From: Streptomyces sp. RKND-216
Lineage (GTDB): Bacteria; Actinomycetota; Actinomycetes; Streptomycetales; Streptomycetaceae
Length of the DNA stretch: 64,000 bases
Assembly (NCBI RefSeq): GCF_004795255.1
Contig: NZ_SSBQ01000002.1
Coordinates: 2,234,001-2,298,000, forward strand
Reading direction: 5' to 3'
The notes under the pieces were generated by a model. The model ran no database searches, had not been told where the DNA came from, and was given only the letters and a program-made list of their open reading frames with translations. The position numbers were made by a program, and so were the translations under genes. This document shows positions 1 to 64,000 of this stretch, one piece after another (the stretch's first letter is position 1; each line of letters opens with the position of its first letter).

Positions 1-67
1 GCGATCAGCATGGGTGTGTGCCTCCAGTCTGCGGCAACCGCTATTTGATGCCGTACTGACAGGGTAC

Positions 68-100
68 GGGCGGTACCGGCCGAATGGCCGAGTACCGCCC
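68..100 (-). promoter_or_regulatory. Hairpin downstream of rpsD, towards rpoA
   Basis: The 125 bases between the window edge and the rpsD stop hold no gene on either strand that I can support. They contain a strong inverted repeat: GGGCGGTAC at 68-76 pairs with GTACCGCCC at 92-100, with an inner 5-bp stem (77-81 with 86-90), one bulged base and a GAAT loop. In actinobacteria rpoA normally follows rpsD, so this hairpin probably lies in the rpsD-rpoA spacer of the alpha operon transcript. It has no U-tract. Processing, attenuation or S4 autoregulation are possible, but none is shown. Confidence 0.5.
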
Positions 101-125
101 GCCCCGTTACCGAGCGTGACCCGAA

Positions 126-752
126 TTACTTCGAGTACAGCTCGACGATCAGCTGCTCCTGCACCTGGGTGTCGATCACCGGGCGCTCGGGCAGCGAGTG
201 GACCAGGATCCGCAGCTGCGAGGGGATGGCCTCGAGCCACGCGGGGACGGTCTTGTCGCCGGCCTCGGCCTGAGCCACCTGGAACGGGGTCATGTTCCGG
301 GAGGACTCGCGGACCTGGATGATGTCGCTGGGGACGACGCGGGCGGAGGGGATGTCGGTCTTGCGACCGTTCACCTCGATGTGCCCGTGACGGACCAGCT
401 GACGGGCGTGGTCGCGGGACTTGGCGAAGCCGGCCCGGTAGACCACGTTGTCGAGGCGGGTCTCGAGGATGCGCAGCAGGTTCTCACCCGTCTTGCCCTG
501 CTGGCGGTTCGCCTCGTTGAAGTACCCGCGGAACTGCTTCTCCAGCACGCCGTAGATGCGAGCAGCCTTCTGCTTCTCGCGCTTCTGCAGCAGGTACTCG
601 GAGTCCTTGGTGCGCCCGCGCCCGTGCTCACCCGGGGGGTAAGGACGGATCTCGATCGGGCACTTCGCGCTCTCGCACTTAGCTCCCTTGAGGAAGAGCT
701 TCTGCTTCTCCCGACGGCAACGCTTGCAGTCGGCCCCGGTGTAACGCGCCAT
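126..752 (-). CDS. rpsD: 30S ribosomal protein S4
   Basis: The 208-residue product is S4, a primary 16S rRNA-binding protein that nucleates assembly of the 30S body. The N-terminus has four cysteines (C9, C12, C26, C31) in the zinc-binding arrangement of C+ S4 proteins. The S4 RNA-binding domain follows at about residues 97-160, with the motif [20 protein letters not shown]. The length fits the family. It follows rpsK by 26 bases in the alpha operon (infA-rpmJ-rpsM-rpsK-rpsD), with rpoA expected just outside the window. In E. coli S4 represses this operon. The hairpin at 68-100 is the only local hint of such control here. Confidence 0.98.
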
Positions 753-778
753 TGTCTAGATCTCCTACTTCCTGATGG

Positions 779-1183
779 TCAGACTCGGCGACGCTTCGGC
801 GGGCGGCAGCCGTTGTGCGGGGTCGGGGTGACGTCCTGGATGGACCCGACCTCGAGGCCGGTGGCCTGGAGGGAGCGGATCGCGGTCTCACGGCCGGAGC
901 CGGGACCCTTCACGAAGACGTCGACCTTGCGCATGCCGTGCTCCTGAGCGCGACGCGCGGCGTTCTCCGCGGCCATCTGCGCGGCGAACGGCGTGGACTT
1001 GCGCGAGCCCTTGAAGCCGACGTGGCCGGCCGAGGCCCAGGAGATCACGTTGCCGGTCGGGTCGGTGATCGAGACGATGGTGTTGTTGAACGTGCTCTTG
1101 ATGTGAGCGTGCCCGTGGGCGACGTTCTTCTTCTCCTTGCGGCGCACCTTCTTGGCGCCGGCCGTACGGCCCTTCGGAGGCAT
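779..1183 (-). CDS. rpsK: 30S ribosomal protein S11
   Basis: This 134-residue protein is S11, part of the 30S platform that contacts the mRNA near the E site. The conserved core [20 protein letters not shown] and the basic C-terminal tail [13 protein letters not shown] are both intact. The N-terminus is lysine- and arginine-rich, as usual. It sits between rpsM (67 bases upstream) and rpsD (26 bases downstream) in the alpha operon. The ATG is preceded by GGAG-like bases at normal spacing. Nothing unusual was seen. Confidence 0.98.
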
Positions 1184-1250
1184 AGAGGTCTACTCCCGTG
1201 GAGGTGGTCGGTCCGACAGCGGGACCGCTGGTCAGCGTGTCCGCAGTGGA

Positions 1251-1631
1251 CTACTTCTTGCCCGGCTTCTTCTTGCCGGCGATCGCGCGACGCGGGCCCT
1301 TGCGGGTACGCGCGTTGGTCTTCGTGCGCTGGCCGTGGACCGGGAGGCCCCGACGGTGGCGCAGACCCTGGTAGCTGCCGATCTCGACCTTGCGGCGGAT
1401 GTCGGCCTGGATCTCACGGCGGAGGTCACCCTCCACCTGGAGGTTGTTGTCCACGTACTCGCGGATCTTGACCAGGTCCTCCTCGGCGAGGTCCCGGACG
1501 CGGGTGTCCGGGCTGACGCCGGTGGCGGCCAGGGTCTCCTGGGATCGCGTACGGCCGATGCCGAAGACGTAGGTGAGGGCGACCTCGACGCGCTTGTCGC
1601 GCGGGAGGTCAACGCCTGCGAGGCGTGCCAT
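1251..1631 (-). CDS. rpsM: 30S ribosomal protein S13
   Basis: This is S13, 126 residues, a 30S head protein that forms bridges to the 50S subunit and contacts the P-site tRNA. The reading frame stays open well upstream. The true start is the ATG giving [19 protein letters not shown], which aligns with the family N-terminus. The helix-two-turn-helix region and the basic tail ([20 protein letters not shown], then KKKPGKK) are intact. It lies 218 bases downstream of rpmJ and 67 bases upstream of rpsK. Confidence 0.97.
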
Positions 1632-1849
1632 GTATGTGGCTCCTGATTTCTGCGGAGGTCTGGCGCAGCACCGTTCCCGTAGGTCTCCCGGGGGAGTTAC
1701 GAGCCGGGTCCTCGGCCTCCGACCGAGGGTGTCGTCCCCACCGGCTGTGCGTTCTCGGCGAGCGGGGGGTCGGGTGACTGCGTATGTACTTTTCGCTTGC
1801 GTCGCGCGAAGAGTTGCGAGCGAGGTGCGAAGGCGAGGGTCGGCTGCGT

Positions 1850-1963
1850 TCAGCCCTGGCGCTGCTTGTGGCGCAGGTTGTCGCAGATGACCATGACCCG
1901 GCCGTGACGGCGGATCACCTTGCACTTGTCGCAGATCTTCTTGACGCTCGGCTTGACCTTCAT
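1850..1963 (-). CDS. rpmJ: 50S ribosomal protein L36
   Basis: This 37-codon gene begins [20 protein letters not shown] and ends LRHKQRQG. L36 is the smallest 50S protein and helps organise 23S rRNA near the peptidyl transferase centre. Residues C11, C14, C27 and H32 form the zinc ribbon, so this is the zinc-binding (C+) paralogue. Actinobacteria often keep a second, zinc-free L36 under Zur control elsewhere. The gene lies 71 bases downstream of infA and 218 bases upstream of rpsM, its standard place at the head of the alpha operon. Confidence 0.96.
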
Positions 1964-2034
1964 GAAAGTGAGGTTCTCCGGGTCAGTGCCGACGCCCTGC
2001 ACCGGAGGATTCCGGCTCAGGGCGTCTGCAAGAT

Positions 2035-2256
2035 CTACTTGTAGCGGTAGACGATCCGCCCGCGCGTCAGGTCGTAGGGAGACAGCTCCACCACGACCCG
2101 GTCGTCGGGAAGGATACGGATGTAGTGCATCCGCATCTTGCCGCTGATGTGCGCAAGGACCTGGTGGCCGTTCTGCAGCTCCACCTTGAACATCGCGTTC
2201 GGGAGAGACTCGACGACCGTGCCCTCGATCTCGATGGCCCCTTGTTTTTTGGCCAT
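2035..2256 (-). CDS. infA: Translation initiation factor IF-1
   Basis: IF-1 has 73 residues and a single S1-like OB fold that binds the 30S A site during initiation. I chose the ATG giving [20 protein letters not shown]. The frame runs 17 codons further upstream, but those residues do not match the family. The C-terminus [13 protein letters not shown] is the classic IF-1 ending. The 174-base gap to map upstream contains no gene and probably carries an infA promoter, but I could not define the boxes. Confidence 0.97.
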
Positions 2257-2430
2257 GCTTGAGCGCTTCACCTTCCGGGATCGGCTACCTGGGGTGGCCC
2301 GGGGCACACGAAGACACCCGGACCGACGAGCAAGTCTACTTCACGGCACCCGGAAAGACGAATCGGGGAAGTATCCCCCGGGAGGAAGATCGTTAAGCGT
2401 CGGGAACGACGTCTCTTCGAGACCGTCCTG

Positions 2431-3276
2431 TTACCCGAGCGGGTCGGGGGCGGTGGTGACGCCCAGCTCGGCCAGCTTGGCCCGGCCGCCGTCCGGCGCG
2501 GTGAGCACCAGCGGACCCTGCTCGGTCAGCGCGATCGAATGCTCCCAGTGGCTCGACCACGTGCCGTCGTCGGTGAGGACGGTCCACTCGTCCGAGAGCA
2601 CGTGCGTCTTCGGCGTCCCCAGGCCGACCATGGGCTCGATGGCCAGAGCCATGCCCGGCACCAGCTTCGGGTTGTGCCGGCCGATGAGGCGGCGCCGATC
2701 GACGTAGTTCAGCAGGTGCGGGTCCATGTGCATCTGCGAGCCGATGCCGTGGCCGCCGTAGTCCTCGATGATCCCGTACTTGCCGGAGGCCGGCCGCGGC
2801 TGGCGGCGGATGTAGCCCTCGATGGCCCGGGAGATGTCGGCCAGCCGGTGCCCCTTGCGGACCGCGGCGAGGCCGGCCCACATGGACTCCTCGGTCACCC
2901 GGCTCAGCTCGTGCAGCTCGGGGGCATGGCCCTCGCCGACGAAGACAGTGATCGCGGCGTCGCCGTGCCAGCCGTCGATGATCGCCCCGGCGTCGATGGA
3001 CAGCAGGTCGCCGTTCTTGAGGACGGTGTCCTTGCTGGGGATGCCGTGGACGACGACGTCGTTGACCGAGGTGCAGATGTTGCCGGGGAACCCGCCATAG
3101 CCGAGGAAGTTCGGCTTGGCGTCGTGCTCCGCGAGCACCTTGGCGGCGACGTCGTCCAGGTCCTTCGTCGTCGCGCCGGGGACGGCGGCTTCGCGGCACG
3201 CCTTGTGCATGGCGGCGACGACCAGCCCCGCGGCGCGCATCTTCGCGATCTGCTCAGGGGTCTTGATCTCGACCAT
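2431..3276 (-). CDS. map: Methionine aminopeptidase, type I
   Basis: This 281-residue cytosolic enzyme removes N-terminal methionine from nascent proteins. The five metal ligands of the pita-bread fold are all present: D95 and D106 (in SIDAGAIIDGWHGDAA), H176 (GGHGIGS), E214 (LAIEP) and E245 (SHWEHS). The substrate histidine H77 (VHGIP) is also there. It has no long N-terminal extension. It follows adk with a 211-base spacer holding a very GC-rich hairpin. The order secY-adk-map-infA is conserved in actinobacteria. Confidence 0.97.
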   Translation of the reverse strand: MVEIKTPEQIAKMRAAGLVVAAMHKACREAAVPGATTKDLDDVAAKVLAEHDAKPNFLGYGGFPGNICTSVNDVVVHGIPSKDTVLKNGDLLSIDAGAIIDGWHGDAAITVFVGEGHAPELHELSRVTEESMWAGLAAVRKGHRLADISRAIEGYIRRQPRPASGKYGIIEDYGGHGIGSQMHMDPHLLNYVDRRRLIGRHNPKLVPGMALAIEPMVGLGTPKTHVLSDEWTVLTDDGTWSSHWEHSIALTEQGPLVLTAPDGGRAKLAELGVTTAPDPLG

Positions 3277-3374
3277 GGTGTTCTGTCGCCTCCTGCCCGT
3301 GGGCGCTACTGCGTGGAATTCTCCCCGTCCCCGACCCTTCCCGAAAGCCGGGAGACCGCCCGGGCCTCACAGAC

Positions 3375-3399
3375 GCCCGGGGCCGGGCCGGCCCCGGGC
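3375..3399 (-). terminator. GC-rich hairpin between adk and map
   Basis: GCCCGGGGCC at 3375-3384 pairs perfectly with GGCCCCGGGC at 3390-3399 around a 5-base loop. The neighbouring bases (CCCGGGCA and TGCCCGGG) can form a competing hairpin. There is no U-tract. Such hairpins can act as partial terminators or RNase-processing stops in Streptomyces. It may lower read-through from adk into map. Confidence 0.45.
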
Positions 3400-3487
3400 A
3401 CGCGGGGTGCCCGGGGCGGTCGAGGGAACGGCCGTCGGGCACTGCGGCGGGAAGCCGGACGCGGCCCGGGCGGGCCAGGGACGACTG

Positions 3488-4138
3488 TTAGCCGCGCCCC
3501 AGCGCGGACATCGCCCGCTGCGTGACCTCGGCCGCGGCGCCGAGCCCGGAGATGGTGGTCACCAGACCCTGCGCCTTGTAGTAGTCGATGATCGGCTCGG
3601 TCTCGCTGTGGTACACGGCGAGCCGCTTGCGCACGGTCGCCTCGCTGTCGTCCTCGCGCTGATACAGCTCGCCGCCGCACTTGTCGCAGACCCCGTCGGC
3701 CTCCGGCGGCGCGTACTCCGCGTGGAAGACGTGACTGGAGTCGGTACGGCAGATGCGCCGGCCGGCGATCCGCTTGACGACCTCCTCTTCGGGGACCTCC
3801 AGGTCCAGCACCGCGTCGAGCTTCAACTCGTGGGTGCCGAGGTAGCGGTCCAGCGCCTCAGCCTGGCCGATGTTCCGCGGGAAACCGTCCAGCAGGAAGC
3901 CGCCGGAGGCGTCCTCCTGCTGCATACGGTCCTCGGCCATGCCGATGGTGACCTCGTCCGGCACCAGGCGCCCCGCGTCCATGAACTCCTTGGCCTGCCG
4001 TCCGAGCGGCGTGCCCTGGGAGATGTTGGCGCGGAAGAGGTCGCCCGTGGAGATGTGCGGGATCGACAGGTTCTCGGCGAGGTACGCGGCCTGCGTGCCC
4101 TTACCCGCACCCGGCGGTCCGACGAGGACGATTCGCAT
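3488..4138 (-). CDS. adk: Adenylate kinase
   Basis: Adenylate kinase has 216 residues and catalyses ATP + AMP to 2 ADP in the cytosol. The P-loop is GPPGAGKGT at residues 7-15, the AMP-binding region includes STGDLFR (about 30-36), and DGFPRN lies at 84-89. This is the long type with a LID domain (about 123-162). The LID keeps C130, C151 and C154, but CRTD replaces the usual first CxxC pair, so any zinc site would use a non-cysteine ligand. The start codon overlaps the secY stop by one base (TGATG), pointing to translational coupling. Confidence 0.97.
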
Positions 4139-5451
4139 CAGCGGAGGAACCCTTCGTAATGGCGCTGCTGCAGCTGGCTCTCGATCTGCTTCACGGTCTC
4201 GAGCCCCACACCGACGATGATGAGAATGCTCGTGCCACCGAACGGGAAGTTCTGCTGAGCACCGAAACCAACCAGCGCGACGGTGGGCACCAGAGCGATC
4301 AGACCCAGGTAGAGCGAACCGGGCCATGTGATGCGGTTCAGCACATAGCTCAGGTACTCGGCCGTGGGGCGTCCCGCACGGATGCCCGGGATGAAGCCAC
4401 CATACTTCTTCATGTTGTCTGCAACTTCTTCGGGGTTGAACGTGATGGCCACGTAGAAGAAGGCGAAGAAGACGATCAGGAGGAAGTACACGCTGATGTA
4501 GAGCGGGGAACTCTGCTGCGTCAGGTTGGCCTGGATCCAGTCCGCCCAGCCCGCCTGGGAGTTGCTGAACTGCACCACCAGAGCGGGAATGTAGAGCAGG
4601 GACGAGGCGAAAATCACAGGAATGATGCCGGCCTGGTTGACCTTCAGCGGAATGTACGTCGAGGTGCCGCCGTAGGAACGCCGGCCGATCATGCGCTTCG
4701 CGTACTGCACCGGAATGCGGCGCTGCGCCTGCTCGACGAAGACGACCAGGACGACCATCGCGAGGCCCGCGAGAATCACAACACCGAACTCGATCCAGCC
4801 GCCGGCGAGCTTGCCCTGCTGCTTGATGGCCCACAGCGCACCGGGGAAACCGGCCGCGATGGAGATGAACATCAGGATGGACATGCCGTTGCCGATGCCG
4901 CGGTCGGTGATGAGCTCACCGAGCCACATGATCAGACCCGAACCCGCCGTCATGCAGATCACCATCACCACGGTGGTGAAGACGCCGTCGTTCGGGACGA
5001 TCTCCCTGCCCACCGGGCACTGCGGGAAGAGCGCGCCACTGCGGGCGGTCGCGACCAGACCGGTCGCCTGCAGGACGGACAGCGCCACGGTCAGGTAACG
5101 CGTGTACTGCGTGATCTTGGCCTGGCCGGACTGTCCTTCCTTCTTCAGCTGCTCCAGCCGGGGAATCACCACGACCAGCAGCTGGAGAATGATGCTGGCA
5201 GTGATGTAGGGCATGATGCCGAGCGCGAAGATGGTGAGCTGGAGCAACGCACCGCCGCTGAACATGTTCACCAGACCGAACAGGCCGCTGTTGGACTCGG
5301 CCATGTTCATGCACTGGTTGACGTTCTCAAAGCTGACGCCGGGTACCGGGACGTGCGCCCCGACGCGGAAGAGCACGATGATGCCCAGCGTGAACAGCAG
5401 CTTCTTGCGCAGGTCGGGCGTCTGGAACGCCCGGGCGAACGCGGTGAGCAC
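4138..5451 (-). CDS. secY: Preprotein translocase subunit SecY
   Basis: SecY is the 437-residue channel subunit of the Sec translocon, with ten membrane helices. The start is a GTG at 5449-5451 giving [20 protein letters not shown], with AGGAGG eight bases upstream. An ATG further up would add about 57 non-homologous residues. The plug region and the cytosolic loops are intact (for example [20 protein letters not shown]). It follows rplO after a 202-base gap holding a long hairpin, and its stop overlaps adk. It works with SecE, encoded at 37,202. Confidence 0.97.
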
Positions 5452-5603
5452 GGTGCCTCCTGCGACCTCCCGGCACGAACGCGCGAGAGGGACGGTCTTG
5501 GGGGTCGGTATCAACAGTGCACGCCACCTTACCGGCGGCGACGGGCCCGGGGAACGACCACTCGTGACGGAACCATCACGACCGCTGGCCGACCCCGGCA
5601 ACA

Positions 5604-5640
5604 GCTGACCGGGGATGCCCATGGGACACCCCCGGTCAGC
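5604..5640 (-). terminator. Hairpin between rplO and secY
   Basis: GCTGACCGGGG at 5604-5614 and CCCCGGTCAGC at 5630-5640 form an 11-bp perfect stem starting 14 bases after the rplO stop. The 15-base loop itself contains the palindrome CCCATGGG. No U-tract follows. It probably acts as a partial terminator or processing stop separating ribosomal protein output from secY-adk-map. No promoter for secY could be assigned with confidence in the remaining spacer. Confidence 0.5.
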
Positions 5641-5653
5641 CGGTCAAACGAAC

Positions 5654-6118
5654 TCAGACGAGCTCGGTGACGGTTCCACCGGCGGCGGTGATCTTCTCCT
5701 TGGCGGAGCCGGAGACCTTGTCGACGGTCACCTGCAGCGCCACGGAGACCTGTCCGTCGCCCAGCACCTTCACCAGTTCGTTCTTGCGCACGGCGCCCTT
5801 GTCCACCAGGTCGGCCACGGTCACCTCGCCACCCTTCGGGTAGAGGACGGCGAGCTTCTCGAGGTTCACCACCTGGAAGTTCTTGTGCGCCGGGTTCTTG
5901 AAGCCCCGGAGCTTGGGCAGCCGCATGTGCAGCGGCATCTGCCCGCCCTCGAAGCGCTCGGGAACCTGGTAACGGGCCTTCGTGCCCTTGGTGCCACGAC
6001 CCGCGGTCTTGCCCTTGGACGCCTCACCACGACCGACACGGGTCTTGGCGGTCTTGGCGCCGGGGGCCGGCCGGAGGTTGTGGACCTTCAGCGGCTTGTC
6101 GCCCTGCGGCTCAGCCAT
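5654..6118 (-). CDS. rplO: 50S ribosomal protein L15
   Basis: The 154-residue product is L15, a late-assembly 50S protein near the peptidyl transferase region. The glycine- and arginine-rich N-terminal tail ([20 protein letters not shown]) and the KOW-free C-terminal domain match the family. It starts one base after the rpmD stop. It is the last ribosomal protein gene before secY, and the hairpin at 5604-5640 follows. Confidence 0.97.
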
Positions 6119-6119
6119 C

Positions 6120-6302
6120 TCAGTCGACCTCCTCGACCGTCACGAGGTGACGCACGGTGTGCACCATGCCGACGACCTCGGGACGGGCCTCCTTGACGGA
6201 GACGTCGTTCACACGCTTCAGACCGAGGGTCCGCAGCGTGTCCCGGTGGTTCTGCTTGGTCCCGATGACGGAACGCGTCTGCGTGATCTTCAGGCGAGCC
6301 AT
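6120..6302 (-). CDS. rpmD: 50S ribosomal protein L30
   Basis: L30 has 60 residues ([20 protein letters not shown] at the start), a small ferredoxin-like fold protein on the 50S surface. The frame extends upstream inside rpsE, but the ATG at 6300-6302 is the family start. That ATG overlaps the rpsE TAA stop by one base, and its own TGA lies one base before the rplO ATG. The cluster rpsE-rpmD-rplO is therefore tightly coupled. Confidence 0.96.
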
Positions 6303-6901
6303 TACGCATTCACCCCGGCACGCGCCCGCAGCAGAGCGGCGGGAGCCACGTCCTCGAGCGGCAGGCCACGACGGGCGGCGATCTCCTCGGGACGCTGCAG
6401 GCCCCGCAGAGCGGCCACCGTGGCGTGCACGATGTTGATCGGGTTGGCCGAGCCGAGCGACTTGCTCAGCACGTCGTGGATGCCCGCGCACTCCAGCACG
6501 GCACGCACCGGGCCACCGGCGATCACACCGGTACCGGGCGACGCCGGCTTGAGCAGCACGACACCCGCGGCCTCCTCACCCTGGATCGGGTGCGGGATGG
6601 TGCCCTGGATACGGGGGACCTTGAAGAAGTGCTTCTTCGCCTCCTCGACGCCCTTGGCGATGGCAGACGGCACCTCCTTGGCCTTGCCGTAACCGACACC
6701 CACGGTGCCGTCACCATCGCCCACCACGACCAGCGCGGTGAAGCTGAAGCGACGACCACCCTTCACAACCTTGGCGACTCGGTTGATCGCGACGACGCGC
6801 TCGACGTACGCCGTCTTCTCGGCGGCGGCGCCGCCATCCCGGCCCTTGCGGTCCCGGCGGTCGCCACCGGCGCCGCCACCGCGGCGCTGGGGTCCAGCCA
6901 T
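6302..6901 (-). CDS. rpsE: 30S ribosomal protein S5
   Basis: The 199-residue product is S5, a fidelity protein at the mRNA entry channel. I chose the ATG giving [20 protein letters not shown], with GAGAGG at proper spacing. The basic, disordered N-terminus is typical of actinobacteria. The S5 dsRBD-like domain begins near [20 protein letters not shown], which holds the spectinomycin-loop lysine and glycine residues in wild-type form. It lies between rplR (43 bases upstream) and rpmD (1-base overlap). Confidence 0.97.
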
Positions 6902-6944
6902 TGGAATTACCTCTCTCGTTTCCGTCCGCGTCCGCGGAACCGGC

Positions 6945-7328
6945 TCAGAACTTGAGCCCGGCTTCGCGGGCGGCGTCAGCCAGAGCGGCAATCCGCCCTG
7001 CGTACTTGTTTCCACCGCGGTCGAAGACGACGGCCTCGACACCCGCAGCCTTCGCACGCTCGGCGACCAGGGCGCCGACCTTCTGGGCCTGCGAGCTCTT
7101 GTCGCCCTCACCGCTCCGGATGGAGCCGTCCAGCGACGACGCGGAGGCCACGGTGTGGCCCTTGATGTCGTCGATGACCTGCGCCACCATGTGGCGGTTC
7201 GAGCGCGTCACGACCAGACGAGGACGCTCGGGCGTGCCCGAGATCTTCTTCCGGATGCGAATGTGCCGGCGCTTGGCGGCGGCGCGCTTGTAGGCGTCGC
7301 CCTTAGCGATCTTCACGCCGTATGCCAT
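6945..7328 (-). CDS. rplR: 50S ribosomal protein L18
   Basis: L18 (127 residues) binds 5S rRNA together with L5 and L25. The N-terminal arginine- and lysine-rich arm ([18 protein letters not shown]) and the C-terminal [20 protein letters not shown] are intact. It starts three bases downstream of the rplF stop and is part of the spc gene order. Confidence 0.97.
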
Positions 7329-7331
7329 GGC

Positions 7332-7871
7332 TTACTTACCAGCCTTTCCGACCTTGCGGCGGATGACCTCGCCCGCGTACTTCACGCCCTTGGCCTTGTA
7401 CGGGTCGGGCTTGCGCAGCTTGCGGATGTTCGCGGCGACCTCGCCGACCTTCTGCTTGTCGATGCCCTCGACCGAGAACTTGGTCGGCGACTCGACCTTG
7501 AACGAGATGCCTTCCGGCGCCTCGATCAGGATCGGGTGGCTGTAGCCCAGCGAGAACTCCAGGTTGGAGCCCTTGGCCTGGACGCGGTAACCGACACCGC
7601 TGATCTCGAGAGCCTTGGTGTAACCCTGGGTCACGCCAGTGATCATGTTCGCCACCAGCGTGCGGGACAGGCCGTGCAGGGCCCTGTTCCGGCTCTCGTC
7701 GTTCGGGCGGGTGACGTTGAGCACGCCGTCCTCGCCCTTGGCGATCTCGATGGGTGCGGCGATCGTGTGCGTGAGGGAGCCCTTCGGGCCCTTCACGTCG
7801 ACCTGCCGGCCATCGAGGGTGACGTCCACACCGGCGGGAACCTGGATGGGGAGCTTGCCGATTCGCGACAT
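7332..7871 (-). CDS. rplF: 50S ribosomal protein L6
   Basis: The 179-residue product is L6, with two repeated alpha/beta domains next to the sarcin-ricin loop and the GTPase centre. The start [17 protein letters not shown] and the conserved C-terminal [20 protein letters not shown] are present. It lies 23 bases after rpsH and 3 bases before rplR. No oddities were seen. Confidence 0.97.
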
Positions 7872-7894
7872 GGCTTTACCTCCGTTCCCTTCCG

Positions 7895-8293
7895 TTACCA
7901 GACGTAGGCGAGGACTTCCCCGCCCACACCCTTCTTCTGTGCCTGCTGGCCGGTCAGGAGGCCGTGGGACGTGGAGATGATCGCCACGCCCAGGCCGCCG
8001 AGAACCTTCGGCAGGTTGGTGGACTTTGCGTAGACCCGAAGACCCGGCTTCGAGATCCGCTTGATGCCGGCGATCGAACGCTCACGGTTCGGGCCGAACT
8101 TCAGCTCGAGGACGAGGGACTTGCCCACGGGGGCGTCCTCGGTCTTCCAGCCGGTGATGTAACCCTCCTGCTGGAGGATCTCCGCGATGTGCGACTTGAT
8201 CTTGCTGTGCGGCATCGCGACGGTGTCGTGGTACGCCGAGTTCGCGTTTCGCAGACGCGTCAGCATGTCTGCGATCGGATCGGTCATGGTCAT
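7895..8293 (-). CDS. rpsH: 30S ribosomal protein S8
   Basis: S8 (132 residues) binds the central domain of 16S rRNA. In E. coli it also represses the spc operon. I chose [20 protein letters not shown] at 8293 rather than the second ATG two codons later. The frame also continues upstream through the spacer, but that sequence is not S8. The C-terminal rRNA-binding motif ([20 protein letters not shown]) is intact. The 224-base spacer before it, unusually long inside this operon, contains GC-rich inverted repeats. Confidence 0.97.
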
Positions 8294-8517
8294 GTGCTGG
8301 CCTTCGGCCTCTCTCGCCGGGGTTTCCTGTCTGCTCCGTCCTTCTCCCCGCACGCGCCTCGGCGGCGCGGCGGGACAGGTGTGGAGCGGGGACCTACGGC
8401 GTAGTAAGTCGTGTCCGGGCGCCGGGCGCCCGACCCTCCACCCTAAGGGATGCGGGTCGGGGCTCGACATCCAGGTTCCTTACCGAGAGTCCTGGCTGGT
8501 CGACTGCGAAGAGCCGA

Positions 8518-8703
8518 TTACCAGGAACTCTTGGTGACGCCCGGCAGCTCACCGCGGTGCGCCATCTGGCGGAGGCACACGCGGCACAGGCCGAACTTGC
8601 GGTAGACGGAGTGCGGGCGACCGCAGCGCTGGCAGCGCGTGTAGGCGCGCACCGCGAACTTCGGCTTACGGCTCGCCTTGGCGATCAGAGCCTTCTTCGC
8701 CAT
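8518..8703 (-). CDS. rpsN: 30S ribosomal protein S14, zinc-binding type
   Basis: This is the short, 61-residue type Z S14. Cysteines C24, C27, C40 and C43 ([10 protein letters not shown] and [10 protein letters not shown]) form the zinc ribbon. It contacts 16S rRNA in the 30S head. Streptomyces usually also encode a longer zinc-free S14 elsewhere under Zur control. This operon copy is the zinc-dependent one. It starts one base after the rplE stop and is followed by a 224-base spacer before rpsH. Confidence 0.97.
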
Positions 8704-8704
8704 G

Positions 8705-9271
8705 TCAGTTCTCCTTGAACGGGAAGCCGAGGTGACGAAGCAGCGCGCGGCCCTCCTCGTCGGTGGTCGCCGTGGTGACCACGGTGATGTCCATGCCCCG
8801 GACCCGGTCGATCTTGTCCTGGTCGATCTCGTGGAACATGACCTGCTCCGTGAGACCGAAGGTGTAGTTGCCGCGGCCGTCGAACTGCTTGGGCGACAGT
8901 CCGCGGAAGTCGCGGATGCGCGGCAGTGCGAGCGACAGCAGGCGGTCCAGGAACTCCCACATCCGGTCGCCCCGGAGGGTGGAGTGGGCGCCGATCGGCT
9001 GCCCCTCGCGCAGCTTGAACTGCGCGATGGACTTCCGAGCCTTGGTCACGGCCGGCTTCTGGCCGGTGATCGTGGCGAGGTCCTTGATGGCACCCTCGAT
9101 CAGCTTGGAGTCGCGGGCGGCGTCGCCCACACCCATGTTGACCACGATCTTCGTGAGACCGGGGATCTGCATGACGTTCTCGTACTTGAACTCGTCACGC
9201 AGCTTGCCCGCGATCTCCTCGCGGTAGCGCGTCTTCAGACGCGGCGCGGTGGCAGTGGTGGTGGCAGTCAT
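8705..9271 (-). CDS. rplE: 50S ribosomal protein L5
   Basis: L5 (188 residues) binds 5S rRNA and touches the P-site tRNA. Conserved segments include [20 protein letters not shown] and [20 protein letters not shown]. The ATG shares a base with the rplX stop region, so the two genes are effectively fused at the translational level. The N-terminal [19 protein letters not shown] is a short extension common in actinobacteria. Confidence 0.97.
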
Positions 9272-9594
9272 CAGATGTCCTCACCGGTCCGCTTGGCAAC
9301 GCGGATCTTGTTGCCCTCGTCGTCGAAGCGGTATCCGACACGGGTGACGACCTTCTTGCCACCGGACTCCACGACGAGCTGCACGTTGCTCACGTGGATG
9401 GGTGCCTCGGTCGTCACGATGCCGCCGGTCTTCGAGCCACGAGCGGTCTGGCCGGCCTTGGTGTGCTTCTTGACCCGGTTGACACCCTCGACCAGGACAC
9501 GGTCCTCGCGGGGGAAGGCCACGATGACCTTGCCCTGCTTGCCCTTGTCCTTGCCGGTGATGACCTGGACCAGGTCGCCCTTCTTGATCTTCAT
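9271..9594 (-). CDS. rplX: 50S ribosomal protein L24
   Basis: The 107-residue product is L24, an assembly initiator with an N-terminal KOW motif ([20 protein letters not shown]). I chose the ATG giving [14 protein letters not shown] two codons upstream overlaps the rplN stop but sits only 4 bases from the GGAGG. The C-terminus [20 protein letters not shown] is typical of actinobacteria. Confidence 0.96.
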
Positions 9595-9596
9595 GC

Positions 9597-9965
9597 TCAC
9601 AGCACCTCCGGCGCGAGCGAGACGATCCTCATGAACTTCTTCTCGCGCAGCTCACGGCCCACGGGGCCGAAGATACGGGTGCCGCGGGGGTCGCCGTCGC
9701 CCTTGAGGATGACGGCGGCGTTCTCATCGAAACGGATGTACGAACCGTCGGGGCGACGGCGCTCCTTCACGGTGCGCACGATGACCGCCTTGACGATCTC
9801 GCCCTTCTTCACGTTGCCGCCCGGGATCGCGTCCTTGACGGTGGCGACGACGACGTCACCGATGCCCGCGTAGCGACGGCCCGAACCACCGAGTACACGG
9901 ATGGTGAGGATCTCCTTCGCACCCGTGTTGTCGGCGACGCGAAGCCGAGACTCCTGCTGGATCAC
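9597..9965 (-). CDS. rplN: 50S ribosomal protein L14
   Basis: The 122-residue product is L14, which forms intersubunit bridges with 16S rRNA helix 14. The start is a GTG giving [20 protein letters not shown], with AGGAGA eight bases upstream. A longer frame upstream is non-homologous. It heads the spc part of the cluster, 105 bases after rpsQ. That spacer is GC-rich, and I could not assign a promoter in it. Confidence 0.96.
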
Positions 9966-10070
9966 GTCTATCTCCTGATCGTCTGCCGGTTCCCGGCGGG
10001 GCGCCCACACGGGGTGCGCGCCCCACCGAGCCTGGCGGAACTCCTCCCGGGGCCAGACGGCCCCGGGAAA

Positions 10071-10358
10071 TTACTTGGCCTTCTCGAGGATCTCGACGAC
10101 GCGCCAGCGCTTGGTGGCGGACAGCGGCCGGGTCTCCATGAGGAGGACACGGTCGCCGACGCCCGCGGCGTTCTGCTCGTCGTGCGCCTTGAGCTTCTCG
10201 GTACGGCGGATGATCTTGCCGTACAGCGCGTGCTTGACGCGGTCCTCGACGGCGACGACGACGGTCTTGTCCATCTTGTCGCTGACGACGAGACCCTGGC
10301 GGGTCTTGCGGAAGCCGCGCTTCTGCTCGTTCTTCTCAGTCACGTTGGTCTCGCTCAT
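10071..10358 (-). CDS. rpsQ: 30S ribosomal protein S17
   Basis: S17 (95 residues) is an OB-fold primary binder of 16S rRNA. The body ([20 protein letters not shown], then [15 protein letters not shown]) is standard, with an extra acidic and basic N-terminus ([15 protein letters not shown]). Its ATG shares one base with the rpmC stop. It is the last gene of the S10 gene order. Confidence 0.97.
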
Positions 10359-10582
10359 CAGGCACTCTCCACCGTCTCGATGCCCAGCTCGCGCTCACGC
10401 ATCAGGGTGTAGATCCGCGCGATGTCCTTGCGGACGGCCTTCAGCCGGCCGTGGTTCTCGAGCTGCCCGGTCGCCGCCTGGAAGCGGAGGTTGAACAGCT
10501 CTTCCTTGGCCTCGCGCAGCTTGCCGACGAGCTCCTCGCCGCCAAGCTCACGCAGCTCGGACGCCTTGGTTCCGGCCGCCAT
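10358..10582 (-). CDS. rpmC: 50S ribosomal protein L29
   Basis: L29 (74 residues) is a two-helix protein at the peptide exit tunnel and part of the docking site for trigger factor and SRP. I chose the ATG at 10580-10582 ([20 protein letters not shown]), which overlaps the rplP stop as TGATG. A GTG one codon upstream is possible but less likely. The helices and the conserved [13 protein letters not shown] are present. Confidence 0.96.
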
Positions 10583-11001
10583 CACGATTCACCTGCCTCG
10601 CGCCGCACGATCCGGCACTTCATCGGAAGCTTGTGGGCGGCGCGGATGAGCGCCTCCTTGGCAATCTTCTCGTTCGGGTAGGACAGCTCGAACATGACCC
10701 GACCGGGCTTCACGTTCGCGATCCACCACTCCGGCGAACCCTTACCGGAACCCATGCGGGTCTCGGCGGGCTTCTTGGTCAGCGGGCGGTCGGGGTAGAT
10801 GTTGATCCACACCTTGCCACCACGCTTGATGTGACGGGTCATGGAGATACGAGCTGCCTCGATCTGCCGGTTCGTCACGTAGGCCGGGGTGACGGCCTGG
10901 ATGCCCCACTCGCCGAATGCGACCTCGGTGCCGCCCTTGGCCATGCCCTTGCGCTTCGGGTGGTGCTGCTTGCGGTGCTTGACCCTGCGCGGGATCAGCA
11001 T
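10582..11001 (-). CDS. rplP: 50S ribosomal protein L16
   Basis: The 139-residue product is L16, which organises the A-site tRNA region of the 50S subunit. The first residues [20 protein letters not shown] are diagnostic. AAAGGAG lies 9 bases before the ATG, one of the better ribosome sites in the cluster. It follows rpsC by three bases and overlaps rpmC by one. Confidence 0.97.
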
Positions 11002-11004
11002 GGG

Positions 11005-11841
11005 TCAGCTCTCCTTTCCGGAAGCCGTGGGCTCCGCGGCAGCAGCGGCGGGAGCCGCAGCCTCGGCCGACTTCGGTGCCTCGGACTGCTGCGAGCTCTG
11101 CGGCCGGCGGCCGCGGCCGCCGCGCTCGCCGCCCCGGCGGGGACGGTCGCTGCCGCCACCGCGCGACGGGCGGTTGCCCGCACGGGCGGCCGCGTTCTCG
11201 GCGCGCACCTCGGCGATGTTCTTGACGTCGCCCTTGTAGATCCACACCTTCACACCGATGCGGCCGAAGGTCGTACGAGCCTCGAACAGGCCGTAGTCGA
11301 CGTTGGCGCGCAGGGTGTGCAGGGGCACCCGGCCCTCGCGGTAGAACTCCGAGCGGGACATCTCGGCGCCGCCGAGACGGCCACCGCACTGGATCTTGAT
11401 GCCCTTGGCGCCGGCCTTCATCGCGGTCTGCATGCTCTTGCGCATCGCGCGGCGGAAGGAGACGCGGGAGGACAGCTGCTCGGCGACGGCCTGGGCCACC
11501 AGCTGAGCATCCGTCTCCGGGTTCTTCACCTCGAGGATGTTGAACTGGATCTGCTTGCCGGTCAGCTTCTCCAGGTTGCCCCGCAGGCGGTCGGCCTCGG
11601 CGCCGCGGCGGCCGATGACGATGCCCGGACGAGCGGTGTGGACGTCGACGCGCACGCGGTCACGGGTGCGCTCGATCTCCACCTTGGAGATGCCGGCCCG
11701 CTCCATGCCCTTGGTGAGCATCTTGCGGATCGCGACGTCTTCCTTGACGTAGTCCTTGTAGAGCTTGTCGGCGTACCAGCGCGACTTGAAGTCGGTGGTG
11801 ATGCCGAGGCGGAACCCGTGCGGGTTTACCTTCTGGCCCAT
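11005..11841 (-). CDS. rpsC: 30S ribosomal protein S3
   Basis: S3 has 278 residues: an N-terminal KH domain (about 40-110, with [20 protein letters not shown]), a C-terminal domain to about 210, and a long arginine-, glycine- and alanine-rich tail typical of Streptomyces. With S4 and S5 it forms the mRNA entry helicase. Its ATG overlaps the rplV TAA by one base. The low-complexity tail (about 213-278) is the only unusual part, and length variation there is normal. Confidence 0.97.
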
Positions 11842-12188
11842 TACCGGGTTCCTTCCTTGCTGCTGACGACCACCGTGATGTGGCTGGTCCGCTTACGGAT
11901 CCGGTAGGCGCGGCCCTGGGCGCGCGGCCGGAACCGCTTCAGGGTCGGACCCTCGTCGACGTAGGCCTCGGAGATGAAGAGGCTGTCGACATCCGTGTGG
12001 TCGTAGTTGTGCGCGGCATTGGCAATGGCGCTGTCGAGCACCTTGCCCACGGGCACGCTGGCGGCCTGCGGGGCGAAACGCAGGACCGCCTGAGCCTCCG
12101 TGGCACTCATGCCACGGACAAGGTCCACCACCCGGCGGGCCTTCATGGGCGTGACGCGCACATAGCGCGCGGAGGCCCTGGCTTCCAT
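11841..12188 (-). CDS. rplV: 50S ribosomal protein L22
   Basis: The 115-residue product is L22, whose beta-hairpin lines the exit tunnel and is a macrolide-resistance locus. I chose the ATG giving [20 protein letters not shown], preceded by AAGGGA. Upstream in-frame ATGs would add 11 non-family residues. The tunnel hairpin region (about residues 80-100, [20 protein letters not shown]) has no deletion. Confidence 0.95.
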
Positions 12189-12226
12189 GGTTGTCCCTTC
12201 GGTGTCAGTCATGGTCGTCACCCCGG

Positions 12227-12508
12227 TCAGCGACGCCGCGACTTGCGGTCGTCCTTGACGTGGCCGCGGAAGCTGCGGGTCGGGGCGAACTCGCCGAGCT
12301 TGTGGCCGACCATCGACTCGGTGACGAACACCGGGACGTGCTTACGGCCGTCGTGCACCGCGATCGTGTGGCCCAGCATCGCCGGGACGATCATCGAGCG
12401 GCGGGACCAGGTCTTGATGACGTTCTTGGTGCCTGCTTCGTTCTGCGTGTCCACCTTCTTGGTCAGGTGGTCGTCGACGAAGGGCCCCTTCTTGAGACTG
12501 CGCGGCAT
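12227..12508 (-). CDS. rpsS: 30S ribosomal protein S19
   Basis: S19 (93 residues) is a 30S head protein that pairs with S13. The start [19 protein letters not shown] and the conserved [20 protein letters not shown] are both present. It lies 15 bases after rplB and 38 bases before rplV. Confidence 0.97.
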
Positions 12509-12523
12509 CGAAAACCCCGCCTC

Positions 12524-13360
12524 CTAGCGCTTCTTGTTCGTCTTGCGGCGGCGGACGATGTACTTGTTGCTGGCCTTCTTCGGCGAGCGCGTACGGCCCT
12601 CCTTCTGGCCCCACGGCGACACCGGGTGGCGGCCACCGGAGGTACGACCCTCACCACCACCGTGCGGGTGGTCGATCGGGTTCATGACCACACCGCGGAC
12701 GGTCGGGCGGACGCCCTTCCAGCGCATACGGCCGGCCTTGCCCCAGTTGATGTTCGACTGCTCGGCGTTGCCGACCTCGCCGATGGTGGCGCGGCAGCGG
12801 ACGTCGACCAGGCGGATCTCACCGGACGGCATGCGCAGGTGGGCCATGCGGCCCTCCTTCGCCAGCAGCTGCACGGACGCACCGGCGGAGCGGGCGAACT
12901 TGGCGCCGCCGCCTGGCCGCAGCTCGATGGCGTGGATGACCGTACCGACGGGGATGTTGCGCAGCGCCATGTTGTTGCCCGGCTTGATGTCCGCGCCGGG
13001 GCCGTTCTCGATCCGGGCGCCCTGCTTGAGGCCGGCCGGGGCGAGGATGTAGCGCTTCTCGCCGTCCACGTAGTGCAGCAGCGCGATGCGCGCGGTGCGG
13101 TTGGGGTCGTACTCGATGTGCGCGACCTTGGCCGGCACGCCGTCCTTGTCGTGACGACGGAAGTCGATCACGCGGTAGGCGCGCTTGTGGCCACCGCCCT
13201 GGTGGCGGACGGTCACACGACCGGCGTTGTTACGGCCGCCCTTGCTGTGCAGGGGGCGGACCAGCGACTTCTCCGGCGTGGACCGCGTGATCTCGACGAA
13301 GTCGGCGACGCTGGAGCCACGACGGCCCGGGGTCGTCGGCTTGTACTTGCGGATACCCAT
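12524..13360 (-). CDS. rplB: 50S ribosomal protein L2
   Basis: The 278-residue product is L2, essential for subunit joining and peptidyl transferase activity. It has an OB domain followed by an SH3-like domain. The C-terminal active histidine segment ([20 protein letters not shown]) is intact. It follows rplW after 46 bases. No irregularities were seen. Confidence 0.98.
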
Positions 13361-13406
13361 TTCTCAGTCCTCGGAAGATTCCGGACTTCTGGCGGTTCGG
13401 CCCCCG

Positions 13407-13742
13407 TTAGGAGACCGGGCCGCCGAAGATGTCGATGCGGTCGCCCTCGGCAAGGGTCACGATGGCGCGCTTGGTGTCGGCGCGCTTGCCGTAACCGGTG
13501 CGGGTGCGCTTGCGCTTGCCCTGCCGGTTGATCGTGTTGACCCCGGTGACCTTGACCGAGAAGACCGCCTGGACGGCCTGCTTGATCTGGGTCTTGTTGG
13601 CGCGCGTGTCGACGAGGAAGGTGTACTTGTTCTCGTCCAGCAGCGCGTAGCTCTTCTCCGAAACCACCGGCTTCAGCAGCAGGTCACGGGGGTCCGTGAA
13701 CGTCTTGCTGGTGACGGCGGTCTGCTCGGTCGCCTCGCTCAT
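13407..13742 (-). CDS. rplW: 50S ribosomal protein L23
   Basis: L23 (111 residues) sits at the exit tunnel and docks trigger factor and SRP. The family core [20 protein letters not shown] is present, with the tunnel loop near [20 protein letters not shown]. It has a short variable N-terminal extension ([15 protein letters not shown]). Its start overlaps the rplD stop by one base. Confidence 0.97.
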
Positions 13743-14404
13743 CAGGCTTCGCTCCCTTCGAGCTCAGCCCCGGCAGCGGCCTTCTGCGGGCCGGCCACGA
13801 AGGACTCGAAGGCGGCCTTCGTGAAGACCACGTCGTCGGAGACGAGCACGTCGTACGTGTTCAGCTGGCCCGGCTCCAGGATGTGCACCTGGGGCAGGTT
13901 GCGGGCGGACAGCCACGCGGCCTCGTCGGCGCGCTCGGCGACCAGGAGCAGGTGCTTGCGCTCACTGACCTTGCCGAACAGCGTCTTGGCGGCCTTGGTG
14001 GAGACCTCGCCCTCGACCACGCCGGAGACGACGTGGACACGGCCGTGACGGGCCCGGTCGGAGAGGGCACCGCGAAGGGCGGCGGCCTTCATCTTCTTCG
14101 GGGTCCGCTGCGAGTAGTCACGCGGCTGCGGGCCGTGGACGACGCCACCACCGGCGAACTGCGGCGCGCGGGTCGAACCCTGACGGGCGCGACCGGTGCC
14201 CTTCTGGCGGTACGGCTTCTTGCCACCGCCGCGGACCTCGCCACGGGTCTTGGTCTTGTGCGTGCCCTGGCGGGCCGCGGCCAGCTGCGCGACGACGACC
14301 TGGTGGATCAGCGGAACGCTGACCTGCGTGTCGAAGATCTCCGCGGGGAGCTCGACGGTGCCGGTCTTGTCGCCTGCCGGCGAAAGAATGTCAACGGTGC
14401 TCAT
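13742..14404 (-). CDS. rplD: 50S ribosomal protein L4
   Basis: The 220-residue product is L4, whose extended loop forms the tunnel constriction with L22. In E. coli it autoregulates the S10 operon. I chose the ATG at 14402-14404 ([20 protein letters not shown]). The frame extends upstream inside rplC, but that sequence is not L4. The tunnel loop [20 protein letters not shown] is intact. It lies four bases after rplC. Confidence 0.96.
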
Positions 14405-14408
14405 TACC

Positions 14409-15053
14409 TCAAGCCCCCTTGGCCGCGGTACGGACCAGGACGAGGCCGCCGTTCGGACCGGGAACTGCGCCCTTGATGAGCAGCAGGCCCTTCTCCGCGT
14501 CAACGGCGTGGACGGTCAGGTTCTGGGTGGTGACCCGCTCGTTGCCCATGCGGCCAGCCATGCGCGTGCCCTTGAAGACACGGCCGGGGGTCGCGCAGCC
14601 GCCGATGGAGCCCGGCTTGCGGTGCACGCGGTGCGCACCGTGCGAGGCCTTGCCACCGCGGAAGCCGTGGCGCTTCATGCCACCGGCGAAGCCCTTGCCC
14701 TTGCTGGTGCCGGTCACGTCGACCTTGATGCCGGAGTCGAAGACCTCGGCGGTGACTTCCTGGCCCAGCGTGTACGCGCCGGCGTCGTTGGTACGGATCT
14801 CCACGAGGTGGCGACGCGGGGTCACGTCGGCCTTCGAGAAGTGACCCTTGAGTGGCTTGTTCACCTTGCGGGGGTCGATCTCGCCGAAGGCGATCTGGAC
14901 GGCGTCGTAGCCGTCCTTGTCGTTGGTGCGCACCTGGGTCACGACACAGGGGCCGGCCTTGACCACGGTCACGGGCACGACGCGGTTGTTGTCGTCCCAG
15001 ACCTGGGTCATGCCGAGCTTCTCGCCCAGGACACCCTTGATCTGCTTGGTCAT
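14409..15053 (-). CDS. rplC: 50S ribosomal protein L3
   Basis: L3 (214 residues) initiates 50S assembly and reaches the peptidyl transferase centre. I chose the ATG ([20 protein letters not shown]). A GTG one codon upstream is also open. The long loop, with [20 protein letters not shown] and [20 protein letters not shown], is the site of tiamulin and linezolid resistance changes and looks wild-type. It lies 14 bases downstream of rpsJ. Confidence 0.96.
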
Positions 15054-15067
15054 CACTACCGCGCCTC

Positions 15068-15376
15068 TCAGAGCTTGATCTCGATGTCGACGCCGGCCGG
15101 GAGGTCCAGGCGCATCAGCGAGTCAACGGTCTTGGGCGTCGGGTCGAGGATGTCGATCAGGCGCTTGTGGGTGCGCATCTCGAAGTGCTCGCGCGCGTCC
15201 TTGTACTTGTGCGGCGACTTGATGACGCAGTACACGTTCTTCTCAGTGGGCAGCGGCACCGGGCCCGCGACCGACGCACCAGTGCGGGTCACCGTCTCGA
15301 CGATCTTCTTCGCCGAGTTGTCGATGACCTCGTGGTCGTAGGCCTTGAGCCGGATGCGGATCTTCTGTCCCGCCAT
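15068..15376 (-). CDS. rpsJ: 30S ribosomal protein S10
   Basis: S10 (102 residues) starts the S10 operon. It is also the NusE partner of NusB and NusG in antitermination. The start [20 protein letters not shown] is the family start, although the frame stays open for 160 more codons upstream. The loop [20 protein letters not shown] is intact. The leader carries a 25-base element shared with the rpsL leader. Confidence 0.97.
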
Positions 15377-15939
15377 GGCTACTTCGTAGTCCTTCTTCTC
15401 GTCACGCTCTGGAACCCCGGAGGTCGTCCGCTCCCCGCTCCCGCTCCTTGCGATTGCTCCTCCGCTCCGACCCACGCGGTCGGGCGTGTCGCAACCCTCC
15501 TCGTACGTCTCCACAGGAGAACGTCCTCGATGAAGGAGGGAGTCGGGGGAAGAGACCCACCGGGATGCCTGGTCGGAGCCCCTCCTGCACTTCCCGGAAG
15601 ATTCCCGTACTTCCGCCCCTGACGAGGGGCGACGAGTACATCGGGACTCGCTTCCAGTCCTCCCGGCGGGAGGCGCACAGCATCGGCACTCAACCGAGCA
15701 ACCGGAACAGTGTGCCATACCAGGCGGGGGCCATGCGAATCGGCGCCGGGCCCCGCCCAGGCAGGTGACGAGGCCCACACGGGCGTTCGGACCCGGCCCT
15801 CGACCGTACCGGTCCCGCGCCTGTGCGGCGCACCCCCCGCGCCACCCCGACACACACAGGAGGCGCGGCCCGGTTCCGGGTCTTTCCCCTTCCGCACTGG
15901 TATGCGTGCCCTGCAGAGGGTCGTGGAGAGGTGGGCGTA
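15377..15939. other. Divergent intergenic region upstream of rpsJ
   Basis: No convincing gene lies in these 563 bases. Open frames on both strands are long only because of the base composition. The region must carry the S10 operon promoter on the minus strand and the promoter of the membrane-protein gene on the plus strand. I found no clear TTGAC/TAGRAT pair for rpsJ. The only clear signal is the 25-base element at 15467-15491. The long distance suggests a structured S10 leader. Confidence 0.6.
15467..15491 (-). promoter_or_regulatory. Leader element shared with the str operon
   Basis: This 25-base sequence, 91-115 bases upstream of the rpsJ start, matches 23403-23427 upstream of rpsL at 24 of 25 positions, in the same orientation relative to the gene. 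It contains the small inverted repeat CCGACC-CACGC-GGTCGG. Both copies lie in the leaders of major ribosomal protein operons, and the rpsL copy is downstream of its predicted promoter, so it probably acts in the RNA. Confidence 0.6.
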
Positions 15940-16680
15940 ATGTCCGGTGACTGGTGGATGCGCAACATCGTCGAGCCCGGCAAGCTGCCGCTGCTGCTGG
16001 CGCTGGTGACGTTCGTGCTCACCTTCGCCATCACGCGGCTGGTGACCCGGATGATCCGCGCCGGACGCGGGCCGTTCCGCAACGTCACGCCCGGCGGCAT
16101 GCACATCCACCACGTGGTGCCCGGCATCCTTCTCATGACGGTCGGCGGGTTCACCGCCTTCGCCGGCGGGCGGCACGGCTGGGGCGCGGGCGTGGCCGCG
16201 GTGCTGTTCGGGATGGGCGCGGGACTCGTCCTGGACGAGTTCGCGCTCGTCCTGCACCTGAACGACGTGTACTGGAGCAAGGCCGGCACGCAGAGCGTCG
16301 AGGTCGTGCTCGTCACCTTCGCGCTGACGCTGCTGCTGCTCAGCGGCTTCTCCCCGCTCGGCGTCGACAGCCTCGGCGACGACGAGGAGCAGAGCCGACT
16401 CGGGGCCGCGCTCACCGCGCTGGCGAACTTCGCGATCGTGCTGATCGCGCTGGTCAAGGGCAAGACGTGGATGGCGCTTGTCGGGGTGCTGATCCCGCCG
16501 GTCGCCCTCTTCGGTGCGGTGCGGCTCGCGAAGCCGGCGTCGCCGTGGGCGAAACGCCTCTACACGCGGCGGCCGCGCGCGCAGCACCGCGCGGCCGAGC
16601 GTGCCGACGCCCACATGCGGCGCTGGGGCCCGCTGCGCCGCCGCGTCGACTACCTCGTCGGCGGCGCTCCCTCCGCCTGA
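15940..16680 (+). CDS. Integral membrane protein of unknown function
   Basis: The 246-residue product has several hydrophobic segments (about residues 14-37, 55-95, 118-142, 158-190), so four to six membrane helices are likely, followed by a basic cytosolic tail ([20 protein letters not shown]). Between the first two helices lies a histidine-rich stretch ([12 protein letters not shown]), which could bind a metal or heme, but I do not recognise a named family. The ATG at 15940 follows GAGAGGTGG at a good distance. It is divergent from the S10 operon and convergent with the hydrolase gene, with a hairpin between them. A homologue next to rpsJ is usual in Streptomyces. No function is assigned. 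Confidence 0.85.
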
Positions 16681-16762
16681 CCGCGGTGCGGCCGACGGCC
16701 CAGCCCTCCGGCGCCGGAACGGCACGCAGCCGGGCGGCAGCGGCCCGGCGGAACTTCCGACG

Positions 16763-16786
16763 ACCGGACCACAGCTGGGGTCCGGT
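16763..16786. terminator. Hairpin between convergent genes
   Basis: ACCGGACC at 16763-16770 pairs with GGTCCGGT at 16779-16786 around an 8-base loop. It lies in the 156-base gap between the 3' ends of the membrane-protein gene and the hydrolase gene. It could stop transcription in both directions. There is no U-tract. Confidence 0.5.
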
Positions 16787-16836
16787 GCTTGGTCGAGCCC
16801 GTACCCGGAAGTGCGGGCAATCCGCGCCACGGCGGA

Positions 16837-18075
16837 CTACGCGTGACCACGGGCCAGCGCAATGAGGCGATCGAGGATGCGGGCACCATCGGCGCGCAGG
16901 CCGTTGTGCTCGTACTCGTTGGTGAGCCAGGGCCGCAGCGTCGGGATCAGCGCGGCCGTCTCCTCGGAGAAGGCACGGTCGACATACGCGTCGTCCGCGT
17001 AGATCGCCGCCGCGCAGGGCACGTCGCAGTCGCGCAGCCGGTCCGGGTCGTAGAGCCGGGGCCACTCGTGTTCGGCGAGCAGATCGGCGGCCTCCCGCAG
17101 CGGCGCCAGCTCGCGGTAGTCCTCGAACATCCACGGGTAGACGTGCTCGCCGGTGAACAGCGTGGTGTCGGCGGCGTACCCGGCGGGCAGGGTCCGCTCC
17201 GCGGACCACCGGGTGGCGTGCCCGTCGGCGTAGGACGACTCGTGGACGACCGCGTACAGCGGGTTCCGGCCGGAGAACGGCATCGCCGCGGCCACGTCGT
17301 GACGGAACGCCGCCGACGAGGGGTCGCGTTCCAGCAGGTAGTGAAGACGCTCGGCACCGTCGCTGGTACCCAGCAGGTTGCCGAGCTGCCGGAAGCGCCG
17401 CGCGGTGAGCCGGTCGCCGTCCGGCAGCACGACCTCGCCGGCCTCCAGCCGCTCCACCAGGGAGCGGACCCGGGCGCGGTCGCCCGGGTAGCGCCGGTAG
17501 TAGCGGGCGTTGCGCTCCCGCATCACCCGGTACGTCGCCGCGTACACCTCGTCGGGGTGGCGCCCCACGGGCGGCAGGCCGCCGGTGAAGAAGACCTCCC
17601 GCAGCGCCTCCGGCGCCACGCTGAGGTAGTGCAGGGCGCAGAAGCCGCCGAAGGACTGCCCGAGCAGGCTCCACCGGTCGACGTCCAGGTCGGCGCGGAT
17701 CCACTCCGCGTCCTGCACGATCGCGTCGGCACGGAAGCGGGCGAGGTGTGCGGCCTGCTGTCGCGGCGACATGCCCGACAGGGTCCCGACGGGCGTCGAG
17801 AGGCCGGTGCCGCGCTGGTCGAGCAGCAGGACGCGGTACTCGGGCAGCGCGCGCTCGAGCCAGCCGGGGGCGGTGGGCGCGACGGTGGGACGGGGCGCCT
17901 CCTGGCCCGGCCCTCCCTGGAGGTAGACCAGATACGGCCGGTCGCGCCCGCCCGGCGCGGCGACCTCGCGGGCGAAGACGGTGATGTGCGCGCCGTCCGG
18001 GTCCGCGTGGTCCAGTGGGACGTGGAACTCCAGCTCGGTCAGGACCATTCCGGGGGCGTGGTGCGTGAGAGCCAT
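16837..18075 (-). CDS. Alpha/beta hydrolase, proline iminopeptidase-like
   Basis: The 412-residue protein is a serine hydrolase of the S33 (proline iminopeptidase) type. Visible features are the oxyanion-hole motif QGGPG at 53-57, the segment DQRGTGLS at 86-93 and the nucleophile elbow GQSFGG with S141. An acidic residue near 355 and the histidine in NEYEHNGLRADG near the C-terminus could complete the triad. It has no signal peptide, so it should be cytosolic. Peptides with N-terminal proline are the family substrate, but relatives act on esters and amides, so the substrate is open. The gene stands alone. The YceI gene upstream is separated from it by a strong hairpin. Confidence 0.9.
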   Translation of the reverse strand: MALTHHAPGMVLTELEFHVPLDHADPDGAHITVFAREVAAPGGRDRPYLVYLQGGPGQEAPRPTVAPTAPGWLERALPEYRVLLLDQRGTGLSTPVGTLSGMSPRQQAAHLARFRADAIVQDAEWIRADLDVDRWSLLGQSFGGFCALHYLSVAPEALREVFFTGGLPPVGRHPDEVYAATYRVMRERNARYYRRYPGDRARVRSLVERLEAGEVVLPDGDRLTARRFRQLGNLLGTSDGAERLHYLLERDPSSAAFRHDVAAAMPFSGRNPLYAVVHESSYADGHATRWSAERTLPAGYAADTTLFTGEHVYPWMFEDYRELAPLREAADLLAEHEWPRLYDPDRLRDCDVPCAAAIYADDAYVDRAFSEETAALIPTLRPWLTNEYEHNGLRADGARILDRLIALARGHA

Positions 18076-18109
18076 GGGGCCGATCCTCCCACCACGCCGG
18101 AGCGCAGGG

Positions 18110-18154
18110 CGTACGGCCCGCCCGGTGACCGCGCACCGGGCGGGGGCCCGTACG
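18110..18154 (-). terminator. Terminator-like hairpin after the yceI-type gene
   Basis: An outer stem GTACGG (18111-18116) with CCGTAC (18148-18153) and an inner 11-bp stem CCCGCCCGGTG (18117-18127) with CACCGGGCGGG (18134-18144) form a long hairpin with a 6-base loop and a 3-base bulge. It fills the 96-base gap between the YceI gene and the hydrolase gene on the minus strand and probably ends yceI transcription. Confidence 0.6.
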
Positions 18155-18171
18155 GCCGGCGGCGGCGCGTG

Positions 18172-18729
18172 TCAGCCCTGCCGGACGGCCGACACCTCGA
18201 ACTCGAGCGTGATCTTGTCGCTGACCAGAAAGCCTCCGGTCTCCAGGGCGGCGTTCCAGGTGATGCCGAAGTCCTGGCGGTTGATCGTGGTGCTGCCCTC
18301 CAGCCCGATACGGCTGTTGCCGAAGGGGTCGGTGGCGTTGCCCTCGTAGGTGAAGGGGACCGTCACCGGCCGGGTGACGCCCTTGATCGTGAGGTCGCCC
18401 GTGACGTCGAAGGTGTCGTCGCCCGTCGCCCGCACACCGGTGGAGCGGAAGGTGATCTCGGGGTACTGCGCCATGTCGAGGAAGTCGTTGCTGCGCAGGT
18501 GACCGTCGCGGTCGGCGTTGCGGGTGTCGATGCTCTCGGCCTTGATCGTCAGCTCCACGGAGGACTCTTCCGGGTGCGCGCCGTCGATGCGGGCGGTGCC
18601 GGTGAAGTCGTTGAACGCGCCGCGCACCTTCGTCACCATCGCGTGGCGGGCGACGAAGCCGATGCGGGTGTGGGCCGGGTCGAGGGTGTACGCGCCGGTG
18701 AGCCCGGCGCGGTCGTCGGTGACGGTCAT
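18172..18729 (-). CDS. YceI family lipid-binding protein
   Basis: The 185-residue product matches the YceI family, a lipocalin-like beta barrel that binds polyisoprenoid or other amphiphilic molecules. Typical segments are [20 protein letters not shown] at the start and [20 protein letters not shown] in the middle. There is no signal peptide, so this is the cytosolic form. The chosen ATG has GGAGG seven bases upstream. Upstream lies a palindrome, GTTGA-AGGC-TCAAC, that looks like a MarR-type operator. The real ligand cannot be read from the sequence. Confidence 0.93.
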
Positions 18730-18777
18730 GGTAGGCCTCCGAAGTTCGTGGTCGTGCTCTCTGCACGGCACAACATG

Positions 18778-18791
18778 GTTGAAGGCTCAAC
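18778..18791 (-). promoter_or_regulatory. Palindrome, possible MarR-type operator for the YceI gene
   Basis: GTTGA at 18778-18782 and TCAAC at 18787-18791 form an inverted repeat with a 4-base spacer, 49 bases upstream of the YceI start codon, where a promoter would be expected. MarR-family repressors often bind TTGA-N-TCAA type repeats, and YceI genes are often under such control. No regulator gene is adjacent. Confidence 0.4.
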
Positions 18792-18840
18792 TATTCCGTC
18801 GGCAGGGAACCGTTTCCACCGGGACCGCGACCGGGACATG

Positions 18841-18878
18841 CGGAGGGCCCGCACGACAGGCGTCGTGCGGGCCCTCCG
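18841..18878 (-). terminator. tuf terminator
   Basis: A perfect 17-bp stem (18841-18857 with 18862-18878, ending GCACGAC and GTCGTGC at the loop) with a 4-base loop begins 48 bases after the tuf stop codon. It is the strongest hairpin in this part of the window and should end the str operon transcript. No U-tract follows, as is common in Streptomyces. Confidence 0.8.
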
Positions 18879-18925
18879 TGCCGGCCGAAGCCGGCGAAGC
18901 GCTCGCTAGGAGCAGGAGCCGAAGG

Positions 18926-20119
<1,194 letters not shown>

Positions 20120-20253
20120 TGGGGTCCTCCTGTGGACTGGTGCTGTACGCCCACCACGCTCTGCGGTGGGGTTCAGGTGGTCGTACCGAACCGGTCAGGA
20201 CCCCGAGGGGGACGCCCTTGACCGTTTCGTCTTCTGGGCGGGGCTCCGGGGGC

Positions 20254-20282
20254 CCGTCTCAGATCCTGCGGATCTGAGACGG
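20254..20282 (-). terminator. Hairpin in the fusA-tuf spacer
   Basis: CCGTCTCAGATC at 20254-20265 and GATCTGAGACGG at 20271-20282 form a perfect 12-bp stem with a 5-base loop, 58 bases after the fusA stop. It is less GC-rich than the other hairpins here and has no U-tract. It could attenuate read-through or mark a processing site so that tuf mRNA level differs from fusA. Confidence 0.6.
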
Positions 20283-20339
20283 TATGCCCCGAATGCCTTT
20301 GCTCCAGCCTAATGGGTGAGTGCAGCCGGCGAACCGGCC

Positions 20340-22463
20340 TTACTCGCCCTTGGCCTTCGCGATGATCTCCTCGGCGACGTTCTTGGGAACCTCACCGTAG
20401 GAATCGAACTGCATCGAGTACGCAGCACGACCGGAGGTCTTGCTGCGCAGGTCACCGACGTATCCGAACATCTCCGAGAGCGGCACCAGGCCCTTGACGA
20501 GCTTGGCGTTGCCCCGGTCCTCCATGGACTGGATCTGTCCACGGCGGGAGTTGATGTCACCGATCACGTCGCCCATGTAGTCCTCGGGCGTGGTGACGTC
20601 GACGGCCATCAGCGGCTCGAGGAGGGCCGGGGAGGCCTTCCGTGCGGCCTCCTTGAAGGCCATCGAACCGGCGATCTTGAACGCCATCTCGGAGGAGTCG
20701 ACCTCGTGGAACGCGCCGTCGAGCAGGGTGACGCGCACGCCGGTGAGCGGGTAGCCCGCCAGCACGCCGAACTCCATGGCCTCCTGGCAGCCCGCGTCCA
20801 CGGACGGGATGTACTCCCGCGGGATACGGCCACCGGTGACCTTGTTGACGAACTCGTAGCCGTCGCCCTCGAGGGGCTCGAGCTGGATCTGCACCTTCGC
20901 GAACTGGCCGGAACCACCAGTCTGCTTCTTGTGCGTGTAGTCGTGCTTGTCGACGTTCCTGCGCAGCGTCTCGCGGTAGGCCACCTGCGGCTTGCCGACG
21001 TTGGCCTCGACCTTGAACTCGCGCTTCATACGGTCGACCAGCACGTCGAGGTGCAGCTCGCCCATACCCGCGATGATGGTCTGGCCGGTCTCCTCGTTCG
21101 TCTTGACCTGGAAGGACGGGTCCTCCTCGGCCAGACGCTGGATCGCGACGCCCAGCTTCTCCTGGTCGCCCTTGGACTTCGGCTCGATGGCGACCTCGAT
21201 CACCGGGGCCGGGAAGTCCATGGACTCGAGAATCACGGGGTTGGACGCGTCGCAGAGCGTCTCACCGGTGGTGGTCTGCTTCAGACCCATGACGGCGACG
21301 ATGTCGCCGGCACCCACCGATTCGATCTCCTCGCGCTTGTTGGAGTGCATCCGGTAGATCTTGCCGATGCGCTCCTTCTTGCCCTTGAGCGCGTTCAGCA
21401 CCTGCGTACCGGTGTCGAGGCGCCCCGAGTACACGCGGATGAAGGTGAGCTTGCCCAGGTGCGGGTCGCTCGCGATCTTGAACGCCAGGGCGGCGAACGG
21501 CTCCTCCTCCGAGGGCTTCCGCTTCAGGACCTCGTCCGGGTCCTTCACGGAGTGGCCCTCGATGGCCTCGACGTCCAGCGGCGACGGCAGGTAGCTGCAC
21601 ACCGCGTCGAGCAGAGGCTGCACGCCCTTGTTCTTGAACGCGGTACCGCAGAACACCGGGGTGACGGTGATGGTGCCCTCGGCGCCGGTGGAGGCGAGGG
21701 TGACACGGCGGATCGCCGCGATGAGCTGCTCCTGGGTGGGCTCCTGGCCCTCCAGGTACAGCTCCATCATCTCCTCGTCGTTCTCCGCGACGGCCTCGAG
21801 CAGCTTCCCGCGCCACTCCTCGGCGGCCTCGGTGTGCGTGTCGGGGATGTCGACCACGTCGTAGGCCTCGCCGAGCTTGGTCTCGGCGGACCAGACGAGC
21901 GCCTTCATCTGCACCAGGTCGACGACGCCCTTGAAATCCGCCTCGGCGCCGATCGGCAGCTGCATGACCAGCGGAACCGCACCCAGGCGGCTCTCGATCA
22001 TGTCGACGCAGCGGTGGAACTCCGCACCGGTGCGGTCCAGCTTGTTGACGAAGCAGATCCGCGGAACGCCGTACCGGTCGGCCTGACGCCACACGGTCTC
22101 GGACTGCGGCTCGACGCCGGCGACACCGTCGAACACCGTCACGGCACCGTCGAGCACGCGCAGGGACCGCTCCACCTCGACGGTGAAGTCGACGTGCCCG
22201 GGGGTGTCGATGATGTTGATGGTGTGGTCGATGTCGTTGAGCGGCCAGTGGCAGGTCGTCGCGGCGGACGTGATGGTGATGCCGCGCTCCTGCTCCTGCG
22301 CCATCCAGTCCATCGTGGCAGCGCCGTCGTGGACCTCACCGATCTTGTAGCTGACGCCGGTGTAGAACAGGATCCGCTCGGTGGTGGTCGTCTTGCCCGC
22401 GTCGATGTGGGCCATGATCCCGATGTTGCGGACCTTGGCCAGGTCAAGTGAAGTGGTAGCCAT
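20340..22463 (-). CDS. fusA: Elongation factor G
   Basis: EF-G (707 residues) drives translocation and, with RRF, ribosome recycling. The P-loop AHIDAGKT is at 18-25, followed by the switch regions DTPGHVDF and NKLDR and by domains II-V. The domain IV tip region and the C-terminus ([15 protein letters not shown] [14 protein letters not shown]) are complete. It lies 41 bases downstream of rpsG in the str operon. Confidence 0.98.
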
Positions 22464-22504
22464 AAGGCTTCAGTCTTCTCTCGGTCTCTCGATGGGGTCT
22501 GCGA

Positions 22505-22975
22505 CTACCAGCGGTAGTGCGCGAAGGCCTTGTTGGACTCGGCCATCTTGTGGGTGTCCTCGCGCTTCTTCACGGCGGCGCCGAGCCCGTTGGAGGCGTC
22601 GAGCAGCTCGTTCATCAGACGCTCGGTCATCGTCTTCTCACGGCGGGCGCGGGAGTAACCCACGATCCAGCGCAGCGCGAGGGTGGAGGAACGGCCGGGG
22701 CGGACCTCGACCGGCACCTGGTAGGTGGCGCCACCGACGCGACGGGAGCGGACCTCGAGGGTCGGCTTCACGTTCTCGAGCGCGCGCTTGAGCGTGATGA
22801 CCGGGTCGTTGCCGGACTTCTCGCGCAGACCCTCCATGGCGCCGTAGACGATGCGCTCGGCGGTGGAGCGCTTGCCGTTCAGCAGCACCTTGTTGATCAG
22901 GGAGGTCACCAGAGGAGAGCCGTAGACCGGGTCGATGATGACCGGGCGCTTCGGGGCGGGGCCCTTACGAGGCAT
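22505..22975 (-). CDS. rpsG: 30S ribosomal protein S7
   Basis: The 156-residue product is S7, which organises the 3' major domain of 16S rRNA. In E. coli it represses the str operon. The start [20 protein letters not shown] and the motif [20 protein letters not shown] are typical. It begins two bases after the rpsL stop. Confidence 0.98.
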
Positions 22976-22977
22976 GC

Positions 22978-23349
22978 TTACTTCTCCTTCTTGGCGCCGT
23001 AGCGGCTGCGAGCCTGCTTGCGGTTCTTGACGCCCTGCGTGTCGAGGGAGCCGCGGATGATCTTGTAGCGAACACCCGGCAGGTCCTTCACACGGCCGCC
23101 GCGCACGAGCACGATGGAGTGCTCCTGCAGGTTGTGGCCCTCACCCGGAATGTAGGCGGTGACCTCGATCCCGCTGGTCAGTCGCACACGGGCGACCTTG
23201 CGCAGGGCCGAGTTCGGCTTCTTCGGGGTGGTGGTGAAGACACGCGTGCAGACGCCGCGGCGCTGAGGCGAACCCTCCAGTGCGGGCGTCTTGTTCTTCT
23301 CGACCTTGTCCTGCCGGCCCTTGCGGACCAGCTGCTGGATCGTAGGCAC
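22978..23349 (-). CDS. rpsL: 30S ribosomal protein S12
   Basis: S12 (123 residues) is the decoding-centre fidelity protein. Positions that give streptomycin resistance when changed are wild-type: K43 ([12 protein letters not shown]), K88 and P91 (GGRVKDLPG). The strain is therefore predicted to be sensitive at this locus. It is the first gene of the str operon, about 220 bases downstream of the predicted promoter at 23576-23604. Confidence 0.98.
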
Positions 23350-23402
23350 AGATTCTCCGTTTTCTGTGTGCCGTCTCGGTAAAGCTAACCTGGAACACGT
23401 CC

Positions 23403-23427
23403 CCGACCCACGCGGTCGGGTGTGTCG
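23403..23427 (-). promoter_or_regulatory. Leader element shared with the S10 operon
   Basis: This is the second copy of the 25-base element, 54-78 bases upstream of the rpsL start and inside the predicted leader RNA. It differs from the rpsJ-leader copy at one base. It includes the 6-bp inverted repeat CCGACC/GGTCGG. A shared RNA-level control of the two operons is the simplest reading. Confidence 0.6.
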
Positions 23428-23575
23428 GGGCCTGCACAGCCCCCCGCCTGCGGAAACGTGCCGCGAGCGGGACTTCCCTTACGGGAGAAGCGTGCAGACA
23501 CCGGTATCCGAAGTCACCCGTTCCTGGCGTCGATGCGCGCAGGAAGGGCAGGGGATACCCCAGGCACAAGGTCAG

Positions 23576-23604
23576 AGCCTACCTACCGCGTCCGCACCGG
23601 TCAA
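23576..23604 (-). promoter_or_regulatory. str operon promoter (sigma-HrdB type)
   Basis: On the minus strand TTGACC (23604-23599) is separated by 17 bases from TAGGCT (23581-23576). This fits the Streptomyces vegetative consensus TTGACN-17/18-TAGRNT. It gives a leader of about 220 bases before rpsL. It is the best promoter I could see in the window. It lies very close to the 3' end of the DUF1707 gene. Confidence 0.75.
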
Positions 23605-23632
23605 AACAAGTACCCGCGCGGCCCCTGGGCGA

Positions 23633-24148
23633 TCAACCGGCGGCGATGCCCATGAGGATCAGGAGGACGAAGCACACCCCGATCCAGCCCAGTACCAGCC
23701 CCGCGATGGCCCAGCCGTCGCCCCGCTCCCCCGTCCGCCGGATCTCCGCCCTGGCCTTGTGCCCGAGGATCACCGCGGGGACACCGGTGAAGCCGGCGCT
23801 GAACGGCGCGAGCAGACCACACACCAGCGAGCCGATCGCCGCGCCGTTGGCGGGCGGCTGCGCGTACGGGACGGGCGGCGGGTACGGGGACGCGGGCGGC
23901 CCGAAGCCGCGGTACGCCGGATACCCCGGGAACGGCCCCGGGAAGGGGCGGGGCTGCTGGAACACCGCCGGCACGCCACCGGGCCCCTGCGGCAGGTCCG
24001 CGGCGAGCAGCTGGAGCTCCTCTACGGTGCGCGCGGCAAGCGCCCGGGCGGCCCGCTGGTCGTGCTCCTCGCGGGTCAGTCGACCCTCCGCGTAGGCGGC
24101 GCGCAGCACGTCGACCGTCCGCTCCCGGTCCGCGTTTCCAGCCAGCAT
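23633..24148 (-). CDS. DUF1707/DUF4190 membrane protein
   Basis: The 171-residue product has an N-terminal DUF1707 (SHOCT-like) domain (about 3-50: NADRERTVDVLRAAYAEGRL, then LTREEHDQR), a proline-rich linker (about 52-98) and two C-terminal membrane helices of DUF4190 type (GAAIGSLVCGLLAPFSAGFT and DGWAIAGLVLGWIGVCFVLL). GGAGG lies seven bases before the chosen ATG. Function is unknown. Such proteins are abundant in actinobacteria. It sits between rpsL and rpoC as in many Streptomyces, and its 3' end abuts the rpsL promoter. Confidence 0.9.
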   Translation of the reverse strand: MLAGNADRERTVDVLRAAYAEGRLTREEHDQRAARALAARTVEELQLLAADLPQGPGGVPAVFQQPRPFPGPFPGYPAYRGFGPPASPYPPPVPYAQPPANGAAIGSLVCGLLAPFSAGFTGVPAVILGHKARAEIRRTGERGDGWAIAGLVLGWIGVCFVLLILMGIAAG

Positions 24149-24248
24149 CTTCCGACCTCCCCGTGGCCCCTCCCGTACGCGTGCGACGGGAGGGGACAAC
24201 CATCATCCAGGACGCAGGCCCCGCGCGTACAGTTCCCCCCGCACATAC

Positions 24249-24284
24249 CGCAGGGCGGCCACCCCGAGGGGTGACCGCCCTGCG
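24249..24284 (-). terminator. rpoC terminator
   Basis: CGCAGGGCGG (24249-24258) pairs with CCGCCCTGCG (24275-24284), and an inner stem CACC/GGTG extends it with a small loop, starting 15 bases after the rpoC stop. It is a strong hairpin without a U-tract and very probably ends the rpoBC transcript. Confidence 0.75.
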
Positions 24285-24298
24285 CGACGTACGACTCG

Positions 24299-28198
<3,900 letters not shown>

Positions 28199-28296
28199 TC
28201 TCGTCAATCCCTCTCAGGGTCGTCTCTAGATCAATGGTCTGAACGGGGGTCCGGGGTGGGTGCCGGGGGCCCGCCAAAGCGGGTCCCCGGCCCCCG

Positions 28297-31779
<3,483 letters not shown>

Positions 31780-32274
31780 GAGGGGGTCCTTCCGAGGGCT
31801 CGGACTCACTACGCGCATACCGGTGCCCCTGGTGACGGGCAGGGAGCATCTAACAGGCAGCGCAAAGGGTCAGTGTAGCCAAACGGCCCACTGATGTCCA
31901 GAGCGGTTCTCCGGAGAACGGCGCAGTGCCACTCTCCCCCTCTCTCGTTGTGCTGTCGTCACAGCGCCGGGGCACCCTCCGGCCCTCGGAGGCGACGGGT
32001 GCTCTCGGCGCATCACCATGCTTCCCGCTTCGTCACCGATCCATGCCTCGGAACCTGGATCGGTGTGACGACGCGACCCGAGAATTGCGCGCTGCGTGCC
32101 ATTCGTCAAGGCCCCCTCGGCGCCCCCTCGGCAGCGGTGATCACCATACCCGCCCGTTTCGGAAGGGCAAGGAACCCGTCCCGGCACGGCCGAAGGGCGA
32201 CCACCCGTTCGGGTGATCGCCCTTCGGAACGGCACGTTCAGACGTACCGCGAAAGAGTCAGCAGACTCGTGAGG
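31780..32274 (-). other. rplL-rpoB spacer
   Basis: These 495 bases hold no gene I can support. Minus-strand open frames here are compositional. The spacer carries the attenuator-like hairpin at 32190-32227 near rplL. Its AT-richer middle (32040-32180) could hold an rpoB promoter, but I could not assign boxes. Confidence 0.6.
32190..32227 (-). terminator. Attenuator-like hairpin after rplL
   Basis: CCGAAGGGCGA (32190-32200) pairs with TCGCCCTTCGG (32217-32227), and CACCC/GGGTG extends the stem to a GTTC loop with one mismatch. It lies 48 bases after the rplL stop. In other bacteria a partial terminator here lowers rpoBC transcription relative to rplJL, and this hairpin fits that role. Confidence 0.7.
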
Positions 32275-32664
32275 TCACTTGACCTCGACGGAGGCGCCGG
32301 CGCCCTCGAGGGACTCCTTGGCCTTCTCCGCGGCGTCCTTGGCGACCTTCTCGAGGACCGGCTTCGGGGTGCCGTCCACGAGCTCCTTGGCCTCCTTCAG
32401 GCCGAGCGAGGTGAGCTCGCGCACGACCTTGATGACCTGGATCTTCTTGTCGCCGGCGCCGGTGAGGATGACGTCGAACTCGTCCTGCTCCTCGGCAGCC
32501 TCGGCGGCGCCGCCACCCTGGCCGGGGGCGGCGACGGCGACGGCGGCCGGGGCGGCGGCCTCGACGTCGAACTTCTCCTCGAACTTCTTCACGAAGTCGG
32601 AGAGCTCGATGAGGGTCATCTCCTCGAACTGCGCGAGCAGGTCTTCCTGGCTGAGCTTCGCCAT
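32275..32664 (-). CDS. rplL: 50S ribosomal protein L7/L12
   Basis: L7/L12 (129 residues) forms the stalk dimers that recruit translation GTPases. It has an N-terminal dimerisation domain (about 1-33), an alanine-rich hinge (about 37-52) and a C-terminal factor-binding domain ([20 protein letters not shown]). It lies 90 bases downstream of rplJ. Confidence 0.98.
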
Positions 32665-32754
32665 GGTGGCGGTCCTTCCACTAATTCGGCGGGTGCCGGT
32701 TGTCTTGCGATATCGGCGGGCGTACTCGGGCCCGCTGCGACCGTGCGGGGGTGT

Positions 32755-33324
32755 TTACTCCGCGTCGGCCTCGGCGGGAGCCGGCGTACCGGCACCGCCC
32801 TGCTCGACCTTGCTGCGAAGGGCGTCCGCGGTGCGGACCATCTTCGTGAGCGGGGCCTGGAAGGTCGCCGCGGCCTTGGCCATGGACGCCTTCATGCCAC
32901 CGGCCAGCTTGGCGAGCAGCACCTCGCGGGGTTCGACGTCCGCGAGCTTGTTGAGCTCGGCGGCGGTCATCGCGCCGCCGTCGACGATGCCGCCCTTGAT
33001 CACGAGAGCGGGGTGGTCCTTGGCGAAGTCGCGCAGACCCTTCGCCGCCTCGACCGGGTCACCGGTCACGAAGGCGACGGCCGACGAGCCCGTGAAGTAC
33101 TCGTCGAGCTCGTTGATCCCGGCCTCGTTGGCCGCGATCTTGGTCAGCGTGTTCTTCACCACACGGTACTGAGCGTTCTCACCGAGAGAACGGCGCAGGT
33201 CCTTGAGCTGCGCCACGGTGAGACCGGTGTACGCGGTCACGACCGCCGCGTTGGAGTCGCGAAAACGGTTCGTGATCTCCTCGACGGCTGCGACCTTGTC
33301 GGGTGCGACCTGGTCCCTCGCCAT
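32755..33324 (-). CDS. rplJ: 50S ribosomal protein L10
   Basis: L10 (189 residues) anchors L7/L12 to the 50S stalk. The start [20 protein letters not shown] has AAGGAGG nine bases upstream. The C-terminal helix that binds L12 (about 140-175) is present, with a proline- and alanine-rich end. In bacteria L10(L12)4 binds the rplJ leader to repress its own translation. The long leader here with several hairpins fits that. Confidence 0.97.
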
Positions 33325-33715
33325 GAGCCTCGGCCTCCTTCCGGGTGATGAGGACCGCGCGGAAGGGGCTGGGAATGCGAAACGCCCCGGGCGCAGGCGC
33401 ACGGGGCGAGACTCGACCGGATGCCACGCGCTCGATGCGCACGTCGACCGGGAGCTCTTCCAGTTCACCTACGCGGGTCGCCCGCAGCTAGCGGATCCTT
33501 CGGCCGTGCGCCCTCGTGTGGACGCACCGCAACCAGCGGTCTTTGGCTTCCGCGTCAGATTACGCGGGCGACACCTGCGCAGGCAAATCGGCTCGGCGGC
33601 AGGCCGGAGGCGGCGGGAGAGACGTCAGGGCGCCTCTCCCGCCGACAGGCCGCCTCTCCCGCCGGTGGGCGGCGAAGCCGCCGTGGACGGGTCCGGAGCT
33701 CTCCGGCGGCGTCCG
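33325..33715 (-). promoter_or_regulatory. rplJ leader region with alternative hairpins
   Basis: These 391 bases contain no gene. Next to the lipoprotein stop are two direct copies of CGCCTCTCCCGCCG (33631-33644 and 33651-33664, plus-strand sense). One complementary segment, GGCGGGAGAG at 33612-33621, can pair with either copy, so two exclusive hairpins are possible. Closer to rplJ, CGCCCCG (33383-33389) pairs with CGGGGCG (33402-33408). The first set may be the lipoprotein terminator or attenuator, and the second may be part of an L10 leader. Confidence 0.5.
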
Positions 33716-34648
33716 TCACATGCCGGTGCCGGCTCCCGCGGTGCTCCCCGCACCCTGGAGCTCCTCCAGCATCTTCATCAGGTCGATGGTCTCGGAGGCC
33801 GGCGGAGCGTCCACCGAGACGTCGGCACCGAAGTCGCTCATCTTCTGCGTCATGTCGACGGTGCCCTCGGGGGTCTCCATCCCGACATCGATGCGTACCG
33901 GAAGGTCCTCCTCGTTCACCCATGCCTCGATGCGGTACTCCTCGATCCCGGAGGACTCCAGCTGGTCGAGAAGCTGCTCGCGCTCCTTCTCCTCCAGCAC
34001 CTCGAGCGACTTGTTCGCCTCCAGCGACTCCTCGATCGTCAGCGAACCCGTGTAGTGCCGGGTGGCAACGCCGTCGATGTTCTCCTCACCGGCGAACTTC
34101 ACGTTCGGCGAGTCCAGCAGCATGCCCATCTGCTGGGCCGGGCTCTGGCCCAGGTTGTCCAGGCCGGAGGTCATGGCCTCGGCCATCTCGGGGTCCTCCG
34201 CGGACTCCGCGACCGCGCCCAGGTCGATCTTCATCCACCGCTTGCCCTCCATGTCGGCGGCAGCGGCCTCGCCCATGTCCATGTACATGGCGTCGTCCAG
34301 CCAGATCACCCGGCTGCCGCCCGCCCCGCCGGCCCCGGCCAGTTCGCCACCCGTCATGGTCATGTCCATCGCGTACGGGTCCCAGCCCATGACGCCGTTC
34401 ATCTCCATGGTGCCGCCGGTCTGGCCGGGCAGGGTCATTTCCATCGAGACCTTCGCGGACTTCGCCTCACTGGTCTTCCGCGTGGACGCGGTCATGACCG
34501 CTATCGCGGAGCGTGAGTCGGTCTGCTGCGAGACCTCCTCTCCCGCCTTGCCTGCATCATCCGACTTCTCCCCGCTGGTGCAGGCGGTGAGCGTGGCCGC
34601 CATGGCCACGCTCACGGTCGCCAGGACGGCCTTGCGAAACGCGCGCAT
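33716..34648 (-). CDS. Secreted lipoprotein, LppX/LprG-like
   Basis: The product (about 310 residues) starts MRAFRKAVLATVSVAMAATL and has a lipobox LTAC at about residues 20-23, so the cysteine near residue 23 should be lipidated at the outer membrane face. The mature part is rich in methionine and acidic residues and resembles the LppX/LprG-like (DUF1396-type) superfamily, which binds lipids in mycobacteria. That assignment is tentative. The start is uncertain: an ATG eight codons upstream (MKKQWGLG) is also open, but neither has a strong ribosome site. It lies between rplA and rplJ, as in other Streptomyces. Confidence 0.85.
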   Translation of the reverse strand: MRAFRKAVLATVSVAMAATLTACTSGEKSDDAGKAGEEVSQQTDSRSAIAVMTASTRKTSEAKSAKVSMEMTLPGQTGGTMEMNGVMGWDPYAMDMTMTGGELAGAGGAGGSRVIWLDDAMYMDMGEAAAADMEGKRWMKIDLGAVAESAEDPEMAEAMTSGLDNLGQSPAQQMGMLLDSPNVKFAGEENIDGVATRHYTGSLTIEESLEANKSLEVLEEKEREQLLDQLESSGIEEYRIEAWVNEEDLPVRIDVGMETPEGTVDMTQKMSDFGADVSVDAPPASETIDLMKMLEELQGAGSTAGAGTGM

Positions 34649-34694
34649 CCCCAACCCCCACTGTTTCTTCATATGTTCGGTTGGCACATATGGT

Positions 34695-34742
34695 ACGGCG
34701 CCGGGCCCCGCCCTCCGAACGGAGAACGGGGCCCGGCGCCGT
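34695..34742 (-). terminator. rplKA terminator
   Basis: A 15-bp perfect stem (34696-34710 with 34727-34741), extended by one A-T pair, surrounds a 16-base loop that holds its own small stem (CTCC/GGAG). It starts 23 bases after the rplA stop. It should end the secE-nusG-rplK-rplA transcript and shield the lipoprotein gene. Confidence 0.8.
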
Positions 34743-34765
34743 GTGCGTCCCGCGTGGCCGACGGC

Positions 34766-35488
34766 TCAGACGGCCGCCGGGTCCTCCTCGACGAGGAGGT
34801 TCTTCGTGCGGTTGGTGTCGACCGGGACACCGGGGCCCATCGTGGTGCTGATGGTGGTCTTCTTCACGTAACGGCCCTTGGCGGCCGACGGCTTGAGGCG
34901 GTGGATCTCGTCCAGCGCCGCGGCGTAGTTCTCCACGAGCTTGGCCTCGTCGAACGACGTCTTGCCGATGATGAAGTGGAGGTTGGAGTGCTTGTCCACC
35001 CGGAACTCGATCTTGCCGCCCTTGATGTCGGTGACGGCCTTGGCGACGTCCGGGGTGACGGTGCCGGTCTTCGGGTTCGGCATCAGGCCACGCGGACCGA
35101 GCACACGGCCGAGACGGCCGACCTTGCCCATCAGGTCCGGGGTGGCGACGACGGCGTCGAAGTCCAGACGGCCCTTGGAGACCTCGTCGATCAGCTCGTC
35201 GGAGCCGACGATGTCGGCGCCGGCGGCTTCCGCGGCCGCAGCACGGTCACCGGTCGCGAAGACCAGGACCCGGGCGGTCTTACCGGTGCCGTGCGGGAGG
35301 TTCACGGTGCCGCGGACCATCTGGTCGGCCTTGCGCGGGTCGACGCCCAGACGCATGGCGACCTCGACGGTCGCGTCGAACTTCACCGAGGAGGTCTCCT
35401 TGGCGAGCCGGACGGCCTCGAGCGGGGCGTAGAACTTCGCCCGGTCGACCTTGGCGTCCGCGCTGCGGAGAGTCTTGCTGCGCTTCAC
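34766..35488 (-). CDS. rplA: 50S ribosomal protein L1
   Basis: L1 (240 residues) forms the mobile E-site stalk. In E. coli it represses the rplKA operon. The conserved [20 protein letters not shown] is present, as is the N-terminal [20 protein letters not shown]. It lies 77 bases after rplK. Confidence 0.98.
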
Positions 35489-35565
35489 TGCTGCTCCTGC
35501 TGTCTCAGGTTCGGAGTCGTGGTGCGGGCCGCGCCGGCCCTTCCACGGGTGATCGGGTGGAGGGA

Positions 35566-36000
35566 TCAGCCCTCGACGGTGACGCCCATGGAACGAGCGG
35601 TACCGGCGATGATCTTCTCCGCCTGGTCCAGGTCGTTCGCGTTCAGGTCCGGCATCTTGGTCGTGGCGATCTCGCGCACCTGGTCACGGGTGACCTTGCC
35701 GACCTTGTTGAGGTGCGGCTCGCCGGAGCCCTTCTCGATGCCGGCGGCCTTGAGGATCATCTTCGCGGCCGGCGGCGTCTTGGTGATGAAGGTGAAGGAG
35801 CGGTCCTCGTAGACCGTGATCTCCACCGGGATGACCCAACCGCGCTGCGACTCGGTCGCAGCGTTGTAGGCCTTGCAGAACTCCATGATGTTGACGCCGT
35901 GCTGACCCAGCGCCGGGCCGACCGGCGGAGCCGGGTTGGCGGCACCGGCCTGGATCTGGAGCTTGATCAGCCCCGCGACCTTCTTCTTCTTGGGAGGCAT
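35566..36000 (-). CDS. rplK: 50S ribosomal protein L11
   Basis: The 144-residue product is L11, which binds the GTPase-associated region of 23S rRNA. It is the target of thiostrepton-class antibiotics and is needed for RelA activation. The proline-rich N-terminal domain (about 18-32, [19 protein letters not shown]) has the usual prolines. The stop is 77 bases before rplA, and nusG is 188 bases upstream. Confidence 0.98.
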
Positions 36001-36188
36001 GTTCTCTCCGGGTCCTGGTGAGAAGTGATTCGCGCCTCCGTCCGCGGCCGGGCCCGGACGAGCCCGTCAGCCGGATGGAGGCATACCGCACCACGATAGC
36101 GCCTACCGTGGCGAGCTCTGAAATCGGTGGGGGCGGGCAGGCCCCGCAGGCCCGCCCGCCCCCACCCGAGGCATGGAATGCCGGAAGG

Positions 36189-37061
36189 TCAGTTCTTCTG
36201 GATCTGGTCGAAGCTGAGCTCGACCGGGGTCTCGCGGCCGAAGATCTCGACCAGGCCCTTGACCTTCTTGGAGTCGGCGTTGATCTCGTTGATCGTGGCC
36301 TGAAGGGTCGCGAACGGGCCGTCGGTGACGGTGACGGAGTCGCCGACTTCGAAGTCGAGCACCTGGACCTCGACGCGGCGTCCGGCGCCCGCGACCGGCT
36401 TGCCCTCGTCGTCGGTGGCGGCGGCCTTCGCGGCCTTCTCCTCCGCCTCCGGGGCGAGCATCTTCACGATCTCGTCCAGCGTCAGCGGGTACGGGTCGTA
36501 CGCGTTGCCGACGAAGCCGGTGACGCCCGGGGTGTTGCGGACGACGCCCCACGACTCGTTCGTCAGGTCCATGCGGACCAGCACGTAGCCGGGGAGCTTG
36601 TTCTGCTTGACCGTGCGGCGGTCGCCGTTCTTGATCTGGACGACCTCCTCCTGCGGCACTTCGGCCTGGAAGATGAAGTCCTCGACGTTGAGCGAGACGG
36701 CGCGCTGCTCGAGGTTGGTCTTCACGCGGTTCTCGTAGCCGGCGTAGGTGTGGATGACGTACCACTCGCCGGGCAGGAAGCGCAGTTCGTCGCGGAGGGC
36801 GGCGACCGGGTCGAACGGCTCCTCCTCCGCCTCGGCGGAGGCGTCCTCGGCGGACTCGTCGGTGTCGCCCTCGCCCTCGGCTGGCTCGTCCGCGTCCACG
36901 TCCGCAGCCGGCTCGGCAGCCTCGGTCGCTTCCTCGGCGGCGTCGGCAACTGCCGCCTGGTCGACGCCGTCCGCCGTGGCGTCCGTCGCCTCGACGAGGT
37001 CGCGCGCGGAGTCGTCGCCCGTGGCGGGCTCGACGGCGTCGTTCAGGTTCGGGTCAGACAC
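36189..37061 (-). CDS. nusG: Transcription antitermination factor NusG
   Basis: NusG (290 residues) binds RNA polymerase and couples it to Rho or the ribosome. The start is a GTG giving [20 protein letters not shown], with AGGAAG upstream. Residues 1-95 are a highly acidic, alanine-rich extension typical of actinobacteria. The NGN domain starts at [12 protein letters not shown] (99-110), and the KOW domain begins near [14 protein letters not shown] (237-250). It lies 140 bases downstream of secE. Confidence 0.97.
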
Positions 37062-37201
37062 GGTGGCTGCTTCTTCCTGGCTTCGTGGGGTCGAACATGC
37101 GGTGGCCGCTGTCACGGCGACCGAGGGGCCGGGCACGCGTCAAACGCGCCCTTCACGACTCAACGTACCCCTCGGCGGGCACTCACGGCCCTCCGCGAGG
37201 G

Positions 37202-37480
37202 TCAGCCGAAGACGAACTTGACGGCTTCGGTGAACCCATAGTCAAGCACGGTCACCAGAGCGATCATGATGACCACGAAGACGATCACCACGCTGGCGTA
37301 GGTGGAGAGCTGGTTCCGCGTGGGCCAGACGACCTTGCGGAGCTCCGCGATGATCTGCCGGTAGAAGAGAGCGAGACGCGCCAGCGGGCCCTTCTTGCCA
37401 CGCTTGCCACCGCGCCGGGGCTTGTCGTCCGAGGACCGTCCGGGCTCGGGGACCTCGGTGGTGTCCGTGATCTCCGTCAC
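37202..37480 (-). CDS. secE: Preprotein translocase subunit SecE
   Basis: SecE (92 residues) clamps SecY in the translocon. It is the short form with a single membrane helix (about 60-80, TYASVVIVFVVIMIALVTVL). The amphipathic helix and hinge FYRQIIAELRKVVWPTRNQL (39-58) are conserved. The N-terminus is charged. It follows tRNA-Trp and a U-tailed hairpin and precedes nusG. Confidence 0.96.
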   Translation of the reverse strand: MTEITDTTEVPEPGRSSDDKPRRGGKRGKKGPLARLALFYRQIIAELRKVVWPTRNQLSTYASVVIVFVVIMIALVTVLDYGFTEAVKFVFG

Positions 37481-37558
37481 TAGTCCTCACCTTGATCCGG
37501 ATCGTTGCCCTGCGGCGCACGGGCCGGCCGCACGGCGGTGCAGTTCGAGTACGTACTG

Positions 37559-37591
37559 AAAAAGCACACACCATGTGGTGATGTGTGTAGC
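37559..37591 (-). terminator. U-tailed hairpin after tRNA-Trp
   Basis: On the minus strand a hairpin (CACC/GGTG with tetraloop ACAT, plus an outer CACA/TGTG stem and a small bulge) is followed by TTTTT at 37563-37559. This is the only hairpin in the window with a real U-tract. It separates tRNA-Trp from secE and is probably an intrinsic terminator, perhaps leaky. Confidence 0.65.
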
Positions 37592-37663
37592 AGGGCCGGA
37601 GGGACTTGAACCCCCAACCGCTGGTTTTGGAGACCAGTGCTCTACCAATTGAGCTACGACCCT
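37591..37663 (-). tRNA. tRNA-Trp (CCA)
   Basis: This 73-base tRNA folds fully. The acceptor is AGGGTCG/CGGCCCT, the anticodon loop CTCCAAA gives CCA, and GGTTCAAGT is in the T arm. The discriminator is G. No CCA is encoded. It precedes secE in the usual actinobacterial order. A TAGGTT box lies about 13 bases upstream, but I saw no matching -35. Confidence 0.97.
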
Positions 37664-37866
37664 TTGTGCCGTCCTCAACCTACCGCATCTGCGCCGGTGC
37701 ACACAGTGCGCAGCGCTGAGCGATCGTTGAAGGCCGACGACGTAGGAGTGTACGTGTTCCGCGGCTCTCCGTCGAACACCGCCCACCACGCACGGTCCGC
37801 GGCAGCGGCCGTGACCGGCTCCACACCTTGCTGCGGCGGGGCCGCCCGGTCTGCAACGATGACGGC

Positions 37867-39105
37867 ATGACCGCTGCTACCCCTTCCGCACAGTCTCCCA
37901 CCGCACGACGCGTGTCGGCCCGCATCGGGTCGATCTCCGAGTCCGCGACGCTCGCCGTGGACGCCAAGGCGAAGGCCCTCAAGGCCGCCGGGCGCCCGGT
38001 GATCGGCTTCGGCGCGGGCGAGCCGGACTTCCCGACGCCCGACTACATCGTCGAGGCGGCGGTCGAGGCCTGCCGCGACCCGAAGAACCACCGCTACTCC
38101 CCGGCCGGCGGGCAGCCCGAGCTGAAGGCCGCGATCGTCGACAAGACGCTGCGCGACTCCGGTCGCCAGATCGAGGCCGCGAACATCCTGGTGACCAACG
38201 GCGGCAAGCAGGCCATCTACGAGGCCTTCGCCGCGGCCCTGGACCCGGGCGACGAGGTCATCGTGCCCGCGCCGTACTGGACGACCTACCCGGAGTCCAT
38301 CCAGCTCGCGGGCGGCGTGCCGGTGCCGGTGGTCGCGGACGAGTCCAGCGGCTACCGGGTGTCCGTGGAGCAGCTGGAGGCGGCGCGCACCGAGCGCACC
38401 AAAATGGTGGTCTTCGTCTCCCCGTCGAACCCGACCGGCGCGGTCTACAGCCGGGAGCAGACGGAGGAGATCGGCCGCTGGGCCGCCGAGCACGGGCTGT
38501 GGGTGCTGACCGACGAGATCTACGAGCACCTGGTCTACGGCGACGCCGCGTTCACCTCGCTGCCCGTGGTGGTGCCGGAGCTGGCGGACAAGTGCATCGT
38601 GGTCAACGGCGTCGCCAAGACGTACGCCATGACCGGCTGGCGGGTCGGCTGGGTCATCGGCCCCAAGGACGTCGTGAAGGCCGCGACGAACCTGCAGTCG
38701 CACGCCACCAGCAACGTGAGCAACGTCGCGCAGGTCGCGGCGATCGCCGCGCTCAGCGGCGACCTGGACGCCGTCGCGATGATGCGCGAGGCCTTCGACC
38801 GCCGGCGTCGGACCATCGTGCGGATGCTGAACGAGATCGACGGCGTGCTCTGCCCCGAGCCGGAGGGGGCGTTCTACGCCTACCCGTCGGTCAAGGGCGT
38901 GCTGGGCAAGGAGATCCGCGGCAGGCGGCCCGCCACCTCGGTGGAACTGGCGGAGGTGATCCTGGAGGAGGTCGAGGTCGCCGTCGTGCCGGGCGAGGCC
39001 TTCGGCACCCCCGGCTACCTGCGGCTTTCGTACGCGCTCGGCGACGAGGACCTGGTCGAGGGCGTCTCGCGCGTCCAGAAGCTGCTGGCCGAGGCACGCG
39101 ACTGA
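37867..39105 (+). CDS. aspC: Pyridoxal phosphate aminotransferase, aspartate type
   Basis: The 412-residue enzyme is a fold-type I, class I aminotransferase that most likely interconverts aspartate and oxaloacetate using 2-oxoglutarate and glutamate. The PLP lysine is K251 in [16 protein letters not shown]. The cofactor-binding segments NGGKQA, SPSNPTG (185-191) and DEIYEHL, and the substrate arginine near LRLSYA, are all present. The ATG chosen follows the family. It is the I-gamma type widespread in Gram-positives. It diverges from tRNA-Trp and ends at a strong hairpin. The symbol is by family and position. Confidence 0.93.
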
Positions 39106-39151
39106 TCCAGCCGACAGGCGGGGCCGCGGCATGCGGCCGTGCTTTCGGGCA

Positions 39152-39188
39152 AGCCCCCGTCCGGGGAATGCGGTTCCGGGCGGGGGCT
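39152..39188 (+). terminator. Terminator after the aminotransferase gene
   Basis: AGCCCCCG (39152-39159) pairs with CGGGGGCT (39181-39188), with an inner CCGG/CCGG and GAA/TTC stem. It lies between the aminotransferase stop and the deaminase start, 22 bases before the latter. Confidence 0.65.
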
Positions 39189-39209
39189 CGCGTGTAGCAG
39201 GATCAGGGG

Positions 39210-40232
39210 ATGGCACGAGAGGTACGTTCGCTCCCCAAGGCCCATCTGCACCTGCACTTCACCGGTTCGATGCGGCCCTCCACGCTGCTGGAACTCGCCG
39301 ACAAGTACGGCGTCCACCTGCCGGAGGCGCTGCGGAGCGGCGAGCCACCGAAGCTGCGGGCCACGGACGAACGCGGCTGGTTCCGCTTCCAGCGCCTCTA
39401 CGACGCCGCCCGCTCCTGCCTGCGGGCGCCGGAGGACATCCAGCGGCTGGTGCGCGAGGCCGCCGAGGAGGACGTGCGGGACGGCTCGCGGTGGCTGGAG
39501 ATCCAGGTCGACCCCACCTCGTACGCGCCCAGGCTGGGAGGACTGATCCCCGCGCTGGAGGTCATCCTCGACGCCATCGACCGGGCGATGCGGGACACCG
39601 GCCTCGAGATCCGCGTGCTGGTCGCCGCGAACCGCATGAAGCACCCCTTGGACGCCCGTACGCTCGCCCGGCTGGCCGTCCGCTACCGAGACCGGGGCAT
39701 CGTCGGCTTCGGCCTCTCCAACGACGAACGGCGGGGGTTCGCCCGCGACTTCGACCGTGCCTTCGCCATCGCCCGGGACGGCGGGCTGATCGCCGCGCCG
39801 CACGGGGGCGAGTTGTCGGGCCCGTCCAGCGTCCGGGACTGCCTGGACGACCTGCACGCCCTCCGCGTCGGCCACGGCGTCCGCGCGGCCGAGGACGCCC
39901 GACTGCTGGGCCGGCTCGCCGATCGCGGGGTGACCTGCGAGGTGTGCCCGGCGTCCAACGTGGCGCTCGGGGTGTACGACAAGCCGGAGGACGTGCCGCT
40001 GCGGGCTCTGTGGGACGCGGGCGTGCCGATGGCACTCGGCGCCGATGACCCGCTGCTCTTCGGCTCCCGGCTCGCAGCCCAGTACGAACTCGCCCGCGAC
40101 GCCCACGCGTTCACCGACGAGGAGCTGGCCGAACTGGCCCGCCAGTCGGTGCGCGGTTCCGTCGCCCCGGAGGACGTGCGGCGCGGGATGCTCGCCGACA
40201 TCGACGCGTGGCTGGCGGCACCGGCCGGCTGA
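39210..40232 (+). CDS. add: Adenosine deaminase family protein
   Basis: The 340-residue enzyme belongs to the adenosine deaminase family, which converts adenosine to inosine. The zinc and catalytic residues are present: HLH at 14-16 in KAHLHLHFTGS, PHGGE with the catalytic glutamate, VGHG, and ADDP with the paired aspartates. The family also includes adenine and AMP-type deaminases, so the exact substrate is inferred. It is transcribed away from the aminotransferase terminator and converges with murB, 33 bases apart. Confidence 0.92.
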   Translation: MAREVRSLPKAHLHLHFTGSMRPSTLLELADKYGVHLPEALRSGEPPKLRATDERGWFRFQRLYDAARSCLRAPEDIQRLVREAAEEDVRDGSRWLEIQVDPTSYAPRLGGLIPALEVILDAIDRAMRDTGLEIRVLVAANRMKHPLDARTLARLAVRYRDRGIVGFGLSNDERRGFARDFDRAFAIARDGGLIAAPHGGELSGPSSVRDCLDDLHALRVGHGVRAAEDARLLGRLADRGVTCEVCPASNVALGVYDKPEDVPLRALWDAGVPMALGADDPLLFGSRLAAQYELARDAHAFTDEELAELARQSVRGSVAPEDVRRGMLADIDAWLAAPAG

Positions 40233-40265
40233 CGTCGATGCCGGTGCCGCTGCCGGACGTGCGCC

Positions 40266-41321
40266 TCAGAGGGCGCAGCCGACCGTCACAGGTTCGTTGA
40301 CGAGCGTGACGCCGAAGGCGTCACGGACGCCCGTCCGCACCTCGCGCGCGAGGGCGAGCAGGTCGGCGGTCGTGGCGCGGCCCCGGTTGGTGAGGGCGAG
40401 GGTGTGCTTGCTGGAGATGCGTGCCGGGCCGTCGCCGTAGCCCTTGGTGAAGCCCGCCCGGTCGATCAGCCACGCGGCCGAGGTCTTGGTCCGGCCGTCG
40501 TCCGCGGGAAATGCAGGCGGGGTGACGTCCGGCCCGAGCCGTTCGGCGACGCGGGCGAGGAAGGCGGCGTACTCGGCGTCGTCGAGGATCGGGTTGGTGA
40601 AGAAGGAGCCGGCCGACCAGGTGTCGTGGTCCTCCGGGTCCAGCACCATGCCCTTTCCGGCACGGAGTTTGAGCACGGTCTCGCGGGCGGTGGCCGCCGC
40701 GACGCGTTCGCCGGGCTGGACGCCCAGCGCACGGGCCGTCTCGGCGTACTTCAGCGGCGCGGACATGCCGTCGGCGTCCTCCAGCGCGAACCGGACCCGC
40801 AGGACGACGAACCGCGTCGGGTCGGCCTTGAAGCGGCTGTGCCGGTAGGCGAAGCCGCACTCGGCGTTCGGGACGACGACGGTCTCGCGGGCACGGCGAT
40901 CGTAGGCGACGACCTCGGTGACCGTGGAGGAGACCTCCTGGCCGTACGCGCCGACGTTCTGGATGGGCGTCGCGCCCGCCGAGCCCGGGATGCCCGCCAG
41001 GCACTCGACGCCGGCCAGGCCGGCCTCGACCGTGCGGGCCACGGCCTCCGACCAGTTCTCGCCCGCGGCAAGTTCGAGCCGCGTGCCCTCCAGGTGGAAG
41101 CCGCGGGTGGCGATGCGCAGGGCCGTGCCGGGGAAGCCCGCGTCGGCGACGACCAGGTTGCTGCCGCCGCCGACGATCAGCAGCGGCGTCCCGGAGTCGT
41201 CAGCCTCGCGCACGGCCGCCACCACCTCGTCGTCGGTGGCGGCGGTCAGCAGACGTGCGGCGGGGCCGCCGAGCCGGAAGGTGGTCAGCGGGGCCAGCGG
41301 GGCGTCGTGGAATTCCTGCAC
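40266..41321 (-). CDS. murB: UDP-N-acetylmuramate dehydrogenase
   Basis: MurB (351 residues) reduces UDP-GlcNAc-enolpyruvate to UDP-MurNAc in peptidoglycan synthesis using FAD and NADPH. The FAD loop GGGSNLVVAD is at 51-60, and the active-site serine lies in AGSFFTNPILDD. The start is uncertain. I used the GTG giving VQEFHDAPLAPLTTFRLGGP, the usual family start. GTG codons 2 and 7 codons upstream are also open and no good ribosome site decides. It is transcribed on its own. Confidence 0.94.
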   Translation of the reverse strand: MQEFHDAPLAPLTTFRLGGPAARLLTAATDDEVVAAVREADDSGTPLLIVGGGSNLVVADAGFPGTALRIATRGFHLEGTRLELAAGENWSEAVARTVEAGLAGVECLAGIPGSAGATPIQNVGAYGQEVSSTVTEVVAYDRRARETVVVPNAECGFAYRHSRFKADPTRFVVLRVRFALEDADGMSAPLKYAETARALGVQPGERVAAATARETVLKLRAGKGMVLDPEDHDTWSAGSFFTNPILDDAEYAAFLARVAERLGPDVTPPAFPADDGRTKTSAAWLIDRAGFTKGYGDGPARISSKHTLALTNRGRATTADLLALAREVRTGVRDAFGVTLVNEPVTVGCAL

Positions 41322-41401
41322 GCGCACAAGAGTACGTTCCACGCGGGAAGCGCTGCGTCCCGCGCGCGGCGGGGCGGTCCCCTCGGGGAGACCGGGGTCT
41401 C

Positions 41402-41836
41402 TCAGGCCAGGGCGACCACGGCGCGGGACATGCCCAGCACCTTCTGCCCGGCGGCCGTCACGGTCAGGTCGACGCGGACAGTGCGGGCCGCGTCGTCCAG
41501 CTTCGCGGCGACCTTGCCGGAGACCTCCACTCGCGCGCCCTCGCCGTCGTCCGGCACCACGACCGGCCTGGTGAAGCGCACCCCGTACTCGCGTACGGCG
41601 CCCGGGTCGCCGGCCCAGTCGGTGACCACGCGGGCGGCCTCGGCCATGGTGAACATGCCGTGCGCGATGACGTTCGGCAGGCCGACCTCGGTGGCGAACC
41701 GCTCGTTCCAGTGAATCGGGTTGAAGTCCCCGGAGGCGCCCGCGTAGCGGACGAGCATGTCGCGGGTCACCGGGAAGGTCTGCGCGGGCAGTTCGGTGCC
41801 GACCTCGACGTCGGTATAGGCGATCGCAGCGGTCAT
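41402..41836 (-). CDS. MaoC-type dehydratase, HadB-like
   Basis: The 144-residue protein has a hot-dog fold with the hydratase 2 motif (YAGASGDFNPIHWNERFATE, then HGMFTM). D37 and H42 are the likely catalytic pair. In mycobacteria HadB pairs with HadA to dehydrate 3-hydroxyacyl-ACP in FAS-II. This gene is in the same order beside rpmG and the same tRNAs. It lies eight bases after the HadA-like gene. In Streptomyces the acyl substrate is unknown. Confidence 0.92.
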   Translation of the reverse strand: MTAAIAYTDVEVGTELPAQTFPVTRDMLVRYAGASGDFNPIHWNERFATEVGLPNVIAHGMFTMAEAARVVTDWAGDPGAVREYGVRFTRPVVVPDDGEGARVEVSGKVAAKLDDAARTVRVDLTVTAAGQKVLGMSRAVVALA

Positions 41837-41844
41837 CGTCTCGC

Positions 41845-42297
41845 TCAGCCTTCCTCGGCGGCGCGCGCCACCAGCTTCGTCCAGGCGGTCACGACGTGCT
41901 CGCCGGCCTCGTCGTGCACCTCGCCGCGCACGTCCAGGATGTCGTTGCCGGCCATGGACTTCACCGACTCGATGGTGGAGGTGACGGTCAGCAGGTCGCC
42001 GGCACGTACGGGCCGGCGGTAGGCGAACCGCTGGTCGCCGTGCACCACCCGGCTGTAGTCCAGGCCCAGTTTGGGGTCCTGCACGACCTCGAACGCGGCC
42101 CGGTAGGTGAGGGAGAACACGAAGGTGGGCGGCGCGACCACGTCCGGGTGGCCCAGCTTCGCGGCCGCGTCCCGGTCGGTGTAGGCCGGGTTGGCGTCAC
42201 CGATGGCCTCGGCGAACTCGCGGATCTTCTCCCGGCCGACCTCGTAGGGCCGGGAGGGCGGGTAGCTGCGTCCGACGAAGGACTGGTCGAGCGCCAT
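41845..42297 (-). CDS. MaoC-like dehydratase partner, HadA-like
   Basis: The 150-residue product is a FAS1-type dehydratase of the hot-dog fold (EKIREFAEAIGDANPAYTDR). It lacks the DxxxxH catalytic motif, as HadA does, and should act as the substrate-binding half of a heterodimer with the product of the next gene. The synteny thrT-metT-rpmG-hadA-hadB matches mycobacteria, except that murB and other genes separate it from tRNA-Trp here. Confidence 0.92.
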   Translation of the reverse strand: MALDQSFVGRSYPPSRPYEVGREKIREFAEAIGDANPAYTDRDAAAKLGHPDVVAPPTFVFSLTYRAAFEVVQDPKLGLDYSRVVHGDQRFAYRRPVRAGDLLTVTSTIESVKSMAGNDILDVRGEVHDEAGEHVVTAWTKLVARAAEEG

Positions 42298-42416
42298 GGA
42301 TCTCGGTCTCCTGAATCTCTGCCTGCCGCCGGGGCGGGAAGAACGATGTGAGGCCGCCCCCGACGGGCGGGGGCGGCCTCACATGCGAAGTACGTCTGCG
42401 CGTCAGCGCGGGTACG

Positions 42417-42581
42417 TCAGCGCGTCTCGCGGTGCGCGGTGTGCGCGTTGCAGCGCGGGCAGTGCTTTTTCATCTCCATGCGGTCCGGGTTGTTACGCCG
42501 GTTCTTCTTGGTGATGTAGTTCCGCTCCTTGCACTCCACGCAGGCCAGCGTGATCTTCGGGCGGACGTCGGTGGCAGCCAC
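42417..42581 (-). CDS. rpmG: 50S ribosomal protein L33, zinc-binding
   Basis: This 54-residue L33 starts with GTG ([18 protein letters not shown]), with AAGGAG seven bases upstream. C14, C17, C41 and C44 make it the zinc-binding (C+) type. Streptomyces usually carry other L33 copies without cysteines. It lies between tRNA-Met and the HadA-like gene. Confidence 0.95.
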
Positions 42582-42671
42582 GTGAGTGCTCCTTGACGGA
42601 CGGGACGGGTTGAACGCAGAAAGAGTAGCCGACCGGAGGACCGAGCCCGCAATCGGCTACTGTCAGTGAAG

Positions 42672-42744
42672 TAGCGGCGACCGGACTTGAACCGGTGACA
42701 CAACGATTATGAGCCGTTTGCTCTACCGACTGAGCTACGCCGCC
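42672..42744 (-). tRNA. tRNA-Met (CAT), elongator type
   Basis: The 73-base cloverleaf has acceptor GGCGGCG/CGCCGCT (G-U first pair), anticodon loop CTCATAA and T arm CCGGTTCAAGTCCGG. The first base pair is formed, so it is the elongator, not the initiator. The discriminator is A. No CCA is encoded. Confidence 0.95.
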
Positions 42745-42798
42745 GCGATGCGCTTCGACCTCCGCCCGGATGAACCGGACGGCGACCTCACACATCAG

Positions 42799-42871
42799 AG
42801 CCCCAAAACGGAATCGAACCGTTGACCTTCTCCTTACCATGGAGACGCTCTGCCGACTGAGCTATTGGGGC
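42799..42871 (-). tRNA. tRNA-Thr (GGT)
   Basis: The 73-base tRNA has acceptor GCCCCAA/TTGGGGC, anticodon stem TCTCC/GGAGA and loop ATGGTAA (anticodon GGT). No CCA is encoded. It is the first gene of the tRNA-Thr, tRNA-Met, rpmG set. TTTCAC and TGTAGT 17 bases apart just upstream may be its promoter, but the match is weak. Confidence 0.95.
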
Positions 42872-43086
42872 GAGCGGTGAAGACACTACACGGTCCCGGC
42901 TCGATACGTGAAATCCGTATCCGGGGCCGCGGTACCGCACAGTCGTACTGCTCCTCCTGCCACCACGCCGGTACGACTATTCCGCTCCTCCGCTGCGTCT
43001 CCCGCTGCGCACCGTACGCTCGTCACACGCCGGGCCACCGTGATCAGCCGCCGGCCCCTAACGCCGCCGCGACCGCTGGGGAGACG

Positions 43087-44397
43087 ATGGGCGACAGCCA
43101 GACGCCGGACCCCGAGGCCGGTTCCGGCTCCCCCGCCGACGGCTCCGGCCTGCTGCTGAGCGGCGCCCGCCTCGCCGACGGCCGGACCGTGGACGTCCGG
43201 CTGGGCGGCGGCCGCATCGAGGCCGTCGGCACCGCGGGCAGCCTCGCCGCCAGCACCGGAACCCGGCCCGGCGCCCGCGTCGACCTGAGCGGATACCTGC
43301 TGCTGCCCGCTCCCGCCGAAGCGCACGCCCACCACGACACCGCCCTGACCGCCGCGAGCGGCACCCCGGACGCCCGGACCGCGGAGGGCAGGACCACCGG
43401 CAGCGGGGCGCGCGCGGGCGGACCGCCGTCCGACGACGTCGAGGAGGTGCAGCGCCGCACCACCGAGGCGGCCCTGCTCCAGCTCGGCCACGGCGCCACC
43501 GCGCTGCGCAGCCATGTACGCATCGGCGACGTGGTCGGGCTGCGTTCCCTGGAGGCCGTGCTCCAGGCCCGCCGCAGCCTGCGCGGCCTCGCCGACCTCA
43601 CCACCGTCGCCGTGCCCCGCCTCCTCACCGGACGCGCCGGCGAGGAGGAACTCGCGATGCTGCGCGACGCCCTGAAGATGGGCGCCACCGTCGTCGGCGG
43701 CTGCCCCGACCTCGACCCCGACCCGGGCGGCTACGTCGAGGCGGTCCTCACCGTCGCCGCCGAACACGGCTGCGCCGTGGACCTGCACACCGACGCCGCC
43801 GACCCGGCCCGGCTGGCCCGCCTCGCCGCCGCCGCGGGCGGCCTCCGCCCCGGCGTGACCCTCGGCCCGTGCGGCGGCCTCTCCCGGCTGCCGCACGACC
43901 TCGCCACCCGCGCCGCCGAGCAGCTCGCCGCCGCCGGGGTCACCGTGGTCGCGCTCCCCCAGGGCAGCTGCGCCGCCCTGGAACACTCCGGCGTCGCGAC
44001 CTCGGCGCCCGTACGGCTGCTGCGGGCGGCCGGCGTCCGCGTCGCGGCCGGCAGCGGGGCTCTGCGCGACGCCGCCAATCCGGTCGGCCGCGGCGACCCG
44101 CTGGAGGCCGCCTACCTGCTCGCCTCGCGCGGCGAGGCCGGCGCCGACGGCGCCTACCGTGCGGTCAGCTCGGACGCCCGCACGGCCATGGGGCTGCCGG
44201 AAGTGCGCGTCGAAGCCGGTTTCCCGGCCGAACTCCTCGCAGTGCGCGGCCAGGACGTCGCCGGCGCGCTGTCCCTCTCGTACAGCCGGATCGTCATCCA
44301 CCGCGGCCGCGTGGTGGCACGCACCAGCGCGGTACGGGAGTACTGCGACTCCGCCGCCGCGGTGGAGCTCGACCTGCCGCGGCAGGCGCAGGGCTGA
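43087..44397 (+). CDS. CodA-like amidohydrolase, probably degenerate
   Basis: The 436-residue protein has the amidohydrolase layout: an N-terminal beta sandwich, a TIM barrel opening at LLLPAPAEAHAHHDTAL (71-87) and a closing segment (IVIHRGRVVART). It is closest in layout to cytosine deaminase CodA. H80, H82 and H234 are present. However, the catalytic glutamate position reads HTDAAD, the next metal histidine region reads LGPCGG, and the metal aspartate region reads GSGALRD. The catalytic set therefore looks lost. It may be a non-catalytic binder or an enzyme with different chemistry. A 215-base gap with no gene precedes it. Confidence 0.8.
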   Translation: MGDSQTPDPEAGSGSPADGSGLLLSGARLADGRTVDVRLGGGRIEAVGTAGSLAASTGTRPGARVDLSGYLLLPAPAEAHAHHDTALTAASGTPDARTAEGRTTGSGARAGGPPSDDVEEVQRRTTEAALLQLGHGATALRSHVRIGDVVGLRSLEAVLQARRSLRGLADLTTVAVPRLLTGRAGEEELAMLRDALKMGATVVGGCPDLDPDPGGYVEAVLTVAAEHGCAVDLHTDAADPARLARLAAAAGGLRPGVTLGPCGGLSRLPHDLATRAAEQLAAAGVTVVALPQGSCAALEHSGVATSAPVRLLRAAGVRVAAGSGALRDAANPVGRGDPLEAAYLLASRGEAGADGAYRAVSSDARTAMGLPEVRVEAGFPAELLAVRGQDVAGALSLSYSRIVIHRGRVVARTSAVREYCDSAAAVELDLPRQAQG

Positions 44398-44439
44398 CGC
44401 TCCGTCCGGCACGACACCGGAGGGCGTACGGTCGGGGGC

Positions 44440-45105
44440 ATGCGTACAGTCATCGCCGGTGGACACGGAAAGATCGCACTGCGCCTGGAGGCGCTCCTCG
44501 CCGACCGCGGCGACCGGGCCGTGGGCCTGATCCGCAACCCCGCCCACGCGGACGACGTGACGGCCACGGGTGCCGAACCCGCCGTCTGCGACCTGGAGTC
44601 GGCGACCGCGGACGAGGTCGCCCGCGCGCTGGAGGGCGCGGACGCGGCCGTCTTCGCGGCCGGAGCGGGCCCGGGCAGCGGAGCAGCCCGCAAGGAGACC
44701 GTGGACCGCGACGCGGCGATCCTGTTCGCCGACGCCGCCGCCCGCGCGGGCGTACGACGGTTCCTGGTCGTCTCCGCGATGGGCGTCGACGAGGAGCCGC
44801 CCGCCGACATGGACCCGGTCTTCGCCGCCTACCTGCGCGCCAAAGGCGCCGCCGACGCGGCCGTACGGGCACGCGGCGACCTGGACTGGACGATCCTGCG
44901 GCCCGGCCGCCTCACCGACGACCCCCCGACGGGCCGGGTCGCGCTGTCCGCTCACACGGGCCGCTCCGAGGTGCCGCGCGCGGACGTCGCGGCGGTGCTG
45001 GCCGCGCTGCTGGACGAGCCGCGCACGGCCGGTCTCACCCTGGAGCTGGTCTCCGGCGACACGACCGTTCCCGACGCGGTCGCCGCCGCCGTATCCCGGC
45101 GCTGA
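44440..45105 (+). CDS. NAD(P)-binding protein, atypical SDR/NmrA type
   Basis: The 221-residue protein has an N-terminal Rossmann motif (AGGHGKIALRLEALL, 6-20) and the segments VFAAGAGPGSG, FLVVSAMGVDE and DWTILRPGRLTDDPP typical of the atypical short-chain reductase subgroup (NAD(P)H-binding, YwnB/NmrA-like). It lacks a clear YxxxK catalytic pair, though YLRAKGAAD (YxxxK, about 130-134) is close. It may sense redox state or act as an epimerase or reductase. It lies 42 bases after the amidohydrolase and may be co-transcribed with it. Confidence 0.85.
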   Translation: MRTVIAGGHGKIALRLEALLADRGDRAVGLIRNPAHADDVTATGAEPAVCDLESATADEVARALEGADAAVFAAGAGPGSGAARKETVDRDAAILFADAAARAGVRRFLVVSAMGVDEEPPADMDPVFAAYLRAKGAADAAVRARGDLDWTILRPGRLTDDPPTGRVALSAHTGRSEVPRADVAAVLAALLDEPRTAGLTLELVSGDTTVPDAVAAAVSRR

Positions 45106-45117
45106 ACAGCCCTTTCG

Positions 45118-45777
45118 CTACAGGAGAGCGGCGATCTCGGCCGCCGTCCACCGCATCGCCGCCCCGGGTCGCCGCGCCAGGTGCGCGGCGATGCGGGCGG
45201 CCGGCCAGGCGTGCGACACCTGCAGCCCCGAGGCCAGCCACCGCAGGTACGCGGCCGCCGGCGGCCGCCACGCCACGTCGCCCATCCCCCACGGAGCGGT
45301 GAAGGTGAGCACCGGGCGCCCGTCCAGCGATCCGGGGCAGACCAGCGTCTCGTAACAGCCCGACCCCATCCGGGACCGGCCCTCCGCCAGCACCCCGGAG
45401 AGGTCCAGGTCCGCCCCGGGCGGGCGGTGCATCTCCTGCGCCGCGATGTCGGAGAACTGCCGCGCGCTGATCAGATAGGCCCGGGCCGGCGTCTCACCGC
45501 GGGCGCCCGGGTCGTAGAAGGCCATACCTCCGGTCCACGCGGGCGACTCCAGTGCGAAGTACACCTGGCCCGGCAGCATGATCGGTTCCGTGCGCGGGGG
45601 ATCCTGCGGCTCACGGCACCCCGGATACGTCCGCCTGCCGCCCGGCGGCTTCCCGCCGCGCAGGTAGAAGCCGAGCCGCGTGTGGTGCAGGTTCGACCCG
45701 TAGGCCGCGTACCACACGTGCTCCGTGTCGGCGCCCTCCGCCCGCCTCGGGCCGAGCCGCCGCAACTGTCTGCTCAT
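45118..45777 (-). CDS. YGSNL protein, gamma-glutamylcyclotransferase-like
   Basis: The 219-residue protein has WYAAYGSNLHHTRLGFYL near residues 22-39. The YGSNL motif marks the gamma-glutamylcyclotransferase-like (AIG2/ChaC-like) fold. The usual active glutamate may be in GETPARAYLISARQ. Some databases call relatives histone deacetylase, which the sequence does not support. It is cytosolic with no signal. It converges with the SDR gene, 12 bases apart. The substrate is unknown. Confidence 0.85.
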   Translation of the reverse strand: MSRQLRRLGPRRAEGADTEHVWYAAYGSNLHHTRLGFYLRGGKPPGGRRTYPGCREPQDPPRTEPIMLPGQVYFALESPAWTGGMAFYDPGARGETPARAYLISARQFSDIAAQEMHRPPGADLDLSGVLAEGRSRMGSGCYETLVCPGSLDGRPVLTFTAPWGMGDVAWRPPAAAYLRWLASGLQVSHAWPAARIAAHLARRPGAAMRWTAAEIAALL

Positions 45778-45993
45778 CCGTCCCCAGCGTAGGGGGCAGC
45801 CCCCGCAGCCCCCGGGAAGGCCGCCGGTCCACGACGCATGGCACGGCTTCTCGCCGCCTTCTCGCATCGCCGCCGGTCGTCAGACGTGCCGGTCCGGGCG
45901 ATCTGTGGACACAATGACGTCATGGCCGAGTCACCCTCCACCTGTCCCGAGCCTCACTGCTCGCTGCTGTCCGTGTGGTCGAAGGACTCGGTG

Positions 45994-46140
45994 TTGTCGG
46001 TCGGTTCGGTGGGGTCGGTCCTTTCGATCGGGTCCGTCGGCTCCGCCCTCTCCGTCGGCTCAGTCGGGAGCACCCTGTCGGTCGGCTCAATCGGCTCTGC
46101 CCTGTCGCTGATCTCGGCCGGATCGTGGCTGAGCACGGGA
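45994..46140 (+). repeat. 27-bp tandem coding repeats
   Basis: Diverged tandem copies of a 27-base unit encode the nine-residue motif VGSxLSxGS. They start near 45997 and fade by about 46140. Copies differ mainly at third codon positions, which suggests selection on the protein rather than recent slippage. Confidence 0.6.
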
Positions 46141-46268
46141 TCTCTGCTGTCCGCCCGATCGCGGTGGTCGGTGCTGTCCTGGGCCTCCTCGCGGGGCTTC
46201 CTGTCCGCCGGGACCATGGGTGCGGTGGCCGGAACCGGCTTGGTTCTGGCCCGGGCGATCTACGGGCC

Positions 46269-46274
46269 GCTAGC
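46269..46274. repeat. Target site duplication, left (GCTAGC)
   Basis: GCTAGC at 46269-46274 is repeated at 47326-47331. It fits NCTAGN, the known 6-bp target duplicated by IS481. Confidence 0.85.
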
Positions 46275-47225
46275 TGTATTGACCCGGAGCGTTGTTCACA
46301 CGGCTGATCGGTGGCTGGCCGCCGAGTGCGGTGTGGCAGCGGTGGTGGTTGTAGGTGTGCAGGAAGTCTTGCAGAGCTGCGGTCCGCTGCTCGTTGCTGG
46401 TGTAGGGCCGCAGGTAGGCCCATTCGTCGAGCAGGGTGCGGTTGAAGCGTTCGACCTTGCCGTTGGTCTGCGGTCGGTAAGGGCGAATGCGTTTGCTGGT
46501 GGCGCCGAGGTAGGTCAGGGACTGCTTCCAGAGGGTGCTCTTGCGGTAGGACCAGGCGTTGTCGGTCAGCACCCTTTCGATGCGGTCGATGCCGAGGGCG
46601 GCGAAGTGGGCGGCGGCTCGGCGGAGGAAGCCTGCGCAGGTGGCGGCCTTCTCGTCGGGTGGACCTCGCTGTAGGCGAGGCGGGTGTAGTCGTCGACGAC
46701 GGAGTGGATGTAGTCGAAGCCGACTCCGGTCTTGGTCAGGCGGCTTTCCGCGCGGCCGTGGACACGCCAGCCGCCGCCGTCGGGAATCCGCCCGAGTTTC
46801 TTCACGTCCACGTGCACCAGCTCGCCGGGCCGCTCGCGTTCGTAGCGGCGAATGATGCGCCCGGTTGGCCGGTCCATCCAGGCCAGCCGGTGCAGGCCGT
46901 GCCGGGTGAGGATCCGGTGCACGGTCGAGGGCGGCATGCCCAGGATCGGGCCGATGCGGGCGGGTCCGAGTTTGCGTTCGGTCCGCAGCCGGCAGACCCG
47001 TGCTTCGGTATCGGCATCGGTGCGGTGCGGTGTCGTGTGCGGGCGGCTGGGGCGGTCACACAGGCCCGGCTCGCCCTCGGCTCGCCACCGGTGGACCCAC
47101 TTGTGGGCCGTGGCCCGGGATATGCCCATCTCCGCAGCCACATGGGCCACCGGGCGGCCGGAACGGACACGATCGACCAGCAGACGCCTGCCCAAAGGAG
47201 TCAGACGGGCATTACGGTGGGACAC
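46270..47225 (-). pseudogene. IS481-family transposase, frameshifted
   Basis: The N-terminal part starts with GTG at 47225 (VSHRNARLTPLGRRLLVDRV), with GGAGG five bases upstream. It has an HTH (VAHVAAEMGISRATAHKWVH) and the first two catalytic aspartates (ELVHVDVKKL and VVDDYTRLAYSEVHP). The third part, LTDNAWSYRKSTLW to NGKVERFNRTLLDEWAYL with the catalytic glutamate, is in another frame. Adding one base in the GGG run at 46657-46659 (plus sense) restores one continuous protein. The final TAG stop lies in the GCTAGC target duplication, outside the element. As it stands the transposase should be inactive unless frameshifting occurs. Confidence 0.85.
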
Positions 47226-47325
47226 GAAGGCCTCCGTGCGGTGAAGATTCGACACCTCCACCACACACGGAGGCCTTCGCCATGATCAAGACCTGTGAGT
47301 GTCAACAACGCTCATGAGCAATACA
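46275..47325 (-). mobile_element. IS481-family insertion sequence, 1,051 bp
   Basis: The element is bounded by imperfect 27-base terminal inverted repeats: TGTATTG at each outer end and GAGCGTTGTT inside, with 22 of 27 identical. It is flanked by direct GCTAGC copies. The length and the single DDE transposase gene read from the right end fit IS481. The target duplications are intact, so this was a simple insertion without a flanking deletion. It splits the xxS-repeat gene. Confidence 0.88.
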
Positions 47326-47331
47326 GCTAGC
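47326..47331. repeat. Target site duplication, right (GCTAGC)
   Basis: This is the second copy of the 6-base target duplication, directly after the right end of the insertion sequence. Confidence 0.85.
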
Positions 47332-47561
47332 GGCAGGACGCCTTCAGCGGCCCGTAGCGCGCGGCGGGCGGAAACGGCGTACGTGTCGTCGCCCTCGGGA
47401 TACCGCTTGGAGCCTGGCAGACAGTGGAAGCGCACCCACACGTCCTGACAGGCGCTCTTGAGTCTGCGTCCAACAGGCTCACAGTCGGACCAGCGCTGCC
47501 ACCACAGCGCCGTCAGCGCAGCCTGCCCGTCTTCAGAAACCAGGGCGTCGCTCCATCCCAC
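47332..47561 (-). pseudogene. DUF3885-like gene fragment
   Basis: A GTG at 47561 opens a frame with LTALWWQRWSDCEPVGRRLK then WVRFHCLPGSKRYPEGDD, which resembles the N-terminal part of DUF3885 proteins (WVRFHSLPxSKRY). After TYAV the similarity stops, and the frame runs into the insertion sequence. The rest of the gene is missing, so this is a remnant. The family function is unknown. The assignment is from memory of the motif. Confidence 0.5.
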
Positions 47562-47786
47562 GCGCAGTGACCAGGCAGACCGTGATGCCCCGCGGGTCTC
47601 GGTCGTTGGGCCCCACTGGTCCTCAGTCCAGGAAGCGACCCCGACTTCGGCGACGACCCGACAGACTTACAGCGGGCTGGCTCCGGCTTCGACTGTCGCG
47701 AGGAGACGGTCCGCAGGGCAGGGACGCTGCCAACTCGCCGCTGCCGAGCTGACGCCTCCTCCCGGCAAGCGAGCCGAGCTGATTCT
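47562..47786. other. Spacer with no supported gene
   Basis: This region lies between the DUF3885-like fragment and the shortened GntR gene. Open frames on both strands do not resemble known proteins. It may be deletion scar tissue, since the GntR gene should extend into it. Confidence 0.5.
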
Positions 47787-48449
47787 CTACCCCGTGCGCA
47801 TCCAGAGGAGCACCGGCACACCCGCCCCCACCTCCAACGCGCGAGCCTCTTCGGGCGTCGGCATGCGGGTGGAGATCTCATCGAGGTAGCCCAGCTGCTC
47901 GGTTCCTCGCTCAGCGAGATGCCTGGTCGTCCCTCCCTCCATGTCCCCTGGCTCCGCGAGGCGGGGCGCTTCGTCCGCCAGCCACGCCGGGTAGTACGTC
48001 GCCTGCGTCGACCACGGCACGTCGTCCACGAAGCGGTGACAGAACCGCAGGACGGCCCGCGAGCCTGGTTCGACCTTGAGGCGAGCCGCCACCTCGTCAG
48101 GAGCCGGGCGGATCTCCACCCGGAAGGTCTGGTGCGGGCGACGGCCCGCGTTGGTCCCGTCCATGCTGTACGCGCTCCCGTTCTGCGGGAAGCTCAGGTC
48201 CTCGAAGCGTGACGCGTTCAGCTCGAAGACCTCGTGCTTCGCGACCTCGTACCCCAGGCCTTGACTGGAGGTCACGAGTCCCTGCGTCACGAATAGGCCC
48301 AGACCGGAGCGCACCGAGTTCCGCGACGCGTCGAAGCGGGCCGACAGCTCGCTTTCCGAGGGCAGTCGAGACCCGGGCGGGTAGGTGCCGTCGTCGATCT
48401 CGCGCCGCAGCGCGTCCGCGACCTGCCGGTACTTTGGCTGCTTGCTCAT
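47787..48449 (-). CDS. GntR family regulator with UTRA domain, 3' end lost
   Basis: The 220-residue product has an N-terminal winged helix (YRQVADALRREIDDGTYPPG, then LPSESELSARFDASRNSVRS, about 6-50) and a UTRA-type ligand domain. It ends at GVPVLLWMRTG and a TAG, where related proteins continue about 20-25 residues after RTGY. It is therefore probably truncated, and binding to its effector may be impaired. GntR/KorSA-type repressors are typical of actinomycete integrative elements, which insert at tRNAs. This gene lies 262 bases from tRNA-Tyr. Confidence 0.82.
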   Translation of the reverse strand: MSKQPKYRQVADALRREIDDGTYPPGSRLPSESELSARFDASRNSVRSGLGLFVTQGLVTSSQGLGYEVAKHEVFELNASRFEDLSFPQNGSAYSMDGTNAGRRPHQTFRVEIRPAPDEVAARLKVEPGSRAVLRFCHRFVDDVPWSTQATYYPAWLADEAPRLAEPGDMEGGTTRHLAERGTEQLGYLDEISTRMPTPEEARALEVGAGVPVLLWMRTG

Positions 48450-48660
48450 GCCACCAACATGAGGGGCCTGCCCGACTTGTCCCTCTGAGTTGAGCAGGTG
48501 GTGCAGCACAGAGCGTGCCCTGCCCCGCCGACGTTCCCGCAGGTAGGCCCGAGGGGACGTGTCTCACGCGTGCCCCACACGCGCTGGTCAGCACGCGAAA
48601 CGGAATGGGACAGAGTGGGACGTTCCCGACAATCGAGTTGCCCCGCAGAGGTGGCATGCG

Positions 48661-48705
48661 AAAGGGCCCGGTGATCAGCGTTTTCGCTGGTCACCGGGCC
48701 CTTTT
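48661..48705. terminator. Strong bidirectional terminator after tRNA-Tyr
   Basis: A 20-bp stem with one G-U pair (48661-48680 with 48685-48704) and a 4-base loop lies 7 bases beyond the tRNA-Tyr 3' end. The flanks are A- and T-rich at the stem base (AAAGGG and CCCTTTT). It can end transcription from either side. Confidence 0.8.
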
Positions 48706-48711
48706 CCGCTG

Positions 48712-48793
48712 TGGCGGCGCCAGGATTCGAACCTGGGAAGGCTGAGCCGGCAGATTTACAGTCTGCTCCCTTTGGCCGCTCGGGCACACCGCC
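48712..48793 (-). tRNA. tRNA-Tyr (GTA)
   Basis: This 82-base class II tRNA has acceptor GGCGGTG/CGCCGCC, anticodon loop CTGTAAA (GTA), a long variable arm and T arm CCCAGGTTCGAATCCTGG. The discriminator is A. No CCA is encoded. Its 3' end faces the accessory patch, a common integration site. I saw no second copy of the tRNA 3' end in the patch. Confidence 0.95.
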
Positions 48794-49006
48794 TGGGATT
48801 GCCGCCCGGGGACACCGCTTCTCGGCGGTGCTCCGTGGCAACGGGGTAAACCATACCTGATGGGCGGGGGTGGTCCGCCACCTGGTTGACCGGCGGCCGG
48901 AGGCGGCGCGGATGGCTAGGCTGGCGGGCGCGACGGGCCCGCGAACGGGCGGGCCGGACGCGTGACGTGTTGGACCGTTTCCTACCTACGAGGAGCCACA
49001 GACACC

Positions 49007-49495
49007 ATGGCCGACTCCAGTTTCGACATCGTCTCGAAGGTCGAGCGGCAGGAGGTCGACAACGCGCTCAACCAGGCCGCCAAGGAGATTTCGCAACGCT
49101 ACGACTTCAAGGGCGTGGACGCGTCGATCGCGTGGTCCGGCGAGCGGATCGAGATGCGCGCCAACTCCGAGGAGCGCGTGAAGGCCGTCCTCGACATCTT
49201 CCAGGGCAAGCTGGTCAAGCGGGGGATCTCGCTGAAGTCGCTGGATGCGGGTGAGCCGCAGGCGTCCGGCAAGGAGTACAAACTGTTCGCGTCCATCCAG
49301 GAAGGCATCTCCCAGGACAACGCGAAGAAGGTCGCGAAGATCATCCGCGACGAGGGCCCGAAGGGCGTGAAGGCGCAGGTGCAGGGCGACGAGCTGCGGG
49401 TGTCGTCGAAGAGCCGTGACCACCTGCAGGAGGTCATCGGCCTGCTGAAGGGCAAGGACTTCGACTTCGCGCTGCAGTTCGTGAACTACCGCTGA
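49007..49495 (+). CDS. YajQ family nucleotide-binding protein
   Basis: The 162-residue protein starts [20 protein letters not shown] and ends [10 protein letters not shown], as YajQ proteins do. They have two RRM-like domains and bind nucleic acids or nucleotides. Some bind cyclic di-GMP and affect transcription. AGGAG lies 11 bases before the ATG. A TAGGCT box is at 48917-48922. The precise role in actinobacteria is not known. Confidence 0.95.
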
Positions 49496-49535
49496 GGCAG
49501 GGCACGGCGTCCCGTGCCGGTGACGCCTGTCCCGG

Positions 49536-49943
49536 CTACCAGCGGTAGCCGGGGTAGGCGTCGCGCGCGGTCGTGGGGACGATCTCGCGGCCCAGAGGCA
49601 TCAGGGAGATCGGCACCATCTTGAAGTGGGCGATGCCGAACGGGATGCCGATGATCGTGACGAAGAAGGCGATCCCGGCGGTGATGTGGCCGATGGTGAG
49701 CCAGATACCGGCGACGACCAGCCAGATCACGTTCCCGACGCCGGAGGCGAGGCTCGCGCCGCCGCCGCGTTCGACCGCGCGGTAGCCGAAGGGCCACAGC
49801 GCGTAGACCGCGATGCGGAAGCACGCGATGCCGAAGGGGATCGTGATGATCAGGATGCAGCAGATGACACCTGCCACGAGGTAGCCGAGGGCCATCCAGA
49901 GACCGGAGAGGATCAGCCAGACGACGTTCAGGAAGGTCCTCAT
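49536..49943 (-). CDS. YccF domain membrane protein
   Basis: The 135-residue protein has two YccF domains (about 1-60 and 65-125), each with membrane helices and the motif [16 protein letters not shown]. YccF proteins are inner-membrane proteins of unknown role. The ATG overlaps the htpX stop by four bases (ATGA), so the two are translationally coupled. Confidence 0.93.
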
Positions 49944-50800
49944 CGGGGCCCGCCTCCCATCTTTTCGAGCCGGGCGATGCGTTCCGCCATCGGCGGGTGG
50001 GTGGAGAACAGCCGGGACATCCCGCCGCCGCGGAACGGGTTGGCGATCATCATGTGGCTCGCCGTCTCGAGCCGTGGTTCGGGCGGGAGCGGCAGCTGTT
50101 TCGTTCCTGCTTCCAGTTTGCGCAGAGCCGAGGCGAGCGCCAGCGGGTCGCCGGTGAGCTGGGCGCCGGCTGCGTCGGCCTCGTACTCGCGGGAGCGGCT
50201 GACGGCAAGCTGGATGAGGGTCGCGGCGAGCGGACCGAGGATGATGATCAGCAGCATTCCGGCCAGGCCGGGGCCCTCGTCGTCGTCGGAGCGGCCGAGG
50301 GGGATGAGCCAGGCGAAGTTGACCAGGAAGAGCACCACGGAGGCCATGGCCCCCGCGACGGACGAGATGAGGATGTCGCGGTTGTGGACGTGGCTCAGCT
50401 CGTGCCCGAGGACACCGCGCAACTCGCGTTCGTCGAGGAGGCGGAGGATGCCGTCGGTGCAGCAGACGGCGGCGTTGCGCGGGTTGCGTCCGGTGGCGAA
50501 GGCGTTGGGGGCGCGGGTCGGGGAGATGTAGAGGCGGGGCATGGGCTGCCGGGCGGCGGTCGAGAGGTCCCGCACGATGCGGTAGAGCTGCGGGGCCTCG
50601 AACTCGCTCACCGGACGGGCTCGCATGGCGCGCAGCGCCAGCTTGTCGCTGTTCCAGTACGCGTAGGCGTTGGTGCCCAGCGCGACGACGAGTGCGACGA
50701 CCAGGCCGGTACGGCCGAAGAAGCTGCCGATCAGGATGATCAGGGCGGACAGCCCTCCGAGGAGCAGAGCTGTCCTCAGCCCGTTGTGCCGGCGGTGCAC
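49940..50800 (-). CDS. htpX: M48 zinc metalloprotease HtpX-like
   Basis: The 286-residue membrane protease degrades damaged membrane proteins. Two membrane helices are near residues 10-45, and more lie near 155-200. The zinc motif is HELSH (133-137), with the third ligand in [10 protein letters not shown]. The C-terminus [20 protein letters not shown] is typical. It is co-transcribed with yccF. Confidence 0.95.
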
Positions 50801-50946
50801 GGTACGCCCTCCAGATGGTGCCGCAGGAGAACCCTTGAGGCAGGTGGTCGTTCCACCTCCCAGTGGACCCTCACGTACGGGTCAACGCGAGACGGGGGAC
50901 GCCGGTTCCCGGCCGGTAGCTTCGGCAGGGTGGAGGGGCGGGCGGG

Positions 50947-52500
50947 TCAGAGCAGGGTCGTCGCTGCGAAGCGGAGGACGAGCTGCGGGGCGCCCGACAG
51001 GGTGACGCCGACGAGCCCGGTGACGGCGAGGGTGGCGGCGAGGGGAGCGCCCAGCTCCGGCCGCCGGCCCGCGGGGGCGGTGGCCGCCTCGGCGGGCTCC
51101 GGGCGGCGGAAGAGGAGCGCCGTCCAGCGCAGGTAGTAGTAGAGGGCGAGCACGACGTTCACTGCCATGATCACGGCGAGCCAGCCCAGGCCGGCGTCGA
51201 CGGCGGAGCGGAAGACGACGACCTTGGCGAAGAGGCCGATCACACCGGGCGGCAGGCCGGCCAGGCACAGCAGGAAGAAGCCGAGGGCGAGCGCGGCGAG
51301 CGGGTTGCGGGCGTACAGGCCGCGGTAGTCCCGGAGCCGGCCTTTGCCGCCGACGTGTGCGGCGACGGCGAAGGCGCCGAGGTTCACCACGGCGTACATG
51401 AGCGCGTAGGCGACGGTGGAGCCGAGGGCGTCGGCGGTGCCGGACTCCGAGGTGCGGCCGGCGGCCGCGAGGGGAACGAGCAGGTAGCCGGCCTGCCCGA
51501 CAGAGGACCAGGCGAGCAGCCGTACGGCGCCGCGCGAGCGGTCGGCGCGCTGGCGCAGCGCCCCCAGGTTTCCGACGGTCATGGTGAGGCCGGCGAGTAC
51601 GGCGAGGGCCGGGCCCCAGACGTCGGCGTAGGACGGGAACCCGACCAGGGTGACCAGGGCGATACCGGAGAAGCCCACCACCTTGCCGATCACCGAGAGG
51701 TATGCGGCGACGGGGAGCGGGGCGCCGGCGTAGGCGTCCGGGACCCAGAAGTGGAAGGGCGCGGCGGCGGTCTTGAAGGCGAAGCCGACCAGGGTGAGGG
51801 CCACGCCCGCAGCGGCCAGCGTGCCGAGGCGGGGGTCGACGGAGGTGAGCTCTTCGGCAACGACGGTGAGGTGGAGGGAGCCGGTGGCGGCGTACACGAA
51901 GCTGACGCCGAGCAGCATCACGGCGGTGGCGGTGACGGACGAGAGGAAGAAGGTGAGCGCGGCTTCGGAGGAGCGGCGTTCGCCGCGGCGCAGGCCGACC
52001 AGCGCGAACGCGGGCAGGGAGGCGACCTCCAGGGCGATGACCAGGGTGGCCAGGTCGCGGGAGGCGGGGAGCAGGGCGGCTCCGGCTGCGGAGGTCAGCA
52101 GGAGGAACCAGTACTCGCCGGCGGGAAGGCGTTCGTCGCGTACGGCGGGAACGGAGAGCAGCGCGGCGAGGAGCGCGCCGCCGAGCACCAGGAACTGGGT
52201 GACCAGGGTGAAGGGGTCCGCGACGTAGCTGCAGGCGGCGGCGGTGGGCTCGGCGGCGGCGGTGGTGAGGCAGAAGGTGCTGAGGTCGGCGCCGACGAGC
52301 GGGACGATCGTGAGCGCCGCGGCGGCCAGTCCGCCGAGAGCCAGGGCGCCGAGCAGGTGCTTGCGGTGCTCGGGGAGGAAGAGGTCGGCGACGAGGACGG
52401 CGAGGGCGGCCAGGGCGGCGACGGTGGGCGGCGCGATGGCGAGCCAGTCGACGGACTGCACGAGGCTCGGTGCCGCTGCGGCTCCGGCGAGCGGGGTCAT
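50947..52500 (-). CDS. nuoN: NADH dehydrogenase-like subunit N
   Basis: The 517-residue membrane protein is an antiporter-like proton-pumping subunit with about 14 helices. The conserved helix FHFWVPDAYAGAPLPVAAYL and the lysine in SVIGKVVGFSG are present. GGGAG lies seven bases before the ATG, which overlaps the nuoM stop. It is the last gene of the reduced nuo operon. Confidence 0.95.
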   Translation of the reverse strand: MTPLAGAAAAPSLVQSVDWLAIAPPTVAALAALAVLVADLFLPEHRKHLLGALALGGLAAAALTIVPLVGADLSTFCLTTAAAEPTAAACSYVADPFTLVTQFLVLGGALLAALLSVPAVRDERLPAGEYWFLLLTSAAGAALLPASRDLATLVIALEVASLPAFALVGLRRGERRSSEAALTFFLSSVTATAVMLLGVSFVYAATGSLHLTVVAEELTSVDPRLGTLAAAGVALTLVGFAFKTAAAPFHFWVPDAYAGAPLPVAAYLSVIGKVVGFSGIALVTLVGFPSYADVWGPALAVLAGLTMTVGNLGALRQRADRSRGAVRLLAWSSVGQAGYLLVPLAAAGRTSESGTADALGSTVAYALMYAVVNLGAFAVAAHVGGKGRLRDYRGLYARNPLAALALGFFLLCLAGLPPGVIGLFAKVVVFRSAVDAGLGWLAVIMAVNVVLALYYYLRWTALLFRRPEPAEAATAPAGRRPELGAPLAATLAVTGLVGVTLSGAPQLVLRFAATTLL

Positions 52501-54185
52501 GGGGTGGCTCCCGGCAGGAGGTGCTGGACGGCGGGGTCGGTCAGGCCGAGGAGGAGCGCGGGCCAGAGTCCGGCGAGGACGGTGAGGGCGACGAGCGGGG
52601 CCCAGGCCGCGTACTCGTGGCCGTGCACGTCGGGCAGCGGTGCCGCGGCCTCGCGGGTGGCGGGGAGGGTCGTGGTGCCCCCGTGGGTGCCGGTGCCGGT
52701 GCGGTCGTCGGGTACGGGTTCGGCCCCGGGCGTGGGGGCGGCCCCGGGCGTGGGGGCGCGCCGTTCCGCGGGGTCGCCCATGCACACCCGGCGGACGACG
52801 ATCAGCAGGTAGGCGGCGGTGAGCAGGGTGCCGAAGGCGCCGACTGCCAAGCAGACCAGGAACGCAGCGCGGTCGAGGCCGGGGGCCGGGTCGAAGGCCC
52901 CGAGGAGGGCCAGCATCTCGCCCCAGAAGCCGGCCAGGCCGGGCAGGCCGAGAGAGGCGACGGCCCCGAACGCGAGGAGGCCGCCGAAACGCGGCATCCG
53001 GCCGTAGAGGGCGGCTCCGCTGCGGCCGGCCAGGGCGTCGAGGTCGGTGGTGCCGGTGCGGTCCTTGAGCGCGCCGACGAGGAAGAACAGCAGGCCCGTG
53101 ATGAGGCCGTGGGCGACGTTGGCGAACAGGGCGCCGTTGACGCCGGTCGGCGTCATGGTGGCGATGCCGAGCAGCACGAAGCCCATGTGGCCGACGGAGG
53201 AGTAGGCGATCAGCCGCTTGAGGTCGCCCCCGGCGCCGCGACGGGCGAGCGCGAGGCAGGCGAGGGAGCCGTAGACGATGCCGGCGGCGGCGAACGCGGC
53301 CAGGTAGGGGGCGAAGGTCCGGAAGCCGTCCGGGGCGACGGGCAGCACGATCCGGACGAACCCGTAGGTGCCCATCTTCAGCAGGACACCCGCGAGGAGG
53401 ACGGACCCGATCGTCGGGGCGGCGGTGTGCGCGTCGGGGAGCCAGGTGTGCAGCGGCCACATCGGGGTCTTCACGGCGAGGCCGACGCCGATGGCGAGGA
53501 CGGCGGTGATCTGCGTGGCGCGGCTGAGTTCCGAGCCGTTGTCAGTGGCGAGTGCGAGCATGTCGAACGTGCCGCCCTGGATGCCGACGAGGAGGAGGCC
53601 GAGCAGCATCACGACGGAGCCGAGCAGCGTGTAGAGGATGAACTTCCAGGCGGCGGGGCCGCGTCCGTCGCCACCCCAGCGGTTGATGAGGAAGTACATC
53701 GGGATGAGGACCATCTCGAAGGCGAGGAAGAAGAGCACGAGGTCGAGGACGGCGAAGGTGGCGAGGGTGCCGGCCTCGAGGACGAGGAGGAGCGCGACGA
53801 AGCCGGTGGGAGACGGGCCCGCCGGCATGCGGAAGTAGGAGTAGACCGCGCAGAGGAAGGTCAGCAGCGCGGTCAGGACGAGGAGGGGGAGCGAGATTCC
53901 GTCGATGCCCAGGTGGAGCCGTACGCCGAGGGCGGGGATCCAGCTGAGGTCGGTCTCGGCCTGGACGGCGGCCGGCTGGTCGTGGTCGAAGCCGGCGGTG
54001 AGCACGAGCGTGACGGCGAGGACGGCGCCGGTGACGGTCACGCCGTGCCGCAGGACGGCCTGTTCGGGGCTGCGCCCGCGCAGGCCTGGCGGTGCGGGCA
54101 GCAGGGCGGCGCCCGCCCCGAGTAGGGGCAGCACGACGGCGGAGGCGAGCAGCAGTCGCATGGCGGTGTCGTTCAGCGGCAGCAC
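52497..54185 (-). CDS. nuoM: NADH dehydrogenase-like subunit M
   Basis: The 562-residue antiporter-like subunit has the core segments [20 protein letters not shown] and LLKMGTYGFVRI. The start is taken as GTG at 54185 (VLPLNDTAMRLLLASAVVLP), with GGAGG upstream. An ATG eight codons later is the alternative. Residues about 460-515 form a low-complexity insert rich in alanine, proline and glycine. The stop overlaps the nuoN start. Confidence 0.93.
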   Translation of the reverse strand: MLPLNDTAMRLLLASAVVLPLLGAGAALLPAPPGLRGRSPEQAVLRHGVTVTGAVLAVTLVLTAGFDHDQPAAVQAETDLSWIPALGVRLHLGIDGISLPLLVLTALLTFLCAVYSYFRMPAGPSPTGFVALLLVLEAGTLATFAVLDLVLFFLAFEMVLIPMYFLINRWGGDGRGPAAWKFILYTLLGSVVMLLGLLLVGIQGGTFDMLALATDNGSELSRATQITAVLAIGVGLAVKTPMWPLHTWLPDAHTAAPTIGSVLLAGVLLKMGTYGFVRIVLPVAPDGFRTFAPYLAAFAAAGIVYGSLACLALARRGAGGDLKRLIAYSSVGHMGFVLLGIATMTPTGVNGALFANVAHGLITGLLFFLVGALKDRTGTTDLDALAGRSGAALYGRMPRFGGLLAFGAVASLGLPGLAGFWGEMLALLGAFDPAPGLDRAAFLVCLAVGAFGTLLTAAYLLIVVRRVCMGDPAERRAPTPGAAPTPGAEPVPDDRTGTGTHGGTTTLPATREAAAPLPDVHGHEYAAWAPLVALTVLAGLWPALLLGLTDPAVQHLLPGATP

Positions 54186-54188
54186 GGC

Positions 54189-56207
54189 TCAAGAGCCTCC
54201 GTTTCTGGTGGCGGCTACCACGGCTGCCACGGCGAGCACGAGGGAGCCGGCGAGCAGTGCGCTGAGGTAGGTCTGCACGTTGCCGGTCTGGGCGCGGCGG
54301 ACGGCGCCGCCGAGCATGCGCGGGCCGAGACCGGCGCCGCGGACGTAGGTGTCGACGACGGCGTGGTCGAGGAAACGGACCAGTCGGGCTGCGGCGCGGG
54401 TGGGGCGGACGAACAGGGCGGCGTACACGGCGTCGAGGTGGAAGCCGTGGGCGGCATGCCGGTGAAGCGGCCCGAGGAGTACGCGGCCGGGGTCGGCGGG
54501 GTCCGGGGCGGTGGCGATGTCGCCGTAGGCGGGCTCGTGGGTCGCGATGGCCTCGGCCTCGGAGGTGGCCGCGTCGTCCCTGGGGTGTGCGGCGACGGCG
54601 CCGAGCGGGACGCGGCGGCGGGCGGCGGTGTGCCGCCAGGCGGCGTAGACGGTGATGCCGCCGACGAGGGCGAGGCCGGTGGCGAGGACGGAGGTGACGA
54701 GGGTCGGCGCGAGGGAGGTGCCGTCGAACCATTCGGGCAGCACGCCGTAGGCGAGGCCGAGCGCGAGGGAGGGGACGGCCAGCACCCACAGCACAGCGTT
54801 CATGACGACGGGCTCGCGGCCGTGGTCGGGGGCCTCCTCGGGGCCGTCGCCGCGCAGGGCCAGCAGCCACAGGCGGCCGGCGTAGGCGGCGGTGAGGAGC
54901 GCGGTGAGCAGCCCGGCGGCGAGGACGATCCAGCCGACCGCGGCGGGCACGCCGTCGGTGTCGCCGAACGCGGCGTGCTCCGCGGCGCCGAGCACGGCCT
55001 CCTTGGAGAAGAAGCCGGAGAACGGCGGGATGGCGGCGAGGGCGAGGAGTGCGACGGCCATGGTCCAGGCCGCGTCCGGGGCGCGCTTGGCGATGCCGCG
55101 CATCCGGGACATGGCTGCGAGGGAGTTGGTGCCGGCGGCGTGGATGAGCACGCCGGCGCCGAGGAAGAGCAGCGCCTTGAAGGCGCCGTGCGTGAGGAGG
55201 TGGAAGACGGCCGCACCGCGGTCGAGGACGGCGAGGGCTCCGGCCATGTAGGCGAGCTGGCCGACGGTCGACCAGGCGAGGACGCGTTTGACGTCGTCCT
55301 GTGCGAGCGCGGCGAGCGCCGAGCCGACCATGGTGACGGCGGCCATGGCTGCGAGCACGGCGAGCGCCGCGGTGGAGGCGGCGAAGACCGGCAGCAGCCG
55401 TCCGACGACGTACACGCCCGCGGCGACCATGGTGGCCGCGTGGATGAGCGCCGAGACGGGGGTGGGGCCGGCCATGGCGTCGGGCAGCCAGGTGTGCAGG
55501 GGGAACTGTGCGGACTTGCCCGCGACGCCGGCCAGCAGGAGCAGGGCGACGAGGGTGGGGTGCTGCAGTTCGTAGTCGGAGAGGGTGGAGCTGACCCGTA
55601 TGACCAGGGTGCTGATGCGGAAGGTGTCCAGGTCGGTGGCGAGGGCGAAGATGCCGACGAGGAACGGCACGTCGCCGAGCTTGGTGACCAGGAACGCCTT
55701 GAGGGAGGCGTCGCGGGCGGCGCGCGTCTCCCAGTAGTGGCCGACGAGGAAGTAGGAGCAGATGCCCATCACCTCCCAGCCGACGAGGAGCACGATGAGG
55801 TCGTCGCTGTAGACGACGAGCAGCATCGCGGCGGTGAAGAGGGAGACCAGCGCGGCGTAGGAGGAGTAGCGCGGGTCGTCGCGCAGGTAGCCGGTGGAGT
55901 ACAGCTGCACACAGGTGGCGACGACACCGACCAGGACGGCGACGAGCGCGGCGTAGCCGTCGATGTGCAGGGCGAGCTGTACGGGGAGATCCGGGGCGCC
56001 GGTCGGGGTCAGTTCGGTGGCGGCGCTGAGCGGGGTGCCGCCAGCCTGCCGCGCCGCGACCATGACGGCGAGCACCGCCGAGGCCAGGGTGGGCAGCAGT
56101 GCGAGGGGGCGGACGAAGCCGGGTGCGCGGCGGCCCAGCAGCAGGCCGGAGACGGCGCCGAGGAACGGCAGGAGGGGGACGAGAACGGCCAGGGTCGTGG
56201 TGGTCAC
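54189..56207 (-). CDS. nuoL: NADH dehydrogenase-like subunit L
   Basis: The 672-residue distal pump subunit starts with GTG ([20 protein letters not shown]), GGAGG eight bases upstream, and overlaps the nuoK stop as GTGA. The conserved segments are [40 protein letters not shown] and [16 protein letters not shown]. The long lateral helix at the C-terminus appears present ([18 protein letters not shown]). The full length argues for a working complex-I type arm. Confidence 0.95.
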
Positions 56208-56635
56208 GCGGTCTGCCTCCCGGCGGCGGTCTTCCCTGGAACGGCGTCGTGGGCTGGCCCGTCGGGCGCGAGGTCGGGTGGTGCGCCCTCCGGTGCGCCG
56301 CCCTGCCGTTCGTCGGGCTCGTCGCCGTCGTCCTCGCGCAGGGCGCGCAGGCGGTCGATGTCCGCGCTGCCCCGGTTGCGGTACACCAGCAGCACGATGG
56401 CGAGGCCGATGCCGATCTCGGCGGCGGCGATGGCGATGGTGAAGAGGGTGAGCGCCTGTCCTGCGTGCAGGGCATCGCGCAGCCACACGTCGAAGGCGAC
56501 GAGGTTGAGGTTGACGGCGTTGAGCATCAGCTCGACCGACATCAGTACGAGGATCGCGTTGCGCCGGGCGAGGACGCCGTACAGGCCGGTGCAGAAGAGG
56601 AGGGCGGCGAGAACCGCCGGATAGGCGAGGTGCAT
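56204..56635 (-). CDS. nuoK: NADH dehydrogenase-like subunit K
   Basis: The 143-residue protein has the three helices of NuoK, with the conserved glutamates in [14 protein letters not shown] and [14 protein letters not shown]. The last about 45 residues are a charged tail not found in the short family members. Its stop overlaps nuoL and its start overlaps the nuoJ stop by one base. Confidence 0.95.
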
Positions 56636-57225
56636 CAGCGCTTGCCCCCTCGCGCCGCGGCCGTGTCCCCGCGGCGGCGGGAGAGCACGATGGCGCCGAC
56701 GAGCGCCGCCAGCAGCAGCACCGAGAGGGCCTCGAACGGCAGGACCCAGTGCCGGAAGAGCATCGCGCCCGCGACCCGGGTGGAGCCCTGCACGGGGCCG
56801 TCGAGGTCGATCCGTGTGGTGCGGAACGCGTCGACAACGAGGGTGACCAGCAGCGCGGCCGCGGTGACGGCCACCAGCAGGGCGACCGGCCGGTTGCGGG
56901 AGTCCGCGTCGGGAGAGCGTCCGATCGGCGCCCGTGTGAGCATCAGCCCGAAGAGCACCAGCACGACAACCGATCCCACGTAGATCAGTACCTGCACCCA
57001 GGCGATGAACTCGGCGGTGAGCAGCAGGTACTCGACGGCGATGCCGCCGAGCGCGACGACCAGCCAGAGCGCGGCGTGCACGAGCTGCCGGGTGGTGACG
57101 GTGACGATCGCAGCGGCGAGGGTGACGACGCCGACGAGGAGGAAGACGATCTCCACGCCGGTGGGCGAGAGGAATCCGGGGTGGTCCGCCGCGAGCGCGG
57201 CGGTGGCGGACGCCAACGGGCTCAC
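56635..57225 (-). CDS. nuoJ: NADH dehydrogenase-like subunit J
   Basis: The 196-residue protein starts with GTG ([20 protein letters not shown]). It has about five helices, with [20 protein letters not shown] carrying the conserved helix TM3 region. It overlaps the nuoI stop as GTGA. The C-terminal end AAARGGKR is basic. Confidence 0.94.
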
Positions 57226-57791
57226 TCGGCGTCGCCTCCTTCGGCCTCGGCCTGCGCGCGGCGTGCCTCGGCCTTCTGGGCGGCCTTCTCGGCGGCCTTG
57301 CGTGCAGCGGCGATCTCCTTCGGCTCCTCGGCCGCCGGGTCGAGCGGGGGCGGTTCGGGCACCGTCCACATCCACTCGCGCAGCTTGTCCCGCTCGTGCG
57401 TCAGCTCATGGATATCGGTCTCCGCGTACTCGAACTCCGGGGACCAGAAAAGGGCGTCGAACGGGCAGACCTCGATGCAGATGCCGCAGTACATGCACAG
57501 GGCGAAGTCGATGGCGAACCGGTCCAGCACGTTGCGGCTGCGCTCGCGCCCTCCCGGAGCGGCGGCCGGCACGGTCTCCTTGTGCGAGTCGATGTAGATG
57601 CACCAGTCGGGGCACTCGCGGGCGCACAGCATGCAGACCGTGCAGTTCTCCTCGAACAGCCCGATCACGCCCCGGGTGCGGGGGGCGAGTTCGGGCTGCG
57701 TGTCCGGGTAGTGCGCGGTGACCGCGCGCCGGGTCATCGTGCGCAGGGTGACGGCGAGCCCCTTGGCGAGGCCGGAGCCGGGCACGGGCAT
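57222..57791 (-). CDS. nuoI: NADH dehydrogenase-like subunit I (two 4Fe-4S)
   Basis: The 189-residue protein holds two ferredoxin motifs: [15 protein letters not shown] (about 50-64) and [18 protein letters not shown] (about 98-115), which bind clusters N6a and N6b. It is the electron wire to NuoB. A charged alanine- and glutamate-rich tail follows residue 150. The ATG overlaps the nuoH stop (TGATG). Confidence 0.95.
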
Positions 57792-58750
57792 CAGTTGATC
57801 ACCACTTTGACGACGCCGGTGAGGGCGATCTGGAACAGGGCGAGCGGCACCAGCATCGTCCAGGCGAACCGTTGCAGCTGGTCCTCCCGCAGCCGCGGAT
57901 AGCTGACCCGCAGCCAGATGACGAGGAAGGCGAGGACGGCGGTCTTGAGCAGCGTCCACACCCAGCCGAGGTCCCCCGACGCGGGACCGTGCCAGCCGCC
58001 GAGGAAGAGCACCGTGGTCAGCCCGCACAGCACGACGATCCCGGCGTACTCGGCGAGCAGGAACAACGCGAAGCGCAGGCCCGTGTACTCGGTGTAGGCG
58101 CCGAAGATGATCTCCGAGTCGGCGACCGGCGCGTCGAACGGCGGCCGCTGCAGCTCGGCGAGCCCGGCCGTGAAGAACACGAAGGCGCCGATCAGCTGCC
58201 ACGGCACCCACCACCACTGGAAGCCGTCCAGGATGCCGGTCAGCGAGACGCTGCCCGCAGCCATCGCGACGGACGCCGCGGCCAGCAGCATCGGCAGCTC
58301 GTACGCCATCAGCTGCGCGGCCGTCCTCAGGCCGCCGAGCAGGGAGAACTTGTTGGCCGACGCCCAGCCGCCCATGACCGAGCCGAGCACGCCGACCCCC
58401 ATCACGGCGAGGACGAAGAACACCCCGGCGTCGATCACCTGCCCCACGCCCCCGTCCGGAGCGAAGGGGATGGCGATGAGGACCAGGAGGTAGGGCAGCA
58501 GCGCGACGGCGGGTGCGAGCTGGAACACCCGTCGGTCGGCGCCCGCCGGGACGACGTCCTCCTTCTGCGCGAACTTGACGCCGTCGGCGACGAGTTGGGC
58601 CCAGCCGTGGAAACCGCCGGCATGCATCGGGCCGACGCGGCCCTGCATGTGGGCCATGACCTTGTGCTCCGTCTGCCCGATCAGCAGGGGGAAGGTGAGG
58701 AAGACGGCGAGCACGGCGAGCAGCCGCAGGGTCACGTCCAGCACGTCCAT
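57791..58750 (-). CDS. nuoH: NADH dehydrogenase-like subunit H
   Basis: The 319-residue protein forms the membrane part of the quinone chamber. The characteristic [20 protein letters not shown] and [18 protein letters not shown] segments keep the acidic residues of the proton path. It abuts the nuoC stop with no spacer. NuoD, its usual partner at the quinone site, is not encoded here. Confidence 0.95.
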
Positions 58751-60043
58751 CTACCGCTCACCGCCCTTCTCGTCGTCCTGCGCTCCACGCTCGTCGCGCG
58801 GTTCGCCGGTGGTGGGGCCGGCCGCTTCGTCCTCACGTCGGTCGGCGCCCGGGTCCGGTTCCCGCTCCGGCTCCTCGAAGGCGGGGCGGGCGTGGTGCCA
58901 CGGCGCGTCCGCGGGGCTCGGCGTCTCACCGGGGGTCTCGCCCGTTTCGTCTGCGGGGCGTGCCGCGCGCTGAGTCGCCGAGCCCTCGCTCGCGCTCCGC
59001 GAGCGGCGCGGCGGGCGGGACGGCGGGCGGGACACCTCAGGCGTCCCCGTGGCCCCGCCGGTCGCGGGGCTCTGGCTCGCAGGGTTCTGGCTCGCGGAGC
59101 CCGCCGACGCGGAGCGGGTGCGCCGGGGCGGCCGGTCGCCGCCCGCCCCCGCACGGCCGCGCGCCGGACGGGCCGGCGCGGGCGGAAGCTGTCCCTTCAG
59201 CGGGCCCCACTCGTTCGGGTCCGGCACGCCCGGTGGCAACATCTGCCGCCGCTTGGGCCCGCCGTGCTCCGACTCGCCGGGCTCCTTCGCCCCCGGCCAC
59301 GCCTTGGCCACCCGTGCCGCCAGGACGAAGTCCTTGCGCAGTGGGTGCCCCTCGAATTCGTCGGGCAGCAACAGCGGCGCGAGATGCGGATGGCCCGTGA
59401 AGTCGACGCCGAACATCTCGTGGGTCTCCCGTTCGTGCCACGCGGCGCCCGCGTACACGGGGGTCGCCGTCGGCAGGACGGGCGCCTCGTGCGGCACGGT
59501 GGTCCGCAGCACGAGCCGTCGCACACCGTCGCCCGGTCCCCCGCGGTGGTCACTGCCCGGCTCGTGCGGCAGGGCGACGAGGTGGGCGCAGACGCGGAAT
59601 CCGGTGCCCGGCTCGTCGACGGCGCTCAGCCAGTCGAAGTACGTGCACCCCAGTGCGTCGCGGGCGGTTTCGAGGGAAGCGATCCAGCGCTCCGCCGGGA
59701 CGTCGACGGTGAGCAGGGAGTACGCCTCCTCGGCGCTCGCGCCCTCGCCGAAAAGTGCCGCGGCTCCGCGCGGCAGCCACCCCACCGGCGCCTCGTCGGA
59801 CTCGGCCGGCGCCTCGGCCACCGGCTCGTCCTCCACTTCGGCGCGGCGCACGGCACCGGGGTCCTCCGTCGGCTTGGGCATCGCCTCGCCGGGGACCTCG
59901 GACACCGGCTGCCCGGAGCCGCCGGTCCCCTGTGCGCCCGAAGGCTCGGCCGGCTCGCCGGGCCCTGCGGACGCCGACGGCTCGGCCGGTCCCGTGGATT
60001 CGGGACGGTCGGTCGGCTCGGGGGACCCGTCGGGCGTGCTCAC
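58751..60043 (-). CDS. nuoC: NADH dehydrogenase-like subunit C with long tails
   Basis: The 430-residue protein starts with GTG ([18 protein letters not shown]) and overlaps the nuoB stop as GTGA. Only the middle (about 75-265) is NuoC, with [20 protein letters not shown] and [15 protein letters not shown]. Residues 1-75 and 270-430 are disordered, rich in proline, serine, arginine and glutamate. No NuoD domain is fused. Typical NuoC is about 180-250 residues. Confidence 0.92.
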
Positions 60044-60645
60044 CGCTCCCCCTCGCGGCGCGGGGGTTCCACCAGGCCGCTGGTCAGCTCGCCGGGCGTC
60101 GGCTGCTGCACCGCCCCGGCTGCCGGGGCGGCGTACCGTTCGGCCACCGACTCGTTCGCGATCTTCTCCTGGAGCTTGAGGATGCCCTGGAGGAGCGCCT
60201 CGGGGCGCGGTGGGCAGCCGGGCACGTACACGTCGACCGGGATGATCTGGTCGACGCCCTTCGTCACCGAGTACGAGTCCCAGTACGGCCCGCCGCAATT
60301 GGAGCAGGCGCCGAAGGAGATCACGTACTTCGGCTCCGGCATCTGCTCGTAGAGCCGCTTCACCGCGGGCGCCATCTTGTCCGTGACCGTGCCGGACACG
60401 ACCATGAGGTCGGCCTGTCGCGGGCCCGGCGCGAACGGGATGACGCCGAGCCGGATGAAGTCGTGCCGGGCCATCGACGCGGCGATGAACTCGATCGCGC
60501 AGCAGGCGAGGCCGAAGTTGAAGACCCAGAGGCTGTAGCGGCGGCCCCAGTTGAGGACCACCTTCATCGGCTCCGGTGCCAGCCGCGCCAGCGCGCCGAG
60601 CCGGCGCGGCTCGGGCAGGTCGGTCGTCGTCGGCGTCACGTCCAT
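60040..60645 (-). CDS. nuoB: NADH dehydrogenase-like subunit B
   Basis: The 201-residue protein has all four N2 cluster ligands: C48 and C49 (GLACCAIEF), C114 (FGACSNCGG) and C144 (VPGCPPRPE). It therefore can pass electrons to a quinone site. A proline-rich tail follows residue 170. It lies four bases after nuoA. Confidence 0.96.
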
Positions 60646-60649
60646 GGCG

Positions 60650-61021
60650 TCACGTCCATTCCAGGACGCCCTTCTTCCACGCGTAGAGCAGGCCCACGGT
60701 CAGGAACCCGAGGAAGACGAACATCTCCACCAGTGTGACTCCCCCGTACCCGGGATCGGCGAAGACCGTCGCCCAGGGGAAGAGGAAGATCGAGTCGACC
60801 GCGAAGATCACGTACAGGAACGCGTACACGTAGTACCGGACCTGAGTGTGCGCCCAGCCCTCGCCGACCGGGTCGACGCCGCACTCGTAGGTCAGCAGCT
60901 TCTCCGGCGTGGGCACGACGGGCCGCAGCAGCCGGCCGGCGGTGAAGGCGACGGCGACGAACAGCACGCCGACGACCGCGACCAGCCCGACGACCGCGTA
61001 GCCGTGGAAGTAGTCCGGCAC
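60650..61021 (-). CDS. nuoA: NADH dehydrogenase-like subunit A
   Basis: The 123-residue protein has three helices and the loop [20 protein letters not shown] of NuoA. It is the first gene of the operon. A TAGACT box at 61087-61082 on the minus strand, about 60 bases upstream of the start, is a possible -10, but no clear -35 was found. Confidence 0.95.
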
Positions 61022-61243
61022 GTCCGCTGCCCGTCCTCTGCTGCTCGTTCTGCCCGCTCCGTCCGGCGTTCCGTGGCGGGGAGTCTAGCCCCTGGGGTTC
61101 CGCCGGCGGACCCGAGGTCCACGACGAACTGCCCTTCGACTGCCCGCCGGCCAGGGGCCGGTGGCGCGCCTACCGGCTCTCGCTGTGACCCCTCGCTCGG
61201 GCACGCATCCGGACGGGCGCGGGCACGGCGGTCGGCATCGCGT

Positions 61244-61828
61244 TCAGGCGTTGGGGGCGAGGCGGGCGTGGAGGTGCATGTCGTGCCAGGCGTCGGGGTG
61301 GCGGAGGGCGGAGCGGCGGGTGCCTTCGAGGGCGAAGCCCGTCTTCGCCGCGACACGGCAGGAGGCAAGGTTGGCGACGGAGTGCTGGAGTTCGAGGCGG
61401 TGGAAGCCCACCGCGTGGAGGGCCCAGGCGGCCATCGCGGCGACCGCGTGGGCTGCGACGCCCCGGCCACGGGCGGCGGGGAGCGTCCAGTAGCCGGCGT
61501 CGGCCTGCCCCTCGCTCAGCGCGAGGCAGCGCAGGGCGGCACGGCCGACGAGGGCGTCGGTCGCGGTGTCGACGACGGCCCAGTGGGCGTCGGTCTCCGC
61601 ATGCCAGGTGGCGCGCCAGCGAGCGATCCAGTCGCGGGCCTCGTCCTCGGAGTCGGCACGGCGGCGGTGCCACTGCTGGATCGCCGGGTCCCGGAACGCC
61701 GCCACCACCGCGGGGGCATCGGAGGGCTGCCAGGGGCGGAGCGTCAGCCCGCCGTCAGCGGGGAGCACGGGCTGCGCGGTCTTCGCGAGGGTGCCGGGCG
61801 GAAGGACGGGCGGAACGAGGGAGGGCAT
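61244..61828 (-). CDS. GNAT family N-acetyltransferase
   Basis: The product (about 194 residues) is a GNAT acetyltransferase of the RimJ/RimL type, which moves acetyl from acetyl-CoA to an amine. The acetyl-CoA loop is in LPAARGRGVAAHAVAAMAAW, and the C-terminal part has FHRLELQHSVANLASCRVAA. The start at 61828 (MPSLVPP) has AGGA eight bases upstream. The ATG three codons earlier is possible. The substrate is unknown. Confidence 0.9.
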   Translation of the reverse strand: MPSLVPPVLPPGTLAKTAQPVLPADGGLTLRPWQPSDAPAVVAAFRDPAIQQWHRRRADSEDEARDWIARWRATWHAETDAHWAVVDTATDALVGRAALRCLALSEGQADAGYWTLPAARGRGVAAHAVAAMAAWALHAVGFHRLELQHSVANLASCRVAAKTGFALEGTRRSALRHPDAWHDMHLHARLAPNA

Positions 61829-62233
61829 GAACCGCATCCTGCCGCAGGTCGGTCCGGCATCACCCTTGACCGAGGGAACGAATCAGGAGGAAACTGGACA
61901 CAGGTCAGGAAGTCGGAGAGCCGCACCGTCGGCGGAGACGTCCGTCGGCAGGAGACACTCGGCAGGCTCTGGCTCAGGGCCCCGGGAGCCCGTGGACACC
62001 GGAACCTCGGCGACGACTGAGGCGGAGGGTGCCAGCAGCGGACCCCCGGGGACTGCTTTGTGCTCCGACGGGGCTCGACTCAGCCGCCGGAGCGCGCCGC
62101 TCGGCGCTTCCTCAGAACGCGTTCTGCATGCCACCCATACCCCCGCCCGCGGGCCCCGGGGTGGGGGAAACCCCACCCCGGGGCGCCGAGGAGCCCCATG
62201 GCGGTCGGGTCCGGCGCCGGGCAGGCTGGGCGC
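61829..62233. other. Divergent region upstream of the histidine kinase
   Basis: These 405 bases between the acetyltransferase and the kinase hold no supported gene. They contain the palindrome CAGAACGCGTTCTG at 62113-62126 and a hairpin with a 13-bp stem (62154-62166 with 62171-62183) and GAAA loop. Short open frames here do not look like proteins. Confidence 0.5.
62154..62183. terminator. 13-bp hairpin with GAAA tetraloop
   Basis: CCCCGGGGTGGGG (62154-62166) pairs with CCCCACCCCGGGG (62171-62183) around GAAA, and one more G-C pair extends it. It lies 51 bases before the kinase start codon, where it may fold in the leader RNA. Confidence 0.6.
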
Positions 62234-63430
62234 ATGACCGTGAGGGATCCGCAGCCGGGCGAGCAGCCGGCCAGAGCGGCCGACGCGCCCCTGCCCGCAC
62301 CGCGCGCGCCGCTGAGCGCGCAGACGTGGCGGGAGATCGCCCACCTGCTGAGCAACATGCCGGTGGACGTCGTCGGCTTCGTGTACGTGGCGGCCGCGCT
62401 GTACGTCAGCGCCGTGCTGTCGTTCACCGTCGTCGGCCTGCCACTGCTGGCTCTGGGGCTGCTGGGGTGCCGGGGGCTGGGAAGGATCGAGCGGCGGAGG
62501 GTGCGCGCGCTGCTGCGCGTGCGGATCGACGAGCCGAGTCCGTTGCGCACCCGCGAGAAGGGCTTCTTCGCGTGGCTGTGGGCACGGCTCAAGGACCCGG
62601 TGGCGTGGCGCGGTTCGCTGTACGGCCTGATCCGTCTGCCGTGGGGGATTCTCACCTTCACGGTGGCGTTGGTGAGCCTGTTCGTGGCGTGGCCTGCGCT
62701 GCCGTGGGTGGCGCGGGGGCTGACGAACGTGGACCGGGCGATGGCGCGGGCACTGCTGTCGCCGTCGGACGAGCTGGAGCGGCGGATCGCCGAACTCGAG
62801 TCGGACCGGGGGGTGGTGGTCGACACCGCCGCCGCCGACCTGCGCCGCATCGAACGCGACCTGCACGACGGCGCCCAGGCCCGCCTGGTCTCCCTCGCCA
62901 TGGAACTCGGCCTCGCCAGGGAGAAGCTTCTGGAGGACCCCGAGGCGGCAGCGAAAATGGTCGGCGAGGCTCACGGCGAGGTGAAGCTGGCCCTCCAGGA
63001 GCTGCGCGACCTCGCCCGCGGCATCCACCCCGCCATCCTCACCGACCGCGGCCTCGGCCCCGCCCTCACCACCCTCTCCCGACGCTGCACCGTCCCTGTC
63101 ACCGTGACCGCCGACCTGAGCGAACGGCCCGCGCCCGCGATCGAGGGCATCGCGTACTTCACCGTCTCCGAGCTGCTCCAGAACGTCAGCAAGCACAGCG
63201 GCGCCCGGAAGGCCGCGGTGGAGGTGTGGCGGTCGGCCGGGCGGCTGATGCTCCAGGTCACCGACGACGGGAAGGGCGGCGCGGGCGCCCGGCCCGGGTC
63301 CGGGCTGGACGGGCTGGCGGAACGGCTGAACGCCGTCGACGGACTGCTCGTCGTCGACTCCCCCACGGGCGGGCCGACCACCGTCACCGCCGAGCTGCCG
63401 TGGCGCGCACGGGAGCGCGCGGGTCGATGA
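62234..63430 (+). CDS. Sensor histidine kinase
   Basis: The 398-residue kinase has an N-terminal membrane sensor region (helices about 44-78 and 132-162), a HisKA_3 helix with the phosphorylated histidine H211 (ERDLHDGAQARLVS), and a HATPase domain with N317 (ELLQNVSKHS) and the G box DDGKGG (344-349). It is the NarL-type (two-component) class. The response regulator is not in the window. Its stop overlaps the ATG of the next frame. Confidence 0.92.
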   Translation: MTVRDPQPGEQPARAADAPLPAPRAPLSAQTWREIAHLLSNMPVDVVGFVYVAAALYVSAVLSFTVVGLPLLALGLLGCRGLGRIERRRVRALLRVRIDEPSPLRTREKGFFAWLWARLKDPVAWRGSLYGLIRLPWGILTFTVALVSLFVAWPALPWVARGLTNVDRAMARALLSPSDELERRIAELESDRGVVVDTAAADLRRIERDLHDGAQARLVSLAMELGLAREKLLEDPEAAAKMVGEAHGEVKLALQELRDLARGIHPAILTDRGLGPALTTLSRRCTVPVTVTADLSERPAPAIEGIAYFTVSELLQNVSKHSGARKAAVEVWRSAGRLMLQVTDDGKGGAGARPGSGLDGLAERLNAVDGLLVVDSPTGGPTTVTAELPWRARERAGR

Positions 63431-63468
63431 CGACCCGGTCCGAGGAGTCCGAGGAGAGGGCGACGACC

Positions 63469-64000
63469 ATGACGTACACCGCTGTTCCGTCGGCCGCCGG
63501 CCGCGGCGCCGCCGCAGCCCGTCGCGGGCCGCTGGCCCGGCTGCTGCTCGCACCGGTCTCCGGCCGTGCATGGCGGGAGTACGGGTACGTCGCGACCGGC
63601 ATGGTCGTGGCGCCGTTCGCCTTCGCGTTCGCCGTGGCGATGCTGTCCGCCGGCGCGGGGCTGCTGGTCACGTTCCTCGGTGTGCCGGTGCTGGCCGCGG
63701 GCCTGGCCGGCTGCCGGGCGCTGGGGCGGCTGGAGCGGGCCCGCGCCCGGGCGCTGCTGGGCATAAGGGTCGACGAGCCGGAACCCGTGCGGACTGCGCA
63801 GCGCAAACCGGGCGCGGTGGCGCTGATGGGTGCGGTGCTGCGGAGCGGGGTGTCGTGGCGGAGCATGCTGTACGCACTGCTGCACTTCCCGTGGGCGGTG
63901 TTCACCTTCTCCCTGACGGTGAGTCTCCTCGCCACCGGCTGGACGGCGTTCCTCTATCCGGCCTGGCACTGGGTGTTCCCCACCTTCACCGACCAGCCGG
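63469..64000 (+). CDS. Second membrane sensor protein, partial
   Basis: The gene runs off the window. The visible about 177 residues resemble the kinase sensor region: GYVATGMVVAPFAFAFAVAM, RARARALLGIRVDEPEPV and a further hydrophobic pair (LLHFPWAVFTFSLTVSLL). The start at 63469 (MTYTAVPSAA) has GAGGAGAGGG upstream. The ATG at 63427 overlaps the kinase stop (ATGA) and is possible. It may be another histidine kinase or a sensor partner, likely a tandem duplicate. Confidence 0.8.
   Translation, partial: MTYTAVPSAAGRGAAAARRGPLARLLLAPVSGRAWREYGYVATGMVVAPFAFAFAVAMLSAGAGLLVTFLGVPVLAAGLAGCRALGRLERARARALLGIRVDEPEPVRTAQRKPGAVALMGAVLRSGVSWRSMLYALLHFPWAVFTFSLTVSLLATGWTAFLYPAWHWVFPTFTDQP

Follow-up and report, generated by a model that had tools for sequence, protein, structure and literature searches.

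A gene of Streptomyces sp. RKND-216 encodes a protein in which serine stands at every third residue within nine-residue units, and this triplet protein almost certainly represents a real protein family encoded on the plus strand. Judged from its sequence, the protein is small and belongs to an Actinomycetota family that has not been described.

A serine-triplet gene shortened by an insertion sequence

The gene lies in a 64,000-nucleotide stretch of the genome, referred to here as the window. Translation of 45922-46274 on the plus strand gives 117 residues; the coding sequence, delimited by translation, homologue search, a serine-run script and codon comparison, occupies 45922..46272 up to an insertion sequence. 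Its core (residues 14-89, 45961..46188, plus strand) is built of nine-residue units with a serine at each third residue. A previous inspection of the letters alone (the sequence-only reading) had listed serines at 14, 17, 20 and on to 89 without a miss, and the script run on the window frame indeed returned an unbroken run of 26 in-phase serines from residue 14. The nine-residue unit proposed in that reading was recovered by Tandem Repeats Finder as a 27-base (9-codon) period with 4.2 copies at 45995-46107. A hydrophobic tail, defined by translation and hydropathy, follows the core (residues 92-117, 46195..46272, plus strand) and is shortened by the insertion. Opposite the triplet gene, a minus-strand frame at 45954-46217 is also open for 87 codons. 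For a further minus-strand frame, upstream of the gene and divergent from it (45118-45867), Pfam and NCBIfam searches gave no match at E<=1. The window genome holds a single copy of the triplet gene.

The insertion sequence is of the IS481 type and extends over 46275..47325 on the minus strand, as established from open reading frames, Pfam/NCBIfam matches, flanking repeats and genome copies. It is bordered by two copies of the duplicated target GCTAGC, at 46269..46274 on the left and 47326..47331 on the right. The element has been recently active, and the copy at 46275-47325 has a transposase split over two frames (46270-46572 and 46566-47264). Three more full-length copies, listed as 100% identical and each longer by one base, are present in the window genome, together with truncated relatives and relatives of 70-76% identity. 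According to the list of open reading frames, the triplet frame reads on into the element (46273..46674, plus strand), where its stop codon is located at 46672-46674. Since the element is placed after codon 117, it leaves the repeat whole and substitutes no more than the last part of the tail. The claim of the sequence-only reading that the gene had been broken by an insertion sequence thus holds at the extreme 3' end and does not extend to the repeat, which is intact.

Homologues and their distribution

Searching a protein database with the window protein identified 707 homologues at E<=0.01, and a broader profile gave 1,514 matches at E<=1e-5 among 7,987 candidates scored. Among the best 120 of each search, members with a named source belong to Streptomyces, Kitasatospora, Kribbella, Nocardia, Rhodococcus, Trebonia and Streptodolium; Micromonospora contributed one genome locus. 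The genome samples contain the window's own genome. With a limit of E<=1e-6, 72 of the 296 Actinomycetes genomes sampled had a profile match (36 of 114 genera); 55 of the 72 reach 1e-14, and some of the 17 weaker matches may be to serine-rich proteins of another kind. At E<=1e-8, matches were present in 56 of the 199 Streptomyces genomes sampled; in a sample of 198 Actinomycetota genomes there were 12, five of them from outside the class Actinomycetes. This patchy distribution agrees with the earlier description of the gene as accessory. The serine-triplet pattern is kept in 20 loci from other families, and the five loci from other classes have 14 or 15 of 15 serines in phase. Since homologues retain the period, it is more than chance; loss of the xxS period among homologues had been named in advance as the outcome that would speak against a protein-level feature, and the period was found to be conserved.

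One match per genome was seen in 54 of the 56 Streptomyces genomes with the gene. The other two are G464, the sole genome among them with two separate strong copies (G464:C6:139106-139384 and G464:C31:722703-723017), and G015, with two overlapping pieces at one place. In two database proteins (P0016 and P0162), precomputed domains show the triplet core joined to DUF4291 and PF04978; these may be chance frame fusions.

Serine positions, repeat length and coding strand

Serine accounts for 98.4% of in-phase residues in 80 sequences (79 genome loci and the window) and for 3,771 of 3,904 in-phase positions in 161 database proteins, both figures being counted within runs that allow single misses and hence biased towards serine, and the 161 including the window's own protein and some genes shared with the genome-locus set. 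The first residue of the xxS triplet is mostly V, A, I or L and the second mostly G or L. Glycine makes up 38.8% at one non-serine position, and histidine makes up at most about 0.5% at the two non-serine positions. The in-phase misses among the 3,904 positions were Ala (74), Cys (24), Gly (11), Pro (8), Arg (8), Thr (3) and others (5). Alanine and threonine are each one base away from TCN serine codons, and threonine retains the hydroxyl of serine while adding a methyl group. Threonine is thus as easily reached as alanine, and its near absence in phase suggests that the position restricts the size of the side chain more than it requires the hydroxyl. The replacement pattern, as read from these sequences, suggests tight packing.

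Entry and exit motifs are separated by a whole number of nine-residue steps in 124 of the 127 proteins that could be assigned, with 74 of 201 left unassigned; the entry anchor may fall inside the repeat, which makes separate length classes unreliable and leaves the multiple of nine alone as usable. DNA slippage would also yield nine-residue steps. The end motifs, rich in W and S, recur in the family. One locus (L077) lacks both the usual exit motif and the tail; it continues instead in an unrelated frame rich in proline and arginine, as would follow from a frameshift.

The coding strand was assessed by codon comparison of 80 aligned genes. Codon differences in the core occur at the third position in 0.404 of comparisons, at the first in 0.144 and at the second in 0.069. 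In the 26 serine columns, synonymous differences amount to 0.438 and non-synonymous ones to 0.019; the corresponding values in the other core columns are 0.311 and 0.216. Both TCN and AGY codons are used in 7 of the 26 serine columns. Stops were found in 45, 4 and 14 of 80 loci in the core's three antisense frames, so two of these frames are mostly open. The pattern of codon change fits coding on the plus strand, in agreement with the sequence-only reading that the feature lies at the protein level, and on the same sequence comparison the antisense frame at 45954-46217 is not the conserved frame. That there is no protein gene at all, merely a GC-rich DNA repeat open by chance, might be argued from the 27-base repeat itself and from the 87 open minus-strand codons in the window. 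We consider this hardly conceivable, because the core differences concentrate at third codon positions, TCN and AGY codons are mixed within serine columns, all three antisense frames carry stops in some loci, and the pattern also appears in the 20 loci of other families and the five of other classes.

Variable tails

Many members are predicted to have one C-terminal membrane helix. A 19-residue hydropathy of 1.6 was taken as the membrane-helix threshold. Among tails long enough to score, this value was reached by 57 of the 77 from genome loci and by 48 of the 100 from database proteins. It was exceeded in 4 of the 20 loci of other families, and the best listed 19-residue hydropathy in the shortened tail of the window protein is 1.18, under the threshold. 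AlphaFold2 placed a helix at 94-118 of one relative, with a pLDDT of about 78 over its last 19 residues. The ending H-x-Q-S/T/C was observed in 18 of 244 sequences, including all six members named Nocardia or Rhodococcus (P0055, P0102, P0128, P0133, P0150 and P0153). This short conserved tail stands there instead of a membrane helix, and two genome loci (L126 and L127) end likewise. Some members stop shortly after the core. As the hydrophobic helix tail is present in many relatives and absent in others, the triplet core is the constant part. The predicted C-terminal membrane helix, with no N-terminal signal sequence seen, would leave the core facing the cytoplasm.

A promoter-like box at fixed distance from the start codon

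In the window, the sequence CACAAT (45910..45915, plus strand) lies six bases 5' of the ATG and was recognized in an upstream alignment as a candidate -10-like box of a leaderless-type promoter. The alignment comprised 71 dissimilar regions joined at the ATG, 9 of 80 having been left out as near-duplicates; the locus without an identifiable ATG (L077) was excluded from start-based counts and the window's own locus (L001) from locus counts. A is found at -11 in 67 of the 71 regions and at -8 in 64, T at -7 in 67, and G is common at -15 to -13 (49, 51 and 52). The resulting NANNAT at -12 to -7 occurs in 63 of the 71 regions, compared with 87 of 8,646 ATGs of the same loci, family members counted in, and 3 of 193 neighbour starts, a rough control since the neighbour frames come from a simple script. 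The first base of the box is C in 53 and T in 14 of the 71 regions. No excess of a -35 box over shuffles was seen in these regions (2.63 versus 2.58 matching bases). With a first base that is mostly C and no -35 box, this is not a textbook promoter. Of the 20 loci of other families, with up to the last six ATG/GTG codons considered in each, 6 have NANNAT in place and 10 NANNNT; in the two loci with H-x-Q-T tails neither was in place.

A Shine-Dalgarno reading of the box was tried and rejected: a four-base purine word is found in 30 of the 71 regions, but a CAGGAT box already brings one with its own AGGA. The variants TACGAT and CACAAT contain no purine word, and the box is read as a promoter on that account. 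Of the starts mapped in S. coelicolor, 80.4% were reported to have a TANNNT -10 box and 58.6% an NTGACC -35, and 21.0% of primary starts to give leaderless mRNAs (PMC4895711); in a second paper, TANNNT about 12 bases 5' of the start codon is interpreted as a mark of leaderless genes (PMC3160421). The family box looks promoter-like and appears to be placed as in genes with leaderless mRNAs.

Genomic neighbourhood

The immediate neighbours of the 79 loci fall into 113 clusters. In a Pfam scan of 85 of these, 28 having been dropped by size beforehand, no family occurred in more than two. Sequence comparison assigns the triplet gene no conserved gene partner and usually one copy per carrying genome. 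At 18 loci the same conserved exported-protein gene lies upstream, and 13 of these also have an ABC-F gene, presumably EttA-like, downstream. This exported-protein/ABC-F site was examined in eight genomes: both genes lie within 1.5 kb in six, whereas the sequence examined from the remaining two did not contain the second gene. Three of the six, the window's own included, have the triplet gene elsewhere. The gaps at the site in two of these three genomes and in one genome without the gene contain no serine-triplet frame, the best having 6 of 12 serines in phase. In a genome that lacks the triplet gene (G007), the site is 795 bases wide (L119:2964-3759) with no visible remnant. The site is occupied in some species and empty in the window's own genome. 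Among the five other-family genera with at least two loci, context is shared in two and not in three. The varying neighbours and the filled or empty site indicate that the triplet gene often moves or is lost. Carriage by phage or plasmids was considered and set aside, with no match in phage records, none in viral contigs and the gene in two plasmid records.

Structure models and alternative readings

Two AlphaFold2 runs were performed, one with an alignment of 118 of 121 proteins (P0029, P0034 and P0112 left out) with the window protein as its first row, and one with 63 rows, in which 20 database proteins and the target were joined by 42 genome loci out of a further non-redundant set of 53. 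The mean pLDDT was 52.9 and 51.7, respectively, and ten-residue blocks of the core ranged over 40-61 and 39-58. The first run gave one low-confidence helix at residues 46-114, and in the second the core is mostly coil with almost no helix. Neither model contains strands or a confident core fold, and the two do not separate the solenoid, the polyproline-II-like rod and the packed membrane helices put forward in the sequence-only reading.

We tentatively propose, with well less than even confidence, that the protein associates with itself into a rod or assembly in which packed serines provide the cohesion, that the tail ties it to the membrane in many members, and that it has no fixed partner. 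The strict period of three together with the demand for a small residue would favour a helix with three residues per turn, or a packed solenoid, over an alpha helix or a plain strand. The nine-residue units might stack or wind into a rod whose serine face, requiring a small side chain, would pack on neighbouring strands or molecules; the Trp-containing end motifs could cap the rod, and the tail, where present, would anchor the assembly to the membrane. Acting without an operon partner, the protein would serve as a scaffold or patch-former, and swapping the tail between helix, H-x-Q-S/T/C ending and almost none may alter the site of attachment. This proposal is consistent with the serine columns (0.438 synonymous versus 0.019 non-synonymous), the Ala, Cys and Gly misses with threonine nearly absent, the multiple-of-nine distance in 124 of 127 assigned proteins, the recurring end motifs rich in W and S, the hydrophobic tails (57/77 and 48/100) with the predicted helix at 94-118 of a relative, and the spread of neighbours over 113 clusters. 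Against it, the lack of an ordered core in AlphaFold2 also fits plain disorder, the tail exceeds the membrane threshold in 4 of 20 other-family loci and reaches 1.18 in the window, and the nine-residue steps have slippage as another source, with 74 of 201 proteins unassigned. The wider claim of a new structural class appears to us rather doubtful: a serine-triplet rod or solenoid of nine-residue units, ordered only between molecules, membrane-tethered in many Actinomycetota, as a rule encoded by a single copy per genome with a built-in leaderless start, and recurring at unrelated positions. Order arising only between molecules would account for there being no single-chain model.

The same core could instead be embedded in the membrane as long small-residue helices packed through Ser and Gly. 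These would oligomerize into a patch or pore, bounded by terminal Trp/Arg belts and followed by one more helix at the C terminus. The mean core hydropathy (0.70 in 80 sequences, 0.78 in 118), the 19-residue core windows reaching 1.6 in 15 of 80 and 46 of 118, and the low-confidence helix at 46-114 agree with such an arrangement; nevertheless, it seems rather unlikely to us, as the median best core window (1.52 and 1.54) falls slightly below the threshold, nine-residue changes would alter the crossing lengths, the second AlphaFold2 run is almost free of helix in the core, and an exact period of three gives an alpha helix no constant face. It is distinctly less probable that the protein forms cross-beta, amyloid-like fibres with a role in signalling or at the surface. 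The core is rich in V, I, G, S and A, and fibre formers commonly lack a single-chain model, as is the case here, but neither AlphaFold2 model has strands, threonine, which suits beta structure well, hardly ever occurs in phase, and no partner gene recurs. Very unlikely is a role as a substrate with enzymatically modified serines, as proposed by name for His-Xaa-Ser repeat systems. HxsA4 is the only NCBIfam model to match most members tested, with scores between 17.4 and 27.9 bits for 7 of the 9, yet its cut-off is 55 bits; TIGR03978, which we take to be HxsC (radical SAM) and which was the only partner model tested, is above cut-off in 1 of 296 genomes versus 72 of 296 for the triplet protein, that one (G345) being among the 72 with the two on different contigs; and no neighbour family occurs in more than 2 of 85 clusters scanned. 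The joint occurrence in G345 (G345:C22:6128-7516) is probably chance.

A family found across much of a bacterial phylum, with a very strict three-residue period, has so far neither name nor model. Were the core an ordered rod, it would offer a simple repeat for design and a new test case for structure prediction; were the protein a membrane scaffold, it would belong to unstudied actinobacterial cell biology, and laboratory Streptomyces would allow its deletion and tagging. Because the box keeps its distance from the ATG while the surrounding upstream DNA is unrelated, these genes provide a clean natural set in which to study leaderless expression.

Comparison with known systems

No member-level match to the triplet protein was obtained in Pfam, NCBIfam, PHROGs, PADLOC or PDB sequences, which bears out the sequence-only reading that it belongs to no named family. 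The window protein matched 0 Pfam families; among 118 members, Pfam matches appeared in two alone, one each to DUF4291 and EGF_Tenascin. Seven members matched 0 families in PHROGs or PADLOC, and the PDB sequence search gave 8 rows, the two alignments shown being GSAGSAGS and GSTGSTGS stretches. In the literature searched, four peptide words of the repeat appeared in no paper, the phrase 'serine every third residue' was absent from the 8 papers listed out of 41,057 with either term, and no title or opening of an abstract in further listings concerned the triplet protein. The family is without a name in the libraries, solved structures and papers searched; at most it works like other triplet-repeat proteins and is a member of none tested.

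HxsA4 (NF038313) shares Ser-containing three-residue repeats with the triplet protein and is the sole NCBIfam model to match most members tested, but two of the nine gave no match and the other seven fall well short of its cut-off. Unlike His-Xaa-Ser proteins, the triplet family has no His repeats, its other positions being mainly V/A/I/L and G/L. RTX repeats have a nine-residue unit as well, comparable to the 27-base period and the multiples of nine in 124 of 127 proteins; their consensus is the calcium-type Gly-Gly-x-Gly-x-Asp, whereas no such motif appears in an alignment of 29 triplet members, and Pfam gave no match. Left-handed beta-helices, which are built of hexapeptide repeats, resemble the triplet core in having small and V/I/L residues in a short period, but the period here is three within nine and not six, again with no Pfam match. 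The polyproline-II-bundle antifreeze proteins of springtails, as described in PMC10235112, likewise consist of a tripeptide repeat, with three residues per helix turn; the repeated residue there is Gly, whereas the triplet family holds Ser at 98.4% of its constant position and Gly at 38.8% of another.
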